From an uncultured Aquimarina sp. (lineage in GTDB: Bacteria > Bacteroidota > Bacteroidia > Flavobacteriales > Flavobacteriaceae), in the NCBI GenBank assembly GCA_947489685.1, contig CANLEM010000003.1:310001-374000 (forward strand): a DNA stretch of 64,000 nucleotides, written 5' to 3'. This document shows, in pieces, positions 1-64,000 of this stretch (position 1 is the stretch's first letter; every line of letters starts with the position of its first letter). The notes under the pieces are model-generated. The model was not told where the DNA came from. It did no database searches and saw nothing but the letters and a program-made list of their open reading frames with translations. The position numbers were made by a program, and so were the translations under genes.

Positions 1-654
1 TATTTTATCTTTATTGTGATCCTGTTGGCTTTAATGGGAATCTTAGGTTTTTATTTATCAAAAAACAATTTGATTTTTTCTTCTGAAGATGCATCTATTA
101 ATAACTCGGATGATGTGCAGAAGCTCCTAGTTACGAATGATTCTTTGAAGGAAGAATTAAATAAATTAAAAGTAGATATTTCAGAATATAAGAGTACTCA
201 ATCGAACAATGATAGTATATCAGATGGCGTGGGCAGTGATAATGATTCAATCAATGGAAAGCCAAAGCTAAGTTTTGAAAGGAATTACTGTTATATCACC
301 AAGGCTTTTAAAAGTAACGATGTAATTTTTATTGAGGCAGATTATATTGAATTTTATGAGGGCAAAAAAGCGGTAAAAAAAGCGAAAGAATTTGGGGAAG
401 CCGAGTATGATATTGACAAAAATGGAGATACATTGTATTTTTTATATAATAATTATTATATTCATAATCAGAATTCTAGACCAAGAATTTTAGAACTTGA
501 CGATAAAGCGAGGGTTAAGATTAATAATATTAATCAGATTTCTAATGGGTTTCCACTAAAAGCTTTTCAAAAAATAATTAAAGAAAAGCCAGTTTTAATT
601 TTAGAAACTAATAACGGTGTAGTGTACAGAATAACTCAGCAGAAACTCCCTTAA
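1..654 (+). CDS. Membrane-anchored hypothetical protein, 5' end cut by window
   Basis: The reading frame is open to the first base of the window, so the true start lies upstream; the GTG at 16 is only an in-frame codon inside a hydrophobic segment. Visible parts are one N-terminal membrane helix (about the first 20 residues), a polar linker with coiled-coil tendency and many Asn/Ser/Asp, and a C-terminal folded part rich in Lys, Tyr and beta-prone stretches with a motif around YYIHNQNSRPRILEL. It is probably inner-membrane anchored with a periplasmic C-terminal domain. The next gene, 52 bp downstream on the same strand, has the same general plan (helix, coiled coil, small domain), so the two may be co-transcribed. 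I do not recognise the family and assign no function. Confidence 0.6.
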   Translation, partial: YFIFIVILLALMGILGFYLSKNNLIFSSEDASINNSDDVQKLLVTNDSLKEELNKLKVDISEYKSTQSNNDSISDGVGSDNDSINGKPKLSFERNYCYITKAFKSNDVIFIEADYIEFYEGKKAVKKAKEFGEAEYDIDKNGDTLYFLYNNYYIHNQNSRPRILELDDKARVKINNINQISNGFPLKAFQKIIKEKPVLILETNNGVVYRITQQKLP

Positions 655-706
655 GCGTGGTGATTATATAAAAGTATGCTTGAAAATTTCTTAAACTACC
701 CCAGCC

Positions 707-1330
707 ATGAAAGTTATGAAAGATGAGGATCTTTTATCTTTACATTATCAGATTGAGAAAGCAGAGATAAAACAAAAAAAACTTGAAGATTTATTAGATG
801 AAGAGTCTGATAAACTTAAAAAAAGTAAAAAATCAAATCGATTATTCGGATCATTTTCACTAGTATTATTGTTATTAGCAGTTTTTCTTGTCGCTAATGC
901 ATTTTATTCTAGTAAATCCGCATCAATATCTAATACTGCAGGAGATATTAACCGAGAAGAGTTATCTACACTTCAGAATGAACTTCAAAACGTTAGAGAA
1001 GAATTGAATGTTCTTAAGAACAAGAAAGTCGATCTTGAAGAAATTCGGAACCTATATTTATATAGAAAATTGATTGATAAGGATACAGTGTATTCTGTTC
1101 AAATTAAAGCCTTAAATGATAAGAGAATATCTTCTATTTCAGAAAAGTATACAAACTCTTTGGTGTATAATGATACTTCGTTATACAAATTTAGCTTAGG
1201 TATTTTTGAAACCCTGTCCGAGGCGCAAGATTTTAGAAAAACACTGATACAATCAGGGATCTATGATAAACGAATTTTTGTGATATCCTATAAGCAAGGA
1301 AAACGTTTAAAAATAGAGGATTACCAATAA
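707..1330 (+). CDS. Membrane protein with coiled coil and SPOR-like C-terminal domain
   Basis: The protein starts with a charged cytoplasmic part predicted to be coiled coil (about residues 5-42), then one membrane helix (about 47-66), a second coiled coil (about 85-115) and a C-terminal domain of about 75 residues. That last part reads like a SPOR fold: a first strand YSVQIKAL, then a segment KFSLGIFETLSEAQDFRKTL and a last strand IFVISYKQGKRL, the usual spacing of a domain that binds denuded peptidoglycan glycans. The SPOR call is from pattern only. Two Met codons (707 and 716) are possible starts. It is convergent with the E1 gene, with only 13 bp between the stop codons. Confidence 0.6.
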   Translation: MKVMKDEDLLSLHYQIEKAEIKQKKLEDLLDEESDKLKKSKKSNRLFGSFSLVLLLLAVFLVANAFYSSKSASISNTAGDINREELSTLQNELQNVREELNVLKNKKVDLEEIRNLYLYRKLIDKDTVYSVQIKALNDKRISSISEKYTNSLVYNDTSLYKFSLGIFETLSEAQDFRKTLIQSGIYDKRIFVISYKQGKRLKIEDYQ

Positions 1331-1343
1331 ATGAGGTCTACTA

Positions 1344-3758
1344 TTATCTTATTTTTGGATATGTTGTTGGATTTACCTCGTTCATGATTTCATAAACTTT
1401 TTCGAAAATATCTTCTGTAGATGGTTTACTGAAATAGTCACCATCAGTTCCAAATGCCGGTCTATGCGGTTGTGCACTTAGTGTTTGAGGTTTGCTATCC
1501 AAGAATTGATATATGTTTTGTTCATCTATCAATTTGTGCAAAATATATCCCGTAGCACCACCAGGTACATCTTCATCTATGATAAGCAATCTGTTAGTTT
1601 TGGCTACACTTTTTACTATATCGTGATTAAGATCAAAAGGTACTAATGATTGTACATCTATAACTTCGGCATTGATACCTGTGGTTAAAAGCTCTTTTGC
1701 AGCTTGCTCTACTAATCTCAGTGTTGATCCGTAAGAAACTAAGGTGATATCGATACCTTCTTTAACAGTTTCGACCACACCTACAGGTGTTCTCATTTCG
1801 GAAAGGTTAGAAGGCATTTTTTCTTTTAAACGGTATCCATTTAAGCACTCTATAACTACTGCAGGTTCGTCACTTTCTAGTAATGTGTTATAAAAACCGG
1901 CAGCTTTTGTCATATTTCTTGGTACTAGAATATGAATTCCTCTCAATAAATGAATCAATCCTCCCATTTGCGATCCGGAATGCCAAATTCCTTCTAGTCT
2001 ATGACCTCTTGTTCTTATAATTAAAGGAGCCTTTTGTTTGGCTAAAGTTCTGTATCGTAATGTAGCCAGATCATCGCTTAATCCTTGGATACAATATAAA
2101 ATATAATCCAGATATTGAATTTCGGCAATCGGCCTTAATCCTCTCATTGCCATTCCGATTCCTTGTCCAAGGATAGTGGCTTCTCGAATACCAGCATCAG
2201 AAACTCTGATTTCTCCAAATTTTTCTTGTAGTCCTTCTAATCCCTGGTTTACATCACCAATCTTACCGCTATCTTCACCAAAGATAAGGGCTTCGGGTAC
2301 TCTACTAAATATTTTATCAAAGTTATCTCGAATAATAACTCTACCGTCTACTGTTTCGGTATTTTCATCGTATAGTGGAGCTACTTCTTGGATGTTAGTA
2401 ACTTTGGATTCGAACTCATTATATAAATGAGCACTGTATTTTGGTTGAATTTTGCTGATATAAGAGTTCACCCAATTTTGAAGAGTTAGTTTTTCTGCAA
2501 AGTTCTCTTTTGTAAGATAACGTAAGACTTTTCTAGAAACCTCTAATATATCTTTTCTGATAGGCTCTTCTTTTTCAGATAATGTAAGTACCAGTGGAGA
2601 TATAAAGTTTTTATTGGCACTTTTATTTTCTACAGCCTGTAATAGTTGTAGTGCTTCTTCTTGTTCAGATTTGATTTCTGATATGTAAGCATTCCAGGCA
2701 GTAGTTTTTCCTTTGCGAACTTCTTTTTTTGCACCTTTCTCGAGATCAAGTAATTCTTCTGTAGTTGCAATATTATGATCGATAATCCATTCTCTGAATT
2801 TTTTGTTACAATCATGTTCTCTTTCCCAGTTTAGACGTTCTTCACTCTTATATCTTTCGTGAGATCCAGAAGTAGAGTGCCCCTGAGGCTGAGTTAACTC
2901 TTTAACATGAATGATAACAGGGATATGTTGTTCTCTGGCTAATTCTTCGGCAGTTTCATATGCACTCATTAATGCAGGGTAATCCCATCCATTAACTTTT
3001 ATAATTTCATAGCCTTCATGATTTTCATCTCTTCTGAATCCTTCTAGAATCAATGAAATATCTTCCTTAGTTGTTTGGTGCTTAGCATGTACAGATATAC
3101 CATATTCATCATCCCATACACTGATCACCATAGGTACTTGTAGAACACCACCAGCATTTACGGTTTCCCAAAATAGTCCTTCGCTGGTACTAGCATTTCC
3201 GATAGTACCCCAGGCAACCTCGTTACCTTTTATTGAGAAATTCGAAAAATCAGAAACGCTTTTTTCGTTACGGTAAACTTTTGATGCTTGTGCAAGACCT
3301 AAAAGTCTTGGCATTTGACCAGCCGTAGGCGATATGTCTGCACTAGAATTTTTTTGTTCTGTTAAGTTTTTCCAAGAACCATCTTCATTAAGACTATGAG
3401 TAGCAAAATGCCCTCCCATTTGTCTTCCTGCTGCAAATGGTTCTCTTTTAATATCTGTATGGGCATAAAGTCCGGCAAAAAATTGCTCTACAGTATATTG
3501 ATCGATTGCCATCATAAACGTTTGATCACGGTAGTATCCTGATCTAAAATCTCCATTACGAAAAACTCTTGCCATTGCAAGTTGTGGTAATTCTTTTCCT
3601 CCACCAAAAATTCCGAATTTCGATTTACCCGTTAGTACTTCTCTTCGCCCTAAAAGACTACACTCACGACTTATAAGAGCTATCTTATAATCTCTAAGTA
3701 TTTGATTTCTATATTCTTCAAAGGAAATATTAGATGTAGTAACAGTTTCAGGTTGCAT
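1344..3758 (-). CDS. Fused alpha/beta E1 of a 2-oxoacid dehydrogenase (branched-chain type)
   Basis: This is a thiamine-diphosphate enzyme that decarboxylates a 2-oxoacid (by family, branched-chain 2-oxoacids or a related substrate) and passes the acyl group to the lipoyl arm of E2. The alpha-like half (about 1-400) carries the cofactor motif region GNASTSEG near residue 187 and WDDEYGIS near 215. The beta-like half (about 465-804) has FGEDSGKIGDVNQGL, the catalytic-side glutamate region and the C-terminal domain with VIDVQSLVPFD. Many other bacteria have the two halves as separate genes; the fused form of about 800 residues is usual in Flavobacteriia. The metal-binding residues differ from textbook E1: Asn replaces the acidic residue of G(D/E)G, and Asp replaces the second Asn of NN (see findings). 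No E2 or E3 gene lies nearby. A well-formed promoter lies just upstream. Confidence 0.88.
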   Translation of the reverse strand: MQPETVTTSNISFEEYRNQILRDYKIALISRECSLLGRREVLTGKSKFGIFGGGKELPQLAMARVFRNGDFRSGYYRDQTFMMAIDQYTVEQFFAGLYAHTDIKREPFAAGRQMGGHFATHSLNEDGSWKNLTEQKNSSADISPTAGQMPRLLGLAQASKVYRNEKSVSDFSNFSIKGNEVAWGTIGNASTSEGLFWETVNAGGVLQVPMVISVWDDEYGISVHAKHQTTKEDISLILEGFRRDENHEGYEIIKVNGWDYPALMSAYETAEELAREQHIPVIIHVKELTQPQGHSTSGSHERYKSEERLNWEREHDCNKKFREWIIDHNIATTEELLDLEKGAKKEVRKGKTTAWNAYISEIKSEQEEALQLLQAVENKSANKNFISPLVLTLSEKEEPIRKDILEVSRKVLRYLTKENFAEKLTLQNWVNSYISKIQPKYSAHLYNEFESKVTNIQEVAPLYDENTETVDGRVIIRDNFDKIFSRVPEALIFGEDSGKIGDVNQGLEGLQEKFGEIRVSDAGIREATILGQGIGMAMRGLRPIAEIQYLDYILYCIQGLSDDLATLRYRTLAKQKAPLIIRTRGHRLEGIWHSGSQMGGLIHLLRGIHILVPRNMTKAAGFYNTLLESDEPAVVIECLNGYRLKEKMPSNLSEMRTPVGVVETVKEGIDITLVSYGSTLRLVEQAAKELLTTGINAEVIDVQSLVPFDLNHDIVKSVAKTNRLLIIDEDVPGGATGYILHKLIDEQNIYQFLDSKPQTLSAQPHRPAFGTDGDYFSKPSTEDIFEKVYEIMNEVNPTTYPKIR

Positions 3759-3780
3759 ACGAACGACGTTTAAAGGTTTG

Positions 3781-3812
3781 CAAATTTAGTTAAAATACAA
3801 GCCAAATGCAAA
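3781..3812 (-). promoter_or_regulatory. Bacteroidota promoter for the fused E1 gene
   Basis: Read on the minus strand there is a perfect -7 element TAAATTTG (3788-3781) and a -33 element TTTG (3812-3809) separated by 20 bases. The expected transcription start falls about 15-20 bases before the ATG at 3758, which gives a short leader and supports that start. Confidence 0.55.
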
Positions 3813-3956
3813 ACGAAAACTCTTAAAGTTTTTGAATATATCTTACCTAAAACGATATTTTGTTGTCAAATTATTGTTTTTTGGTGCTATTTTAAGGATT
3901 GATTAACAAATATTCAAAATTTTCACATTTATATGAGTATTCGTTTTTTTATCGAA

Positions 3957-6788
3957 TTAATACCACTCCCTGGTAAATAGACCGATTAATGTCTCTGGAC
4001 TTAATGTAATAATAAACCTAATTTGTTCGTCGTAATTTGGTTGTGCTATTTCCCAACCCTTATTAGATACTACTGGAAAGAATAATTCGAAAAAATCTGC
4101 AACAAGGCTTAATCGCACTCCAGCATCGTATACAAACTGTGGAGATATCCCTTTGTTTTTTACTAATCCTACATCTCCGTACGCATAGATCCAATTCCAA
4201 ATATTCGTATTGGCATTAAATGTTGTTATCCATTGATTAGCAAAAGGAAATTCGAGTTGAGACTTAAAACCGCCTTCAGCGATTATTATTTGTTGACTTG
4301 TTAAGCCGGAATCTTCGCTTCGACCTAAGTAGTTAAAGTCAAATAAGTAATCTGTTGGTCTATCTAAGGCAAAACTGAAGAAGTCCCCATCTTTTTCGGT
4401 ATCATTAAACAAAAAAGAACCTGCAAATAACCTTAGGTTTACCTGCCGATTATTAAGAAATAATTTTCTGTAATTAACCGTAGCTGATATTTTACTGAAG
4501 TTTTTAGATATTTGATAATCTACAGTATATCCCAAAAAGTTAATAAGATTGAAGTCAGAATAACGATATCTGGCATTAAATACATTATAGTCGGGTGTAA
4601 CTACAGGGTTTTCTTCGTTACGCTGTCTAAATACATTAACATTTCTGAGCGATAAACGTTGTTTTTTGTTGGATCTAAGGTCTTCTGGGCGGTAAAGAAA
4701 ACTAATAGACGAAGAAAATCTTCTAAACAACAAATCCGGAGCATAGCTAAACATACTACCGTTTACACCATATCTAATTTGATAAAGCCCATGTTCTGCA
4801 ATTTGATTTCTGAAAAAGAAAGAAGCAGAGCCTAGTAATTTTTTTGACTTTAGACCATAAGCCGGAGAGATGTTATATTCGAAATCTCTTCTGATAATAG
4901 TTTTGTTATAAAATTTTGAAGCTAATGTAAACCCATCGTATACATTAAACTCAAATTCTGGAATAAAAAATATCTGACTATATCTTGGGTCTTCTATATC
5001 TTGTAAAAGCCTAAATTGTATAGGTTTATTAAATATCCACTTTAAGTTTTTATGATTGTTTCTTCGATTTATTTCGGGAATATTTTGATCGTAATCTAGA
5101 ACAAGTTTGTTGATATCTTCATTGGCAATTTTTACTTTCTTGGTACCTGTAAATCCAGTAATCCAAGTTTTAGAAACGATATCTTTTTTTCTAAGCCCAT
5201 ATAACGATACAGGCATATTATTGTCTCTTTTATTTTTTATGGTAACTTCTATAGAATCTTTACCTTTTTTTACAGATTTGATTTTAAAATCAAGTTTTTT
5301 GTTTGTATTTACATAATCTTCAAAAAACCATTCGATATCCTTGCTGGATACAGAGGTGAGTACCTCTTTGTATTTTTGAGAATCTGTATATTGTAGTACG
5401 TTTTGATCATAAAACTTTTTGATACTCTCAGCAACAATATTATCATCACCTAGATAATCTTCTAGATATTTAAATCCGACCCCTGCTTTATATGCATTCG
5501 CAATATTTTTATTAAATTTCACTAATTTATCCTGTGGCAATGATAGTGGTTGATCCAGAAAAAGTCTTGCCATATTTTTATAGGCTAAGAAATATTGATC
5601 ATTAAATTCTAAGTCAGCAGCATGAAACCAACGTACCCCGATTACTTTACTTAGTTTCCCAACAATTTTCATTTCAGGATAGTACTGCTCGGTATAAGCC
5701 ATCATTAAGTAGATGTGTATAGCGTCTCTTAGCCATGCATCTTCTCTGGGGTTAATGATTAGTGTCTTTTTTAGGTAACTTTCGGTAATTGCTTTGAGCT
5801 GTTTAATTTCGAACTGAAATCCATCAGGAAATGGCCTTAAAAAATCAGGTAACTGATTTAAGCCATACACGGGATTATTTTTATAATCACTTTCTGAAAC
5901 AAGGATTTTCTCAAAAGGATAAACTCCTAGTTTTTTCTGTAAAAATTTAATTATTCTGGTAGTAGCAACAGATTTCATCTCTGGCATCAGTTTATTATCG
6001 TCTATATTGCTTATAAACTGAACTCCATCTGCAGGAAAACTATAAAATGCACTAGTGCCTCTTCTTATATAAAGGTTTATTTCGGTTCTATTGTTACCCG
6101 TAAGTTGAATTGTTCTGCTGTTTTCTCTTTCGGAAATAGTAACGGTCTCTCTATTTAAATCACTCACAACTTCATAATCTTCGGGTAATGTTAAGTTGAT
6201 ATTATAATTAATAAGGGGAGTGTAAAGGTCATCTAGGTTTTTATGACTATATGTATTCCATTTGGTATCATGTACTGCAGGTACCATATACCAATACTTA
6301 AGGTCAAAGTTGCCATTCTCGGTATAGCCATACCGAGTAAATTTATCATTAGGTATTTTTACTTTGTATTTTAATACAATTTTTTGCGTTTTTCCTGGCA
6401 ATAGTGGTTTTAAACACTCGACCCAAATAATATCCTGAGCATTTTCTTGTCTGCCCCATCCCAAAGACTGCGAAGACGAATCGGTAATGTATTGCACAAT
6501 GGTGCTTCCTCTTTCATAATCCTTTGCAAAATAAAAACGTTTCAGGAAATCTTCAGAAAAACGTTCACCAAGAGGCGTAGTTTTACTCGAAAAAGCATTA
6601 GCCCAGTCATGAAGATATATTCTTTTTAAAGCTTTTTGAGAAGTATTGGTATACGAGATCTCTTGCTCAATATATAATACCTTTTTGTCGGTATCAAGTT
6701 TGGCATTAATTAGAATACTGTTTTGCGCTGTTACAATAAACAGCGAAAAAAAAGAGAGAGTTGTATGAAGTAATCTTTTACTATTCAA
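3957..6788 (-). CDS. Secreted M1-aminopeptidase-like protein without zinc site, C-terminal outer-membrane barrel
   Basis: A signal peptide (about 1-21) is followed by an N-terminal beta domain (about 25-240) and a gluzincin-like region (about 255-490) that resembles peptidase M1. At the place of the HExxH motif the sequence reads TESYL (335-339), and the segment matching the third zinc ligand reads WLRDAIHIYL with Asp355 instead of Glu. Both zinc histidines are therefore absent, so I expect no M1-type catalysis. From about residue 590 the sequence turns into alternating amphipathic strands with many aromatic residues, and it ends in Trp-Tyr, as outer-membrane barrels do. The likely picture is a periplasmic pseudo-enzyme domain tethered to an outer-membrane beta-barrel. 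The domain boundaries are estimates. It stands alone between E1 and the LOG gene on the same strand. Homologues may be labelled metalloprotease or aminopeptidase; that would be misleading here. Confidence 0.7.
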   Translation of the reverse strand: MNSKRLLHTTLSFFSLFIVTAQNSILINAKLDTDKKVLYIEQEISYTNTSQKALKRIYLHDWANAFSSKTTPLGERFSEDFLKRFYFAKDYERGSTIVQYITDSSSQSLGWGRQENAQDIIWVECLKPLLPGKTQKIVLKYKVKIPNDKFTRYGYTENGNFDLKYWYMVPAVHDTKWNTYSHKNLDDLYTPLINYNINLTLPEDYEVVSDLNRETVTISERENSRTIQLTGNNRTEINLYIRRGTSAFYSFPADGVQFISNIDDNKLMPEMKSVATTRIIKFLQKKLGVYPFEKILVSESDYKNNPVYGLNQLPDFLRPFPDGFQFEIKQLKAITESYLKKTLIINPREDAWLRDAIHIYLMMAYTEQYYPEMKIVGKLSKVIGVRWFHAADLEFNDQYFLAYKNMARLFLDQPLSLPQDKLVKFNKNIANAYKAGVGFKYLEDYLGDDNIVAESIKKFYDQNVLQYTDSQKYKEVLTSVSSKDIEWFFEDYVNTNKKLDFKIKSVKKGKDSIEVTIKNKRDNNMPVSLYGLRKKDIVSKTWITGFTGTKKVKIANEDINKLVLDYDQNIPEINRRNNHKNLKWIFNKPIQFRLLQDIEDPRYSQIFFIPEFEFNVYDGFTLASKFYNKTIIRRDFEYNISPAYGLKSKKLLGSASFFFRNQIAEHGLYQIRYGVNGSMFSYAPDLLFRRFSSSISFLYRPEDLRSNKKQRLSLRNVNVFRQRNEENPVVTPDYNVFNARYRYSDFNLINFLGYTVDYQISKNFSKISATVNYRKLFLNNRQVNLRLFAGSFLFNDTEKDGDFFSFALDRPTDYLFDFNYLGRSEDSGLTSQQIIIAEGGFKSQLEFPFANQWITTFNANTNIWNWIYAYGDVGLVKNKGISPQFVYDAGVRLSLVADFFELFFPVVSNKGWEIAQPNYDEQIRFIITLSPETLIGLFTREWY

Positions 6789-6893
6789 TTTTTAAATACG
6801 ATTATATACATCCCATCAATTAATGGGCCGAAATTAAGAATAAAAGAAACTTTTTTTAAATTACTCAATACTAAGTTTTTTTGAAATGTTCTT

Positions 6894-7583
6894 TTAAAAA
6901 TTAGGACTTAAATTATATTCTCCGTAGAACTTATCTAATATGGTCAATACCTCTTCTGGCGTATCTACTACATGTATAAGGTCAAGGTCACCAGGACTAA
7001 TATTTCCAAATTTAGTGAGCAAAGTTGTTTTTACCCAATCAATTAGTCCTCCCCAAAACTCAGTACTTACTAATATAATTGGAAATTTGGCAATCTTTTT
7101 TGTTTGTATTAAAGTCATCGCTTCAAACAATTCATCTAATGTACCAAAACCACCTGGCATCACTACAAATCCTTGAGAGTATTTTACAAACATTACTTTA
7201 CGAACAAAGAAATAATCAAAATCTAAGCTTTTATCACTATCAATGTATGGGTTATCATGTTGTTCAAAAGGTAAATCTATATTAAGGCCTACAGAGGTTC
7301 CGCCTCCTAGATGAGCACCTTTGTTTCCAGCCTCCATAATACCAGGACCACCACCTGTAATAACCCCATATCCATTGTCTACAATTTCTTTGGCTACGTC
7401 AACTGCTAATTGGTAATATTTGTCATCGGTCTTGGTACGTGCAGATCCAAAAATAGATACACAAGGTCCAATTTTACTCATTTTTTCAAATCCATTTACG
7501 AATTCTCCCATGATTTTAAAAATGGCCCATGAGTCGTTGGTTTTTATCTCATTCCAACCTTTATGATGTTGTTCTTTTCTCAT
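6894..7583 (-). CDS. LOG family protein (TIGR00730 Rossmann fold)
   Basis: Members of this family cleave the N-glycosidic bond of nucleoside 5'-monophosphates (cytokinin riboside 5'-monophosphate phosphoribohydrolase activity in studied cases) and are often mislabelled lysine decarboxylase. The diagnostic motif PGGFGTLDELFEA is present near residue 143, and a nucleotide-binding loop GGGPGIMEAGNKGA lies near residue 78. The length of 229 residues fits the type II group, which has an extra N-terminal extension. The stop codon of uvrA lies upstream with only 13 bases between, so the two are probably co-transcribed. The physiological substrate cannot be told from the sequence. Confidence 0.85.
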   Translation of the reverse strand: MRKEQHHKGWNEIKTNDSWAIFKIMGEFVNGFEKMSKIGPCVSIFGSARTKTDDKYYQLAVDVAKEIVDNGYGVITGGGPGIMEAGNKGAHLGGGTSVGLNIDLPFEQHDNPYIDSDKSLDFDYFFVRKVMFVKYSQGFVVMPGGFGTLDELFEAMTLIQTKKIAKFPIILVSTEFWGGLIDWVKTTLLTKFGNISPGDLDLIHVVDTPEEVLTILDKFYGEYNLSPNF

Positions 7584-7596
7584 AAAAAATATGCTT

Positions 7597-10437
7597 TTAA
7601 TTTAAAATACTAAGTTCTTTCTTTAAAAACTTCGCGGTATAACTTTTTTTATCTTTAATTAGTTCTTCTGGTGTTCCTTTTGCCACAACCTCACCACCTT
7701 TTTTACCTCCTTCGTAGCCAATATCAATAATATAATCTGCCATTTTTATGACATCCAGATTATGCTCAATAATTAAAACTGTATTTCCTTTGTCTACCAG
7801 TTTGTTTAATACATCCATTAATACTCTTATATCCTCAAAATGCAATCCTGTTGTGGGTTCGTCCAGAATATAAAAGGTATTACCTGTATCTCTTTTGGAT
7901 AGCTCTGTAGCCAGTTTAATCCGTTGTGCTTCTCCACCAGATAAGGTTGTGGATTGTTGTCCAAGAGTAATATACCCAAGCCCAACATTTTGAATAGTTT
8001 TTAGTTTTCGAGATATTTTAGGAATCTGTTCAAAGAAAGAGCGAGCTTCATTGATCGTCATTTCTAATACATCAGAAATTGATTTTCCCTTATATCTTAT
8101 CTCCAAAGTTTCTCTATTGAATCGTTTTCCTTGGCATGTTTCACATTCTACATAAACATCTGGTAAAAAATTCATTTCTATAACTCGTAAACCACCGCCT
8201 TTACAGGTTTCGCACCTTCCTCCTGCAACATTAAAACTAAAGCGACCAGGTTTATAACCTCTAATCATAGCTTCTGGAGTTTTGGCAAACAAACTTCTTA
8301 TTTCAGAAAAGACTCCTGTGTAAGTTGCTGGATTGGATCTCGGTGTTCGACCAATAGGAGATTGATTGATGTCTATCACCTTATCTGAGTGTTCTAGTCC
8401 TTTGATGCTTTTATATGGCATCGGCTTTTTAACACCGTTAAAATAATAAGCGTTTAGGATAGGGTAGAGGGTCTCATTAATTAGTGTAGATTTTCCACTT
8501 CCAGACACTCCAGTTACGGCAATCATTTTTCCTAATGGGATATCAATAGATACATTTTTTAGGTTATTTCCGGTTGCTCCTTTTAAAGAAATTGTTTTCC
8601 CGTTACCTTTTCTACGTTTCTTCGGGATTTCAATTTGCTTTTTACCACTTAAGTAGTCTGCCGTTAATGTATCATGCTGTTGTACCTCTTTTGGTGTACC
8701 TTCGCTAATAATTTCGCCTCCATGTTTTCCAGCTAGCGGACCAATATCAATAACATGATCGGCTTTCTCGATCATATCCTTATCATGTTCTACAACAATT
8801 ACAGAATTGCCGATGTCTCTTAATTGGATTAATGAATTGATTAATTTTTCATTATCTCTTTGATGTAACCCTATACTGGGTTCATCAAGGATATAAAGTA
8901 CACCTACTAATTGAGAACCAATTTGAGTTGCAAGTCGTATACGCTGTGCTTCACCACCTGAAAGAGATTTACTACTTCGATTTAATGAAAGATAGGTTAA
9001 TCCTACATCTACAAGAAACTGTAATCTTGCATTGATTTCTTTTAGTATTTCGCCAGAGATTTGCTTTTGCTTATCACTTAATTGATCAGGAAGATCTCGA
9101 AACCAATCAGATAATTCGTTGATATCCATACTAGCCAATTCGGCTATGTTTTTTTTATTAACCTTAAAATACAAAGATTCTTTTCGAAGCCTAGAACCTA
9201 CACACTCTGGGCACTGGATATTATCCATAAAATCTTTTGCCCATCTTTTTAACGAAGTAGAATCGTTATTGTTATAGGTGCTTTCTATAAATGTAGCGAT
9301 ACCTTCAAAATCAATCTTATACTCTCTGGTAACTCCCAACGTTTTACTATCTACACTAAATTTCTCTTTGCCTCCATAAAGAATAATTTGCATTGCTTCT
9401 TCAGGAATTTTTTTGATAGGATCATTGAGCTCAAAATCAAATCGCTGGGCTATAAGTTCGAGTTGTTTAAAAATCCAATTGTTTTTTTGAGGACCTTGTG
9501 GCGCTAAGCCACCATTTTTAATGGATAGAGAATCGTCGGGGATTATTTTTTTCGTATTTACTTCATATAGGTTTCCGATACCATTACACTTTGGGCAAGC
9601 TCCTTTTGGGGAGTTAAACGAAAAATTGTTTGGTTCGGGGTTTGGGTATGAAATACCACTTGAAGGACACATTAAATTTCGACTAAAGAAACGAGCTTCT
9701 TGAGAATCGTGCTCAATTACCATTAATACATCATCACCATGGTACATGGCTGTGTTAATGGTCTCCATAAGTCGCTTAGTATTTTCTTGTTCTTCGCTAA
9801 CCTTGAGTCTGTCGATTACAATCTCGATATCATGAGTTTTGTATCGATCAAGTTTCATTCCTTTTACAATATCTTTTATCTCCCCATCTGTACGCACTTT
9901 TACGAATCCTTGTTTTGCAATTTGCTCAAAAAGTTCTCTATAATGCCCTTTTCTTGATCGTACTACAGGCGCTAAGATGTTTATTTTTTTTCCTGAAAAA
10001 TCTTTTAGAATAAGATCCTTAATTTGCTCATCACTATAACTTACCATTTTCTCTCCGGTATTATAGCTATAGGCATCACTGCCTCTAGAAAAAAGGAGTC
10101 TCAAAAAATCATAAATTTCGGTAATAGTACCCACAGTACTACGTGGGCTTTTACTTGTGGTTTTTTGTTCTATGGCAATTACAGGAGATAAGCCATCTAT
10201 TTTATCAACATCTGGACGTTCTAAACCTCCTAAAAATTGACGAGCATAGGCCGAAAAAGTCTCAATATATCGGCGTTGCCCTTCGGCATAAATAGTGTCA
10301 AAAGCCAATGAGGACTTACCCGAACCAGATAAACCAGTAATTACAACCAGTTTTTCTCTGGGTATGGTAACATCGATGTTCTTTAAGTTGTGAACCCGTG
10401 CTCCTAAAACCTCAATATTTTCTTCAGATACTGCCAT
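7597..10437 (-). CDS. uvrA: UvrA, excinuclease ABC subunit A
   Basis: This is the damage-recognition ATPase of nucleotide excision repair; it loads UvrB on distorted DNA. The two ABC modules are complete: Walker [15 protein letters not shown] near residue 35 and [14 protein letters not shown] in the second half, signature LSGGEAQRI twice, and Walker [11 protein letters not shown] and [10 protein letters not shown]. Zinc-binding CxxC pairs are visible ([16 protein letters not shown], and CETCKGGG with CETCQGKR). The length of 946 residues is normal for the family. The start is fixed by [20 protein letters not shown], the usual N-terminus. A LOG-family gene follows at 13 bases. Flavobacteria often carry more than one UvrA; this looks like the canonical one. 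Confidence 0.97.
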
Positions 10438-10781
10438 AAAATTTTAACCAAGATTGCAAATGTAGGTATTTGATAGCGTTTTGGAAAATAGGTTTAGTTT
10501 CAGTTTTAGTTAAAGAGATGTTATAATTTACGAAGTTGTAGACATTTTCAACTTTTGAGTTTCCTGATTTTCTTGAATGTATATTTTTAAATAGGATATG
10601 ATTTTCTGGTTTTATAATGATTAATTAACGCTTAATGAAACAGTTGAGTCTATTAAAGTAAGATTGACGAAAATTAAATTTAGGATGCCTGTATGTTGTA
10701 TTCTAATTTAATTGGGATATTTTTTTTGACCTGGTATTGTGCTATTCTAATTATTTTTATTTTTAAACAAAAATTATAAAT
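10438..10781. other. 344-bp divergent intergenic region, uvrA / 10782 gene
   Basis: No ORF or RNA gene is visible. It contains a likely uvrA promoter near the left end. Close to the right end there is a T-rich stretch ending in TTTG (10725-10728) followed 23 bases later by TATTTTTA (10752-10759), a possible promoter for the plus-strand gene. The central 200 bases are AT-rich and hold nothing I can name. Confidence 0.4.
10457..10490 (-). promoter_or_regulatory. Candidate uvrA promoter
   Basis: On the minus strand a perfect -7 element TACATTTG (10464-10457) lies about 20 bases before the uvrA ATG. The -33 element is poor: only a T-run (TATTTTCC) at the right distance of about 19 bases. I saw no LexA-like palindrome around it. 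Confidence 0.4.
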
Positions 10782-11303
10782 ATGATATTAGGTATAGGTT
10801 CCCGAATAAAACATCCAGATCATGGAGTAGGTGTAGTTACTAATGTAACCTCAAAAATGTATTGGGTTACTTTTATCGAAAATGGATTAGAAACTATTGA
10901 TATAGACGATGATTTTGAAGTGATTGAAGGTGTAGAAGATGAAGTAGATACGGTGAGTTTTTATGAAGTTGAAAAAACACTTAAAGATATCCTGAAAAGA
11001 TATAGTGATGTTTCAGAGGTTGTTCCTATAGCAGATAAGTGGAAAGGTGGGACAATGGTGTTACAACCCGCCGATGTGGATTTGGCTTCAAAAGAATTAC
11101 CGATAGAAACATTTTTTCATAAAATCGTAATGGTACGTGATCGTATACGGGTTATGGAACAAAAAATTAATAGTTCAAACCTAGATGATCAAGACAAAAT
11201 AGATTTACAGCAGTATATTACAAGGATTTATGGTAGCTTAACAACGTTTAATGTGCTTTTTAAAAATAAATCTCAACAATTAGTAGGTAGCCGAAGTAAA
11301 TAG
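10782..11303 (+). CDS. Small protein with CarD/Tudor-like N-terminal domain
   Basis: The first 50 residues read as a short beta-barrel (GSRIKHPDHGVGVVTNVTSK, then YWVTFIENGLETIDID), the same pattern as the Tudor-like start of CarD/UvrD-type proteins, which often bind other proteins or RNA polymerase. The rest (about 60-173) is helical with a long amphipathic segment and no catalytic motif. There is no signal peptide or membrane helix, so it is cytoplasmic. It diverges from uvrA and is convergent with the next gene (5 bp between stops). The function is unknown; the resemblance to CarD rests on one motif and may be coincidence. Confidence 0.6.
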   Translation: MILGIGSRIKHPDHGVGVVTNVTSKMYWVTFIENGLETIDIDDDFEVIEGVEDEVDTVSFYEVEKTLKDILKRYSDVSEVVPIADKWKGGTMVLQPADVDLASKELPIETFFHKIVMVRDRIRVMEQKINSSNLDDQDKIDLQQYITRIYGSLTTFNVLFKNKSQQLVGSRSK

Positions 11304-11308
11304 TAAAA

Positions 11309-12028
11309 CTATTTGTTTTCGTTCCATGCTCTTAGATTAGCAATAGGAATTTCGAAACCTAATAATCTGTGTTTTTGAGAAAGTAAAGCTCCACTTTCGG
11401 TAGTTGTCCATCCGTTCCATGTCGCTTCTATACCACCAATAGGAATAATAGAAACCCACATGCTATAGCTAACAGGTACATAATTCTTATCGACTTTCCA
11501 GAGATAAGAATCTCCTGGAGTGGTACCTCCATTTGTATAGGTAACCAGTAATCCTTTGGAGTTGTCTTTGAGTGTGACTAATTGCCTTGTTACTCCTTTA
11601 TCAAATAGTTTGTGAGGGGCTACTATCCAAAACGAATCATTGTTAAAATAAGCCAAGGCTGTTTCTATAAGTTCTTGTTTTTTTTCGGTAGAGAGATCGA
11701 TATTATTTTTCACAAAACTTTTGTGAGGGGTATCTAGGTCTAACTGCACTTCGTGAGAGTCCCATCGTACTTGAACGAATCCCTGTTTTTTATTCCAAAA
11801 ATAATGGTGTTTGTTTCTGAATGACCATTGCAGATAATCCGTTTCGAGATATAAATCGTGTTGCACTGCATTTTGAATATGTAAAGCAAAATCATCTGCT
11901 TTTTGTCCAGACTCTCCTTGAGGAATTTTTTCGTTTAATGAAAAATATAAAGTTGCGATAGTTAAAATTAGTAAAACTATGATGCTTAAAACTAATATTT
12001 TAAGAAGCTTAAAGAGTTTCTTTTTCAA
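11309..12028 (-). CDS. Hypothetical protein with one N-terminal membrane helix
   Basis: A strong membrane helix (about residues 8-29) follows a short Lys-rich start, which suggests an inner-membrane anchored protein with a periplasmic domain of about 205 residues. That domain is rich in Trp and beta-prone stretches (for example WKVDKNYVPVSYSMWVSIIP) and contains no motif I recognise. It lies between the CarD-like gene (convergent) and aroB (same strand, upstream, 52 bases away), so it may be read from the aroB transcript. No function is assigned. Confidence 0.55.
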   Translation of the reverse strand: MKKKLFKLLKILVLSIIVLLILTIATLYFSLNEKIPQGESGQKADDFALHIQNAVQHDLYLETDYLQWSFRNKHHYFWNKKQGFVQVRWDSHEVQLDLDTPHKSFVKNNIDLSTEKKQELIETALAYFNNDSFWIVAPHKLFDKGVTRQLVTLKDNSKGLLVTYTNGGTTPGDSYLWKVDKNYVPVSYSMWVSIIPIGGIEATWNGWTTTESGALLSQKHRLLGFEIPIANLRAWNENK

Positions 12029-12080
12029 ATTAATGGATTTAAAGAGTTAGACATACATCTCTAAATGTATAAAAAATGAA

Positions 12081-13151
12081 TTAAAGAGAATTATAGTACC
12101 CAAAGGACTTCAGAATTAAATCATCAGATACGATACAATTGTATTTTGCTTCGCCTATGGTGTTTAATAGTACAAAATAGATATTTCCTTTTTCATTTTT
12201 TTTGTCATGAATCAGTAGATTCATAATATTTTGATAATCATTTGGATCTATTTCTATTTTCGGAAAAGTTGCAAGAATCACATCACTAATATCTTGCAGG
12301 TCATTATTAGAAAGTGAAAGTAGTTCTTTTGATATATATGATTCCATAATCATACCGATTGCGATAGCTTCACCATGTAGTAATGTTGGTTTTTCGGGAT
12401 GTGTTAAATAAAATGATTCAATAGCATGCCCAAGGGTGTGACCAAAATTAAGATATTTTCTGATGTTTTGTTCGGTTGGATCTTCAAAGACAATTTTGTT
12501 TTTAATAACAACAGAGTCGTAGATCATTTCGTCAAGATCGTCAAGTTCTAATTGAGACAGATCACTAATTTTTTCCCAATATGCCTGATCTTGTATCAAC
12601 CCATGTTTCAACATTTCGGCAAATCCACTGCACATTTGGTTAACAGGGAGTGTACTCAAGTATTCAGTATCTATCAATACCATTTCAGACTCGCTGATAA
12701 CACCCACCATGTTTTTTAAGTTACCTAGATCTACTCCCGTTTTTCCTCCAACAGAGGCATCCACCATGGCCAGGAGTGATGTGGGTATATTGATGTATTT
12801 AATTCCTCTTTTAAAAGTACATGCAATAAATCCGCCAAGATCCGTAATTACTCCCCCACCGAGGTTAATCATAAGACTTTTACGATCGGCTTGTAACTCT
12901 GATAAGGCATTCCAAATACCACTACAGGTTTCAATATTTTTATGAATTTCGCCAGGTTCTATTTCAATTACTTCAATATCATATTCTTTTTCAATTTTAC
13001 TCATAAGTAAAGAAAGGCAGTATTCATGCGTATTGCTGTCTACAAGAATAAACACTTTAGAATGGTCAGATTTTTCCAAATACGCATTCAAAGCAGTATA
13101 ACAATCCTGACCAAAATATACAATAGAATCTTTAGAGACGATGGGCTTCAT
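12081..13151 (-). CDS. aroB: 3-dehydroquinate synthase
   Basis: The enzyme turns DAHP into 3-dehydroquinate, the second step of the shikimate pathway, with NAD and a divalent metal. The NAD-binding loop GGGVITDLGGFIA (near 97) and the substrate loop with TSLLAMVDASVGGKTG (near 125) are typical. Metal-ligand regions FAEMLKHGLI, NFGHTLGHAIES and LLHGEAIAIGM are all present. The length of 356 residues is normal. No other aro gene lies in the window. It is divergent from proline dehydrogenase. Confidence 0.96.
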   Translation of the reverse strand: MKPIVSKDSIVYFGQDCYTALNAYLEKSDHSKVFILVDSNTHEYCLSLLMSKIEKEYDIEVIEIEPGEIHKNIETCSGIWNALSELQADRKSLMINLGGGVITDLGGFIACTFKRGIKYINIPTSLLAMVDASVGGKTGVDLGNLKNMVGVISESEMVLIDTEYLSTLPVNQMCSGFAEMLKHGLIQDQAYWEKISDLSQLELDDLDEMIYDSVVIKNKIVFEDPTEQNIRKYLNFGHTLGHAIESFYLTHPEKPTLLHGEAIAIGMIMESYISKELLSLSNNDLQDISDVILATFPKIEIDPNDYQNIMNLLIHDKKNEKGNIYFVLLNTIGEAKYNCIVSDDLILKSFGYYNSL

Positions 13152-13187
13152 ATGATAGTAAATTACAAGGCACGAAATTAAGCAGAA

Positions 13188-13222
13188 TTTGTAATAAAAT
13201 ATACTTGCAAGTTCTATATTTG
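13188..13222 (+). promoter_or_regulatory. Promoter for the proline dehydrogenase unit
   Basis: A perfect -7 element TATATTTG (13215-13222) is preceded by TTTG (13188-13191) with a 23-base spacer, at the long end of the usual range. The leader to the ATG at 13317 would be about 90 bases. Confidence 0.4.
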
Positions 13223-13316
13223 CAGAAAACGTAAAATAAATACGAAGTATTTACAGAAACTGATAATATTTCTATTTATAGCAAGCTAATACTGAGGATT
13301 ATTAAAATTAATTTTA

Positions 13317-14489
13317 ATGGAACAAAACAACTTGTTTGATAATACCAAAACTGCGTTCGCTTTAAAAAGTGATTCTGAATTAGAAAGAGCATATTTTTTG
13401 TTTAAAATGATATCTAAAGAGCCTCTTGTTCGGATAGGTACTGCAGTTACTAATTTTGCGATTAAAGCGCATTTACCTGTTCAAGGGTTAATTCGTGCCA
13501 CGGTCTTTGATCATTTTTGTGGTGGTGTAAGCGAAGAAGATTGTTTGCCTGTTGTAGATAAAATGTATAGCAAGGGAGTGAGCTCTGTATTGGATTACTC
13601 TGTAGAAGGGAAAGAAGAAGAGGCACAATTTGACGCTGTGTTAGAAAAAACACTTCAAATTATTGAATTTGCGGATCAAAAAGAGGCTATGTCCTTTGGT
13701 GTATTTAAACCAACAGGGTTTGGGCGTTTTTTAATTTGGCAAAAGAAAACAGAAGGCACTAGTTTAACTCCAGATGAGGAGAAAGAATGGGAAAGAATTG
13801 AGGAACGGTTTGATCTAGTGTGCAAAAAAGCATACGAGTGTGATGTAGCTCTATTAATTGATGGAGAAGAAAGTTGGATGCAGGATGCGGCAGATAAATT
13901 GGTTGCCAAGATGATGCGTAAGTATAATAAAGAGAAAGCAATCGTATATAATACATTGCAGTTGTATAGACACGACAGGCTACAATATTTACAGAGTTTG
14001 CATGAAGAGGCTAGAGTGTATGATTTTAAAATAGGAGTAAAGATTGTACGTGGTGCCTATATGGAAAAAGAAAATGAGCGTGCACAAGAAAAAGGATACC
14101 CAACACCGATTTGTCGAGATAAACAACATACAGATCAAAACTTTAATGATACCATGAAATACGTCTTACAAAACTTAGATGATATTTCGGTGTTTATAGG
14201 TACACATAATGAACATAGTAGCTACCTTGCCATGGATCTTATGGGGCAATTAGGTATAGATAAAACGGATATGAGAGTTTGGTTTGGTCAATTATATGGT
14301 ATGAGTGATCATATTAGTTTTAATATGGCAAATCAAGGGTATAATGTGGCTAAGTATGTTCCTTTTGGTCCGGTACGTGATGTAATGCCCTATTTAATTC
14401 GAAGAGCAGAAGAAAATACCTCGGTGGCAGGACAAACTAGTCGAGAATTGAATTTACTATCTCAAGAGAAAAAACGTAGGAAATTATAA
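13317..14489 (+). CDS. Proline dehydrogenase (monofunctional PRODH)
   Basis: This FAD enzyme oxidises proline to pyrroline-5-carboxylate and feeds electrons to quinones. Family motifs are IGVKIVRGAYMEKE (near 238), the FIGTHNE segment (near 297) and the C-terminal FGPVRDVMPYLIRRAEEN, which forms the substrate pocket with two Arg. The length of 390 residues fits the one-domain bacterial/mitochondrial-type enzyme; there is no attached P5C dehydrogenase and no such gene nearby. Its stop overlaps the next ATG by one base (TAATG), so translation of the VOC gene is probably coupled. Confidence 0.93.
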   Translation: MEQNNLFDNTKTAFALKSDSELERAYFLFKMISKEPLVRIGTAVTNFAIKAHLPVQGLIRATVFDHFCGGVSEEDCLPVVDKMYSKGVSSVLDYSVEGKEEEAQFDAVLEKTLQIIEFADQKEAMSFGVFKPTGFGRFLIWQKKTEGTSLTPDEEKEWERIEERFDLVCKKAYECDVALLIDGEESWMQDAADKLVAKMMRKYNKEKAIVYNTLQLYRHDRLQYLQSLHEEARVYDFKIGVKIVRGAYMEKENERAQEKGYPTPICRDKQHTDQNFNDTMKYVLQNLDDISVFIGTHNEHSSYLAMDLMGQLGIDKTDMRVWFGQLYGMSDHISFNMANQGYNVAKYVPFGPVRDVMPYLIRRAEENTSVAGQTSRELNLLSQEKKRRKL

Positions 14490-14866
14490 TGAATCTTAAT
14501 CAAATAACCATACCATCGATTAATATAGAAAGATCTATTTCTTTTTATAAAAAATTGGGATTACATTTAATAGTCGAAGCTTTGCCAAATTATGCACGGT
14601 TTGAGTGTGCTGAAGGTGACGCAACTTTCTCTATTCATAAGGTTGAAAAATTACCTCAAGGAGATGGCATATATGTATATTTTGAAACCTCTAAATTAGA
14701 TGAAGAAGTCCAACGGTTACTAAAAGAGAATGTTCTTTTTGATCAAATGCCCATGGATCAATCGTGGCTTTGGCGAGAAGCTAGACTTAAAGATCCTGAT
14801 GGTAATCAAATTATCCTTTATTTTGCTGGTGATAATAGAAAAAACCCACCTTGGAGAATTGATTAG
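14489..14866 (+). CDS. VOC family (glyoxalase/bleomycin-resistance fold) protein
   Basis: The 125 residues form one VOC module pair: ITIPSINIERSISFYKKLGL at the start, a middle strand YARFECAEGDATFSIHK and a C-terminal ARLKDPDGNQIILYFAGDN. The DPDGN turn is a hallmark of the fold. The metal ligands cannot be assigned with confidence, so glyoxalase I activity is not claimed; small VOC proteins have many roles. It is coupled to proline dehydrogenase by a one-base overlap. Confidence 0.85.
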   Translation: MNLNQITIPSINIERSISFYKKLGLHLIVEALPNYARFECAEGDATFSIHKVEKLPQGDGIYVYFETSKLDEEVQRLLKENVLFDQMPMDQSWLWREARLKDPDGNQIILYFAGDNRKNPPWRID

Positions 14867-14885
14867 TTGATTTAAAAATAAAATT

Positions 14886-15455
14886 GTGAGCGATTTAATA
14901 TTAGATCAAACGTTTGAAAATATTAGCTTTTCGGGAAAAAAACTACCTGCAAAAGAATACGATAGTTGTGTGTTCAAAGACTGCGATTTTTCTAATGCAA
15001 ATTTGTCGGTTATTACTTTTCTGGAATGTAGGTTTGAAAACTGCAATTTTACGTCTGTTAGTTTAAAGAATACTGCAATGCAGGATGTTATTTGTGTAGA
15101 TTGTAAAATGCAAGGAGTCGATTTTAGCAATTGTAATGATTTTATGTTTTCTATACGATTCGATAATTGTAACCTGAATTATGCTTCCTTTTATGGTTTT
15201 GCAATAAAAAATACTTCGTTTGATAATTGCATGCTCAAAGAAACTGATTTTACAGAAACCGATCTTACAGGTTCTAACTTTGGTTATAGCGATTTGTCTG
15301 GAGCAATTTTTTATAATACGATTGCAGAAGAAGTAGATTTTACCGAAGCTAAGAATTTTGATATTGACCCCTCTCAAAATAAACTAAAAAAGGCTAAGTT
15401 TTCTAAAGATAACTTAATTGGTCTACTGCGTAAATTTAATATAGATGTTTCCTAA
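14886..15455 (+). CDS. Pentapeptide-repeat protein, GTG start
   Basis: The whole chain is built of pentapeptide repeats of the A(D/N)LXX type (for example CDFSNANLS, CRFENCNFTS, TDFTETDLTGSNFGYSDLSG), which fold into a right-handed quadrilateral beta-helix. Length and a central break in the pattern (around residues 95-105) are reminiscent of Qnr/MfpA-like DNA-gyrase mimics, but many pentapeptide proteins have no such role, so that is only a possibility. The start is GTG (MSDLILDQTFENISFSGKK), 20 bases after the VOC gene; no in-frame ATG lies before it. A strong hairpin follows the stop. Confidence 0.82.
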   Translation: MSDLILDQTFENISFSGKKLPAKEYDSCVFKDCDFSNANLSVITFLECRFENCNFTSVSLKNTAMQDVICVDCKMQGVDFSNCNDFMFSIRFDNCNLNYASFYGFAIKNTSFDNCMLKETDFTETDLTGSNFGYSDLSGAIFYNTIAEEVDFTEAKNFDIDPSQNKLKKAKFSKDNLIGLLRKFNIDVS

Positions 15456-15484
15456 AAAATATTTACAACCTTAATGATGTCGTC

Positions 15485-15520
15485 TTAATCTTTTAAATAG
15501 ATTTAAAAGATTAATTTTAT
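15485..15520 (+). terminator. Hairpin after the pentapeptide gene
   Basis: A perfect 13-bp stem (15485-15497 with 15502-15514) closes a four-base loop TAGA and is followed by ATTTTAT. The stem is AT-rich, so it is a moderate rather than strong rho-independent terminator. It ends the proline dehydrogenase unit. Confidence 0.55.
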
Positions 15521-15590
15521 CGAAGGAGTAATCCTTGTTTTTGTATTCTTTTAGTAAGAGTATAAAAGATATTTCAATCATTGATGACAT

Positions 15591-16880
15591 ATGAATCATA
15601 CAAATCGAAGAAAGTTTATAAGATCGTTAGGAGTGGGGGTAACCGCATCTATATTTACGCCTGTATTGGCCGCTGTAGATATTGACAAACAGAAAAAAGC
15701 GTTATTAGAATTATCGAATTTTAATGATGGAAGTGTAGATGAAAATTTTTGGAAACAAGTTGCCGATCAATTTATTTTTGAGCCTAATTTACGTTATTTT
15801 AACAATGCATCTTTGGGGCCATCTCCTGTTATAGTTCAAGAAGCCACTAAGAAATTTAGAGATACGTTGGATGCTTTTCCTTCAAAATATATGTGGGGCG
15901 ATTGGAAAGATGATATAGAAAAGGTACGGTCTGAAGTAGCTGCATTATTTTCGGTATCTAATGAAGAAATTGCCTTGATTCATAATACGACCGAGGGAAT
16001 GAATCTAATTGCCAGAAGCTTTAATTTGACCGAAGGAGATGAAATTATAGTAGCTGATCATGAGCATCCAAGTGGAACAATTCCTTGGGAAGTATGGCAA
16101 GAATCCCAGGCGATCAATATTATAAGACCAGAATTACCCATACTGCCAGATGATATAGACGAAATAGTCGAAGTATATAAAAATGCAATTACTTCAAAAA
16201 CCAAAATCATCTCTATTTGTCATATTGTAAATACAAATGGTATGATGTTACCCATTAAAGAAATATCTAAAATGGCTCATGATCATGGGATTCTTGTGGC
16301 TGTTGATGGAGCGCAATCCGCTGGGATGTTATCTATTGATCTTCACGATTTGGATTGTGATTTTTATGCGGCAAGTTCTCATAAATGGTTGTTTTCTCCC
16401 AAAGGAGTAGGGGTTTTGTACGCCAAAAAAGAAAGTCAGCCTTTCTTGAAGCCATTAATGGTAGCTCGTGGACATGAAGATAAAAGTATTCGGAGATTAG
16501 AAAATTATAATACTCGCAACTATCCAGAAGTGTTAGGGCTTGGTGCGGCAGTAGCGTTTTATAATAAAATTGGAAAAGAAAAGATTAATCAACGATCATT
16601 AGATCTTAAATCATACTTTATATCTCAAATAGCAGGAGATATTAGATTCAAAATTAAAACACCATCATCGGATCATTTATCAAGAGCTATACAGGTTGTA
16701 GAAGTAATCGGAAAAGATGTACTAAAAGTAAAGAAAGAGTTATTCGAACAATTTGGGATTGATTGCAGACCAATGACCGGTTTTAATTTAAACGCTTTAC
16801 GTTTTTCTTTTGCGATTTACATCACCAAAAAAGATATTGATTATTTGGTTATCTCTTTAAAAACTATTGCTTCGCAATAA
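15591..16880 (+). CDS. Class V aminotransferase with Tat signal peptide
   Basis: A twin-arginine signal is plain at the start: TNRRKFIRSLG followed by a hydrophobic stretch ending near residue 27. The body is a class V PLP fold: NTTEGMNLIARSF (phosphate loop), ICHIVNTNGMMLPI, VDGAQSAGM and the PLP-lysine in SSHKWLFSPKGVGVLY. The nearest described groups are isopenicillin-N epimerase-like and cysteine desulfurase-like proteins; no catalytic Cys loop of a desulfurase is evident near the C-terminus. Tat export makes sense for an enzyme that folds with PLP in the cytoplasm before crossing the membrane. It is convergent with the MocR regulator, with 4 bp between stops. The substrate is unknown. 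Confidence 0.85.
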   Translation: MNHTNRRKFIRSLGVGVTASIFTPVLAAVDIDKQKKALLELSNFNDGSVDENFWKQVADQFIFEPNLRYFNNASLGPSPVIVQEATKKFRDTLDAFPSKYMWGDWKDDIEKVRSEVAALFSVSNEEIALIHNTTEGMNLIARSFNLTEGDEIIVADHEHPSGTIPWEVWQESQAINIIRPELPILPDDIDEIVEVYKNAITSKTKIISICHIVNTNGMMLPIKEISKMAHDHGILVAVDGAQSAGMLSIDLHDLDCDFYAASSHKWLFSPKGVGVLYAKKESQPFLKPLMVARGHEDKSIRRLENYNTRNYPEVLGLGAAVAFYNKIGKEKINQRSLDLKSYFISQIAGDIRFKIKTPSSDHLSRAIQVVEVIGKDVLKVKKELFEQFGIDCRPMTGFNLNALRFSFAIYITKKDIDYLVISLKTIASQ

Positions 16881-16884
16881 AAGG

Positions 16885-18396
16885 TTATTGTTCAGAATCA
16901 TTTATCGAGCTAAAAACTTGAACTAGAACAGCTATAACTTTACGAATTTCATTTTCGTTAAAAGAAGCAAAACCAATACGGATCCCATTATGGTTTGTTT
17001 GTACACCTCCGTAACGTTTCCAATCATTGTTTGTATATAATTTTAATTTTTTGGCTTCATTAAATATGGTATCCCACTTATATTTTTTGTCAAGTAATAC
17101 CCAAATCGCCATCCCTCCTTTAGGTATTTCAAATGTTACATAGCTTCCGAGTTTGTCTTTTAATAAACTACAGAATAGATCTCTTCTGGTTTTGTAAATT
17201 TTAAGAACCTTATTCGTATGCCTTTGGATATCACCTTGAGAAATCATCTGTGCCAATGTTTGTTCTAAAATAGTATCTCCTTGTCGATCAATAATACGAC
17301 GTAGTTTAGCAGCTTGATCAACGACATCTTTGGGGCCTATAAAATACCCGATACGTAATGCAGGGGCTATAATCTTAGTAAAACCTCCAATGTAAATAAC
17401 GTTTCCTAAATAGTCATTACTTGCCAAAGGTAAAATAGGGGCATTATCATAATGAAAGTCATAATCATAATCATCTTCAATAATTGCAAAATTATACTGC
17501 TGTGCCAGTTCTAATAGTCTCATTCTTCTGTCTGCAGAAAGAGTAACTGTAGTGGGATGATGGTGGTGAGGTGTAACATAAACTGCATTAATGATGTGTT
17601 TTTTGCATAATTTCTCGATCTCATTTGTATCTATGCCATTATTATCTACTGTGACACTTTTGATAGTACCACCAGCATTAATAAATGTATCATTAGCAGT
17701 CATATAGTTAGTGTTGCCAACAATAATGTTATTTTGATTCTTTAATAACAATTGACTAGCGAGATAAATCCCCATTTGACTACCTCTGGTAATTAATACA
17801 TTATCAGTAGTGATTTTTAAACCTCTGGTTTGATTTAGGTATTGTACTAGGGCTTTTCTTAAATCCCGATTTCCATAGACATCATTATAGGTTAGTAAAT
17901 GTTGATGATGAATTTTTTTGGTGATATTACGATATATTTTGGCAATATCATCTGTCGGAGCCAATCTGTGATCAGGAATACCGTCGTTGATTAATATGGT
18001 GTCTTTTACGACATTTATGGCCTTTCTATCGAGATAAGGTCGTATGTTAAATTCAAAATTAGATTTCTCGTTGCGCGATGAAACGTTCGTAGTTGTTTCT
18101 TTTAGAAGTATTGGCTTAATAATAGGTAAGTCGTTCGCAACAAAAGTACCCTTGCCAGGGAAGCTTTCTATCCAACCTTGAGTTAACAACTCATCATAAG
18201 CTGCGATCACCGTTTTACGATGAATCTGAAGATGATTGGATAAGCTTCTGGATCCTGGTAATTTTGTTGTAGCATGTAATTTCCCGGATTTAATTAATCC
18301 AATAATTTGATCACATAGTTGAAGGTATAAGTGTCTATTTAGAGAGCGATCTAATACAATTGTACTTTTATAAGGAAATAAAACCGGACTATTCAT
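16885..18396 (-). CDS. MocR/GabR-type regulator (GntR wHTH + aminotransferase domain)
   Basis: An N-terminal winged helix-turn-helix of the GntR type (about 20-85: QLCDQIIGLIKSGKLHATTK, then LPGSRSLSNHLQIHRKTVIAAY) is joined to a fold type I aminotransferase domain (about 130-490). The PLP-binding Lys lies in IYIGGFTKIIAPALRIGYF, and the Asp that holds the PLP nitrogen is in IIEDDYDYDFHY. MocR proteins sense PLP or PLP adducts and usually regulate the adjacent divergent gene. Here that gene encodes a flavin-nucleotide-binding protein of the PNPOx fold, 68 bp away, which fits. The regulated pathway and effector are not shown by the sequence. Confidence 0.92.
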   Translation of the reverse strand: MNSPVLFPYKSTIVLDRSLNRHLYLQLCDQIIGLIKSGKLHATTKLPGSRSLSNHLQIHRKTVIAAYDELLTQGWIESFPGKGTFVANDLPIIKPILLKETTTNVSSRNEKSNFEFNIRPYLDRKAINVVKDTILINDGIPDHRLAPTDDIAKIYRNITKKIHHQHLLTYNDVYGNRDLRKALVQYLNQTRGLKITTDNVLITRGSQMGIYLASQLLLKNQNNIIVGNTNYMTANDTFINAGGTIKSVTVDNNGIDTNEIEKLCKKHIINAVYVTPHHHHPTTVTLSADRRMRLLELAQQYNFAIIEDDYDYDFHYDNAPILPLASNDYLGNVIYIGGFTKIIAPALRIGYFIGPKDVVDQAAKLRRIIDRQGDTILEQTLAQMISQGDIQRHTNKVLKIYKTRRDLFCSLLKDKLGSYVTFEIPKGGMAIWVLLDKKYKWDTIFNEAKKLKLYTNNDWKRYGGVQTNHNGIRIGFASFNENEIRKVIAVLVQVFSSINDSEQ

Positions 18397-18414
18397 TATG
18401 TTTAAAGTGGATTG

Positions 18415-18444
18415 TTTGAATGATCCATAAAACTAATATTTTTG
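18415..18444 (+). promoter_or_regulatory. Promoter of the PNPOx-like gene, in the MocR intergenic region
   Basis: TTTG (18415-18418) and a perfect TATTTTTG (18437-18444) are spaced by 18 bases, a canonical Bacteroidota promoter. The expected start site is about 14 bases before the ATG at 18465. The 68-bp region must also hold any MocR operator; I see no clear direct repeats. Confidence 0.6.
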
Positions 18445-18464
18445 ATTAGAAAATAAAAGAAGAT

Positions 18465-19124
18465 ATGGCAAGTTATTCAGTTTCAGAATTAAATAAAGTG
18501 GTAAGAGGGCCAAAACGTGCAAGCTATGATGTCGATCAAATAAATGAGATCTTAGATAGTGCCTTTTTATGCCACGTAGCGTACATATGGAAAGATCAAG
18601 CGATTGTTATTCCTACAGCATATGGTAGAAAAGGAGATAAAATTTATATCCATGGGTCCTTAAAAAATCGAATGATGTTAGGATTACTAGAAGTTGGTCA
18701 TGGTAGCTTGACAGTAACTCATCTGGATGGTTTGGTGTTGGCCAGATCTGCCTTTCATCATTCTGCAAATTATCGCTCTGTCGCTGTTTTTGGAAAAGTA
18801 CGTAGGATTGAAGACCCAGTCGAAAAAATGGATGCTCTTGAGTGTATTTTAAATCATATGATAGATGGGCATTGGGAAAATGTGCGTAAGCCTAATAATA
18901 AGGAATTTAATGCTACATTGGTGCTTGAAATATCTATGGATAGCGCATCAGCCAAAGTGCGGGCAGAAGGTGTAAATGATGAACCTGAAGATCATAAAGA
19001 GCCTATTTGGGCAGGAGTAGTGCCAATAAAACAGATCGCTTTTGATGCTGTGTCGGATAAAGATTTATCTGAAGGAATAGAAGTGCCAGAGGCTGTACTC
19101 GAATATATAAGTAAAAATAAATAA
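18465..19124 (+). CDS. Pyridoxamine 5'-phosphate oxidase-family (NimA/flavin-nucleotide-binding) protein
   Basis: The split-barrel FMN-binding fold is recognisable from AFLCHVAYIWKDQAIVIPTAYG, IYIHGSLKNRMM and YRSVAVFGKVRRIEDPVEKM. This subgroup (about 200-220 residues) includes NimA-like 5-nitroimidazole reductases and many uncharacterised flavin proteins. It lacks the features of a true PdxH, so a role in vitamin B6 synthesis should not be assumed even though a MocR regulator lies next to it. It heads a short unit with the DUF1272 gene (12 bp later) and the GNAT gene (3 bp later). Confidence 0.85.
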   Translation: MASYSVSELNKVVRGPKRASYDVDQINEILDSAFLCHVAYIWKDQAIVIPTAYGRKGDKIYIHGSLKNRMMLGLLEVGHGSLTVTHLDGLVLARSAFHHSANYRSVAVFGKVRRIEDPVEKMDALECILNHMIDGHWENVRKPNNKEFNATLVLEISMDSASAKVRAEGVNDEPEDHKEPIWAGVVPIKQIAFDAVSDKDLSEGIEVPEAVLEYISKNK

Positions 19125-19136
19125 CAAGCTATTGTC

Positions 19137-19442
19137 ATGCTAGAAATAAGACCTAATTGTGAGAACTGTGATATATCATTACCTAATGATAGTAATGATG
19201 CGATGATATGTTCTTTTGAATGCACTTTCTGTAGTAATTGTGTATCTACAGTATTGCATAATGTGTGCCCTAATTGTGGTGGTGGTTTTCAAAAAAGACC
19301 CACTAGACCAGTAAATTGCTTAACTGGCAATTGTGTAGAGAAATATCCGATAGGTACAAGACGAGTATTTAAGCCTGTAAATACTAATGCGTTTAAAAAA
19401 ATATTAAATACTTTTATGCAAATTGAATCCAGAAAAAGATAA
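19137..19442 (+). CDS. DUF1272 zinc-ribbon protein
   Basis: The small protein begins with MLEIRPNCENCDISLP, then CSFECTFCSNCV and CPNCGGGFQKRPTRP: three CxxC pairs and an extra Cys that would bind zinc, the signature of DUF1272. Members are about 60-100 residues and of unknown function. The tail (about 60-101) is basic. The gene sits between the PNPOx-like gene and the GNAT gene with very short spacers, so all three should be translated from one mRNA. Confidence 0.88.
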   Translation: MLEIRPNCENCDISLPNDSNDAMICSFECTFCSNCVSTVLHNVCPNCGGGFQKRPTRPVNCLTGNCVEKYPIGTRRVFKPVNTNAFKKILNTFMQIESRKR

Positions 19443-19445
19443 GTT

Positions 19446-19961
19446 ATGATTGATATACGACGAGCTACAATTGATGATGCTAGGCATGTCTCTAACTTGG
19501 GCGCGATTACCTTTGATCAATCTTTTGGGCATCTTTTTCATGATAAACAAGGTTTAAAAAATTATCTCGAAACGACCTTCGATTTGCAAAAAATACAAAG
19601 TAGTATACAAAAATCTAGTAATGTGTATTGGTTGGCAGTCGATAATGATATACCTGTAGGTTATAGTAAACTGCAATTAAATTCTCCTTCAGAATTTGTA
19701 AAAGGTAATAATGTTTGCAAGTTGCAAAAGATTTATTTTTTAAATAGTTATGTTGGTAAAGGTATCGGTAGTAGATTACAACAGTTAGTGTTCGACGAAG
19801 CCAAAATAAATAATTGTGATTATTTATGGTTGTCTGCACTTAAAGATAATAAAGCGGCAGTTCGGTTTTATGAACGCAACAATTACAATATTGCAGGAGA
19901 ACATCCTTTTATAATTGGAAAACAAAAATTTGACTTTTGGGTAATGAGTAAAGAACTTTGA
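19446..19961 (+). CDS. GNAT family N-acetyltransferase
   Basis: The chain has the GNAT order: IDIRRATIDDARHVSNLG at the start, a beta4 strand CKLQKIYFLNSYVGKGIGSR that includes the acetyl-CoA pyrophosphate loop (GKGIGSR), and LWLSALKDNKAAVRFYERNNY, the typical motif B. The length of 171 residues is normal. The substrate (amino acid, polyamine, peptide or small molecule) cannot be predicted. It closes the three-gene unit that starts with the PNPOx-like gene. Confidence 0.88.
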   Translation: MIDIRRATIDDARHVSNLGAITFDQSFGHLFHDKQGLKNYLETTFDLQKIQSSIQKSSNVYWLAVDNDIPVGYSKLQLNSPSEFVKGNNVCKLQKIYFLNSYVGKGIGSRLQQLVFDEAKINNCDYLWLSALKDNKAAVRFYERNNYNIAGEHPFIIGKQKFDFWVMSKEL

Positions 19962-19990
19962 TCCATAAAAAATTGTAGAGCCTATATGGT

Positions 19991-20365
19991 TTAGTTCACA
20001 ATTTTTACTGTTTTTATTTTTGCAATCGAATCGCAGTTTTCAACTAATAGGTTTATGATATCAGTATCTATTTCACCTTCAATATGATATGTTTTACAAG
20101 AATCCAGTTTTGTATTGCTTTTAGAAAAATCTACACTTCCTTTGGTGAGTAATGCAGATATAACCGCAGTGTCAAGCTGATAAGTTTTCATTGCGATTAG
20201 CGCTTTTTCCGAAAACTTTCTTTCTTTCACTCTCAAGTTTTTCAAAACACGAGCAGTAGGGCTATAGTCACAAGATGTTTTTTTTCCGCCTAAAAAGAAA
20301 AACAACAGAATAAGCCCAATGGCAAATCCACCTAAGTAATAGAATAAACGTTGTGCTAACTTCAT
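19991..20365 (-). CDS. Small membrane-anchored protein (possibly DUF4258)
   Basis: One membrane helix (about residues 7-25) with a Gly-rich patch is followed by a small domain of about 95 residues. The segment CDYSPTARVLKNLRVKERKFSE after the helix is memorable and I believe it occurs widely in flavobacteria beside alanine dehydrogenase, where it carries the label DUF4258; I cannot verify that here. A Cys at about 32 follows the helix but is not in a lipobox. The stop of the alanine dehydrogenase gene lies 160 bp upstream on the same strand. Function unknown. Confidence 0.6.
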   Translation of the reverse strand: MKLAQRLFYYLGGFAIGLILLFFFLGGKKTSCDYSPTARVLKNLRVKERKFSEKALIAMKTYQLDTAVISALLTKGSVDFSKSNTKLDSCKTYHIEGEIDTDIINLLVENCDSIAKIKTVKIVN

Positions 20366-20525
20366 AAAGCCAATAAAAAATTATGAGGTCAAAAGTAAGT
20401 AAAGTTTCAAAAAATCAAAGATTCAAGTCTACAAAGTTTTCGTAAAATTAAAAACATTCTAATTTTCGAAAGAAGAGGGGATAAGAGATTTGTATATGGA
20501 TAAATTTTACGGCGGTATATCCTAA

Positions 20526-21728
20526 TTATAAAATTAGCAAATTAATATCTCGGTAAGATAGATCAAACCAATCGGCAATAGGTTTGCTGGTAAGGATTCC
20601 GTGATAAAAATAAAGACCATTTTTTAATCCTCGGTCAAACCTTACTGCATTTTCGATACCTCCTTCGTCCCCGATTTGTAATAAGTACGGTGTAAAAATA
20701 TTACTAATCGATAGTGATGAGGTTCGGGCATATCTCGAGGGGATATTTGGTACACAATAATGTACCACTCCATGTTTTTCGAATGTGGGATGATCATGCG
20801 ATGTAACTTCACTAGTCTCGAAACAACCACCCATATCTATGCTAACATCAATAACAACTGCCCCTTGTTTCATGCATTCTACCATCGTTTCGGTTACAAT
20901 AATAGGGGCTCTGTTTTTTCCTCGTATAGCACCAATAACCACATCACAACGACGTAATGCTTTTAATAAGTTTTTGGGTTGTATGGTTGAGGTGTACAAT
21001 GGTCTACCAACATTGGTTTGTATGCAACGCAATTTGGTTATTGAATTATCAAATACTTTTACATTGGCTCCTAATCCGATAGCAGAACGAGCAGCAAATT
21101 CTCCTACGGTTCCTGCGCCCAATATTACTACTTCTACAGGGGGTACTCCGCTAATATTCCCCATCATTAATCCAGACCCCGAATTGCTAACACTATTCAT
21201 AAGCTCTGAGGCGATAAGTACAGAAGCTGTTCCTGCAATTTCACTTAATGCTCGCACTGCAGGATAGGCACCATCAATATCCCGTATAAATTCGAAACCT
21301 AAAGCCGTAATTCTTTTTTTTGCTAAAGCTTGAAAATAGTCTTTGGATTGAGTTTTTAACTGTAATGCAGAGATTAATACCGTTTGTGGATTGATATGTT
21401 CTAACTCTTCTAATGAAGGTGGTTCGACTTTAAGAATTATCGGACACCCAAATACTTTAGATTTGTCATTAGTTATTTCGGCTCCCGCTTCGCTATAATC
21501 TCGATCTGTAAAACTAGCTCCAATTCCGGCATTAGTTTCCAATAAGACTCTATGTCCATGTGCCGTAAGTGCCGCAACAGCATCCGGAGTTAGACATACT
21601 CTTTTTTCTTGATAACTTGTTTCTTTTGGGATCCCGATAAAGAGTTTTCCTTTTTTGCGTGCTACTTCGATCATTTCCTCCTGTGGTAGCAATTGTTCTT
21701 TGGTAAAAGGAGATTTAGGTGTACTCAT
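20526..21728 (-). CDS. ald: Alanine dehydrogenase
   Basis: The enzyme interconverts L-alanine and pyruvate plus ammonia with NAD(H). The N-terminal part has IGIPKETSYQEKRVCLTPDA, the family start motif, and the Rossmann domain has VVILGAGTVGEFAARSAIGLGA with the NAD-binding glycines. The C-terminal half retains GAIRGKNRAPIIVTETMV and the conserved VVIDVSIDMGGCFETS. The length of 400 residues is slightly longer than the 370 of the classic enzyme because of an N-terminal extension, usual in Bacteroidota. A related NAD(P) transhydrogenase alpha subunit is less likely because the VCLTPDAVAAL start and the length match alanine dehydrogenase. Confidence 0.9.
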   Translation of the reverse strand: MSTPKSPFTKEQLLPQEEMIEVARKKGKLFIGIPKETSYQEKRVCLTPDAVAALTAHGHRVLLETNAGIGASFTDRDYSEAGAEITNDKSKVFGCPIILKVEPPSLEELEHINPQTVLISALQLKTQSKDYFQALAKKRITALGFEFIRDIDGAYPAVRALSEIAGTASVLIASELMNSVSNSGSGLMMGNISGVPPVEVVILGAGTVGEFAARSAIGLGANVKVFDNSITKLRCIQTNVGRPLYTSTIQPKNLLKALRRCDVVIGAIRGKNRAPIIVTETMVECMKQGAVVIDVSIDMGGCFETSEVTSHDHPTFEKHGVVHYCVPNIPSRYARTSSLSISNIFTPYLLQIGDEGGIENAVRFDRGLKNGLYFYHGILTSKPIADWFDLSYRDINLLIL

Positions 21729-21804
21729 TTGTGTGAAATTCTGTAACTCAAATTACGAATAAAAAAGGCAAGAAAACAAATAGGATTAGTTATTAACACG
21801 AGTT

Positions 21805-22218
21805 TTATGAATCATTGCTCCATGTAAGTACCCTTTTTTCTTCTGCTGAAAGCGCTATTTTTAGACATACTACGTCCGTTGGTAGTAGGTTAGCTACTTT
21901 TTCTGGCCATTCTATAAATATCCAAGCTCCAGAATCTAAATATTCTTCAAAACCGATGTGATGCGCTTCTTCCTCGTCTTCAATTCTATAAAAATCAAAA
22001 TGGTATATAACTCCACTATCTCCATGGTATTCGTTAACCAAAGAATAGGTGGGGCTGGATATTGTATCCAGAACACCCAACTGTTTACATATTTCTTTGA
22101 TAAGAGTTGTTTTACCTACTCCCATAGGGGCATCAAATAACAAGATTTTGTTATTTACATTTTTGATAACCTTCTCAGCAACATCGGCAAGATTATCTAG
22201 AGTATATGTTATTGTCAT
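21805..22218 (-). CDS. tsaE: TsaE, tRNA threonylcarbamoyladenosine complex ATPase
   Basis: TsaE is the P-loop partner of TsaB/TsaD in making t6A at position 37 of ANN-decoding tRNAs. The Walker A motif GVGKTTLIKEI is near residue 33, followed by the family motif ISSPTYSLVNEYHG and the Walker B-like HFDFYRIEDEEEAHHIGFEE. WIFIEWPEKV is also characteristic. The length of 137 residues is normal. The gene lies between porX (upstream) and the alanine dehydrogenase gene (downstream), all on the minus strand with short gaps. Confidence 0.95.
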   Translation of the reverse strand: MTITYTLDNLADVAEKVIKNVNNKILLFDAPMGVGKTTLIKEICKQLGVLDTISSPTYSLVNEYHGDSGVIYHFDFYRIEDEEEAHHIGFEEYLDSGAWIFIEWPEKVANLLPTDVVCLKIALSAEEKRVLTWSNDS

Positions 22219-22272
22219 TCTAAATACACTAAAATTTTAAAATCAAGAAGTTTTGATGGTAAGAGGTTAAAA

Positions 22273-23826
22273 CTATCTTGGATTTAATACAATAAACGGA
22301 ATAATCATTTCTTCCAAAGATACACCTCCATGTTGGTATGTGTTTCTATAATAACTTACATAGTGGTTGTAGTTGTTTGGATACGCAAAGAAATAATCTC
22401 CTTTTGCAAAAATAAAAGAACTACTCATATTTATGGAGGGTAAATAAATATCTTTAGGATTAATAGCTTCTAATACCTCCTTATCCTCGTATGTAAGACT
22501 TTTTCCTGTTTTGTATCGAAGATTTAAACTAGTGTTTTTATCCCCTATCACTTTTGAAGGGTTTTTAACGTTGATTGTTCCGTGGTCTGTAGTAATTAAT
22601 AGCTTAAATCCTAATTGCTGCGCCTGTTGGATCATTTCTAATAGTGGAGAGTTCTTGAACCAACTCTGTGTTAATGATCGGTATGATTTATCATTAGATG
22701 CTAGCTCTTTTATAACTTCCATCTCTGTTTTACTATGAGACAACATGTCCACAAAATTATAAACCACTACGGTAAGATCATTATCTTTTAATCCCTTAAA
22801 GTTAGCGGCCAAAGTCTTACCTGATCGCTCATTTGTTATCTTATAATACTCATGCTTTATGTCTAGTCCTAGTCTTTGTAATTGAGCCGTTAAGAACTCA
22901 TTTTCGTTCATGTTTTTACCACCTTCATCCGTATCGTCTAGCCAAAGATCAGGGTGCATTTTTTTCATTTCAGAAGGCATTAGCCCTGAAAAAATAGCAT
23001 TTCTGGCATATTGCGTAGCAGTGGGCAGGATACTAAAAAAAGAAGATTCTTGTTCTTTTTTATAGTAATTATTCACGGTAGGCTCAAAAGCTTTCCATTG
23101 ATCATAACGCAAATTATCTATCACGACCAATAAGGTAGGCTGATCTTTACTTATTTCTGGAACTACCTTTTCCTTAAACAAAGTGTGAGACATTACCGGT
23201 GCATCTTCTTTGCCATTAAACCAATTAGGGTAATTTTTGTCTATAAACTTGCAAAACTGTGAGTTGGCTTCAACTTTTTGAGATTCCAAAATTTCGAACA
23301 TCCCCGTATCCTCAATGCCTTCTAATTGTATCTCCCAATAAATTAAACGTTGGTATAAATCAACCCATTCTTCAAAAGAATTCACCATGGCCATATCCAT
23401 GGCTATTTTCCTAAATTCTTGTTGGTAATTTGATGTTGTTTTTTCTGAGACTAAGCGAGAATTATCTAAGTTTTTTTTGAGGCTTAGCAGTATTTGATTA
23501 GGATTAACGGGTTTAATTAAGTAATCCGCTATTTTACTCCCTATAGCTTCTTCCATTATATATTCTTCCTCACTTTTTGTAATCATTACCACAGGTATGC
23601 TATCCTTCTTTTCTTTAATCTCAGATAAGGTTTCTATTCCGGATAGGCCTGGCATATTTTCATCCAAAAAAACGATGTCAAAGTTATCATCCTCCAGAAT
23701 ATCTAATGCTTCGGTACCGCTTTGACATTTGGTGACGTCATAGTTTTTCTTTTCTAAAAACAATATATGTGGTTTAAGTAAATCAATTTCATCATCAACC
23801 CATAAGATCTTTATTTTACTCATCAA
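22273..23826 (-). CDS. porX: PorX, T9SS response regulator with PglZ domain
   Basis: The receiver domain (1-125) has the acidic pocket WVDDE at 10-12, phospho-acceptor Asp55 in FLDENMPG and the Lys of LIKPVNP. The long C-terminal part (about 215-510) is a PglZ alkaline-phosphatase-like domain: LLVVIDNLRYDQW, the nucleophile Thr region ILPTATQYARNAIFSG and the metal motif TTDHGTINV. This pairing is PorX, which with sensor PorY controls type IX secretion; studied PorX hydrolyses cyclic oligonucleotides. No porY lies in the window, as usual, since the pair is generally unlinked. Two Met codons begin the protein (23826 and 23823). The presence of T9SS cargo elsewhere in the window agrees. Confidence 0.95.
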   Translation of the reverse strand: MMSKIKILWVDDEIDLLKPHILFLEKKNYDVTKCQSGTEALDILEDDNFDIVFLDENMPGLSGIETLSEIKEKKDSIPVVMITKSEEEYIMEEAIGSKIADYLIKPVNPNQILLSLKKNLDNSRLVSEKTTSNYQQEFRKIAMDMAMVNSFEEWVDLYQRLIYWEIQLEGIEDTGMFEILESQKVEANSQFCKFIDKNYPNWFNGKEDAPVMSHTLFKEKVVPEISKDQPTLLVVIDNLRYDQWKAFEPTVNNYYKKEQESSFFSILPTATQYARNAIFSGLMPSEMKKMHPDLWLDDTDEGGKNMNENEFLTAQLQRLGLDIKHEYYKITNERSGKTLAANFKGLKDNDLTVVVYNFVDMLSHSKTEMEVIKELASNDKSYRSLTQSWFKNSPLLEMIQQAQQLGFKLLITTDHGTINVKNPSKVIGDKNTSLNLRYKTGKSLTYEDKEVLEAINPKDIYLPSINMSSSFIFAKGDYFFAYPNNYNHYVSYYRNTYQHGGVSLEEMIIPFIVLNPR

Positions 23827-23936
23827 TTCTATTTTTATAATTTATGAATTCGTTAATATAGCCTATTTTGGGTCTTTTTTAAAGATAACTATGATTTAAA
23901 TTTTGCAGTAAATGTGCCACATGACTGGCATATATG

Positions 23937-23944
23937 TATATTTG
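23937..23944 (+). promoter_or_regulatory. -7 element that decides the start of the HD gene
   Basis: A perfect TATATTTG overlaps the first in-frame ATG (23934), with a weak TGTG 20 bases upstream as -33. If this is the promoter, the mRNA begins near 23950 and the ATG is not transcribed, so the TTG at 23967 is the more likely start. Confidence 0.4.
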
Positions 23945-23966
23945 CTTTTGTAAAATTATAGTAAAC

Positions 23967-25196
23967 TTGAAAAAAAGAAATAAGCTCAAAATATTAAACG
24001 ATCCAATTTACGGTTTTATTACGATACCCAACGAACTAATTTTTGATCTCATAGAACATAAATATTTTCAAAGACTACGTCGTATTTCTCAAATGGGGCT
24101 TTCTTATTTAGTGTATCCAGGTGCTCATCATACTCGTTTTCATCACGCCTTGGGATGTATGCATTTGATGCAAAAATCTGTCCGAGTTCTTCGTTTTAAA
24201 GGAGTTACGATATCTGAGGAAGAAGAAGAGGCGCTGTGCGCAGCTATTTTGCTGCATGATATTGGTCATGGCCCTTTCTCTCATGCTATGGAACATAGTA
24301 TTGTTAATGGAGTTAGTCATGAGTCAATTTCGTTGATGTTTATGCAAAAAATTAACGAAGAATTTAACGGTAGTTTAACGCTTGCGATACAGATTTTTAA
24401 AGGAGAATATCATCGAAATTTTTTACATCAGCTAATTTCGAGTCAATTAGATATGGATAGGTTGGACTATTTGAAACGAGATAGTTTTTATACGGGTGTT
24501 GCTGAAGGCAATATTAATAGCGAACGTTTGATAACCATGTTGACAGTTGAGGATGATGAACTTATGATAGAAGAAAAAGGAATTTATTCTGTCGAAAAGT
24601 TTTTATTAGCCCGAAGACTAATGTACTGGCAGGTATATTTGCATAAAACAAGCCTAGTGGCCGAAAATTTGTTGATTAGAGTTTTAAAAAGAGCAAAAGA
24701 ATTGGTGGATAATGGGGTTGAGTTAAAAGCAAGTAATGCGTTAACATTCTTTTTGGAACATAAAATTACATCAGAAAATTTTAGTACCGAGGTATTAGAA
24801 ACATTTTCTAAGTTAGATGATTTTGATATAGTAGCTGCGATGAAAGAATGGATGGATTCTGATGATTTTGTACTTAGTAAACTGTCTTCTATGATTATAA
24901 ACAGAGATCTTTTGAAAATAAAGATTAAAAAGAAGCCATTTGAAAAAAGCAAAAAAGAAAAACAGATTGCAAAATGTATAGAAAAGCATAAAATTTCTGA
25001 AGAGGAAGCACGTTACTTTGTTTTTGAAGGTACTATCTCTAACCAGGCATATCATCAAAATAAGCAAAATATAAATATCTTATTTAAATCTAGAAAAATA
25101 ATGGATATAGTAAAAGCTACAGATGAGTTTAATCTTGAAGCGCTATCAAAACCCGTCACCAAATATTTTATGTGCTCTCCAAAGCACAAACATTAA
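23967..25196 (+). CDS. HD-domain phosphohydrolase (SAMHD1/dNTPase-like)
   Basis: The HD superfamily pattern is complete: HTRFHHALGCMHL, then the metal pair in LLHDIGHGPFSHAMEH, and a late Asp in QLDMDRLDYLKRDSFYTGV. The family (SAMHD1/dGTPase-like, about 400 residues) contains deoxynucleoside triphosphate hydrolases, but this clade has no assigned substrate. The TTG start at 23967 gives 409 residues beginning with a basic stretch before NDPIYGFITIP, where homologues usually begin; an ATG 33 bases upstream is possible but overlaps a promoter-like element. It is divergent from porX, and 24 bases separate it from lpxD. Confidence 0.85.
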   Translation: MKKRNKLKILNDPIYGFITIPNELIFDLIEHKYFQRLRRISQMGLSYLVYPGAHHTRFHHALGCMHLMQKSVRVLRFKGVTISEEEEEALCAAILLHDIGHGPFSHAMEHSIVNGVSHESISLMFMQKINEEFNGSLTLAIQIFKGEYHRNFLHQLISSQLDMDRLDYLKRDSFYTGVAEGNINSERLITMLTVEDDELMIEEKGIYSVEKFLLARRLMYWQVYLHKTSLVAENLLIRVLKRAKELVDNGVELKASNALTFFLEHKITSENFSTEVLETFSKLDDFDIVAAMKEWMDSDDFVLSKLSSMIINRDLLKIKIKKKPFEKSKKEKQIAKCIEKHKISEEEARYFVFEGTISNQAYHQNKQNINILFKSRKIMDIVKATDEFNLEALSKPVTKYFMCSPKHKH

Positions 25197-25220
25197 TACA
25201 TTTTTTATACTTTTGCTAGA

Positions 25221-26249
25221 ATGATTTTTACAGCCACACAAATTGCGGGTATTTTGAATGGAGAAATCGAAGGAGATGAATCTGTTGAAGTATCTAAACT
25301 ATCTAAAATAGAAGAGGGGACTAAAGGGTCATTGACCTTTTTATCAAATCCCAAATACACCCAATTTATCTATTCTACAGATGCATCTATTACTATAGTA
25401 GACAAATCTTTTGAAGCAGAATCGAAAATAAAAACCACTCTAATCAGAGTGGATGATGCATACAAAGCTTTTTCGCAATTGTTAGAATATTATAATATGG
25501 TTAAAATGAATAAGACAGGGATTGAAGAACCCAGTTTTATTTCTAAGACCGCCTCGTATGGAGATGGTATTTATTTTGGAGCATTTTCTTATATGGGAGA
25601 AAATGTTATTATAGGACAGAATGCCAAAGTATTTCCTAATGTATATATAGGTGATAATGTTACGCTTGGAGATAATGTGGTTGTTTTTGCAGGAGCCAAA
25701 ATATATTCAGAAACTATTATAGGAGATAACTGCGTAATCCATAGTGGAGCAATAGTCGGAGCAGATGGATTTGGGTTTACCCCAAACGAAAAAGGAGAGT
25801 ATAGCAAGGTACCACAGACGGGGAATGTTATTATTGAAAATAATGTAGATGTAGGCGCTGGTACTACTATTGATAGAGCTACTTTAGGATCTACCATTAT
25901 ACGTAAAGGAGTAAAACTAGATAATCAAATACAAATAGCTCATAACGTTGAGATAGGAGAACACACCGCTATTGCTGCTCAAACTGGTATCGCGGGGTCC
26001 ACCAAAATTGGAAGAAATTGCCTTATTGGAGGACAGGTTGGTATTGCGGGGCATCTTACTATTGGTAATGGGGTACGGATACAAGCTCAATCAGGTATTG
26101 GAAGAAATATAAAGGATGGAGAAGCCATTCAGGGATCACCCGCTTTGGGATATTCAGACTATAATAAGTCGTACGTACATTTTAAAAATCTCCCTAAGAT
26201 TGTGGATAGGGTATACAAACTAGAGAAAAAGATAAATAATAATGAGTGA
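25221..26249 (+). CDS. lpxD: LpxD, UDP-3-O-acylglucosamine N-acyltransferase
   Basis: LpxD adds the second 3-hydroxyacyl chain, from acyl-carrier protein, to UDP-3-O-acyl-glucosamine, the third lipid A step. The N-terminal uridine-binding domain (about 1-100, with GSLTFLSNPKYTQFIYST) is followed by a left-handed beta-helix of hexapeptide repeats and a short helical tail. The catalytic His lies in QIQIAHNVEIGEHTAIAAQ. The length of 342 residues is typical. Its end overlaps the lpxC-fabZ start by 8 bases, so they are translationally coupled. A second LpxD-like gene lies 3 kb downstream; this one is the stronger candidate for the essential enzyme. Confidence 0.94.
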   Translation: MIFTATQIAGILNGEIEGDESVEVSKLSKIEEGTKGSLTFLSNPKYTQFIYSTDASITIVDKSFEAESKIKTTLIRVDDAYKAFSQLLEYYNMVKMNKTGIEEPSFISKTASYGDGIYFGAFSYMGENVIIGQNAKVFPNVYIGDNVTLGDNVVVFAGAKIYSETIIGDNCVIHSGAIVGADGFGFTPNEKGEYSKVPQTGNVIIENNVDVGAGTTIDRATLGSTIIRKGVKLDNQIQIAHNVEIGEHTAIAAQTGIAGSTKIGRNCLIGGQVGIAGHLTIGNGVRIQAQSGIGRNIKDGEAIQGSPALGYSDYNKSYVHFKNLPKIVDRVYKLEKKINNNE

Positions 26250-27645
26250 CGTTGTTGCAAGTAAACAAAGAACCATTAAACGAGAAGTTAAACTTACAGG
26301 AGTAGGTTTACATACTGGAAAAGAAGTTACACTGACCTTTAAGCCAGCTCCCGAAAATCATGGGTATGCATTTTGTAGAGTAGATCTCGAAGGCAGCCCC
26401 ATCATAGAGGCAGATGCTAATTATGTGGTAAACACACAAAGAGGAACTAATCTTGAGAAAAATGGTGTTAGTATTCAAACATCAGAACATGTATTGGCAG
26501 CTTGTGTAGGTTTGGAAATAGATAACCTTTTAATAGAATTAGATGCTTCAGAGCCACCTATAATGGATGGGTCTAGTAAGTTTTTTATTGAAGCCTTAGA
26601 AGGAGCAGATATTGTTGAGCAAGAAGCAGAAAGAGAAGAGTACATTGTAAAAGATGTTATTTCTTATACAGATGAAGAATCGGGAAGTGAGATAATTGTA
26701 ATGCCATCAGAAGAATATCAGGTTACTACGATGGTAGATTTTGGCACCAAAGTTCTCGGTACTCAAAATGCTTCCTTGAAACACTTATCTGATTTTAAGG
26801 AAGAAATAGCAGATGCAAGAACTTTCAGTTTTTTACACGAACTGGAAATGCTACTTGAGCATGGTTTAATTAAAGGAGGAGATCTTAATAATGCTATAGT
26901 GTATGTAGATAAGGAATTGAGTCCAGCTACGATGGAAAAATTAAAAGTAGCATTCGGAAAGGATTCTATTGCTATAAAACCAAATGGTATTCTTGATAAT
27001 CTCACACTGCATTATCCTAATGAAGCTGCAAGGCATAAACTATTAGATGTTGTTGGAGATTTGGCTTTAATAGGTACACGAATTAGAGGTAAAATTATAG
27101 CTAATAAACCAGGACATTTTGTAAATACTCAATTTGCCAAAAAGCTCTCAAAAATTATCAAAATTGAGAAACGAAACAAAGTTCCTCAATTTGATCTTTT
27201 TAAAGAACCACTAATGGATATTAATAAGATTATGGATATGTTACCGCATAGACCACCATTCTTATTAATAGATAGAATACTAGAAATGTCTGATAGTCAT
27301 GTGGTTGGGTTGAAAAACGTAACCATGAACGAACCTTTTTTTGTAGGGCATTTTCCGGGAGCACCAGTGATGCCTGGTGTACTTCAGGTAGAGGCTATGG
27401 CACAAACAGGAGGAATTTTAGCATTAAGTACTGTTCCTGATCCCGAAAATTATCTTACTTATTTTATGAAAATAGATAAGGTGAAATTTAAACAACAGGT
27501 ACTACCAGGAGATACGCTCATATTTAAATTAGAATTGATATCTCCGATTCGTAGAGGTATTTGCCATATGCAAGGTTTTGCTTATGCAAATGGTAGATTA
27601 GTAACCGAAGCCGAACTAATGGCGCAAATTGTAAAATCAAAATAA
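26242..27645 (+). CDS. lpxC-fabZ: Fused LpxC deacetylase / FabZ dehydratase
   Basis: The N-terminal half (about 1-305) is LpxC, the zinc deacetylase that commits UDP-3-O-acyl-GlcNAc to lipid A: TSEHVLAACVGLEIDN carries the first zinc His, and RHKLLDVVGDLALIG the His and Asp pair. The C-terminal half (about 320-467) is FabZ, 3-hydroxyacyl-ACP dehydratase, with catalytic His in HFPGAPVMPGVLQVEAMAQ. The fusion is the standard arrangement in Bacteroidota; one chain thus controls the split of 3-hydroxyacyl-ACP between lipid A and fatty acid elongation. The length of 467 residues fits. Confidence 0.97.
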   Translation: MSDVVASKQRTIKREVKLTGVGLHTGKEVTLTFKPAPENHGYAFCRVDLEGSPIIEADANYVVNTQRGTNLEKNGVSIQTSEHVLAACVGLEIDNLLIELDASEPPIMDGSSKFFIEALEGADIVEQEAEREEYIVKDVISYTDEESGSEIIVMPSEEYQVTTMVDFGTKVLGTQNASLKHLSDFKEEIADARTFSFLHELEMLLEHGLIKGGDLNNAIVYVDKELSPATMEKLKVAFGKDSIAIKPNGILDNLTLHYPNEAARHKLLDVVGDLALIGTRIRGKIIANKPGHFVNTQFAKKLSKIIKIEKRNKVPQFDLFKEPLMDINKIMDMLPHRPPFLLIDRILEMSDSHVVGLKNVTMNEPFFVGHFPGAPVMPGVLQVEAMAQTGGILALSTVPDPENYLTYFMKIDKVKFKQQVLPGDTLIFKLELISPIRRGICHMQGFAYANGRLVTEAELMAQIVKSK

Positions 27646-27687
27646 ACGATAAATGCGAATGAAATTGGTAATATTTTAGTATCCTTG

Positions 27688-27706
27688 CGAACCATAAAAT
27701 GGTTCG
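27688..27706 (+). other. Short perfect hairpin before lpxA
   Basis: An 8-bp perfect stem (CGAACCAT with ATGGTTCG) closes a three-base loop AAA. It has no T-run, so it is not a terminator. It falls between lpxC-fabZ and lpxA and contains an out-of-use in-frame ATG at 27699. Confidence 0.5.
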
Positions 27707-27752
27707 ATACTTAATTTCGTTTGACCTTTATATAAAAATAAACCAAATACTG

Positions 27753-28535
27753 ATGAATCAACCTTTAGCTTATGTTCATCCTGGAGCAAAAATTGCAAAA
27801 AATGTTGTAATTGAACCTTTTACAACAATTCATAATAATGTTGTAATAGGAGAAGGAACCTGGATAGGGTCCAATGTTACTATAATGGAAGGTGCCCGTA
27901 TCGGTAAAAATTGTAGTATTTTTCCTGGAGCTGTTATTTCAGCAACTCCTCAGGATAAAAAGTTTAATGATGAAGATACAATAACCGAGATTGGTGATAA
28001 TACAACGATTAGAGAATGTGTTACCATTAATAGAGGAACTACTGATAGAATGAAGACCAAAATCGGGAAAAATTGTTGGATAATGGCGTATTGCCATATT
28101 GCACATGATTGTATTGTAGGGGATAATTGTATATTTTCAAATAATAGCACATTGGCCGGGCATATTAATGTTGGTGATTATGTTGTTTTGGCTGGAATGG
28201 CAGCTGTGCAACAATTTTGTAGTATAGGTAATCATGCCTTTGTTACGGGTGGATCTTTGGTTAGAAAAGATGTACCTCCATTTGTTAAGGCAGCGAGAGA
28301 ACCATTATCTTATGTAGGGATCAACTCTATTGGATTGAGAAGAAGAGGGTTTACGACAGAAAAAATAAGAGAAGTCCAAAATATCTATAGGATTTTATAT
28401 CAACAAAATTATAATAATTCTCAAGCGGTAGCAATTATCGAAGCCGAAATGGAAGCGACTACAGAAAGAGATGAAGTTCTTGAATTTATTAAGAACTCTC
28501 AGAGAGGTATTATGAAAGGATATTTCTCTAACTAA
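27753..28535 (+). CDS. lpxA: LpxA, UDP-N-acetylglucosamine acyltransferase
   Basis: LpxA transfers a 3-hydroxyacyl chain from ACP to the 3-OH of UDP-GlcNAc, the first lipid A step. The left-handed beta-helix repeats run from PLAYVHPGAKIAKNVVIEPF to about residue 190, and the catalytic His is in IMAYCHIAHDCIVGDN. The C-terminal helical part contains INSIGLRRRGFTTEKIREVQ, conserved in the family. I chose the ATG at 27753 (260 residues, normal length) over the in-frame ATG at 27699, because the 18 extra residues are non-homologous in character and would begin inside a hairpin. Confidence 0.95.
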   Translation: MNQPLAYVHPGAKIAKNVVIEPFTTIHNNVVIGEGTWIGSNVTIMEGARIGKNCSIFPGAVISATPQDKKFNDEDTITEIGDNTTIRECVTINRGTTDRMKTKIGKNCWIMAYCHIAHDCIVGDNCIFSNNSTLAGHINVGDYVVLAGMAAVQQFCSIGNHAFVTGGSLVRKDVPPFVKAAREPLSYVGINSIGLRRRGFTTEKIREVQNIYRILYQQNYNNSQAVAIIEAEMEATTERDEVLEFIKNSQRGIMKGYFSN

Positions 28536-28575
28536 AAATTGAATTAAGAGTAAAAAGAATTAAAGAAAATTTATA

Positions 28576-29142
28576 ATGGCAAGTACTAGTGACATCAGAA
28601 ACGGTTTGTGTATTAAATACAATCACGATATATATAAAATAATTGAATTCTTACACGTAAAACCAGGAAAAGGACCTGCTTTTGTAAGAACAAAATTAAA
28701 AAGTGTAACTACAGGTAAGGTTATTGATAATACTTTTTCTGCTGGCCATAAGATTGAGGATGTTCGAGTAGAAACACATAAGTTTCAATACTTATATGCC
28801 GAAGGTGAAACATATCATTTTATGAATACAGAGGATTACAATCAAATCACTCTTGAGAAATCTACGTTGGATGCACCGGGATTATTAAAAGAAGGTGAAG
28901 TCGTGACTGTGATTATTAACTCTGAAGATCAAATGCCATTATCTGTAGAGATGCCGGCAAGTGTTATTCTTGAAGTAGCCTCTACCGAACCAGGTGTTAA
29001 GGGTAATACGGCTACAAATGCCACCAAACCAGCAATTGTAGAAACTGGAGCCGAAGTTATGGTGCCTCTTTTTATTAACGAAGGAGATAAAATTAAGATA
29101 GAAACCGAAAAAGGCACATATAAAGAAAGAATAAAAGAATAA
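28576..29142 (+). CDS. efp: Elongation factor P
   Basis: EF-P enters the ribosomal E site and relieves stalling at polyproline. The three OB-like domains are visible in 188 residues: VKPGKGPAFVRTKLKS carries the tip Lys that is modified in many species, the second domain holds LYAEGETYHFMNTEDYNQ, and the C-terminal domain has VETGAEVMVPLFINEGDKI. No modification enzyme is present nearby. The gene sits inside the lpx block, 40 bases after lpxA and 21 before the second lpxD. Confidence 0.97.
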   Translation: MASTSDIRNGLCIKYNHDIYKIIEFLHVKPGKGPAFVRTKLKSVTTGKVIDNTFSAGHKIEDVRVETHKFQYLYAEGETYHFMNTEDYNQITLEKSTLDAPGLLKEGEVVTVIINSEDQMPLSVEMPASVILEVASTEPGVKGNTATNATKPAIVETGAEVMVPLFINEGDKIKIETEKGTYKERIKE

Positions 29143-29163
29143 TCAACATTCTTAATTTTTGTA

Positions 29164-30102
29164 ATGAAATTTCCTCAGGCGCATACCTTACAGCAAATTG
29201 CTACAATTATATCTTCAGAATTCGTAGGAGATCCTGATTTTCCGGTTTTAGGAATGAACGAAATCCATGTGGTTACCCCTGGTGATATTGTTTTTGTTGA
29301 CCATCCCAAATATTATGATAAAGCCTTGCAAAGTGCAGCGACCGTCATATTAATTAACAAAGATGTAGATTGCCCCGAAGGTAAAGCGTTACTCATTTCT
29401 GATGATCCTTTCAGAGATTTTAATAAGCTTACTACTTATTTCAAGCCTTTTAATAAAGCAAATGCATTGGTTTCTTCTTCAGCAAAAATAGGAGAAAGAA
29501 CAGTGATTCAACCAGGAGCTTTTATTGGTAATAATGTTATAATAGGTGATGACTGCTTAATACATTCTAATGTTAGTATTTATGACCATACCGTTATCGG
29601 AAATAATGTAACCATACATGCAGGAACTGTATTAGGAGGAGATGCTTTTTATTACAAGAAAAGACCAGAAGGTTTTGATAAACTCATATCAGGTGGTAGA
29701 GTAGTTATTGAGGATGATGTGGATTTAGGTGCTTTATGTACTATTGATAAGGGTGTTACTGGTGATACAACGATCAAACAAGGTGCAAAAATAGATAATC
29801 AAGTGCATATCGGTCATGATACTGTTATTGGAAAAAAATGCCTTATAGCCTCGCAAGTAGGGATAGCGGGTTGCGTAATTATAGAAGATGAAGTGACCAT
29901 CTGGGGACAGGTAGGAATAACTAGTGGAATTACTATTGGCACTAAGGCCATTATTTCGGCACAATCAGGAGTTAGTAAATCCTTGGATAGCAATAAGAGC
30001 TATTTTGGAACTCCTGCAGATGATTTTAGAAAAAAGTATAAAGAAATTGCCGCGATTAGGCAAATACCAGATTTAATAGAAAAATTGAAAGAGAATGAGT
30101 AA
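29164..30102 (+). CDS. Second LpxD-like hexapeptide acyltransferase
   Basis: The protein has the same plan as LpxD: a short N-terminal domain with VVTPGDIVFVDHPKYYDKAL, then hexapeptide repeats (IGERTVIQPGAFIGNNVIIG) forming a left-handed beta-helix. The His expected to be catalytic is kept in IDNQVHIGHDTVIGKKC. It is 30 residues shorter than the upstream LpxD and rather different in the N-terminal domain, so it may act on a different acyl donor or sugar nucleotide. Its end overlaps the next gene by 8 bases. UDP-3-O-acylglucosamine N-acyltransferase is a family label, not a proven activity. Confidence 0.85.
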   Translation: MKFPQAHTLQQIATIISSEFVGDPDFPVLGMNEIHVVTPGDIVFVDHPKYYDKALQSAATVILINKDVDCPEGKALLISDDPFRDFNKLTTYFKPFNKANALVSSSAKIGERTVIQPGAFIGNNVIIGDDCLIHSNVSIYDHTVIGNNVTIHAGTVLGGDAFYYKKRPEGFDKLISGGRVVIEDDVDLGALCTIDKGVTGDTTIKQGAKIDNQVHIGHDTVIGKKCLIASQVGIAGCVIIEDEVTIWGQVGITSGITIGTKAIISAQSGVSKSLDSNKSYFGTPADDFRKKYKEIAAIRQIPDLIEKLKENE

Positions 30103-30502
30103 TACAGCAAAGGATATTGTAAAATCCTTTTATGAAACAGATTTAATACATAATTCCGAAGCTTTTTCTGAATATTTACACCCCGAAATTGAGTTGTTTT
30201 GGAATAGTAGTTTTGGTTTTAGCAAGAAGGGATTTGAAGATATTAAGACTATGTTTAGTGAAATGGCATTGTCTTTTGAGACTTTTAGATGTGAAATCAG
30301 TCATTTAATGGCAGAAGATAATACGGTGACAATAAGGTATACATATTTTGCCAAAACTATTGAAGCTCCTGATAAAGAAGAAGCAATAGCTCATTTCATC
30401 TCTATATGGGAAATAAAAGAAGCTAAACTTTATAGAGGATACCAGATAAGTCAACAGGGAGATAGTACTCCAGAGAGTATGAAATCATTTCTTTCAAAAT
30501 AA
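30095..30502 (+). CDS. NTF2-like (SnoaL-type) small protein
   Basis: A 135-residue alpha+beta chain with the NTF2/SnoaL pattern: an N-terminal helix (KDIVKSFYETDLIHNSEAF), then EIELFWNSSFGFSKKGFEDI, and strands MAEDNTVTIRYTYFAKT and ISIWEIKEAKLYRGYQ. Members are either small hydrolases/isomerases or plain ligand-binding partners; no catalytic pair can be claimed. The 8-base overlap with the second lpxD-like gene shows translational coupling and suggests a linked role, which is only inference. Confidence 0.78.
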   Translation: MSNTAKDIVKSFYETDLIHNSEAFSEYLHPEIELFWNSSFGFSKKGFEDIKTMFSEMALSFETFRCEISHLMAEDNTVTIRYTYFAKTIEAPDKEEAIAHFISIWEIKEAKLYRGYQISQQGDSTPESMKSFLSK

Positions 30503-30537
30503 TTAAATTTTCATTTTAACCATAGGTATCAAAAGCT

Positions 30538-30545
30538 TACTTTTG
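30538..30545 (+). promoter_or_regulatory. -7 element upstream of sucD
   Basis: A perfect TACTTTTG lies 34 bases before the sucD ATG. The -33 region is only a T-run (around 30514-30517) at a spacing of 20, so the promoter is probable but incomplete. Confidence 0.4.
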
Positions 30546-30578
30546 AGACTTTAAAAGAAATAAAAAAATCATAACGCA

Positions 30579-31451
30579 ATGAGTGTTTTAGTTAATAAAG
30601 ATTCAAAAATTATTGTTCAAGGGTTTACAGGTAGTGAAGGTACTTTTCATGCCGGTCAAATGATTGAATACGGAACAAATATTGTTGGGGGAGTAACTCC
30701 AGGAAAAGGTGGTCAGGTTCATTTGGATAAGCCAGTTTTTAATACCGTTGAAGATGCGGTAAAAGAAGTGGATGCCGATACGACTATCATATTTGTACCA
30801 CCAGCTTTTGCTGCAGATGCCATTATGGAGGCTGCTGATGCAGGGATTAAAGTAATTATTACTATTACAGAAGGTATTCCTGTAGCAGATATGATCACTG
30901 CTTCAAACTATATTCAGGATAAAGGTTGTAGACTCATTGGTCCTAATTGCCCAGGAGTAATTACTCCAGGAGAGGCCAAGGTAGGTATTATGCCTGGCTT
31001 TGTATTTAAAAAAGGTAATGTAGGTATCGTTTCAAAATCTGGAACATTAACGTATGAGGCCGCAGATCAGGTTGTAAAGCAAGGATTGGGAATCACGACA
31101 GCAATCGGAATAGGAGGAGATCCTATTATTGGAACCACGACCAAGGAAGCTGTAGAATTATTAGTTAATGATCCTGAAACTGAGTGTGTCGTAATGATTG
31201 GAGAAATCGGAGGACAACTTGAAGCAGATGCTGCAAAATGGATCAAAGATAGCGGAACAAAAAAACCTATTGTTGGGTTTATTGCTGGTGAGACTGCTCC
31301 TGCCGGGCGTACAATGGGACATGCTGGGGCAATCGTTGGAGGAAGTGAAGATACTGCCGCTGCCAAAAAAGCAATTATGAGAGAGTGTGGGATACATGTT
31401 GTAGATTCTCCTGCCGAAATCGGTAAAAAAGTTTTAGAAGTATTAGGTTAA
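30579..31451 (+). CDS. sucD: Succinyl-CoA ligase, alpha subunit
   Basis: This TCA-cycle enzyme forms succinate and ATP or GTP from succinyl-CoA. The CoA-binding N-terminal part has [20 protein letters not shown] and [16 protein letters not shown]; the middle shows [20 protein letters not shown] and [16 protein letters not shown]. The phosphorylated His is in [13 protein letters not shown]. The length of 290 residues is normal. The beta subunit (sucC) is not in the window, which is usual for flavobacteria, where the two genes are often separated. A clear terminator follows. Confidence 0.97.
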
Positions 31452-31473
31452 GCCCTTGCTAAAATATATATAT

Positions 31474-31507
31474 AAACCTCTTGAAGTTAACTCCAAGAGG
31501 TTTTTTT
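31474..31507 (+). terminator. Rho-independent terminator after sucD
   Basis: A 10-bp stem (AAACCTCTTG with CAAGAGGTTT, 31474-31483 and 31494-31503) with a 10-base loop is followed by T-run to 31507. Confidence 0.85.
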
Positions 31508-31651
31508 GTTAAAGAAATTTCTTGTTAAAATAATATTAAAATTTGCCATATTCCTAATAACTACGCGTATTATAGCAGATTAATTATAGACTAATTCATA
31601 TAATTAACACTGATGTGTAAAATCATCATTAAATAACATTAATAATTGCAT

Positions 31652-34633
31652 ATGAAATTAATTAAATCAACTTTACTATTACTAGTAATTTTATCTTTTA
31701 GTAATTGTAAAGATTCATCATCAAAAACTGAAGTAGCCAAAGAAATTAAAGCTGAAACACATACTGATGCGGCTGGCTTTAATTATGAAACTGTAACCAA
31801 TGATCCTACAGGATTAAGACTGTATACATTGGATAATGGACTTAAGGTGTACCTTTCTAAAAATGAAGAAGAACCTAAAATCCAGACATATATTGCAGTT
31901 CGTGCTGGATCAAATTATGATCCTAAAGAGTCTACAGGATTAGCTCATTACCTAGAGCATATGGTTTTTAAAGGTACTGATGAAATAGGAACGCAAGATT
32001 TTGAAAAGGAAAAAGTAATGCTTCAACAGATTTCTGATTTGTATGAAAATCATAAAAGTGAAGTAGATCCCGAAAAAAAGAAAGAAATCTATAAAAAGAT
32101 TGATGAAGTTTCACAAGAAGCGTCAAAACTTTCTATATCCAATGAATATGATAAAATGATCAATTCTTTGGGAGCAGAAGGTACTAATGCGCATACATGG
32201 TATGAAGAAACTGTGTATAAGAACAAAATTCCGGTAAATGAGTTAGACAAATGGCTAAAAGTAGAAAGTGAACGTTTTAGTCAATTAGTATTACGTTTAT
32301 TTCATACCGAACTAGAAGCCGTTTATGAAGAATTTAATAGAACACAGGATAGTGATTTCAGAAAGGCCTACTATGCCATGTTAGAAGGTTTATTTCCTAA
32401 TCACCCTTATGGACAACAAAGAACAATTGGTACTTCTGATCACCTCAAAAATCCATCAATGGTGGCTATTCATAATTACTTTGAGACATATTATGTTCCA
32501 AATAATATAGCTGTTGTCTTGGTTGGAGATATTGATTTTGATCAAACAATCAAAAAAGTAAATGACGCCTTTGGGCATTTTAAAAATAAGGAAGTAACTC
32601 ATCCAGAATTACCAAAAGAGAGCCCAATTACGACTCCTATTATAAAAGAGGTTTTTGGCCCGACAGCAGAAAATGTATCTATAGCATATCGTTCAGAAGG
32701 AATAGGTACCAAAGAAGAGAGGTTGCTCACAATGGCCGATATGATATTGGCTAATGGAACTGCGGGTTTAATCGATTTAAACCTAAATCAAAAACAATTA
32801 GTTCAAAATGCGTCGTGTACACCAACTTTTCAGAATGATTATGGTTTTCATAGATTTACAGGTACACCTAAAAATGGACAATCTCTTGATGAGGTAAAAG
32901 ATTTGATCCTGGGTCAGATTGAGAAACTTAAAAAAGGAGAATTTGACGAATGGATGATTTCGGCTGTAGTTAATGATTTAAAATTATCGCAAACACGTCA
33001 ATACGAAAATAATACGGCACTTGCATCGGCATATTATAACGCGTTTATCCATAGACAAGATTGGAAAAATAGAATAAAATTCCTAGATGACTTAAAAAAG
33101 ATCACTAAACAGGAATTAGTAGATTTTGCTAATACTTTTTACAAAGATAATTATGTAATGGTCTATAAGCGAAAAGGAGAGGATAGTAATGTAGTAAAGG
33201 TGCAAAACCCAGGAATTACTCCGGTACAATTAAATAGAGATAAGGAATCGGGGTTTTATAAAGAGTTTAGTGCTATTAAGACTCAGCCATTGCAACCTAA
33301 GTTTGTTGATTATAAGACTTCTATCAATGAAACAGTTATGGATAATGGAATTAAGGTTTCATATATCGAAAACCCTAATAACGATCTGTTTAACCTGAAT
33401 ATTATTTTTGATATGGGGCAAGATAATGATCGTAAAGTATCTCTGGCAGCTGGATATTTGGATTATTTAGGTACAGATAAATATTCTCCTGAAGAATTGA
33501 AGAAGGAATTTTATAAGCTTGGTATTAATTATAATGTTAGTACAGGTTCTGATATTACTTTTGTAGGATTATCTGGATTGAAAGAAAACTTAGATGCAGG
33601 CTTAGTGTTGCTGGAGCATTTATGGGATAATGCTATTGCAGATCAAGAAACCTATAATAAATATGTTGATCAAATAGCAAAGGGACGTGAAGATGGTAAG
33701 ACTCAAAAAGCAAATATCCTTTGGAATGGTTTACTTAATTATGGAATGTATGGAGAGAACTCTCCGTTAAGAAATATATATACGGTTGGCGAATTACAAA
33801 AAATCAACCCACAAGAACTTGTAGATAAGATAAAAGAACTTAAAAACTTTAAACAACGTATTTTCTACTATGGAAAAGATGTTGATGCTGCATTGGCTTC
33901 TTTAAATAAGAATCATGCAGTTAAAGCAGATTTAGCTGACTATCCTGAAGAGACTACGTATTTGCAAAAAGAAATAGGCGGAAACGTATATTTTGTAGAT
34001 TATGATATGGTGCAGAGTGAAATGATCTTTTTAGCAAAAGGAGCAGAGTTTGATCCTAAAAAAATGGCCGCGTCTAGGTTGTTTAACACGTATTTCGGAA
34101 GCGGTTTATCTTCTATTGTATTTCAGGAAATCAGAGAATCAAAATCATTAGCATATTCGGCATTCTCTGCTTATTCAAATGCTTCAGAAAAGGATAAATC
34201 GGATTATGTGTATGCCTATATCGGCACACAAGCTAATAAAATGCCCGAAGCTGTAAATGCCATGATGGATCTTATGACTAATATGCCCGAAGCCGAAAAA
34301 CAGTTTAATGCAGCAAAAGAGGCTACTTTAAAGAAAATAGCAGCACAGAGAATTACTAAGTCTAATATTTTCTGGACCTACGAAGGTTTAAAGAAAAGAG
34401 GAATAGATTATGATAATCGAGAAGAAATGTACAATACGATAAAAAACATGACACTTGCGGATCTTAAGACTTTCTTTGATGACAATATAAGTGGAGAAAC
34501 CTATAATGTTCTTGTTATTGGTAATAAGAAGGATGTTAACATGAAAGCATTAGCCAAATTAGGAGAAGTAAAAGAAATGGATGTAGATTTCCTTTTTAAT
34601 TACGAAAAGAAAAACGAAGACCTTAAGTTATAA
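31652..34633 (+). CDS. M16-family zinc peptidase, lipoprotein (two M16 units)
   Basis: The start is a lipoprotein signal with lipobox SFSNC (Cys at about 21), so the protein sits in the periplasm, likely on the outer membrane. The first M16 unit has the inverse zinc motif HYLEH (near 105) and the downstream Glu in ELEAVYEEFNRT. The second half (from about 555, VSYIENPNNDLFNLNIIFDM) is the catalytically silent partner unit that closes the chamber, with a late motif FQEIRESKSLAYSAFSAYS. The length of 993 residues is typical of two-unit pitrilysin-like proteins of this phylum. An in-frame TTG two codons upstream is unlikely as start, since the ATG at 31652 gives the standard signal. Confidence 0.9.
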   Translation: MKLIKSTLLLLVILSFSNCKDSSSKTEVAKEIKAETHTDAAGFNYETVTNDPTGLRLYTLDNGLKVYLSKNEEEPKIQTYIAVRAGSNYDPKESTGLAHYLEHMVFKGTDEIGTQDFEKEKVMLQQISDLYENHKSEVDPEKKKEIYKKIDEVSQEASKLSISNEYDKMINSLGAEGTNAHTWYEETVYKNKIPVNELDKWLKVESERFSQLVLRLFHTELEAVYEEFNRTQDSDFRKAYYAMLEGLFPNHPYGQQRTIGTSDHLKNPSMVAIHNYFETYYVPNNIAVVLVGDIDFDQTIKKVNDAFGHFKNKEVTHPELPKESPITTPIIKEVFGPTAENVSIAYRSEGIGTKEERLLTMADMILANGTAGLIDLNLNQKQLVQNASCTPTFQNDYGFHRFTGTPKNGQSLDEVKDLILGQIEKLKKGEFDEWMISAVVNDLKLSQTRQYENNTALASAYYNAFIHRQDWKNRIKFLDDLKKITKQELVDFANTFYKDNYVMVYKRKGEDSNVVKVQNPGITPVQLNRDKESGFYKEFSAIKTQPLQPKFVDYKTSINETVMDNGIKVSYIENPNNDLFNLNIIFDMGQDNDRKVSLAAGYLDYLGTDKYSPEELKKEFYKLGINYNVSTGSDITFVGLSGLKENLDAGLVLLEHLWDNAIADQETYNKYVDQIAKGREDGKTQKANILWNGLLNYGMYGENSPLRNIYTVGELQKINPQELVDKIKELKNFKQRIFYYGKDVDAALASLNKNHAVKADLADYPEETTYLQKEIGGNVYFVDYDMVQSEMIFLAKGAEFDPKKMAASRLFNTYFGSGLSSIVFQEIRESKSLAYSAFSAYSNASEKDKSDYVYAYIGTQANKMPEAVNAMMDLMTNMPEAEKQFNAAKEATLKKIAAQRITKSNIFWTYEGLKKRGIDYDNREEMYNTIKNMTLADLKTFFDDNISGETYNVLVIGNKKDVNMKALAKLGEVKEMDVDFLFNYEKKNEDLKL

Positions 34634-34655
34634 ACTGTTTATAATATTTATTTGT

Positions 34656-34685
34656 AAACCCCGTGATAAATCACGGGGTTTATTG
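34656..34685 (+). terminator. Rho-independent terminator after the M16 gene
   Basis: An 11-bp GC-rich stem (34656-34666 with 34671-34681) with a TAAA loop; the right arm ends in TTT and is followed by ATTG, so the T-run is short. Confidence 0.75.
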
Positions 34686-34715
34686 TTGGACAGCAGTTTG
34701 TAATTCTTATATTTG
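34686..34715 (+). promoter_or_regulatory. Promoter of fabG
   Basis: TTG (34686-34688), a 19-base spacer and a perfect TATATTTG (34708-34715) match the Bacteroidota consensus. The element overlaps the in-frame TTG at 34713, which rules that codon out as a start and supports the ATG at 34752. Confidence 0.65.
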
Positions 34716-34751
34716 ATATTACAAAATTTAACAATAAAATTAATAGAGCGA

Positions 34752-35498
34752 ATGAATCTTTTACAAGGTAAAACGGCAATTATTACTGGGGCTACTCGCG
34801 GTATCGGAAAAGGAATCGCTGAAGTTTTTGCTCAAAATGGAGCAAATATTGCTTTTACGTATAGTTCTTCTGTAGATGCGGCTAACAAATTAGAAAAAGA
34901 ATTAAATGATTTAGGAATCCAGGCAAAAGGATATCAAAGTAATGCTGCGGACTATGATCAAGCACAAGAATTGGTTAAGGATGTTTTAGAAACGTTTGGA
35001 AGCTTAGATATTCTTGTCAATAATGCAGGGATTACAAAGGACAACCTTTTGATGCGAATGGGAGAAGAAGACTTTGATAAAGTAATCGAAGTCAACCTTA
35101 AAAGTGTCTTTAATATGACAAAGGCTGTACAACGAACAATGCTTAAGCAACGTAAGGGTAGTATTATTAATATGAGTTCTGTCGTTGGAGTTAAAGGTAA
35201 TGCTGGTCAAGCAAATTACGCCGCTTCAAAAGCTGGGATCATTGGTTTCTCTAAATCTGTGGCATTAGAATTAGGATCCAGAAATATTAGAAGCAATGTT
35301 GTTGCTCCTGGTTTTATAGAAACAGAAATGACACAAAAACTTGATGAAAAAGTAGTAGATGGGTGGCGAAATGCTATTCCGTTAAAACGTGGAGGTACAC
35401 CAGAAGATATTGCAAATGCGTGTTTGTATTTGGCAAGTGATTTGAGTGCTTATGTAACAGGTCAGGTGTTGCATGTAGATGGAGGAATGTTAACCTAA
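34752..35498 (+). CDS. fabG: 3-oxoacyl-ACP reductase
   Basis: FabG reduces 3-oxoacyl-ACP with NADPH in fatty acid elongation. The Rossmann loop TGATRGIGKGIAEVFAQNGA, the NNAG motif in LVNNAGITKDNLL, the catalytic Ser in INMSSVVGVKGNAGQ and the YxxxK pair in NYAASKAG are all present, and the C-terminus VTGQVLHVDGGMLT is that of FabG. The length of 248 residues with this start matches the family exactly. It stands alone, away from other fab genes. Confidence 0.95.
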   Translation: MNLLQGKTAIITGATRGIGKGIAEVFAQNGANIAFTYSSSVDAANKLEKELNDLGIQAKGYQSNAADYDQAQELVKDVLETFGSLDILVNNAGITKDNLLMRMGEEDFDKVIEVNLKSVFNMTKAVQRTMLKQRKGSIINMSSVVGVKGNAGQANYAASKAGIIGFSKSVALELGSRNIRSNVVAPGFIETEMTQKLDEKVVDGWRNAIPLKRGGTPEDIANACLYLASDLSAYVTGQVLHVDGGMLT

Positions 35499-35647
35499 TT
35501 TTAAATTACGATAAACGATTTTAAATCATTTTTGAAGATTTTAATATTTTTTGATTCTAAAATCTTTAAATTCAACCGGTATGAAAAGAGCATGGTTGTT
35601 AATATATAATGATTTGTAATTTGATAACCGTATCGTAATTAATATAC

Positions 35648-37678
35648 ATGCAAACACAAACAATCTTATTGATCATATCAGCGGCTATATTCGCATTGAT
35701 TGTATCGCTATATCAATATATATATAAAGCAAAGAATAGAAATAAGAAAAATCTATTCTTTGCTTTTTTACGCTTTTTGAGTGTATTTGCAGTGTTACTT
35801 TTGTTGATTAACCCTTCATTTAAAAATAATATATACTATACCGAAAAACCAACATTAGTTGTTGCTGTGGATAACTCGGCATCCATAAAGCACCTTAAGC
35901 AAGATCAGCTGGTTGCAAAATTCGTAAATGATATTAGAGAAGATAATGCAGTTAATGATCGATTCAATATCAAGTACTATTCTTTTGCAGAAAAATTAAA
36001 TGATTCTTTAAACTTTTCTTTTGATCAGAAGCAAACAAACATTTCTAAAGCGTTAGACGATTTAAGACAGATTTACAAAAATTCGGTAGCTCCCACGATA
36101 TTAATTACTGATGGGAATCAAACCTATGGAAAAGATTATCAATATAGTAGTACTAGGTATAAACAGGCTGTTTTTCCTGTTATTTCTGGAGATACTGCCC
36201 AAGTGACAGATACAAAGATCCAGCAGCTTAATGTAAATCGATATGCATATTTAAAAAATAAATTTCCGGTAGAGGCCATTCTAACATATTCGGGAGATCA
36301 AACTGTAACAACAAGATTTGAAATAAGATCAGGAAATAGCACTTTGTATACTCAAAAAGTTTTATTTTCTGAAGCAAAGAATTCTTCAGTGATTAACTTT
36401 ACTTTGCCTGCTAGTGTTGCGGGTGTAGTTCAATACAATGCTGTATTAATTCCTATTGCCAACGAAAAAAATACTATAAACAATAGCAAAGCATTTGCGG
36501 TAGAGGTTTTAGATCAAAAAACCAATGTGCTAATTGTAAGTGATATTGTGCACCCCGATTTAGGAGCAATTAAAAAAAGCATAGAGAGTAACGAACGACG
36601 TAGTGCAACTATACAAAAACCTGCAGAGGTGAACGATGTTGAGAATTATCAAATGATCGTATTGTATCAACCAAACACCAGGTTTAGAGGAGTGTATGAA
36701 AAACTTAACTCACTTCGAAAAAATAGATTTACAATCACTGGGTCCAAAACCGATTGGGTGTTTCTAAATAAAGCACAAAATATATATACTCAGGAAATTA
36801 CTAGACAAACGGAGTACTATATTCCAAGATTTAATTCGAATTACGGAACATTTTTGTTTGATAATATTGGTTTCGAGAATTATCCGCCACTGATTGGTAC
36901 TTTTGGAGAGATCAAAATAAATACAAATCATGATCCTTTACTTTATCGAACGATAAGTAATATAGAGACCGAAGAACCTTTATTGGCAACAATAGAACAA
37001 GACGGAATCCGCGAAGCTGTACTTTTTGGAGAAGGTTTATGGAGATGGAGGGCTCAAAATTATTTGAATACCAAAGATTTTGAAAGTTTTGATGATTTTT
37101 TCGGAAAATTGATCCAGTACCTGGCATCTAATAAAAGAAAGAGTAGGTTAAATACAATTTCAGAATCCTTTTACTACGGAAATACGAACATTAAAATTCT
37201 AGCCGAATATTTCACCAAGAATTATGAATTTGATAAGCGGGGAAGTTTAAGTATTACACTTAAGAATAAAATTACCGAAGCAACGCAAACTATCCCTATG
37301 TTATTAAAAAATAATTCTTATGAAGTTGATTTGAGCGACTTACCAGCCGGAGATTATGATTATACTGTGGTTGTAATTGGAGAAAATATAAGTCGATCTG
37401 GTAGTTTTACGGTTTTAGAGTATAATGTCGAGCAACAATTTCTTAATGCTGATGTAACAAAACTAAGACAAGTAGCAACTAATACTAAAGGCAAACTATT
37501 TAACTTAACGCAAAGTAAGGAATTGTTTCAAAATATAATTCAAGATCAAAGATATCAAACAATCCAAAAAAGCAAAGAAAATGTAGTATCTTTAATTGAT
37601 TGGAAATATCTCCTGATAATTGTAATAGTACTGCTTGGGATAGAATGGTTTGCACGAAAATATAACGGACTTATTTAA
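35648..37678 (+). CDS. Membrane protein with VWA-like domain
   Basis: Two N-terminal membrane helices (about 4-24 and 38-59) are followed by a VWA-type domain with a MIDAS-like motif VVAVDNSASIKH and a strand ILITDGNQTYG. The middle (about 215-560) has beta-rich segments and a glutamine-amidotransferase-like alpha/beta part seen in related proteins (NVLIVSDIVHPDLGAIKKS). A last helix (about 655-670, LLIIVIVLLGIEWF) anchors the C-terminus. The build recalls BatA-type proteins but is much longer. The prohibitin-like gene starts 21 bases later, so both are probably made together. The function is unknown. Confidence 0.75.
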   Translation: MQTQTILLIISAAIFALIVSLYQYIYKAKNRNKKNLFFAFLRFLSVFAVLLLLINPSFKNNIYYTEKPTLVVAVDNSASIKHLKQDQLVAKFVNDIREDNAVNDRFNIKYYSFAEKLNDSLNFSFDQKQTNISKALDDLRQIYKNSVAPTILITDGNQTYGKDYQYSSTRYKQAVFPVISGDTAQVTDTKIQQLNVNRYAYLKNKFPVEAILTYSGDQTVTTRFEIRSGNSTLYTQKVLFSEAKNSSVINFTLPASVAGVVQYNAVLIPIANEKNTINNSKAFAVEVLDQKTNVLIVSDIVHPDLGAIKKSIESNERRSATIQKPAEVNDVENYQMIVLYQPNTRFRGVYEKLNSLRKNRFTITGSKTDWVFLNKAQNIYTQEITRQTEYYIPRFNSNYGTFLFDNIGFENYPPLIGTFGEIKINTNHDPLLYRTISNIETEEPLLATIEQDGIREAVLFGEGLWRWRAQNYLNTKDFESFDDFFGKLIQYLASNKRKSRLNTISESFYYGNTNIKILAEYFTKNYEFDKRGSLSITLKNKITEATQTIPMLLKNNSYEVDLSDLPAGDYDYTVVVIGENISRSGSFTVLEYNVEQQFLNADVTKLRQVATNTKGKLFNLTQSKELFQNIIQDQRYQTIQKSKENVVSLIDWKYLLIIVIVLLGIEWFARKYNGLI

Positions 37679-37699
37679 AATTAAAAACTCAAAATTATT

Positions 37700-38515
37700 A
37701 TGGAAAAATTACCAAAAATAGGATTACCAATCCTGATACTTATAGTATTAACTATTGTCTTTATTTCTAAATCTACAGTTACCATTGGTTCTGGTGAGGC
37801 TGGGGTATTGTATAAAACATTTGGAGGCGGTGTAGTTACTGATCAACCACCATTAGGAGAAGGGTTTCATTTGGTTGCTCCCTGGAATAAAGTAATTGTG
37901 TATGAGGTAAGACAACAAGAAGTTTTTGAAAAAATGCAAGTACTTTCTTCTAATGGGTTAGAGATTAAATTGGATGCATCAGCATGGTTTCAACCGGATT
38001 ATGCTAAGTTAGGTATGTTGCATCAACAAAAAGGAGAAAATTATGTAGCTAGGATATTACTACCAACTATCCGATCTGCTGCACGTAGTGTTGTAGGAAG
38101 ATATACTCCAGAGCAATTATACTCTAGTAAAAGAGATGTTATTCAGAAGGAGATCTATGAAGAGACTAAAAAAATTGTGGAAGATCAATTTATTCAACTT
38201 AATGAAGTATTAGTTCGTGATGTAACGTTACCCCCTACCATAAAAGAAGCAATTGAACGTAAATTAAAGCAAGAGCAAGAATCATTAGAATACGAGTTTA
38301 AATTAACTAAAGCTCAAAAAGAAGCGGAAAGACAAAAAATTGATGCAGAAGGTAAAGCAGTTGCGAATCAAATTTTAAGTGCTTCACTTACAGATAAGAT
38401 CTTAAAAGAAAAAGGTATAGAAGCTACTTTACAACTTGCCAAATCCCCTAATGCAAAAGTAGTAGTGGTAGGTTCTGGAAAAGATGGAATGCCATTGATA
38501 CTTGGTAACCAATAA
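37700..38515 (+). CDS. Prohibitin-family (SPFH/Band 7) membrane protein
   Basis: A single N-terminal membrane helix (about 8-26) precedes an SPFH domain with VTIGSGEAGVLYKTFGGGV and EIKLDASAWFQPDYAKL, then a long charged helix (about 185-225, KAQKEAERQKIDAEGKAV) that builds the ring or cage typical of prohibitins. The length of 271 residues is normal. Such proteins form large membrane-bound assemblies that often hold proteases in place. The VWA gene before it is tightly linked. A perfect palindrome follows and ends the unit. Confidence 0.9.
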   Translation: MEKLPKIGLPILILIVLTIVFISKSTVTIGSGEAGVLYKTFGGGVVTDQPPLGEGFHLVAPWNKVIVYEVRQQEVFEKMQVLSSNGLEIKLDASAWFQPDYAKLGMLHQQKGENYVARILLPTIRSAARSVVGRYTPEQLYSSKRDVIQKEIYEETKKIVEDQFIQLNEVLVRDVTLPPTIKEAIERKLKQEQESLEYEFKLTKAQKEAERQKIDAEGKAVANQILSASLTDKILKEKGIEATLQLAKSPNAKVVVVGSGKDGMPLILGNQ

Positions 38516-38860
38516 AAATATCACATAGATATTTTACATTTTTAAATAAAACCATCATATAATAACATGTTATTATATGATGGTTTTTCTGTTTATAGGT
38601 AATCTTGAAGGTCTTTATCTAATGTCTCATATTTTTTCTTTAAACAGTATAGGGTAAATGTTCTAAAATATATGTTTTCAGATAATTGTAAGTGAATTCA
38701 GAAATACGTGATAACTATCTTACTGCACTTTAATTATGTTATAAATGGAGAAGTATATAGCTCTAGATTTAAAAATTAATGTATTTTTATCCGTATTAAC
38801 AATCGCTTAGTCTTTTTTTTGTCATTATTTTAATAAGAAAAATACTACGCATTTAGTTGT
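38516..38860 (+). other. 345-bp intergenic region between prohibitin and hybrid kinase
   Basis: It contains the terminator-like palindrome near its left end. The remaining 270 bases are AT-rich with a T-run before the kinase start. I see no RNA gene, ORF or convincing promoter with both elements. Confidence 0.4.
38548..38592 (+). terminator. Perfect 40-bp palindrome, terminator-like
   Basis: Bases 38548-38567 are exactly complementary to 38568-38587 (20-bp arms, no spacer), starting AAAACCATCAT and ending ATGATGGTTTT, with a T-run continuing to 38588. As RNA it would fold into a long hairpin with four T downstream, so termination after prohibitin is the plain reading. Because A-run and T-run are symmetrical it could also terminate transcription from the other side. 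Confidence 0.7.
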
Positions 38861-41059
38861 ATGAACGAGCAGAATACTACAATATCTAAAATCACTCACT
38901 TACTTGAGCAATCCTATAAAGTTAGGGTTAATAATTTGCAAGAAAGCGTGAAACTGGCTAATGAAGCATTGTTGTTAAGTGAAAAAATAAATGATAAAGC
39001 ATTTATTGGAAAAAGCTTAAACATGCTATCATTGTTTAATATGATTTGCGGAAAAGGTAGCGACGCATTATCCTTTGCAGAAAGAGCAATCACATGTTTT
39101 GAATCATTAGAAGATGATAGAGGAGTAGCAGATGCCAAATATAGTATTGCGGGTATACACTACAAAACCAACAATTATCACCTAGGGATGATTTATCTTA
39201 TTGATGCCTTAGTTATTTATCAAAAATATGATGATTGGCATAATCAATCCAGGACTCAAAAATCATTAGGTTCTATTTACGAAATTTTAGGAGATGAAAA
39301 TAATGCATCTGAAGCGTATAGAATAGCAATTGAAACCGCAAAAAAATGCAACAACAAAAATCTCGAATCCAACGTGTATAATCCAATGTCGGGAATATTA
39401 CTTAAAAAGGATAAACCCAAAGAGGCTCTTGAGATGATTAATAAATCGATAGCGCTAAAATCTGAGACAGGAGATGATAGAGGTCTTGCTTTTGCCATTT
39501 ACGGTCGTGGTAAGGTATATAGTTATAATAAAAAATATGAAAAGGCTAGTGCCGATTTTGTAAAAGCATTAAGTATACACGAAAAATATAACGAGGTATA
39601 CGGAATCGGAATGACTAAACATAAATTAGCTCAATTATGTTTGGAAATAGGAGATAACGAAAGAGCAAAAATATTGCTAAAAGAAGTTGTAGCGCATAGT
39701 ACAAAATATAACCTCTCCAGAACTAAATATAAAGCTAGTCATCTTCTTTATGAAACATACAGGAGCGAAAACAAACATAAAGAAGCATTAAAATATCTTG
39801 AGAGTTATTTAATTGAAAAAGATGCTTCAGTTAATTCTCAGACCGTAAAAGTTATTGAAAATTACGAACGTATTTCAAAAATAAAATATCAGCAACAAGA
39901 AGAAAACCTTAGACGTGAAAAAGAAGCTATTGTAATAAATAAAAAACAAGCAGAAGAAACTGCAAAAATGCGACAATCTTTCTTGTCTGCAATGAGTCAC
40001 GAGATAAGAACCCCTCTTAATGCTGTAACAAGTATTATTTCAATGCTTAAAGATAGAGCAGATGCAGATGACCAAAAGTTACTCACATCGTTGCAATTTT
40101 CTTCAAAGAATCTAATGCGAATTATTAATGATATTTTAGATTTTTCGAAGTTGGATTCTGATAAGATGAAATTAGAAATGCATTCGGTTAATTTCGAAGA
40201 ACTCATCAATAATATTAGAGAAACCTATTTGGTAATGGCTCTTGAAAAAGGGATAGAGTTGAATGTTCAAATTGATTTGTCTCTAAGTAAATTCTATATA
40301 CTTGATGAAACCAAATTGTTTCAAATTTTAGGAAACCTTGTGAGCAATGCTATAAAATATACCAATAAAGGGTCTGTATGCATAGATATTGAGTTAATAT
40401 CATCAGTAGGAAATAAGGATACCATATCCTTTAGTGTAGAAGATACCGGTGTTGGGATCGCAAAACAAGAGCAGGCTAGGCTTTTTGATAGTTTTTATAT
40501 ACCTACTACTATTACCACTAGAAATAATGGAGGTACCGGATTAGGTTTGGCTATTGTCAAAAAAATAGTAGAATTATATGGGAGCAACGTAGTTTTAACT
40601 AGTCAAAAAGGGAAAGGTTCAATCTTTCGGTTTGATTTAGTATTACAACGGGCTAAAGCGATTGTTAAGATTGATCAAAAGCAAACAAATCAATTAAAAA
40701 ATAAAACCGCAATTCTTGCAGAAGACAATGAAGTGAATGCCTTAGTAATGGGGCAGTTACTCAAGAAATGGGGAATAAAAATAGAGCGTGTAAAAAATGG
40801 ATATGATGCTGTAAAGGTTGCAAAAAAAGCAAAAGTTGATTTCATTTTGATGGATATTCATATGCCCGAAATGAATGGCTTTGATGCTGCTAAGCTTATT
40901 AAGGATTCAGAAAACAAAAATCAAAATACTCCAATATATGCACTTACGGCGGATGTTACTGCAGTTAATGACGAACATTATTTAGCGTATTTTGATGGTT
41001 TTTTGTGGAAACCCTTACAAATCGACAGACTTTTTGATACGCTGGTAAATCAAAAATAG
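38861..41059 (+). CDS. Cytoplasmic hybrid histidine kinase with TPR sensor domain
   Basis: There is no signal peptide and no membrane helix. Residues about 1-325 are tetratricopeptide-type helical repeats (EALLLSEKINDKAFIGKSLN and later units), a protein-interaction sensor. A short coiled coil (about 335-370) leads to the dimerisation domain with phospho-acceptor His380 in SAMSHEIRTPLNAV, an ATPase domain with the N box LVSNAIKYTNKG and G box GGTGLGLAIVKKI, and a receiver domain with Asp665 in FILMDIHMPEMNGF. No DNA-binding domain follows, so a downstream response regulator or His-phosphotransfer protein elsewhere is expected. It is transcribed alone, ahead of the large secreted protein. Confidence 0.92.
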   Translation: MNEQNTTISKITHLLEQSYKVRVNNLQESVKLANEALLLSEKINDKAFIGKSLNMLSLFNMICGKGSDALSFAERAITCFESLEDDRGVADAKYSIAGIHYKTNNYHLGMIYLIDALVIYQKYDDWHNQSRTQKSLGSIYEILGDENNASEAYRIAIETAKKCNNKNLESNVYNPMSGILLKKDKPKEALEMINKSIALKSETGDDRGLAFAIYGRGKVYSYNKKYEKASADFVKALSIHEKYNEVYGIGMTKHKLAQLCLEIGDNERAKILLKEVVAHSTKYNLSRTKYKASHLLYETYRSENKHKEALKYLESYLIEKDASVNSQTVKVIENYERISKIKYQQQEENLRREKEAIVINKKQAEETAKMRQSFLSAMSHEIRTPLNAVTSIISMLKDRADADDQKLLTSLQFSSKNLMRIINDILDFSKLDSDKMKLEMHSVNFEELINNIRETYLVMALEKGIELNVQIDLSLSKFYILDETKLFQILGNLVSNAIKYTNKGSVCIDIELISSVGNKDTISFSVEDTGVGIAKQEQARLFDSFYIPTTITTRNNGGTGLGLAIVKKIVELYGSNVVLTSQKGKGSIFRFDLVLQRAKAIVKIDQKQTNQLKNKTAILAEDNEVNALVMGQLLKKWGIKIERVKNGYDAVKVAKKAKVDFILMDIHMPEMNGFDAAKLIKDSENKNQNTPIYALTADVTAVNDEHYLAYFDGFLWKPLQIDRLFDTLVNQK

Positions 41060-41284
41060 AAATGCTACTTATTAACAGTTTGGCTAATTTTAAGTAACAT
41101 ATTTATCGTATTCATAAAAATGGGTGAAAAAACAGTCTGAAACATAAATTATAGGCAATTCTTTATCAATAAATCTAGAAGCTATTCCCTTATTAAAAAA
41201 ATGTTAATAATGTTAATTTTTTGCAAAATTAGGTTTTAAACCGTAAAAATATTACTTTTAAACCTCAAACTCAACATTATTACT

Positions 41285-44200
41285 ATGAATAAAAGATTGA
41301 TTCGCCCCATGTTACTGGGCCTTGGCTTGGTGACTTCATCTGTTTTTTTATTTACAACTTCAAAAGAAGAAAAATCTAAAAAAACACAAAATGAAAATGA
41401 AATTGTAAGTTTAAGAAATCAACATTCTGAACATTTGAAAAATAGTCCTTTTAAAGAGACTATTAAACTTACCAAAAAAGAGCGAAAAGCTCAAGGACTC
41501 CCACCAAATAGATACTTCGAACAAATGTGGGAATTGACAATGAATCCGGCTACCGGAAAAACTGAACCAGAAAAAATTTATGCCCTACAAGCAAAATTAC
41601 AGAGTAGTATTTCTAAAAATGCTCCTGGTGATAATGCTAGCAATCCTTGGATAGAAAGAGGTCCAAACGACGTAGGTGGAAGAACCAGAGCTATTTTGTT
41701 TGATCCTAACGATAGCAGTAATAGAAGAGTATTTGCTGGTGGTGTTAGTGGAGGTTTATGGGTAAATAATGATATTACTTCAGGCTCTTCGCAATGGAGC
41801 AGGGTACAAAATGTACCAGGAAATTTATCGGTAACGTCTATAACAGTAGATCCCAGAAATTCTAATACATTTTATATAGGTACTGGAGAGCAATATACAG
41901 CTGGAGCTGTGGTGGGTAACGGTGTTTATCGTTCGACCGATGGTGGAACGAGCTGGCAAGCACTTAATATTCCTGCAGCTGGAGGAGGAAACATTAGTTT
42001 TAATGCTAACAACTTATTTCTTTCGGGTGTATATTATGTAAATGATATTACTGCGTGGAATAATACGGCACAAAATCGTACCGAGTTATTTGTAGGAGTA
42101 GGAGCGCACGTGTATGGAGATGCTTCTTCGCCGTCGAATTGGTTAGGTTTACAATCTGCTGGATTATATAGATCTATAGATGGTGGTGCTACGTGGAATC
42201 GAATAGAGACTACAAACCTTCAATTTGATTTTAGCGGTACAGCTTATCATTATATACCAAATGATATTGAAATAGGATCTGATAATACCTTATGGATGGG
42301 TACTATTACCACACCAGGAATCGGAGGTAATGGTGGCGGAAGAGTATTTAGCTCTACCAATGGAAGTACATGGACAGAAGCTGCTGCATCTCCTCTACAG
42401 GATTCAAATAGAGTAGAGTTAGAGGTTTCATCTACAAATCCAAATAAAATGTATGCCTTAACACAAGGTGTAACAGACCCTATTCATATTTATAGAACAA
42501 CAGATAAATTTGCTACGGTAACAGCTACGGCTTTGCCAAATGATGTGGATACAGGTATTCCTGCTAATGATTTTACAAGAGGACAAGCCTTTTATGATTT
42601 GATGATAGAGGCCGATCCTAATAACGATAATATTGTATATGTTGGTGGTATTGATTTATTCCGTTCTACGAATGGAGGTAATTCATGGAGTCAAATTTCA
42701 AAATGGTCAAATAACAATAACTTAGCAGGATTAAGTGCGTCTATAGTACATGCCGATCAACATGCTATGACCTTTAGACCAGGAAACTCTAATCAAGCTA
42801 TTTTTGGAAATGACGGAGGGATTTATTTTGCTAGTAGCTTATCTACAGCACAAAACTCTAACGTATTTGCTGCAAGAAACAGTAATTATAATGTTACTCA
42901 ATACGTAAAAGCAGGTATTGGTCCAAATGGAGCAGGAGATACCAGCGGTATTTTTTCTGCAGGTGCACAGGATAACGGTTCTCAAGCATTTAGAAATACA
43001 GTTGCAGGTATTAATGGTTCTGAACAGTTAACAGGAGGAGATGGTTTTTATACGTTTGTGGATAAAGGTGGCCAATATATGATTGCTACCTATACCAATA
43101 ACGTTATCTATAGATTTAATTTACCATGGAATGGTTTAGGCCGAATTCAAGGAGGAGCTACAACAATACTAAATGAAAGAACAACAGGAGATTTTGTAAA
43201 TCAAATGGGATATGATAGTGATGCTAATTTCTTATTGTCTAATGCATCTTCAGGAACAACTTATAGTATTAAAACAGTTAATGTAGCGTCTAATAGTAAT
43301 GCTAATATTACAAATGCTTTATTAACCAGCAAGCCGACCGCTTTCATAGCTTCCCCTTTTGCTAATAACACATGGTATGTGGGTACAGCAACTGGACAAC
43401 TATTTAGGTTAACCGGTGTTGGTGTTGGATCGGCTAATTGGTCAGAAATTACTACGCCTTTTGTGGGATCTGTTTCTGCAGTTAGACTAGGTGCAACGGC
43501 AAATGATATTATGGTCACCATGCATAATTATGGTGTAACTAGCGTATGGTCTTCTTCTAACGGAGGAACTACGTGGGTGAATAAAGAAGGAAATCTTCCG
43601 GATATTCCTGTAAGAGATATTCTTCAAAATCCATTAGATACCAAAGAAGTTATACTTGCCACGCAATTAGGTGTTTGGATTACTAAAGATTTTGATGCAA
43701 CCAATCCTAGTTGGAGTCAATCATATAATGGTATGAGTGATGCAAGTGTTACCTCTTTTGATTATTGGGCTGTAAACGGAAATGATAATAATAATAAAAT
43801 TATAGCCTCTACCTATGGTCGTGGAGTCTTTACAGGTTCATTTACGTCAAATGCAGTGGCAGATACGCAAGCTCCAACTGCTCCTACGGGATTAGCCGCT
43901 TCAAATATAGCAGAGACTTCTTTAACCTTAACCTGGACAGCTTCGACAGATAATGTTGGTGTTACAGGTTATGATTTATATCAAGGAAATACAAATCTTG
44001 GAAATGTGAACGGAACCTCTGCAAATATCAATTCATTAACTGCAAATACGGCATATCAATTTAGAGTAAAAGCAAAAGATGCGGCGGGTAATGAATCAGG
44101 ATTTAGTAGTACTGTTAATGTTACAACATTAGCAGGATCAACAGGTACTTCTGGATGTACAAACGGTATTACAGCTTTTCCATATAGTGAAGGTTTCGAG

Positions 44201-45352
44201 AGTGGATTAGGTGGATGGACTCAAGGTAGTGGAGATGATTTTGATTGGATACGTCTGTCGGGAGGAACTCCATCTAGTAGTACAGGCCCTTCTGGTGCGG
44301 ATTCAGGAAGTTTTTATGTATATGTTGAAACTTCTAACCCAAATAATCCAAGCAAGACAACAATTTTAAATTCTCCATGTTTCAATTTAAGTAGTGCTAC
44401 ATCAGCAGATTTATCTTTTAAATATCAAATGACAGGTAATGCTGTTGGAACACTTAAATTAGAAGCTAGTAATGATAATGGTAGTACATGGACTCAAATC
44501 TGGAGTAAGTCTGGAGATCAAGGATCGGCGTGGAATACTGCAAATATTGATTTAGCAAGCTATGCAGGTAACTCAATGCAACTTCGTTTTACAGGTACTT
44601 CTGGTAACAGCTGGCAAGGTGATATGGCAGTAGATACGATTTCATTAACTGTAGGAGGAGGATCGAATAATGCCGATACGCAAGCACCGTCGGTACCAAC
44701 AAGTTTATCAGCTTCTAATGTTGAAGAGACTTCTTTAACATTAACCTGGACAGCTTCAACAGATAATGTTGGTGTTACGGGTTATGATATATATCAAGGA
44801 AATACAAATCTTGGTAGTGTAAGCGGAACATCTGCAAATATTACCTCTTTAGATGCTAATACGACATACCAATTTAGAGTAAAAGCAAAAGATGCTGCAG
44901 GTAATGAGTCAGGATTTAGTAGTACACTTGAAATTACCACAAATGGTGCTGTTCCGACAGATCCATGTGCTGGCGTACCAGAATATAACGGTACAGGTCA
45001 AGGATATCAAGCAGGAGATAGAGTTACATTTAGAGGAACTCTTTATGAAAGAACGACTACAGGCTGGACAAATCTAGGTCCTTGTGGAGTTCCTTCTGCC
45101 TCAATAAATATTATTGATTATAGCTTGGATGGTCCAGGAATACCATTTAGTTTATTTCCAAATCCGGTAACCGATGGAAATATGAATGTCGTTACTTCTA
45201 CAGTAGGATCCAAACAGTATGAGATATATAATATGCTGGGTCAAAAAATAGATCAAGGCACATTCTTGAATATAATTAATGTTTCAGAATTGCAGAACGG
45301 TCTATATACAGTAGTAGTTGATGGTCAAATTCAGCGATTTGTGAAGAAATAA
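41285..45352 (+). CDS. Secreted Asp-box/FN3 protein with T9SS type A sorting tail
   Basis: A signal peptide (about 1-26) and a propeptide-like region precede a long beta-propeller-like part (about 125-855) with at least five Asp-box turns (YRSTDGGTSWQAL, YRSIDGGATWNRI, RSTNGGNSWSQI and others), as in sialidase or VPS10-type folds. Next come an FN3 domain (about 859-948), a MAM-like jelly roll (about 965-1125), a second nearly identical FN3 (about 1130-1219), a short CBM5/12-like chitin-binding motif (YQAGDRVTFRGTLYERT) and a C-terminal sorting domain (about 1280-1355) with LFPNPVTDGNMNVV and GLYTVVVDGQIQRF. It should be exported by T9SS and stay cell-attached or be released. The enzymatic role is not shown. 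Confidence 0.88.
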   Translation: MNKRLIRPMLLGLGLVTSSVFLFTTSKEEKSKKTQNENEIVSLRNQHSEHLKNSPFKETIKLTKKERKAQGLPPNRYFEQMWELTMNPATGKTEPEKIYALQAKLQSSISKNAPGDNASNPWIERGPNDVGGRTRAILFDPNDSSNRRVFAGGVSGGLWVNNDITSGSSQWSRVQNVPGNLSVTSITVDPRNSNTFYIGTGEQYTAGAVVGNGVYRSTDGGTSWQALNIPAAGGGNISFNANNLFLSGVYYVNDITAWNNTAQNRTELFVGVGAHVYGDASSPSNWLGLQSAGLYRSIDGGATWNRIETTNLQFDFSGTAYHYIPNDIEIGSDNTLWMGTITTPGIGGNGGGRVFSSTNGSTWTEAAASPLQDSNRVELEVSSTNPNKMYALTQGVTDPIHIYRTTDKFATVTATALPNDVDTGIPANDFTRGQAFYDLMIEADPNNDNIVYVGGIDLFRSTNGGNSWSQISKWSNNNNLAGLSASIVHADQHAMTFRPGNSNQAIFGNDGGIYFASSLSTAQNSNVFAARNSNYNVTQYVKAGIGPNGAGDTSGIFSAGAQDNGSQAFRNTVAGINGSEQLTGGDGFYTFVDKGGQYMIATYTNNVIYRFNLPWNGLGRIQGGATTILNERTTGDFVNQMGYDSDANFLLSNASSGTTYSIKTVNVASNSNANITNALLTSKPTAFIASPFANNTWYVGTATGQLFRLTGVGVGSANWSEITTPFVGSVSAVRLGATANDIMVTMHNYGVTSVWSSSNGGTTWVNKEGNLPDIPVRDILQNPLDTKEVILATQLGVWITKDFDATNPSWSQSYNGMSDASVTSFDYWAVNGNDNNNKIIASTYGRGVFTGSFTSNAVADTQAPTAPTGLAASNIAETSLTLTWTASTDNVGVTGYDLYQGNTNLGNVNGTSANINSLTANTAYQFRVKAKDAAGNESGFSSTVNVTTLAGSTGTSGCTNGITAFPYSEGFESGLGGWTQGSGDDFDWIRLSGGTPSSSTGPSGADSGSFYVYVETSNPNNPSKTTILNSPCFNLSSATSADLSFKYQMTGNAVGTLKLEASNDNGSTWTQIWSKSGDQGSAWNTANIDLASYAGNSMQLRFTGTSGNSWQGDMAVDTISLTVGGGSNNADTQAPSVPTSLSASNVEETSLTLTWTASTDNVGVTGYDIYQGNTNLGSVSGTSANITSLDANTTYQFRVKAKDAAGNESGFSSTLEITTNGAVPTDPCAGVPEYNGTGQGYQAGDRVTFRGTLYERTTTGWTNLGPCGVPSASINIIDYSLDGPGIPFSLFPNPVTDGNMNVVTSTVGSKQYEIYNMLGQKIDQGTFLNIINVSELQNGLYTVVVDGQIQRFVKK
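43859..44128 (+). repeat. FN3-coding repeat, copy 1
   Basis: This 270-base unit (from the codon for Ala in ADTQAPTAPTGLAAS to the end of ESGFSST) is repeated at 44672-44941 at the DNA level, with only scattered differences in the central part. The two units flank a MAM-like domain. It looks like a fairly recent duplication or continuing gene conversion. Confidence 0.75.
44672..44941 (+). repeat. FN3-coding repeat, copy 2
   Basis: Partner of the unit at 43859-44128. The first third has diverged (SVPTSLSASNVEE against TAPTGLAASNIAE), while the central stretch around WTASTDNVGVTGYD is almost unchanged in DNA. Confidence 0.75.
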
Positions 45353-45375
45353 ATAAACATATTTATTATAATAGT

Positions 45376-45408
45376 AAGCCCCGAAGTTGTAAAATTTAGG
45401 GGTTTTTT
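45376..45408 (+). terminator. Rho-independent terminator after the secreted FN3 protein
   Basis: The arms AAGCCCC (45376-45382) and GGGGTTT (45399-45405) form a 7-bp stem including one G-T pair, followed by a T-run. The loop is 16 bases. Confidence 0.65.
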
Positions 45409-45428
45409 AATGCTTATACTTAGAATAT

Positions 45429-45462
45429 AAAAGCCTCTACAAACTTAATCGTAGAGGCTTTA
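45429..45462 (-). terminator. Terminator for the minus-strand HHH/OmpA unit
   Basis: An 11-bp stem (AAAGCCTCTAC with GTAGAGGCTTT, 45430-45440 and 45451-45461) with a 10-base loop. On the minus strand it is followed by a T-rich tract (TTTTATATT), which fits the end of the helix-hairpin-helix gene; together with the previous hairpin it separates two convergent units. Confidence 0.75.
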
Positions 45463-45487
45463 TGTAATAGTAAATGGTTAGTGATTA

Positions 45488-46033
45488 CTATTTTTTTTTC
45501 AATTTTTCAGCTTGATCTTTCCAGTTATCTCTTTCGATACGTCCTGGGAAAAATTGTATCAGTTGCGTAACAGTTTCTATATCTTCCAAGGTAAATTTAC
45601 TAATTTGATCGAAAGTATAGATACCAATGCCATTTAATTTTTCTTCGATAAATGGTCCAACACCACTTATTAGTTTTAAATCATCTTTTTCTGAAGCGTC
45701 AGCTTTTCCGAAACTTGCAAAATTTAATTCAGGTTTTTTTGCATCATCATCATCATTTTTTGCTACAGCTACACCTCCGTGATCTCTAGTTTTTATAGCT
45801 TTGATATCACTTTCTGTATTCGATGTATCTGTCGCTGAAGGACTAGAAAAGGTTGTTTTTGCTTTGGTATATTCTGAGTTTTTCAATCTTGAATTTTCTC
45901 TTCTACAGTCTTCAAGTTCGGATTTATATTTATTTTTGAGCGCCCATCTGGATAACAACCATCCTAGTAAAAATGCTAGGAATAGTAATAATAAAAGGCA
46001 CCACCAGTTTACTTCGTTTAAAAAATCTAACAT
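45488..46033 (-). CDS. Membrane-anchored protein with C-terminal helix-hairpin-helix domain
   Basis: One N-terminal membrane helix (about 9-30, with Leu-rich core) precedes a charged linker with Lys and Asp repeats and a C-terminal domain (about 115-181) that reads DLKLISGVGPFIEEKLNGIG and then a helical stretch ending in Lys. The GVGPxxEEKLNxxGI pattern is the helix-hairpin-helix found in predicted DNA-binding or flap-nuclease-like small proteins; other uses of this module in membrane proteins are known, so DNA binding is not proven. It follows the OmpA gene by 12 bp on the minus strand and is probably co-transcribed with it. Confidence 0.75.
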   Translation of the reverse strand: MLDFLNEVNWWCLLLLLFLAFLLGWLLSRWALKNKYKSELEDCRRENSRLKNSEYTKAKTTFSSPSATDTSNTESDIKAIKTRDHGGVAVAKNDDDDAKKPELNFASFGKADASEKDDLKLISGVGPFIEEKLNGIGIYTFDQISKFTLEDIETVTQLIQFFPGRIERDNWKDQAEKLKKK

Positions 46034-46045
46034 AGTTGTTGTTAT

Positions 46046-46972
46046 TTAGTTTACAATAATTTCTATTCTTCTGTTTTTTGCTCTGTTTTCGTCACTATCA
46101 TTAGGAGCAATTGGACTAGATTCTCCTTTTGACGATACTTTAATTTTTTCTTTTACAATTCCTTGAGAAACAAGATATTGTTTTACGTTATTTGCACGTT
46201 GTCTTCCGTACCACATATTGGATTCTGCATCGCCAACATCATCGGTATGACCAATAATTTGAACAGATTTATCAGGATATTTATTCAGATAATTTTTTAG
46301 TTCCAAAGTATAATTGGATAATGTAGCGTCTGCTTTAAATGTTTTCTGAGCAAATTCAGAGTACAATATTCTGTTGGAGATACTTTTTTCTACTTCGGCA
46401 AGGCGAGATGCATCTAATGTATTAAAATGTAAAGCGACTCCACCGTTATATGTACCATCATTGGTGTAGGTATACGAATTAACTTCACCTTTTGATATGA
46501 TACGATCGGCATTGATCCCTGCCTTTATCAACATATCTTTAATATAATTGGCTCGTGATTCGCCCAAATTTGATCCGTTACTCTGCTCATTAGAAGTTTC
46601 GTATCCAGTAATGATTAACTCTTTATCTTGGTTTTGCCCCAGGTAATCAGCGATTTGATTTTCAAAACCACTAAGCGAGGCCGGAATAAACACATCTGCA
46701 TTACTATTATTGATCTGAAGGTTTTCTTCGTAAGAAAACAAATCTTTATTTTGATCATCTTTGATAGCTAATCCGATGCCTAGATTTTTGGCTGCAGCAA
46801 TACTATCTTCGTAAGCTTTTTTGGCTAGTGCTTCTGCTTCAGGATTTAATTTTTCTTCAATTAGACCTGGATTTTGATGAGCACTTTTTGAGCACCAATC
46901 ACAGGAGTAATAACACCACATTGCCAACCAGGCAAAAAGTAAAAAAATGAGAAAAGAGATAAAGTTTTTCAT
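46046..46972 (-). CDS. OmpA-family protein with two tandem OmpA-like domains
   Basis: A short N-terminal membrane helix (about 5-22) anchors the protein; the following stretch has several Cys (WCYYSCDWCSK). Two OmpA-type modules follow. The second (about 200-308) is canonical: IIGHTDDVGDAES, YGRQRANNVKQYL and the final NRRIEIIVN. The first (about 85-175) has the same fold signs (SRANYIKDMLIKAGI, DRIISKGEV) but the TDxxG Asp is replaced (GYETSNEQ), so it probably does not bind diaminopimelate in the usual way. It likely anchors the envelope to peptidoglycan. The gene pair with the HHH protein downstream is tight. Confidence 0.83.
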   Translation of the reverse strand: MKNFISFLIFLLFAWLAMWCYYSCDWCSKSAHQNPGLIEEKLNPEAEALAKKAYEDSIAAAKNLGIGLAIKDDQNKDLFSYEENLQINNSNADVFIPASLSGFENQIADYLGQNQDKELIITGYETSNEQSNGSNLGESRANYIKDMLIKAGINADRIISKGEVNSYTYTNDGTYNGGVALHFNTLDASRLAEVEKSISNRILYSEFAQKTFKADATLSNYTLELKNYLNKYPDKSVQIIGHTDDVGDAESNMWYGRQRANNVKQYLVSQGIVKEKIKVSSKGESSPIAPNDSDENRAKNRRIEIIVN

Positions 46973-47098
46973 AAGTTGTTGATTAGTATTGTTCTATTAA
47001 AGTTATAAAAATGTTTATAATCAACCTATTATGCGTAATAAATAATGAAAATTTATAGCTAGAAAAAGATCAATTGCAAAAAATTAAGTTGAAATACG

Positions 47099-47128
47099 TT
47101 TCGGAAAGATATTTTTTTTATACATTCG
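47099..47128 (+). promoter_or_regulatory. Promoter of the histidine operon
   Basis: TTTCG (47099-47103) and TACATTCG (47121-47128) match the -33 and -7 elements with single mismatches and a 17-base spacer. The start site would fall about 14 bases before the leader-peptide ATG at 47148. A short inverted repeat (ATACAT ... ATGTAT, 47120-47136) overlaps the -7 element. Confidence 0.45.
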
Positions 47129-47147
47129 CGATGTATTTAAAAAAACA

Positions 47148-47204
47148 ATGAGAAACATCGCTATACATCATCATCATTCTTACATTTTCGCTCAGGCGTG
47201 GTAA
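47148..47204 (+). CDS. hisL: Histidine operon leader peptide
   Basis: The ORF reads MRNIAIHHHHSYIFAQAW and stops at TAA. Four consecutive His codons (47166-47177) make translation sensitive to charged tRNA-His. It is immediately followed by a terminator and overlaps an antiterminator arm, the classic layout of transcription attenuation. Too short for standard gene finders; the family is known from enterobacterial his leaders, but the peptide sequence here is unrelated apart from the His run. Confidence 0.9.
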   Translation: MRNIAIHHHHSYIFAQAW

Positions 47205-47268
47205 GTTTGGTATGTGTATAACACAAATATAAATCAAAACCCGTTTGAGAAGTTCAAACGGGTTTTTT
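47191..47268 (+). promoter_or_regulatory. his attenuator: antiterminator and terminator arms
   Basis: Terminator: 47236-47248 pairs with 47254-47266 in a perfect 13-bp stem with a five-base loop; T-run to 47268, then GTTTTT. Antiterminator: 47191-47202 (CTCAGGCGTGGT, the last codons of the leader peptide) pairs with 47239-47249 (ACCCGTTTGAG) by nine Watson-Crick pairs, two G-U pairs and one bulge. The two structures share 47239-47248 and cannot coexist. A ribosome stalled on the His codons leaves 47191 onward free and favours read-through; a ribosome at the stop codon hides it and favours termination. This is a hand-made pairing, not a folding calculation. Confidence 0.8.
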
Positions 47269-47315
47269 GTTTTTATAAACTTGTTTCGACTGATTAAACA
47301 CAACAACATTAAACA

Positions 47316-48173
47316 ATGTCAAAAATTAAAATTGCTATTCAAAAAAGTGGTCGACTTAATGAAGACTCTGTAAAAATCCTGAAGGATTGTGGTATTTCGA
47401 TTGATAACGGAAAAGATCAACTAAAAGCCGAAACACGTAATTTCCCAATGGAAGTCATGTTTTTGAGAAACGGAGATATTCCGCAATACCTGAGAGATGG
47501 TGTTGTTGATATCGCTATTATTGGAGAAAATGTACTTATCGAAAAAGGGCAGGATATATCAATTGTCGAACGACTTAATTTTTCGAAATGTAAAGTTTCG
47601 CTTGCTGTCCCAAAGGAATTTGATTATAATTCGATTAAGGACCTTAACGGAAAAAGAATAGCTACATCCTATCCAAATACTGTAAACGAATATTTAAATA
47701 AACAAGGTATAACGGCAGACCTACACCAGATTTCGGGCTCTGTAGAGATAGCCCCTAATATTGGATTAGCAGATGCCATTTGCGATATCGTATCTAGTGG
47801 AAGCACTTTATTCAAAAATAATTTGAAAGAGGTAGAGGTCATGCTTACTTCAGAAGCGGTACTTGCTGTATCTCCCAAAATATCTGAAGAAAACAAAGAG
47901 TTACTACAAAAATTACAATTTAGAATACAGGCTGTACTTAAGGCAAGAAATTCTAAGTATGTACTTCTTAATGCACCCAATAATAAAATAGAAAATATTG
48001 TCAAAATATTACCTGGTATGAGGAGTCCTACGGTACTACCATTGGCAGAAAAAGGATGGAGTTCTATTCATACTGTAGTAGAAAAGAATAAGTTTTGGGA
48101 TATTCTGGATGAGTTAAAATCTGAAGGAGCCGAGGGGATTTTGGTATGTCCAATTGAGAAAATGGTATTGTAA
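47316..48173 (+). CDS. hisG: ATP phosphoribosyltransferase (long form)
   Basis: HisG joins ATP and PRPP, the first and feedback-controlled step of histidine synthesis. The start IKIAIQKSGRLNEDSVKILK and ELVEVML-like catalytic loop (here LKEVEVMLTSEAVLAV) fit, and the C-terminal part (about 215-285, GMRSPTVLPLAEKGWSSIHT) is the ACT-like regulatory domain of the long, self-sufficient form. So no HisZ is needed, and allosteric inhibition by histidine is expected. The length of 285 residues is normal. It follows the attenuator and is the first gene of the operon. Confidence 0.97.
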   Translation: MSKIKIAIQKSGRLNEDSVKILKDCGISIDNGKDQLKAETRNFPMEVMFLRNGDIPQYLRDGVVDIAIIGENVLIEKGQDISIVERLNFSKCKVSLAVPKEFDYNSIKDLNGKRIATSYPNTVNEYLNKQGITADLHQISGSVEIAPNIGLADAICDIVSSGSTLFKNNLKEVEVMLTSEAVLAVSPKISEENKELLQKLQFRIQAVLKARNSKYVLLNAPNNKIENIVKILPGMRSPTVLPLAEKGWSSIHTVVEKNKFWDILDELKSEGAEGILVCPIEKMVL

Positions 48174-48198
48174 TCTGGAATAGTATAAAGCATTAATA

Positions 48199-49488
48199 AT
48201 GAACAAAATATATAATCCAGATAAAAAAAACTGGTCAAAGGTATTAGAAAGACCGACACAAACCGTGGCCGATATAGAGCAAACTGTATTAGCGGTCTTT
48301 GCCGAAGTAAAGCAAGAAGGGGATGTTGCTATTAATAGATACACTCAAAAATTTGATAATGTTAATATAACTAATATTGAGGTTTCTAAGGCCGAAATTG
48401 AAGAGGCTAAAGAATTAGTTAGTGAAGAGTTAAAAAAAGCCATTTTGTTGGCCAAATCTAATATCGAAGCATTTCATGATGCTCAAAAGACTAATAAGGT
48501 TACCGTTGAAACGGCAAATGGAGTATCCTGTTGGCAAGAAAAAAGACCTATTCAAAAAGTTGGGTTGTACATACCAGGCGGAACAGCACCTTTATTTTCG
48601 ACTATATTAATGTTGGCTGTTCCGGCCAATCTAGCCGGTTGTAATGAGATTGTATTATGCTCTCCTCCGAATAGTCAAGGAAAAATAAACCCTGCAATCT
48701 TGTATACCGCAGATCTTTGTGGCGTAACCAAAATATGCAAAGTAGGGGGTATTCAGGCTATTGCCGGGATGACGTTTGCAACAGAAACAATTCCTCAGGT
48801 ATATAAAATTTTTGGCCCAGGAAATCAATTTGTGACAGTAGCAAAACAATTAGCCACCAAATTTGGTGTTGCCATTGATATGCCAGCAGGTCCTAGTGAG
48901 TTATTAGTTGTTGCGGATGATACTGCTAATGCTGCTTTTGTAGCTTCAGATTTATTAAGTCAGGCAGAACACGGTAAAGATAGTCAGGTGATTCTTGTTT
49001 CAACTTCTAAGGAGTTTATAGATAAAGTAGAAGAAGAGGTAGCAGAACAACTCGCTCTATTACCTAGAAAGGAAATAGCCTCTGCAGCTATTAAAAACTC
49101 CAAATTGATTTATGTAGAAAATGATAAAGAGGCTCTTGATTTAATCAATGAATATGGTCCTGAGCATTTCATAATCTGTGTAAATAATGAAGATTTTTAT
49201 ATCGATAATATAGCAAATGCTGGTTCGGTATTTATTGGTAATTATACTCCCGAAAGTGCAGGAGATTATGCCTCGGGAACTAATCACACACTCCCTACTA
49301 ATGGATATGCCAAACAATACAGTGGTGTTAATCTGGATAGCTTTATGAAATCGATGACGTTTCAGAAAATATCAAAAAAGGGAATTCAAACAATCGGCAC
49401 TGCGATAGAGCTTATGGCAGAAGCCGAGGGGTTACAAGCACATAAAAATGCGGTGACGTTAAGATTAGATAGCCTTTTGGAAAATTAA
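48199..49488 (+). CDS. hisD: Histidinol dehydrogenase
   Basis: HisD does the last two steps, oxidising histidinol to histidine with NAD and zinc. The motifs are GLYIPGGTAPLFSTILMLAV, IFGPGNQFVTVAKQLA, DMPAGPSELLVVAD and the C-terminal zinc region SAGDYASGTNHTLPT with GVNLDSFMKSMTFQ. The length of 429 residues is normal. It lies 25 bases after hisG. The next gene (DUF3667) begins 9 bases later. Confidence 0.97.
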   Translation: MNKIYNPDKKNWSKVLERPTQTVADIEQTVLAVFAEVKQEGDVAINRYTQKFDNVNITNIEVSKAEIEEAKELVSEELKKAILLAKSNIEAFHDAQKTNKVTVETANGVSCWQEKRPIQKVGLYIPGGTAPLFSTILMLAVPANLAGCNEIVLCSPPNSQGKINPAILYTADLCGVTKICKVGGIQAIAGMTFATETIPQVYKIFGPGNQFVTVAKQLATKFGVAIDMPAGPSELLVVADDTANAAFVASDLLSQAEHGKDSQVILVSTSKEFIDKVEEEVAEQLALLPRKEIASAAIKNSKLIYVENDKEALDLINEYGPEHFIICVNNEDFYIDNIANAGSVFIGNYTPESAGDYASGTNHTLPTNGYAKQYSGVNLDSFMKSMTFQKISKKGIQTIGTAIELMAEAEGLQAHKNAVTLRLDSLLEN

Positions 49489-49497
49489 AAGAGTAAA

Positions 49498-50349
49498 ATG
49501 GATTGTAGAAACTGTAAATATAAATTATCAGAGCAAATAGAATATTGCCAAAGTTGTGGAGCAAAAGTTATTCGAGAAAGAATTACATTGGGTCAATTAA
49601 AAAGAGATTTTGTTAATGATGTTTTAGGGTTGGATAACCTTTTCTTTAGAACATTAAAGACACTTACTATAGCTCCTTATAAGGTAATTTTAGAATATAC
49701 TTCGGGAACACGAAAGCGTTATATGAACCCTTTTGCTTTTCTGGCTATTGCAGCTGCTCTTGCTACATTTGTAATAAATTCATTTTCAGATGAGTATGTA
49801 GAAAGAATAAATGCTACACAAGATGAATCTCTATATGAGCAATTATTTTCGTTAACAAATCCAGGAAAGGATAAAAACTCGATATCGTACCAAGAGGAAT
49901 ATAGTAAGTACAGGGATTCGCAAGTAGAATTAAACATTAATATACAGACTATACTGTTGAAGTATTTTAATATTTTCGTTTTTTTATTTACTCCTGTGTA
50001 TGCTTTTATGGCCTTTCTGGTGTTTGGAAAGAAACGATTTAATTACGGAGAGCATTTGGTGGCCAATGCATATATCGTTGGATTTGCCTTATTACTCGGA
50101 ATGATATTTTTCTTAATGTCATTAGTGCTTTATCCGTCTATGTATATGTTTAGTTCAATTATTACTATTTCCTATTATTTAATCACCTATAAAAAAATAA
50201 ACAATCTATCGATTAAGGATACTATATTCAGATTCCTAAAATTCATTTTGGTATGTATTGGGTTTATAATGGTCATAGGTGTTATAGCTATTGTATTAGG
50301 GATTATAATAGGTATTATATTTGGAATTAATGGCTCTTTAACCGAGTAG
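49498..50349 (+). CDS. DUF3667 membrane protein inside the his operon
   Basis: A zinc-ribbon start (Cys3, Cys6, Cys17 and Cys20: CRNCKYKL and CQSCGAK) is followed by a conserved stretch ITLGQLKRDFVNDVLGLDN and about four membrane helices (about 77-95, 155-175, 188-222 and 245-275). Between the first two helices is a polar loop. This is the DUF3667 plan; the function is unknown. It has no relation to histidine synthesis that I can see, yet it lies 9 bases after hisD and 31 before hisC on the same strand. Confidence 0.82.
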   Translation: MDCRNCKYKLSEQIEYCQSCGAKVIRERITLGQLKRDFVNDVLGLDNLFFRTLKTLTIAPYKVILEYTSGTRKRYMNPFAFLAIAAALATFVINSFSDEYVERINATQDESLYEQLFSLTNPGKDKNSISYQEEYSKYRDSQVELNINIQTILLKYFNIFVFLFTPVYAFMAFLVFGKKRFNYGEHLVANAYIVGFALLLGMIFFLMSLVLYPSMYMFSSIITISYYLITYKKINNLSIKDTIFRFLKFILVCIGFIMVIGVIAIVLGIIIGIIFGINGSLTE

Positions 50350-50380
50350 TAAGATTTTATAAAAGATAGCAATAACAGTT

Positions 50381-51430
50381 ATGAAAAGCACACAATTCAA
50401 TATAAATCAATTGGTTCGCAAAAATATTTTGGGTTTACAACCATACTCATCGGCTAGAGACGAGTATGTGAGTGATGGATCAAAAATGATCTTTCTTGAT
50501 GCTAATGAAAACCCTTTTGAGAACGGCGTAAATCGTTACCCTGATCCTCAACAAAGAAACTTAAAAGCACTGCTCGCTCAACAAAAAGAAGTTTCAGAAA
50601 AAAACATTCTTTTAGGAAACGGAAGTGACGAAGTACTTGATCTTATTTTTAGAGCTTTTTGTGAACCAAAAGAAGATAATATTATTACGTTGCCACCTAC
50701 CTACGGAATGTATCAAGTGTTGGCAAGTATAAATAACATCGAGAATAAAAAAGTGTTATTGACACCGGGGTTTCAGCCCAATGTGTCTGCTATTTTTGAA
50801 GCGATAAATGAACTAACTAAAGTTATTTTTCTATGCTCTCCCAATAACCCTACGGGAAATTCTTTTTCTGAAGAAAGTATTACCGAAATTCTGGAAAATT
50901 TTAATGGATTAGTAGTGATAGACGAAGCATATATTGATTTTTCTAATAAAAAAAGTTGGTTAAATTCAATAGAAAGATATCCAAATTTAATTATCACTCA
51001 AACATTATCAAAAGCTTATGGTTTGGCGGGTATTAGACTTGGGGTGTGTTATAGCTCTACATCTGTAATCGAAGTTTTAAATAAAATAAAACCTCCATAT
51101 AATGTAAATGAATTAACGCAGCAAAGAGCATTTAATAGAATTTCTGACACGGGTAAGGTAACAATTGAAGTATCGGAGATATTAAAAGAAAGAAATGAAC
51201 TTATGTTGGTATTGCAAGAAATGAGTTTTGTTATCAAAATATATGAAAGTGATGCTAATTTTATTTTGGTAAAAGTTGATGATGCCAACAAAAGATATGC
51301 ACAATTATTAGACATGGGCATTGTAGTTCGTAACAGAAGTACTCAACCACTATGCGACAATACGCTTAGGTTTACTGTAGGTACAACTACAGAAAATGAA
51401 AAATTAATAAAAACTTTGAGACAATTATAA
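50381..51430 (+). CDS. hisC: Histidinol-phosphate aminotransferase
   Basis: A fold type I PLP enzyme that transaminates imidazole-acetol phosphate with glutamate. Motifs in order: [20 protein letters not shown] (the substrate loop at the N-terminus), [35 protein letters not shown], and the PLP-lysine in [16 protein letters not shown]. The C-terminal [21 protein letters not shown] contains the Arg that binds substrate carboxylate or phosphate. The length of 349 residues is normal. The next gene, hisB, is 46 bases downstream. Confidence 0.96.
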
Positions 51431-51476
51431 TAAATATTTTTCTTTTCAATTCGAAAAGAAAAAGAGATATAACCTT

Positions 51477-52613
51477 ATGAAAAAGAAAGTATTATTCATT
51501 GATCGTGATGGAACGATTATAAAAGAAACTGCAGATGAACAGATAGATGCATTTGAAAAAATGATTTTCTATCCTAAATCTTTTACATATTTAGGGAAAA
51601 TAGCTAAAGAATTAGAGTATGAATTGGTAATGATCACCAATCAGGACGGTCTGGGAACTGATGTTTTTCCAGAAGATACATTCTGGCCTGTACATAACTT
51701 TATCATGAAATCTTTTGAAAATGAAGGTGTGGTATTCGATAAGGTATTTTTGGATAGAACTTTTCCTCATGAAAATGCAAATACCAGAAAGCCTGGAACG
51801 GGGCTGTTAACCGAGTATTTCTCAGACGAATACGATTTAGAAAATTCTTTTGTGATTGGAGATCGGTTAACAGATATGGAGCTTGCTAAAAACTTAGGTG
51901 CAAAAGGTGTTTTTATAAATGATAATACGAACCTGGGAACGGGAGAAATTACCATAAAACGAGACGAACTAGATGTACACATAGCCCTTGAGAGTAATGA
52001 TTGGCAGAAGATATATGAGTTTTTGAAGTTAAAAGATCGTACTGCTCAAATATCTCGAAAGACCAATGAAACGGATATATCGATTACGCTCAATTTGGAT
52101 GGAACAGGTAAAAGTAATATCAGTACGGGATTAGAATTTTTTGACCACATGTTGGATCAAATTGCGCGTCATGGACACATGGATTTGGATATTCAAGTAA
52201 AAGGCGATCTAGAAGTAGATGAGCACCATACTATCGAGGATACTGCCATAGCATTAGGAGAGGTGTTTTCTAAAGCTTTAGGTAATAAATTAGGGATCGA
52301 ACGATATGGTTTTTGTTTGCCAATGGATGACTGCCTTGCGCAAGTAGCTATTGATTTTGGAGGACGTAACTGGCTAGTTTGGGAAGCAGATTTTAAACGC
52401 GAAATGATTGGTAAAATGCCTACCGAAATGTTTTTTCATTTCTTTAAATCATTTACCGATGGTGCCAAAGCGAATCTAAATATTAAAGCCGAAGGAACAA
52501 ATGAACATCATAAGATTGAAGCTATTTTTAAAGCTTTTGCTAAAGCAATTAAGGTAGCCGTAAAGAGAGATGCAGAGAAAATGATTTTACCAAGTACAAA
52601 AGGAATGTTATAA
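51477..52613 (+). CDS. hisB: Bifunctional histidinol phosphatase / imidazoleglycerol-phosphate dehydratase
   Basis: The N-terminal half (about 1-165) is a HAD-type phosphatase: [12 protein letters not shown] has the nucleophile and second Asp, and [19 protein letters not shown] the metal Asp. The C-terminal half (about 185-378) is IGPD with the two manganese-binding repeats: [49 protein letters not shown] and [13 protein letters not shown]. The fusion of steps 6 and 8 is the same as in enterobacteria. The length of 378 residues is slightly longer than E. coli HisB. One base separates it from hisH. Confidence 0.97.
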
Positions 52614-52614
52614 A

Positions 52615-53196
52615 ATGAAAATTGTTATCATAAATTATGGAGCAGGAAATATTCAATCCATAAAATTTGCAATCCAACGATTAGGGTATGAAGCTGTTTT
52701 AAGCGATAACCCCGAAGAAATAAAAGCTGCAGACAAAGTTATATTTCCAGGAGTAGGCGAAGCCAGTAGCGCAATGCGAAAACTAAAAGCTTCTGGATTG
52801 GATACTTTGGTTCCTAAACTTAAACAACCGGTGTTAGGAATATGTTTGGGGATGCAACTTATGTGCAATGCTACAGAAGAAGGTAATACAAAAGGCCTAG
52901 GCATTTTTAATGTAGATGTGCTTCGTTTCAATCATGGAGTAAAGGTTCCTCAAATAGGGTGGAATCAAATAGAATCTTTAGAGTCCTCCTTATTTGATAA
53001 TGTTAAAGAAAAAGACTATATCTACTTAGTGCATAGTTATTATGCTCCTGTAACTAATGACACTGTCTCAAAAACTAATTATGGAGTTGAGTATAGCACA
53101 GCGTTACATAAAGATAATTTTTATGGCACTCAATTTCATCCAGAAAAAAGTAGTGTAGTAGGAGAACAAATACTTAAAAACTTTTTAGAATTATGA
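52615..53196 (+). CDS. hisH: Imidazole glycerol phosphate synthase, glutaminase subunit
   Basis: HisH is the class I glutamine amidotransferase that feeds ammonia to HisF. The catalytic Cys is in [10 protein letters not shown], and the His-Glu pair in [11 protein letters not shown]. Two further motifs, [16 protein letters not shown] at the start and [10 protein letters not shown], are typical. The length of 193 residues is normal. Its last four bases overlap the hisA start (ATGA). Confidence 0.97.
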
Positions 53197-53921
53197 GGAT
53201 TATACCAGCAATAGATATTATTGAAGGAAAATGTGTTAGACTTTCTAAAGGGGATTATGACACGAAGAAAATTTATAATGAAAACCCACTAGAGGTAGCA
53301 CTAGAATTTGCGGATCATGGTATAGAATACTTGCATTTGGTTGATCTCGACGGGGCAAAATCTAAGCATATCGTCAATCATAAGGTACTGGAACAAATTG
53401 CTACAAAAACCGAGTTGAAAATTGATTTTGGTGGTGGATTAAAAACAGATGAAGATCTTAGGATAGCTTTTGAATGTGGAGCAAGTCAAATCACAGGAGG
53501 TAGTATTGCTGTTAAAAACCCCGAAACATTTAAATCCTGGTTGCAAAAATTCGGACCAGATAAAATTATTCTTGGCGCAGATGCAAATAATGAGAAAATA
53601 GCGGTTAGTGGGTGGCAAGAAGAAAGCGATCAAGAATTAATTCCTTTTATCAAAGCATATCAGCAAGAAGGAGTGTCTTATGTTATTTGTACCGATATCA
53701 GTAAAGATGGTATGTTACAAGGGCCTTCTTTTGAATTGTATAAAAGAATACTTGAAGCATCCAAAGGCCTAAAATTAATAGCTTCAGGCGGTATTTCAAC
53801 ATTTGATGAGTTGCCAATATTAGCACAATTAGGTTGCGAAGGAACTATAATTGGTAAAGCCATTTATGAAAATAGAATAAGTCTAAAACAACTAGAGAGG
53901 TATATTCTTTCAAAAGTATAA
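53193..53921 (+). CDS. hisA: ProFAR isomerase
   Basis: HisA is the TIM-barrel isomerase that opens the ribose ring of ProFAR to PRFAR. Catalytic Asp8 is in [15 protein letters not shown], and the second half Asp is in [15 protein letters not shown]; phosphate-binding loops are seen at [10 protein letters not shown] and [10 protein letters not shown]. The length of 242 residues is normal. A four-base overlap links it to hisH, and the DinB-fold gene begins 3 bases after it. Confidence 0.97.
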
Positions 53922-53924
53922 AAA

Positions 53925-54440
53925 ATGGATAAGATAATAACTCGAGAATTTGTAGAACAAATCACTTTTAGATGGGATGAGAGTACGAGAATGATATCAT
54001 TAAGTTTTGATCAATTATCTGATGAAGATGTATGGAAAAAACCTAATTCAAATTCTAATAGTATAGGTAACCTTATTCTTCATTTGTGCGGAAACATTAC
54101 GCAATATGCCATAGCTTCTTTAGGAAGAACTATAGATCAAAGGAATCGAGATGAAGAATTTTTGATCAATGGAGGATACTCAAAGAAGCAACTTTTTGAA
54201 AAATTAAAGTCTACAGTTAATAAGGCTAAAGAAGTGATTAATAATTGCTCTATAGAAGAATTACTTAGAAAAAGAGAGGTGCAAGGATTTGTTTTTTCCG
54301 GAATTGGAATTGCTATTCATGTAACCGAACATTATTCTTATCATACAGGCCAAATAGCCTTCTGGACAAAACAATTAAAGGATAAGAAGAGCTTAGGGTT
54401 TTATGATGGGATAGATCTAAATGTAAAAAATAAAAAATAG
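53925..54440 (+). CDS. DinB-fold protein inside the his operon
   Basis: A four-helix bundle of the DinB/YfiT type is indicated by the metal-ligand His53 in NLILHLCGN and His136 with His140 in [12 protein letters not shown]; this spacing is the DinB triad. The length of 171 residues fits DUF1572-type members. Known relatives include thiol transferases (bacillithiol, mycothiol) and many unassigned proteins. It lies 3 bases after hisA and 4 before hisF, and so interrupts the two enzymes that share PRFAR. No link to the pathway is known to me. Confidence 0.82.
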
Positions 54441-54444
54441 TATA

Positions 54445-55200
54445 ATGTTGACAAAGAGAATTATACCGTGTTTAGATATTAAAAATGGGCGTACAGTCAA
54501 AGGGGTTAATTTTGTAGACCTTCGAGATGCTGGTGACCCAGTAGAATTGGCTGATATTTATTCAAAAGCTGGAGCTGATGAGCTGGTGTTTCTTGATATA
54601 TCTGCAACTGAAGAAAGACGAAAAACACTGGCAAACTTGGTGTTACGAGTAGCCGAAAAGGTAAATATCCCGTTTACCGTGGGTGGGGGGATATCATCTG
54701 TTGAAGATGTAGATATATTGTTGCAAAACGGAGCTGATAAAGTTTCTGTTAATTCTTCTGCGGTTAAGAATCCAGGATTAATTAATGAGTTGGCTGCAAA
54801 ATTTGGGAGCCAATGTATTACCGTAGCTATTGATGCTAAACAAATAGATGGTTCATGGATCGTACATTTGGTAGGAGGTAAAGTACCTACCGAACTTGAT
54901 TTGTTTGATTGGGCCAAAGAAGTTGAGCAAAGAGGAGCAGGAGAGATACTTTTTACATCTATGGATAATGATGGAACAAAAGATGGTTTTGCCAATAAGG
55001 CCTTGGCTAAACTATCCGAGGGATTAAATATTCCGATAATTGCATCGGGTGGTGCTGGTAACATTTCACACTTTGTAGACACTTTTAATAAAGGAAAAGC
55101 AGATGCTGCTCTTGCAGCAAGTGTTTTTCACTTTAAAGAAATAGAAATAAAAGATTTAAAAAAAGAATTACGAGATCATAACATTCCCGTACGATTATAG
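54445..55200 (+). CDS. hisF: Imidazole glycerol phosphate synthase, cyclase subunit
   Basis: HisF is the TIM barrel that closes the imidazole ring, releasing IGP and AICAR, with ammonia from HisH. Catalytic Asp11 is in [18 protein letters not shown] and the second Asp in [14 protein letters not shown]. The phosphate loops are [12 protein letters not shown] and [10 protein letters not shown]. The length of 251 residues is normal. Six bases separate it from hisIE. Confidence 0.97.
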
Positions 55201-55206
55201 ATACTT

Positions 55207-55803
55207 ATGAAAATAGATTTTAATAAAAATAATGACGGACTGGTTCCTGCAATTATACAAGATGCATCTACCAAAAATGTGTTAATGTTGGGGTACATGA
55301 ACGATGAAGCATATAACAAAACCATCGAAACAAAAAAGGTAACTTTTTTCAGTCGTTCAAAAAAACGACTTTGGACAAAGGGTGAAGAAAGTGGTAATTT
55401 TTTAAACCTTATTGCTATCAAAAATGATTGTGATCAGGATACACTATTAATTACGGTTGATCCCGTTGGACCAACTTGTCATAAAGGATCTGATACCTGT
55501 TGGGGAGAAGATAATGAGCAAGAGTTTGGATTTTTATCAGATTTGGAAGCAATTATTCAAAATCGAAAAGAAAATCAGGAAGATTCTAAATCGTATGTGG
55601 CATCATTGTTTAGAAAAGGAATTAATACGATGGCTCAAAAAGTTGGAGAAGAAGCAGTAGAGGTGGTAATTGAAGCCAAAGATGATAATGAAGAATTATT
55701 TTTAAACGAAAGTGCCGATTTGTTGTTTCATTATATGATTTTGTTACAGGCAAAAGGATATAAATTAAATGATATTGTAAATGTATTAAAGTCAAGAAGT
55801 TGA
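55207..55803 (+). CDS. hisIE: Bifunctional phosphoribosyl-AMP cyclohydrolase / phosphoribosyl-ATP pyrophosphatase
   Basis: The N-terminal part (about 1-105) is PRA-CH: VTFFSRSKKRLWTKGEESGN, the zinc Cys region DPVGPTCHKGSDTCW. The C-terminal part (about 110-198) is PRA-PH, an all-helical MazG-like domain with KKVG-type motif (here AQKVGEEAVEVVIEAKDDN). The two do steps 2 and 3. The length of 198 residues is normal. It is the last gene of the operon; no clear terminator hairpin follows. Confidence 0.97.
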   Translation: MKIDFNKNNDGLVPAIIQDASTKNVLMLGYMNDEAYNKTIETKKVTFFSRSKKRLWTKGEESGNFLNLIAIKNDCDQDTLLITVDPVGPTCHKGSDTCWGEDNEQEFGFLSDLEAIIQNRKENQEDSKSYVASLFRKGINTMAQKVGEEAVEVVIEAKDDNEELFLNESADLLFHYMILLQAKGYKLNDIVNVLKSRS

Positions 55804-55855
55804 ATGTAACTACTTAAATAATCGATTAAAAGCAAATTTTATCGATAAAAACTTG

Positions 55856-55890
55856 TTTTGTTAACAAAAAATTATAATTTCGTATCTTTA
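55856..55890 (+). promoter_or_regulatory. Promoter of the T9SS cassette
   Basis: TTTTG (55856-55860), a 22-base spacer and TATCTTTA (55883-55890; one mismatch to TAnnTTTG). The start site near 55897 makes the in-frame TTG at 55903 too close for initiation and supports the ATG at 55936. Confidence 0.45.
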
Positions 55891-55935
55891 AACTAACCAA
55901 TTTTGAAGCATAAAGACGGTAAATCACAAGCTGTT

Positions 55936-58713
55936 ATGACGAAACATCTTGTAAAAATCCTGATAGGAATATTTTGTATCTCAAAATTTTCTTATTCACA
56001 ATGTACTAACCCGGGACTTATTACTATTAGCGAGTGTGACATGGAAAATGTCGACTTTGATATGAATGGTACTGCAGATGGAATCATTAATATCTATGAC
56101 GAGACGGGTACCACTCCAGCCGACGGAACTTGGACTATAGCTCCAAGATTTGCCGCTGCATTTGATACCGCTACAGGTAATCTTTCAACTTGGGACTTGC
56201 AATTTTCTACTACTGCAATCACGCCTAACGACTATTTTTTTGAATTGAGGAGTGTAGCGTGTGGAGATGTACCTATTAGAACAGCTAGATTGTTTTTAGG
56301 ACCATATTCTGGTGTAGCTCTGGCTCCATTTGGAACACTTAATGTTAATGTAGAAGCATGTGATTTAGAAACTTTTGATTTGTTTAATGCATTAACCTCG
56401 GATGTAGCTAATCCGCCGCCTCACTTAAATGGTGAATGGGTGTATAATGGCACCAGCTCTAATTTTTTAAGCCTTTCGGGATCGGTTTTTTCAGCTAGGA
56501 TCCCATATCAACCCGGATTACCATTGGTTGATCAGGAAGTGTTTGAGTTTACATACAGGGTACCTGGGTTAACTCCATGTGATCCATTTCAGGAAACAAC
56601 AGTCAGGATATCAATGATACGACAGGTAAATGCAGGATTTTCTGATTCGACCGATATTTGTGAAGATGAGATTCTGGCAGGAGCATATGATGCAGATATT
56701 AATCTAAGGGATGATCAGTATCTCTCTGGAGAGGATATCGAAGGGATATGGGTAGTAGGAGCAGATACTACCGGCCAGATATCTGACGAACAAGATCCAA
56801 TAATTAATATAAAAGAGGTATATGATCAAATTGTTGATGGTGGTAATAATTTGAGATTTGGATGTGAAACTTTTAGCTATCAATATTCGGTTAGTCAAAG
56901 ATCTGGTGTATGTGATGATAGAAGTACTAGTGTGTCCTTTACTATTTATGAGCAATTAAGATCATTTAATCAACCCGATGCGCCGCCACAAGTGTGTAGA
57001 AATACTTCTGGTTCTATTAATCTTTTTGATTTATTAGAGTTCACAAATGAAGGCGGGTTTGATTTTGTCTATGATAATAGTTTTTATGTAAACTGGCGTT
57101 TAGTTTCGGGACCTTCTTCTTTGGGTTTAGTAGAACAGCCTAATACGCTTGATACTTTTGATACGAGTATTGATTATTACTTGGGTACAGTTAATTTGTC
57201 TTTAGCACCTGCAGGAGTATATACTTTTGAATATGGAGTGACACCAGATATCAATTGCCCGAGCCCTTCACAAATATGTGATCCTTTTGTTACTAGTCCT
57301 ACAGATCCCACATTCTCTAATAACCCTTGTGATGTATTAACGGCTCAGGTAACTATACAAATCTTAGCATTTGATTATGCCGGAGAGGATACAGATGATA
57401 TTATCTTGTGTGCATCTCTTGGTCAAGTGGATTTAAGAAGTCTTCTAGAAACTAATGGTACAGATACAGTTGTAGAAACTGGAATTTGGACGGATTCATC
57501 AAATAATGTAATTGATAATACTTTTGTTTTTCCGACAATTACGACATCGCAATTATTTAATTTTATTTATACAACGACTAGTAGTGATGGTTGTGTAGAG
57601 CGTTCGCAGTTAAGCTTTGTAATAGATCCGGTCCCAGACGCGGGTGAAGATAATGATGTTGCAATATGTTCGGATAACCTGGTAATTACACTTTTTGACC
57701 AATTGGGAGGGAACCCTAGTACCGAAGGCACCTGGACAGGGCCTTTTGGATTTGTATCTACAGATCATTTGGGCGTTTTTGATATTAATGACGAAACTTT
57801 ACCAATTCTCGGAGGTGGTAACTATACATATACAGTGCCTGCTAATGATGGATGTACAACACCAGATACGGCTATTATAAATATTACTATAGTAGAACCA
57901 GTTACCATTGGCACAGATAGGGCAGATACATTTTGTAAAATAGATGGTCGTGTTAATTTGTTTTCTCTTTTGGATAGAGATACCCCCAGAACGGGAGTTT
58001 TTGAAGATACCGATAATACGGGTGCGCTTTCTGTCGATGGAGTTTTAGAGTTCGAAACGTTGACGAATGAAATTTATAATTTCACTTATGTAATAACCAA
58101 TGCAATACCTTGTGATGAATCCACACTTAATGTAGCAGTACAAATTGTTGATTTACCTATTCCCAATGTGCCGAGTCAGGAGTTTTGTATTCTTGATGCG
58201 GTTAGATTAGATGATATCCAAGTAGATGTATTAAATTATAATTGGTACGCTACTTTAGAAAGTGAAACTCCAATATTGGATAATCCTTTGCTTTTGGATA
58301 ATCAAGTGTTTTATATCGCAAATGTAGATGTGGATAATTGTGAATCAGAAAGACTTGAAGTTAATATCAATATTCTGAATACAGGAGAACGCTCTTCGAC
58401 CGGTGAATTATGTACTCTGGACTTTCAAGATGGAGTATCTCCTAATGGAGATAATCAAAACGACACTTTTGATTTATTTATAGAAGGTGTTTATAATCTA
58501 CCCGAAGCATTTCCAGATTTCGATCTTCAAATTTTTAATAGATACGGAAGCTTGGTATATGAAGGAAATAATAATACCGAAGAGTTTAGAGGAGAAAGTA
58601 ATACCTCGGTACGATTAGGAGATGATCTTCCTTCAGGAACCTATTTCTACATATTTACTCCCAATTTTGAAAATAATTTACCAATACAAGGAAGTTTTTA
58701 CTTAAGCAGATAA
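55936..58713 (+). CDS. Secreted repeat protein with CHU_C (T9SS type B) sorting domain
   Basis: With the ATG at 55936 the protein starts with a clean signal peptide (MTKHLVKILIGIFCISKFSYS, cleaved near residue 21). The long middle is made of Cys-paired Ig-like/PKD-like or SprB-like units (GIWTDSSNNVIDN, AGEDNDVAICSDN, GTWTGPFGF), each with a short ATTAC-like acidic start. The last 95 residues are the gliding-motility CHU_C domain (DFQDGVSPNGDNQNDTFDLF, YGSLVYEGNNN, SGTYFYIF). Such proteins are exported by T9SS and need a PorP/SprF partner, which is the next gene. They are usually adhesins or surface filaments. Confidence 0.88.
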   Translation: MTKHLVKILIGIFCISKFSYSQCTNPGLITISECDMENVDFDMNGTADGIINIYDETGTTPADGTWTIAPRFAAAFDTATGNLSTWDLQFSTTAITPNDYFFELRSVACGDVPIRTARLFLGPYSGVALAPFGTLNVNVEACDLETFDLFNALTSDVANPPPHLNGEWVYNGTSSNFLSLSGSVFSARIPYQPGLPLVDQEVFEFTYRVPGLTPCDPFQETTVRISMIRQVNAGFSDSTDICEDEILAGAYDADINLRDDQYLSGEDIEGIWVVGADTTGQISDEQDPIINIKEVYDQIVDGGNNLRFGCETFSYQYSVSQRSGVCDDRSTSVSFTIYEQLRSFNQPDAPPQVCRNTSGSINLFDLLEFTNEGGFDFVYDNSFYVNWRLVSGPSSLGLVEQPNTLDTFDTSIDYYLGTVNLSLAPAGVYTFEYGVTPDINCPSPSQICDPFVTSPTDPTFSNNPCDVLTAQVTIQILAFDYAGEDTDDIILCASLGQVDLRSLLETNGTDTVVETGIWTDSSNNVIDNTFVFPTITTSQLFNFIYTTTSSDGCVERSQLSFVIDPVPDAGEDNDVAICSDNLVITLFDQLGGNPSTEGTWTGPFGFVSTDHLGVFDINDETLPILGGGNYTYTVPANDGCTTPDTAIINITIVEPVTIGTDRADTFCKIDGRVNLFSLLDRDTPRTGVFEDTDNTGALSVDGVLEFETLTNEIYNFTYVITNAIPCDESTLNVAVQIVDLPIPNVPSQEFCILDAVRLDDIQVDVLNYNWYATLESETPILDNPLLLDNQVFYIANVDVDNCESERLEVNINILNTGERSSTGELCTLDFQDGVSPNGDNQNDTFDLFIEGVYNLPEAFPDFDLQIFNRYGSLVYEGNNNTEEFRGESNTSVRLGDDLPSGTYFYIFTPNFENNLPIQGSFYLSR

Positions 58714-58716
58714 ACA

Positions 58717-59634
58717 ATGAAATTAAAGTTAGTTTTTATAATATCCATAGTTTTCTGCTCGGTACTATTTGCACAGCAGGAACCCCAATATTCGCAGTAC
58801 ATGTATAATATGAGTACTGTAAATCCGGCGTATGTAACTAATCAAAGCGGATTAATATCTACGGGATTAGTATACCGAAGTCAATGGACAGGGATTGAGG
58901 GAGGTCCACAAACGGCAAATGTTTTTGGAAACATACCTGTAAATGAAAAAATAGAACTTAGTGTGAATTATGTAAATGATAGAATTGGTGATGCTATTCC
59001 TGTTACCAATAATTATATCAATGTTGATTTCGCATATATCACCAGAATTTCGGACCAGATTAGGTTATCTTATGGTTTAAAAGCAGGGGTCAATAGTTTT
59101 AAAATAGATCCTTCTGGATCTAATGTAGCCGATGATCCAACATTTTTGGATAATACATCTACCACGCAGCTCAATGTTGGTGCAGGAATATTTTTGTTTA
59201 CTAGTAATTTTTATGCTGGGATTTCTTCACCAAACCTACTGCCAAGTGATGTTGATATTAATGGAATTGGAGTCGCTCAAACCAAAACGCATTTGTACGG
59301 TGTAGCAGGTTATGTGTTTGATTTTGTTGATGAAATAAAACTGAAGCCTTCATTTGTAGTCAAACAAGTTATTGATTCGCCAATGACATTTGATCTTTCA
59401 TTAAACTCTTTGATTTATGATAAATTTGAGCTTGGAGTTTCCTACAGATATACAGATTCTTTTATAGCGCTGGCGGGATTTAATATAACGCAAAGCCTAA
59501 AAATAGGGTATTCATATGATTTTAGTGTAAGTGACTTAAGCGGTTATAATGATGGAAGTCACGAAATTGTATTGCTATACAATTTTGACCTCTTAAAATT
59601 TGGTAATAAACATACTTCTCCAAGATTCTTCTAA
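58717..59634 (+). CDS. PorP/SprF-family T9SS outer-membrane protein
   Basis: A signal peptide (about 1-19) leads to a small outer-membrane beta-barrel of about 285 residues. The family start QQEPQYSQYMYNMSTVNPAY is clear. The chain ends in aromatic-rich strand and RFF. In Flavobacterium johnsoniae, SprF is needed for export of SprB and can be specific for type B (CHU_C) cargo; the cargo gene lies 3 bases upstream and the OmpA-type partner follows by one base. So this is probably the dedicated partner of the CHU_C protein, which is inference from position. Confidence 0.92.
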   Translation: MKLKLVFIISIVFCSVLFAQQEPQYSQYMYNMSTVNPAYVTNQSGLISTGLVYRSQWTGIEGGPQTANVFGNIPVNEKIELSVNYVNDRIGDAIPVTNNYINVDFAYITRISDQIRLSYGLKAGVNSFKIDPSGSNVADDPTFLDNTSTTQLNVGAGIFLFTSNFYAGISSPNLLPSDVDINGIGVAQTKTHLYGVAGYVFDFVDEIKLKPSFVVKQVIDSPMTFDLSLNSLIYDKFELGVSYRYTDSFIALAGFNITQSLKIGYSYDFSVSDLSGYNDGSHEIVLLYNFDLLKFGNKHTSPRFF

Positions 59635-61701
59635 ATGGCAAATACAAAAACAATACTAATATTTATACTGCTGCTTACTCAGATTGCATTTTCTCAAAAG
59701 AAAAGCAGAGCAGATCGTTTTTTCGAAAAAGGAGATTATATTAATGCTGCATCCCAGTATGAAGAAGAGTTAAATCAAGAAGGGTATACAAAGCATATAC
59801 TTAAAAATATAACGACTTCATATTATAACACTTTTAAATTTAGACAAGCGTATCGTTATCTTAAAGTGTTAACCTCGGGTAAGTTTTATGATCGAGATAA
59901 AACTTATGATAATCAATATAACTTCATGATGTATCAGGTGCTTTCGGCATTAGGAGAGTATGAGAAATCTGTCGAATTTTTGGCATTATATACGCTTAAT
60001 GATGCTAATACGCAATTAGATAAATCTGATGCCATATCGATCATAGAAAACTTTAAACTTAAAGATGATGATTATAAAGTTGCCGCTGCGAGTTTTAATT
60101 CTGAAGCTTCAGAATTTGGAGCGATAAAGAGAGATAGTGTAGTTTACTTTACTACCGATAGGCATCCTTATAGTCCTTTGGATAAAAACTACAAATGGAC
60201 ACATCGCCCATTCTTGGATATTTATAAAGTTACTGTAGATAAGGATAATCAGCCTGTTTCAGAAATTGAAACTATTTCTAAAGAAATCAATTCCAAATTA
60301 CATGAAGGTAATTTCTGTTTTTCAAAAGATGGAAATACGATTTACCTATCCAAAAGTAATTCTGAGAAGGGTAAGAAAAAATATGATAGTATTAAAAATA
60401 ATTCAATTCATTTGTATAAAGCTACCAAAGTAGAAGGGGAATGGGGTAAACCTGAAAAACTGGCTTTTAATGATGTTAATTTTTCTATAGAACACCCTTC
60501 ATTATCCGAGGATGGAAGTAGATTGTATTTTTCTTCGAATATGCCTGGTGGATATGGAGATTTTGATATCTACTATGTAGATGTAAACCTTGATGGTACT
60601 TATGGGACCCCAATGAATTTGGGAGCTGTAATAAACACAAAGAACAGAGAGCAATTTCCGTATATATCCAAAGAAAATCATTTATTCTTTTCATCCAATG
60701 GTCACCTAGGTCTAGGAATGATGGATGTATTTGTTTCAGAATTAAGAGAAGGTGAGCTTTCCAAACCGATAAATTTAGGTGCTCCGATTAACTCTAGTTA
60801 CGATGATTTTTCTTTTGCTTATACCAATGATACTGATGGTTTTTTTGCTTCCAACAGGAAAAAAGTAGGAGATGATATTTATTCATTTTCTCAGATCGGA
60901 GATATTTTTCCGAAGAAATATATAGCACGTTTTGAAGTAAAAGACTTTGCATCTGATGATTATATACCTGATTCTGAGGCAGTGTTGTATGACGACGAAA
61001 ATGAAATTGTTTATGAAAGTCAATTAGATTCTGTAGCCGGTTTTGATATAAAAATATTTCCTGGAAAGTATAATTTTAAAGCATCTGCCGATGGTTACAA
61101 AACAAGAACAAAACCTGTGCTCGTAAAAGAGAAAAAAGATGGAGTGTATGTGATCTATTTGGATAAAAAGAAGATCAGCGAAGATCAGGTGAATGTAAAA
61201 GATAGCCTTAATATTAAAGAAGGAACTACTATTACAGATAGTAGTACCAATAGTAAAAAGGAAGAAGAAATCAGTAAAGCTAGACTAAGAGAGCTATTGT
61301 TAGGGGATAAAGAAGGGCCGCCAGTAGTTGAGAAGAATGGTAAGTTATATTTTGAAATGCCACCCATCTATTTTGATTACGACAAATGGAATATTAGGGC
61401 CGATTCAAAGAAAGTTTTGGATAAACTAGCATTGAAATTAGAAAAGTATAAAACAGTATATATTAAAATTAGTTCGCATACTGATAGTAGAGGTACTGCA
61501 TCTTATAATCAGGTGTTATCCGAAAGGAGAGCCGAGTCTACACGTAATTATTTGGCTTTAATCGGGTATGTAAATGCGAGAAGAATGAAATTTGTTGGAT
61601 TTGGAGAATCTGAACCTTTAATTGATTGTGAAAGCAAGGTTTGTAATGAAGAAGAGCACCAGACCAATAGAAGAAGTGAATTCGAAATTGTGCAGTACTA
61701 A
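59635..61701 (+). CDS. OmpA-family protein with TPR and PD40 repeats (PorE-like)
   Basis: After a signal peptide (about 1-20) come TPR-like helices (about 22-150), a WD40/PD40-type beta-propeller (about 155-435; DGSRLYFSSNMPGGYGDFDI), a carboxypeptidase regulatory-like beta domain (about 440-515) and a C-terminal OmpA domain (about 570-688) with HTDSRGTASYNQVLSERRA. This order matches PorE-type proteins that fix the T9SS machinery to peptidoglycan. It is probably a cassette-specific version. The start codon follows the stop of the PorP-like gene directly. Confidence 0.9.
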   Translation: MANTKTILIFILLLTQIAFSQKKSRADRFFEKGDYINAASQYEEELNQEGYTKHILKNITTSYYNTFKFRQAYRYLKVLTSGKFYDRDKTYDNQYNFMMYQVLSALGEYEKSVEFLALYTLNDANTQLDKSDAISIIENFKLKDDDYKVAAASFNSEASEFGAIKRDSVVYFTTDRHPYSPLDKNYKWTHRPFLDIYKVTVDKDNQPVSEIETISKEINSKLHEGNFCFSKDGNTIYLSKSNSEKGKKKYDSIKNNSIHLYKATKVEGEWGKPEKLAFNDVNFSIEHPSLSEDGSRLYFSSNMPGGYGDFDIYYVDVNLDGTYGTPMNLGAVINTKNREQFPYISKENHLFFSSNGHLGLGMMDVFVSELREGELSKPINLGAPINSSYDDFSFAYTNDTDGFFASNRKKVGDDIYSFSQIGDIFPKKYIARFEVKDFASDDYIPDSEAVLYDDENEIVYESQLDSVAGFDIKIFPGKYNFKASADGYKTRTKPVLVKEKKDGVYVIYLDKKKISEDQVNVKDSLNIKEGTTITDSSTNSKKEEEISKARLRELLLGDKEGPPVVEKNGKLYFEMPPIYFDYDKWNIRADSKKVLDKLALKLEKYKTVYIKISSHTDSRGTASYNQVLSERRAESTRNYLALIGYVNARRMKFVGFGESEPLIDCESKVCNEEEHQTNRRSEFEIVQY

Positions 61702-62005
61702 TTTGAAATTAGCAAAAAAATACATTTGCTAGACAAGATTACAGTCACATGTTAAAATAAAGAAACGTCTTTTTATGTGCCGATTGTTGTTTGCAAATTG
61801 ACGTTGTCAATGACTGAGTTTATGTAATTATACTTACCCAAATCTTGATTGATTATTTGTATTTAAGGTGCTGTTTATTAGTGGTTTATGCTGTTTTCGA
61901 TTTTGCTTACCAAATTTATAAAATTGATGTTGTTGTGTTTTTTATGAAGTGAATTTAAACCTAGTTTTGAGATTAATAAAACAAATAATCTTAAAATTAA
62001 AACTT
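61702..62005 (+). other. 304-bp intergenic region before the lipoprotein gene
   Basis: A hairpin TAGCAAA/TTTGCTA (61710-61731) and a bulged hairpin CACAT...ATGTG (61746-61779) with inner stem AAAGA/TCTTT and loop AACG may end the T9SS cassette, though neither has a proper T-run. Near the right end is a promoter-like -7 element. The rest shows nothing. Confidence 0.4.
61962..61969 (+). promoter_or_regulatory. -7 element before the lipoprotein gene
   Basis: A perfect TAGTTTTG; upstream at 18 bases there is only a T-run. It supports the ATG at 62006, since the in-frame start at 61949 would lie before it. Confidence 0.4.
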
Positions 62006-62719
62006 ATGAAAAACAATTTAATTAGAGGCGTTTTGGTGTTTTCTTTATTATCACTTATCGGCTGTGAAGTAGAGAATGATGAAAAAGAAATTATATCTAG
62101 TGAATTACAAGGATTTATTCATGTCAATAATCTAGAGGTGCTGGATGAAGATATGCCAAATGCTATAAAATTTAATAGTGTTAAAGATGCGCAACAGTTT
62201 CTTGATGATTTTAGAGCAGGCATAAAGTCAATTGATACTTTCGAAATTCCACATAAAGCTAATATATCCGAAAAAAAAACAAATAAATCTTCAACACCGG
62301 TCAGAATTGATGGGTCTACCACAGTGACTCTGTTCCGATCTAGGATAAGATTGACTAGCCTAAAAGCAGATATAACGTATCCATATTGTACAGGTGATGG
62401 TGCTATTTTCAATGATTTAACGGGTTTTTCGATAAGATCTTATTTAACAGGTTTTACTCTTGCAGTTACTTGGGAACCTACAACAGAAATAGCAAATTAT
62501 TTGACATCTAGATCAGTTATCTATACGGTCAAAGGAAAAATTAAATTAGGTCTTGATGTTGAAGGGTTACCTTTAGTAATTTCAGAAACAGTTTCTATTC
62601 CAAATAAAATAATTAGTAATCCAGAAGGATTTGGTAACGGCAGTGGTACTTGTGAACCACCATCTGGAGGAGACGATGGACATGGTGGTCAGTGTCCAGA
62701 AGGTAGTGAAACACGTTAA
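62006..62719 (+). CDS. Hypothetical lipoprotein with Cys-containing tail
   Basis: The start MKNNLIRGVLVFSLLSLIGC is a lipoprotein signal with lipobox LIGC, so the mature protein begins with a lipidated Cys and lies in the periplasm or on the surface. The rest is a beta-rich domain (about 80-210) with Thr and Ser; the tail is Gly- and Asp-rich with Cys near the end (CEPPSGGDDGHGGQC). I do not recognise the family. I preferred the ATG at 62006 to the in-frame 61949 because of the lipobox and the upstream -7 element. Confidence 0.65.
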   Translation: MKNNLIRGVLVFSLLSLIGCEVENDEKEIISSELQGFIHVNNLEVLDEDMPNAIKFNSVKDAQQFLDDFRAGIKSIDTFEIPHKANISEKKTNKSSTPVRIDGSTTVTLFRSRIRLTSLKADITYPYCTGDGAIFNDLTGFSIRSYLTGFTLAVTWEPTTEIANYLTSRSVIYTVKGKIKLGLDVEGLPLVISETVSIPNKIISNPEGFGNGSGTCEPPSGGDDGHGGQCPEGSETR

Positions 62720-62780
62720 ATTAGACGTTTGGGTTATCGGGCGGCTATGTAGATGAGGTAAATTTTAATCAGACATCCAA

Positions 62781-62845
62781 AAAAAGGTGTGCAATCTTGG
62801 TATATGAAAAATTATATTGTAATTTTGCACTCCTTTTTAGCGAGT
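62781..62845 (+). terminator. Long-loop hairpin before rpsA
   Basis: The arms AAAAAGGTGTGCAA (62781-62794) and TTGCACTCCTTTTT (62825-62838) pair with one mismatch, with a 30-base loop; the right arm itself ends in T's. It may end the lipoprotein transcript, or be a leader structure of rpsA if the latter starts upstream. Confidence 0.45.
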
Positions 62846-62944
62846 AAGAGAATATGAAAAGGGATTAGAAAATTTAATTTTAACGCTTCTGTATAGTTTT
62901 CGTACTGATTCTCAATAATATATAGAATACAAATTTTATCTTCA

Positions 62945-64000
62945 ATGTCTGAAGAAACAAAAAACACAGACGTTCAGGAAGTAGAAACTCCAAAAGTATC
63001 TGCGCAACAAGCAAATCCTGAGCAATTTCTAAAAGAATTTAACTGGCACAACTACGAAGAGGGAATTGACCCTATCGAAGATTCAAAACTTGAAGAGTTT
63101 GAAAAATTAGTTGCCGAAAATTTTGTAGACACCTTAAATGATGAGGTAGTTGATGGTACGGTAATTAATATTACTGATCGTGATGCAATTATCGATATCA
63201 ATGCAAAAAGTGAAGGTGTGATCTCATTAAATGAGTTCCGTTATAACCCGGATCTTAAAGTAGGTGATAAAGTAGAGGTTTTAATTGACGTTCGTGAAGA
63301 CGCAACTGGTCAGTTAATCTTATCTCACCGTAAAGCTCGTGTAATCAAAGCATGGGATAGAGTAAATGCTGCACATGATACTGGTGAAATCGTAAATGGT
63401 TTTGTAAAATGTAGAACCAAAGGAGGTATGATCGTTGATGTATTCGGTATCGAAGCATTCTTGCCAGGTTCTCAAATAGATGTTAAGCCTATCCGTGATT
63501 ATGATGCATATGTAGGGAAGACAATGGAATTTAAAGTGGTTAAAATTAACCATGAATTCAAAAACGTTGTTGTTTCGCATAAAGCGCTTATCGAAGCGGA
63601 TATCGAAGAACAGAAAAAAGAAATTATTGGTCAATTAGAAAAAGGTCAAGTATTAGAAGGTACTGTTAAGAATGTTACTTCTTACGGTGTATTCGTAGAC
63701 CTTGGAGGAGTTGACGGACTTATTCATATTACAGACCTTTCTTGGTCAAGAATCAATCATCCAAATGAGATTGTAGAACTTGATCAGAAATTGAATGTTG
63801 TAATCTTAGACTTTGATGAGGCTAAGACACGTATCCAATTAGGTCTTAAACAATTGAAGCCTCACCCATGGGAAGCTCTTGATAAAGAACTTAAAGTAGG
63901 TGATAAAGTTAAAGGTAAAGTTGTAGTAATTGCAGATTACGGTGCGTTTATCGAAGTTGAAGAAGGAGTAGAAGGATTGATCCACGTTTCTGAAATGTCT
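62945..64000 (+). CDS. rpsA: Ribosomal protein S1, 3' end cut by window
   Basis: The reading frame is open at the last base (352 codons visible). The start is MSEETKNTDVQEVETPKVSA, followed by S1 domains: EFEKLVAENFVDTLNDEVVD marks the first, then ILSHRKARVIKAWDRVNAAH, KGQVLEGTVKNVTSYGVFVD with GVDGLIHITDLSWSRINHP, and VKGKVVVIADYGAFIEVEEG at the end; I count four S1 modules so far. In Bacteroidota, S1 is a ribosome-associated mRNA-binding protein important in phyla without Shine-Dalgarno use. A weak TAGTTTTC at 62894-62901 is a possible -7 element. Confidence 0.95.
   Translation, partial: MSEETKNTDVQEVETPKVSAQQANPEQFLKEFNWHNYEEGIDPIEDSKLEEFEKLVAENFVDTLNDEVVDGTVINITDRDAIIDINAKSEGVISLNEFRYNPDLKVGDKVEVLIDVREDATGQLILSHRKARVIKAWDRVNAAHDTGEIVNGFVKCRTKGGMIVDVFGIEAFLPGSQIDVKPIRDYDAYVGKTMEFKVVKINHEFKNVVVSHKALIEADIEEQKKEIIGQLEKGQVLEGTVKNVTSYGVFVDLGGVDGLIHITDLSWSRINHPNEIVELDQKLNVVILDFDEAKTRIQLGLKQLKPHPWEALDKELKVGDKVKGKVVVIADYGAFIEVEEGVEGLIHVSEMS

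Follow-up and report, generated by a model that had tools for sequence, protein, structure and literature searches.

The leader ahead of hisG (47133-47275) is very probably a ribosome-mediated transcription attenuator, through which the histidine (his) operon would be read only when charged histidine tRNA is scarce. In the window (the whole stretch of DNA that was analysed, 64,000 nucleotides), a short open reading frame (ORF) rich in codons for the product of the pathway is followed by a terminator that precedes the first gene. A mutually exclusive antiterminator, set by the position of the ribosome, is predicted in the window and in 130 of 162 loci, and its letters have changed in a coordinated manner between lineages. 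A sequence-only reading of the same DNA had proposed a complete histidine attenuator at this place, and this proposal is now supported by conservation of the ORF, by compensatory changes in the terminator and by lineage-specific letters in the antiterminator; the switching itself is predicted. The positions that it gave for the ORF, the terminator and the antiterminator are correct to the base according to sequence and folds, NCBIfam confirms hisG and the downstream his genes, and the label 'flavobacterium' is borne out at the family level (Flavobacteriaceae). The features of the leader and the operon are collected in Table 1.

Table 1. Features of the his leader and operon (positions are those of the window).
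Feature	Position	Strand	Basis
Predicted -7 promoter box TACATTCG (consensus TAnnTTTG, one mismatch)	47121..47128	+	sequence; same-genus boxes
Leader peptide ORF MRNIAIHHHHSYIFAQAW (ATG at 47148, stop TAA at 47202-47204)	47148..47204	+	sequence
Helix 1: 47162-47183 with 47201-47220, plus inner stem 47189-47191 / 47196-47198	47162..47220	+	folds
Four consecutive His codons (CAT x4), presumed sensing codons	47166..47177	+	sequence
Antiterminator 5′ strand, in the last codons (AQAW) plus first stop base	47191..47202	+	fold, duplexes, codon use
Intrinsic terminator hairpin, 13 bp, then T-rich tract to ~47275	47236..47266	+	folds; compensatory changes
Antiterminator 3′ strand, overlapping the terminator 5′ arm	47239..47249	+	fold, duplexes
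hisG, first gene of the presumably regulated operon	47316..48173	+	NCBIfam TIGR00070 above cut-off
Remaining his operon: hisD, hisC, hisB, hisH, hisA, hisF, hisIE, with two other genes inside	48199..55803	+	NCBIfam

The two other genes inside the operon are a DUF3667 gene between hisD and hisC (49498-50349) and a DinB/DUF1572 gene between hisA and hisF (53925-54440). At 55903-58713, directly past the operon, lies the gene of a large protein that carries a CHU_C type IX secretion signal domain.

In the mechanism that we propose, transcription would begin near 47133, and a ribosome would initiate at an AUG in an A-rich context, with no Shine-Dalgarno sequence. When histidine is plentiful, the ribosome would reach the stop codon and cover 47191-47202, upon which the terminator (47236-47266) would form. 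When histidine is scarce, a ribosome stalled on the four His codons would open helix 1 and free 47191-47202, which would pair with 47239-47249 ahead of synthesis of the terminator 3′ arm, letting the polymerase enter hisG. On leaders that carry no ribosome, modelled folds predict helix 1 to sequester the antiterminator strand, and termination would prevail.

To follow the leader across related bacteria, regions upstream of hisG were collected from genomes of the genus (hisG found in 50 of 52), the family (166 of 199) and the class (74 of 168). By lineage, the 197 regions analysed split into genus (49), rest of the family (79), order (1) and rest of the class (68). They stem from 49 of the 50 same-genus genomes with hisG (G039, with a truncated hisG, was left out), from 78 of the 164 other hisG genomes of the family (the 28 closest and 50 picked down the list) and, in the class draw, from every one of the 69 genomes outside the family and from a single family member (G342). 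Leaders were detected as ATG-started ORFs 8-35 codons long in which some stretch of seven residues holds three or more His. Such an ORF lies upstream of hisG in 177 of the 197 regions (genus 48 of 49, family 72 of 79, order one of one, class 56 of 68), and it is combined with a terminator in 159 (genus 46, family 71, order 1, class 41). Shuffled regions gave the ORF in 16 of 1970 cases and the pair in none of 1970, and reverse strands gave 4 of 197 and 1 of 197, respectively. By this detector, 20 of the 197 hisG loci have no such ORF and 38 have no ORF-terminator pair; of the 69 loci from beyond the family, only 42 have the pair. The sequence-only reading had named sister species as the place where a short His-rich ORF ought to recur, and with 48 of 49 same-genus loci it does. 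When GTG and TTG starts were also allowed, 35 of the 197 regions had no leader-terminator pair; these were excluded from the duplex, helix, fold and promoter-box counts given below, for which 162 loci remain.

The leader can also be found without reference to hisG. A pattern composed of His codons, the antiterminator strand and the terminator 5′ arm matched at least 120 stretches in GTDB genomes, and among the matches listed, 116 of 120 have hisG less than 200 nt downstream. For three of the remaining four, the fetched stretch ends 38-155 nt downstream of the match. Within the 80 stretches (of at least 120) that were inspected, a leader was detected in 73 of the 76 with hisG. The his leader of a record named F. 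johnsoniae CI04 reads MISNQLHHHHFHYCSQAMC. The fourth match with no hisG less than 200 nt downstream comes from an uncultured Bacteroidales record (L291), where hisG is absent from the following 1.9 kb. A record labelled uncultured Rhodobacteraceae (L246) contains a Flavobacteriaceae-type his leader together with hisG; this assembly is probably mislabelled or contaminated.

These counts bear on the idea that the terminator and the His-rich ORF are fortuitous, or that the hairpin serves an upstream or opposite-strand gene. The hairpin could indeed fold from the − strand too. The next two genes upstream of the leader, however, lie on the − strand and are oriented away from it, and the nearest + strand gene upstream ends as far back as 45352 (ORFs of at least 90 aa considered). 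With no + strand gene of that size just upstream, the hairpin is not a read-out terminator but part of the his transcript. Gene directions and conservation (the pair in 159 of 197 loci, compared to 0 of 1970 shuffles) therefore refute both a chance ORF and a hairpin that serves a neighbour, and we put the probability of this reading close to nil.

The terminator stem (47236-47248 / 47254-47266) folds with −16.7 kcal/mol, and hairpin and T tract end about 50 nt upstream of hisG. The leader as a whole (fold of 47130-47275) reaches z = −5.9 against 200 dinucleotide shuffles. Compensatory changes in the stems, by which the sequence-only reading had wanted to be judged, are present in the terminator in both sets of sequences for which pairs were counted against shuffles. 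In the first set (59 loci, script-picked as non-redundant), both sides have changed in 5 of 12 pairs, and none of 500 shuffles reaches any of the five measures. In the second set, which leans to one arm type (28 loci script-picked by arm sequence, from which L093, L120 and L122 were removed by hand, leaving 25), both sides have changed in 6 of 10 pairs; four of the five measures were never reached by shuffles, and the number of pair types was reached by 26 of 500. Histidine could instead act through translation of hisG or through Rho, with translation of the leader keeping the RNA free of Rho or exposing the hisG start. This would fit with the tuning of initiation by mRNA structure in F. johnsoniae (PMC6847099). 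We consider it very unlikely in view of the strong 13-bp hairpin with its T tract so close to hisG, and of the compensatory changes that relatives have accumulated in it.

The antiterminator would be formed by 47191-47198 with 47242-47249, 47200-47201 with 47240-47241 and 47202 with 47239, leaving 47199 bulged (−15.1 kcal/mol). That terminator and antiterminator share the segment 47239-47248, as had been claimed from the letters, is confirmed by the fold. The last codons of Flavobacteriaceae leaders are mostly CTCARGCG, paired with CGTTTGAG, while those of many other Bacteroidia are GGTAAGYC or similar, paired with GGCTTACC. The terminator 3′ arm co-varies too: one arm base often has two partners, both of which track the base, in a comparison where duplexes were optimised per locus, which favours pairing. 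In 45 of 46 genus loci, 66 of 72 family loci and 26 of 44 other loci, no more than 5 of 100 shuffled regions yield a duplex between leader and arm that is as good. When arms were swapped between the two sets of lineages, the 118 Flavobacteriaceae loci pair with their own arm at a mean of −13.0 kcal/mol and with the arms of the other set at −8.2 kcal/mol; for the 44 loci outside the family, these values are −11.5 and −8.2 kcal/mol. In 65 of the 118 Flavobacteriaceae loci and 29 of the 44 others, the own arm pairs better than 95% of the foreign arms.

Within each set, the antiterminator is 89.5% and 81.4% paired, and slid registers reach at most 49% and 51%. Covariation within the sets is not clearly above shuffles: the percentage paired is reached by 31 of 500 and 54 of 500 shuffles, and the covariation score by 77 of 500 and 51 of 500. 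The antiterminator is too conserved within each set; the evidence for it comes from the comparison between sets. A strict pattern for the second antiterminator type gave one match over 118 phylum genomes; it was probably too strict, and it lends no support. The covariation that the sequence-only reading had anticipated is hence found in part, as compensatory changes in the terminator and as antiterminator letters that differ between distant lineages, whereas covariation of the antiterminator within a set does not stand out clearly from shuffles.

The last codons of the leader tell RNA and peptide apart. In 101 of 122 Flavobacteriaceae leaders, the His run is followed by Gln-Ala, which could speak for a nascent-chain arrest peptide: a conserved C-terminus (QAW, QAR or QAS) would stall the ribosome upon some ligand, and the His run would be secondary. 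The codons, however, suit base pairing rather than the peptide. The Ala codon, which lies within the antiterminator strand, is GCG in 100 of the 101 Gln-Ala leaders, a codon that makes up only 14 of the 164 Ala codons in the his genes of the window. The Gln codon is CAG or CAA, either of which can pair. The residue preceding Gln is of 11 kinds, yet the third base of its codon is T in 87 of 101 leaders, and the residue following Ala is variable. Judging from this codon choice, selection at the last codons of the leader is on the RNA rather than on the peptide, and it is the C-terminal RNA that is conserved, given GCG in 100 of 101. Outside the family, moreover, most of the loci that were read have another C-terminus (e.g. 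GKS or SENPE) and keep the pairing with the terminator arm. The His run is kept throughout, although leaders were picked by their His run. Codon choice thus disfavours an arrest peptide, which we regard as extremely unlikely.

For attenuation by a ribosome stalled on the His codons, the leader would have to fold differently depending on where that ribosome stands. To assess helix 1, each locus was folded with its own post-stop segment and with shuffled versions of it. Five or more His-codon bases pair with the native segment in 145 of 162 loci, compared to 38-46% once it is shuffled. RNAalifold on the family alignment did not recover helix 1, probably as the varying length of the His run shifts the columns. 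The positions of the ribosome were modelled on transcripts to 47250, with a ribosome that covers up to 12 nt past the first base of the A-site codon, as its footprint does. In the window transcript, a ribosome at the first or last of the four His codons leaves the antiterminator (−18.5 kcal/mol), a ribosome at the stop codon leaves a weak local hairpin only (−1.2 kcal/mol), and the ribosome-free transcript folds into helix 1 (−19.9 kcal/mol). Folding under constraints, proposed by the sequence-only reading as a check of its two structures, is in favour of the switch on transcripts that end at the terminator 5′ arm. In 130 of the 162 loci, the antiterminator forms upon a stall at the first His and is lost with a ribosome at the stop codon, compared to 435 of 3240 shuffled controls; 32 of the 162 fail in this test. 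A ribosome-free state without the antiterminator holds in 120 of the 162 loci, and all three states in 100.

Whichever of the four ribosome settings is chosen, the full-length window transcript folds more stably as terminator than as antiterminator (−26.8 versus −18.5 with a ribosome at the first His). With the terminator thermodynamically favoured, switching would have to be kinetic, with the antiterminator forming first. This is also the accepted picture of classic attenuators, in which the antiterminator wins by forming first. Counted from the first base of the last His codon, the antiterminator starts after a median of 14 nt in the genus, 11 nt in the rest of the family and 15.5 nt outside the family. 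The stall geometry that had been read from the window, with the ribosome footprint ending close to the antiterminator strand, fits in the genus; in the rest of the family, with 11 nt, a ribosome standing at the final His codon would reach the first bases of the antiterminator.

How the leader is started in bacteria that do not use a Shine-Dalgarno sequence can be approached through its promoter. The sigma-A box TAnnTTTG spans −12 to −5 in F. johnsoniae and F. psychrophilum (PMC6847099; PMC9723704), by which transcription in the window is predicted to start at 47133, giving a 5′ untranslated region (UTR) of 15 nt. In 37 of 46 same-genus leaders, the box lies 14-23 nt upstream of the ATG (mostly 16-21), from which predicted 5′ UTRs of about 12-17 nt would follow. 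The A-rich stretch ahead of the ATG, pointed out in the sequence-only reading, is real: A dominates from −3 to −8, being found at each of these positions in 69-82% of the 46 same-genus leaders. Initiation in F. johnsoniae benefits from A at −3 and −6 (PMC6847099).

Other genera of the family differ in where the box lies. It ends 7-8 nt before the ATG in 27 of their 71 leaders (about 2 in shuffles), which would leave a predicted 5′ UTR of 3-4 nt and make these leader mRNAs nearly leaderless. Seven of the 71 have a box at both 0-9 nt and 14-23 nt, making their start ambiguous. Among the 73 leaders from the 80 inspected GTDB stretches (of at least 120), 11 have a box 5-9 nt before the ATG, some with a second box. 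Records with a near box include Zobellia amurskyensis, a Pseudozobellia, an Allomuricauda, an Arenibacter, a Maribacter and a Cellulophaga. Nearly leaderless leader mRNAs in part of the family are a prediction that is new here. If true, a ribosome could load once the 5′ end leaves the polymerase, and no landing site would be needed.

Taken together, these data suggest a wider picture, to which we give even chances as a whole: his attenuation would be old and Bacteroidia-wide rather than a proteobacterial speciality; the antiterminator and both terminator arms would have been rewritten at least once between lineages; and in Zobellia, Maribacter, Allomuricauda and Arenibacter, the leader would be started on a nearly leaderless mRNA (5′ UTR of 3-4 nt). 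A his attenuator before most of the sampled Bacteroidia hisG genes would change the present map of histidine control. An attenuator of this kind requires the first ribosome to keep up with the polymerase, and it thereby also makes the coupling of transcription and translation without a Shine-Dalgarno sequence a testable question. Furthermore, a covariance model built from his-leader alignments could fill a gap in Rfam.

Histidine is apparently not the only amino acid for which this logic is used. Upstream of trpE, a leader with WWW is present in 12 of 12 same-genus genomes, with a terminator in 11, and the same-genus trp leaders score above the cut-off of Rfam Bacteroid-trp in three of three loci scanned. 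Upstream of ilvD, an Ile/Leu/Val-rich leader followed by a terminator is present in 9 of 12 same-genus genomes, including that of the window; two ilvD loci were scanned and gave no Rfam match. The cell seems, from these leaders, to apply leader-peptide attenuation to several amino acids.

Attenuation in this phylum has been suggested before. Bacteroid-trp was given in 2010 as a likely cis-regulatory motif of Bacteroidetes (PMC2864571), and long 5′ UTRs of Bacteroides thetaiotaomicron contain short ORFs reminiscent of leader peptides (PMC7366714). For F. psychrophilum, a 2021 study described 64 structured 5′ regions and strong clues for leader-peptide attenuation before amino-acid operons, in a main text without the word histidine (PMC9723704). 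The contrast drawn in the sequence-only reading, between attenuation as a classic of Enterobacteria and this phylum, therefore overstates the rarity, as Bacteroid-trp (RF01692) and the F. psychrophilum proposal precede it. The phyla named in surveys of histidine control are Proteobacteria and Firmicutes (PMC9413887). In the open-access literature, we found no earlier his attenuator for this phylum. A comparative attenuation study by Vitreschak and colleagues in 2004 reportedly touched Bacteroidetes/Chlorobi, as is said to be possible for one by Lopatovskaya and colleagues in 2010, and a his attenuator in Bacteroidetes may already have been predicted in print.

Among the closest known systems is the leader of the enterobacterial his operon (RF00514, His_leader), with which the window shares a run of His codons in a short leader ORF, an intrinsic terminator before the his genes and a His-codon strand that is paired downstream, helix 1 lying at the same place as the helix of the model. 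The alignment of the window covers the whole model (126 positions) on the correct strand and includes both helices. Its score of 30.0 bits (E 0.0024-0.0034) lies below the cut-off of 49 bits, and formal membership is rejected. Unrelated families score similarly in the same scan (drum with 29.2 bits on the other strand, mir-4742 with 28.5), so the score is no evidence of common descent, and the likeness is one of design. The his loci of five relatives gave no RF00514 match at E 0.1. The enterobacterial his leader carries seven His codons. The window differs from that system in its four His codons, in an antiterminator strand located in the last codons of the peptide and in a start without Shine-Dalgarno.

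Within the same phylum, Bacteroid-trp (RF01692) is likewise a leader-peptide attenuator, and it differs in having Trp codons, in preceding trpE and in its sequence; it is absent from the 26 Rfam matches of the window his leader up to E 10. A T-box or other Rfam riboswitch at gathering score is found nowhere in the 64,000 bases of the window. The his leaders of the Bacillus cereus group, Eubacteriales and Erysipelotrichales have Shine-Dalgarno starts. These attenuators, from another phylum, resemble that of the window in design, with 3-5 His codons in a row and with a terminator and antiterminator before the his operon (PMC9413887). The amino-acid operons of F. psychrophilum (PMC9723704) are from the same family, and the same type of mechanism has been proposed for them. 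The window leader is thus the histidine member, below the cut-off of the Rfam His_leader, of a kind of attenuator that is already known from Bacteroid-trp and from the proposal for F. psychrophilum.
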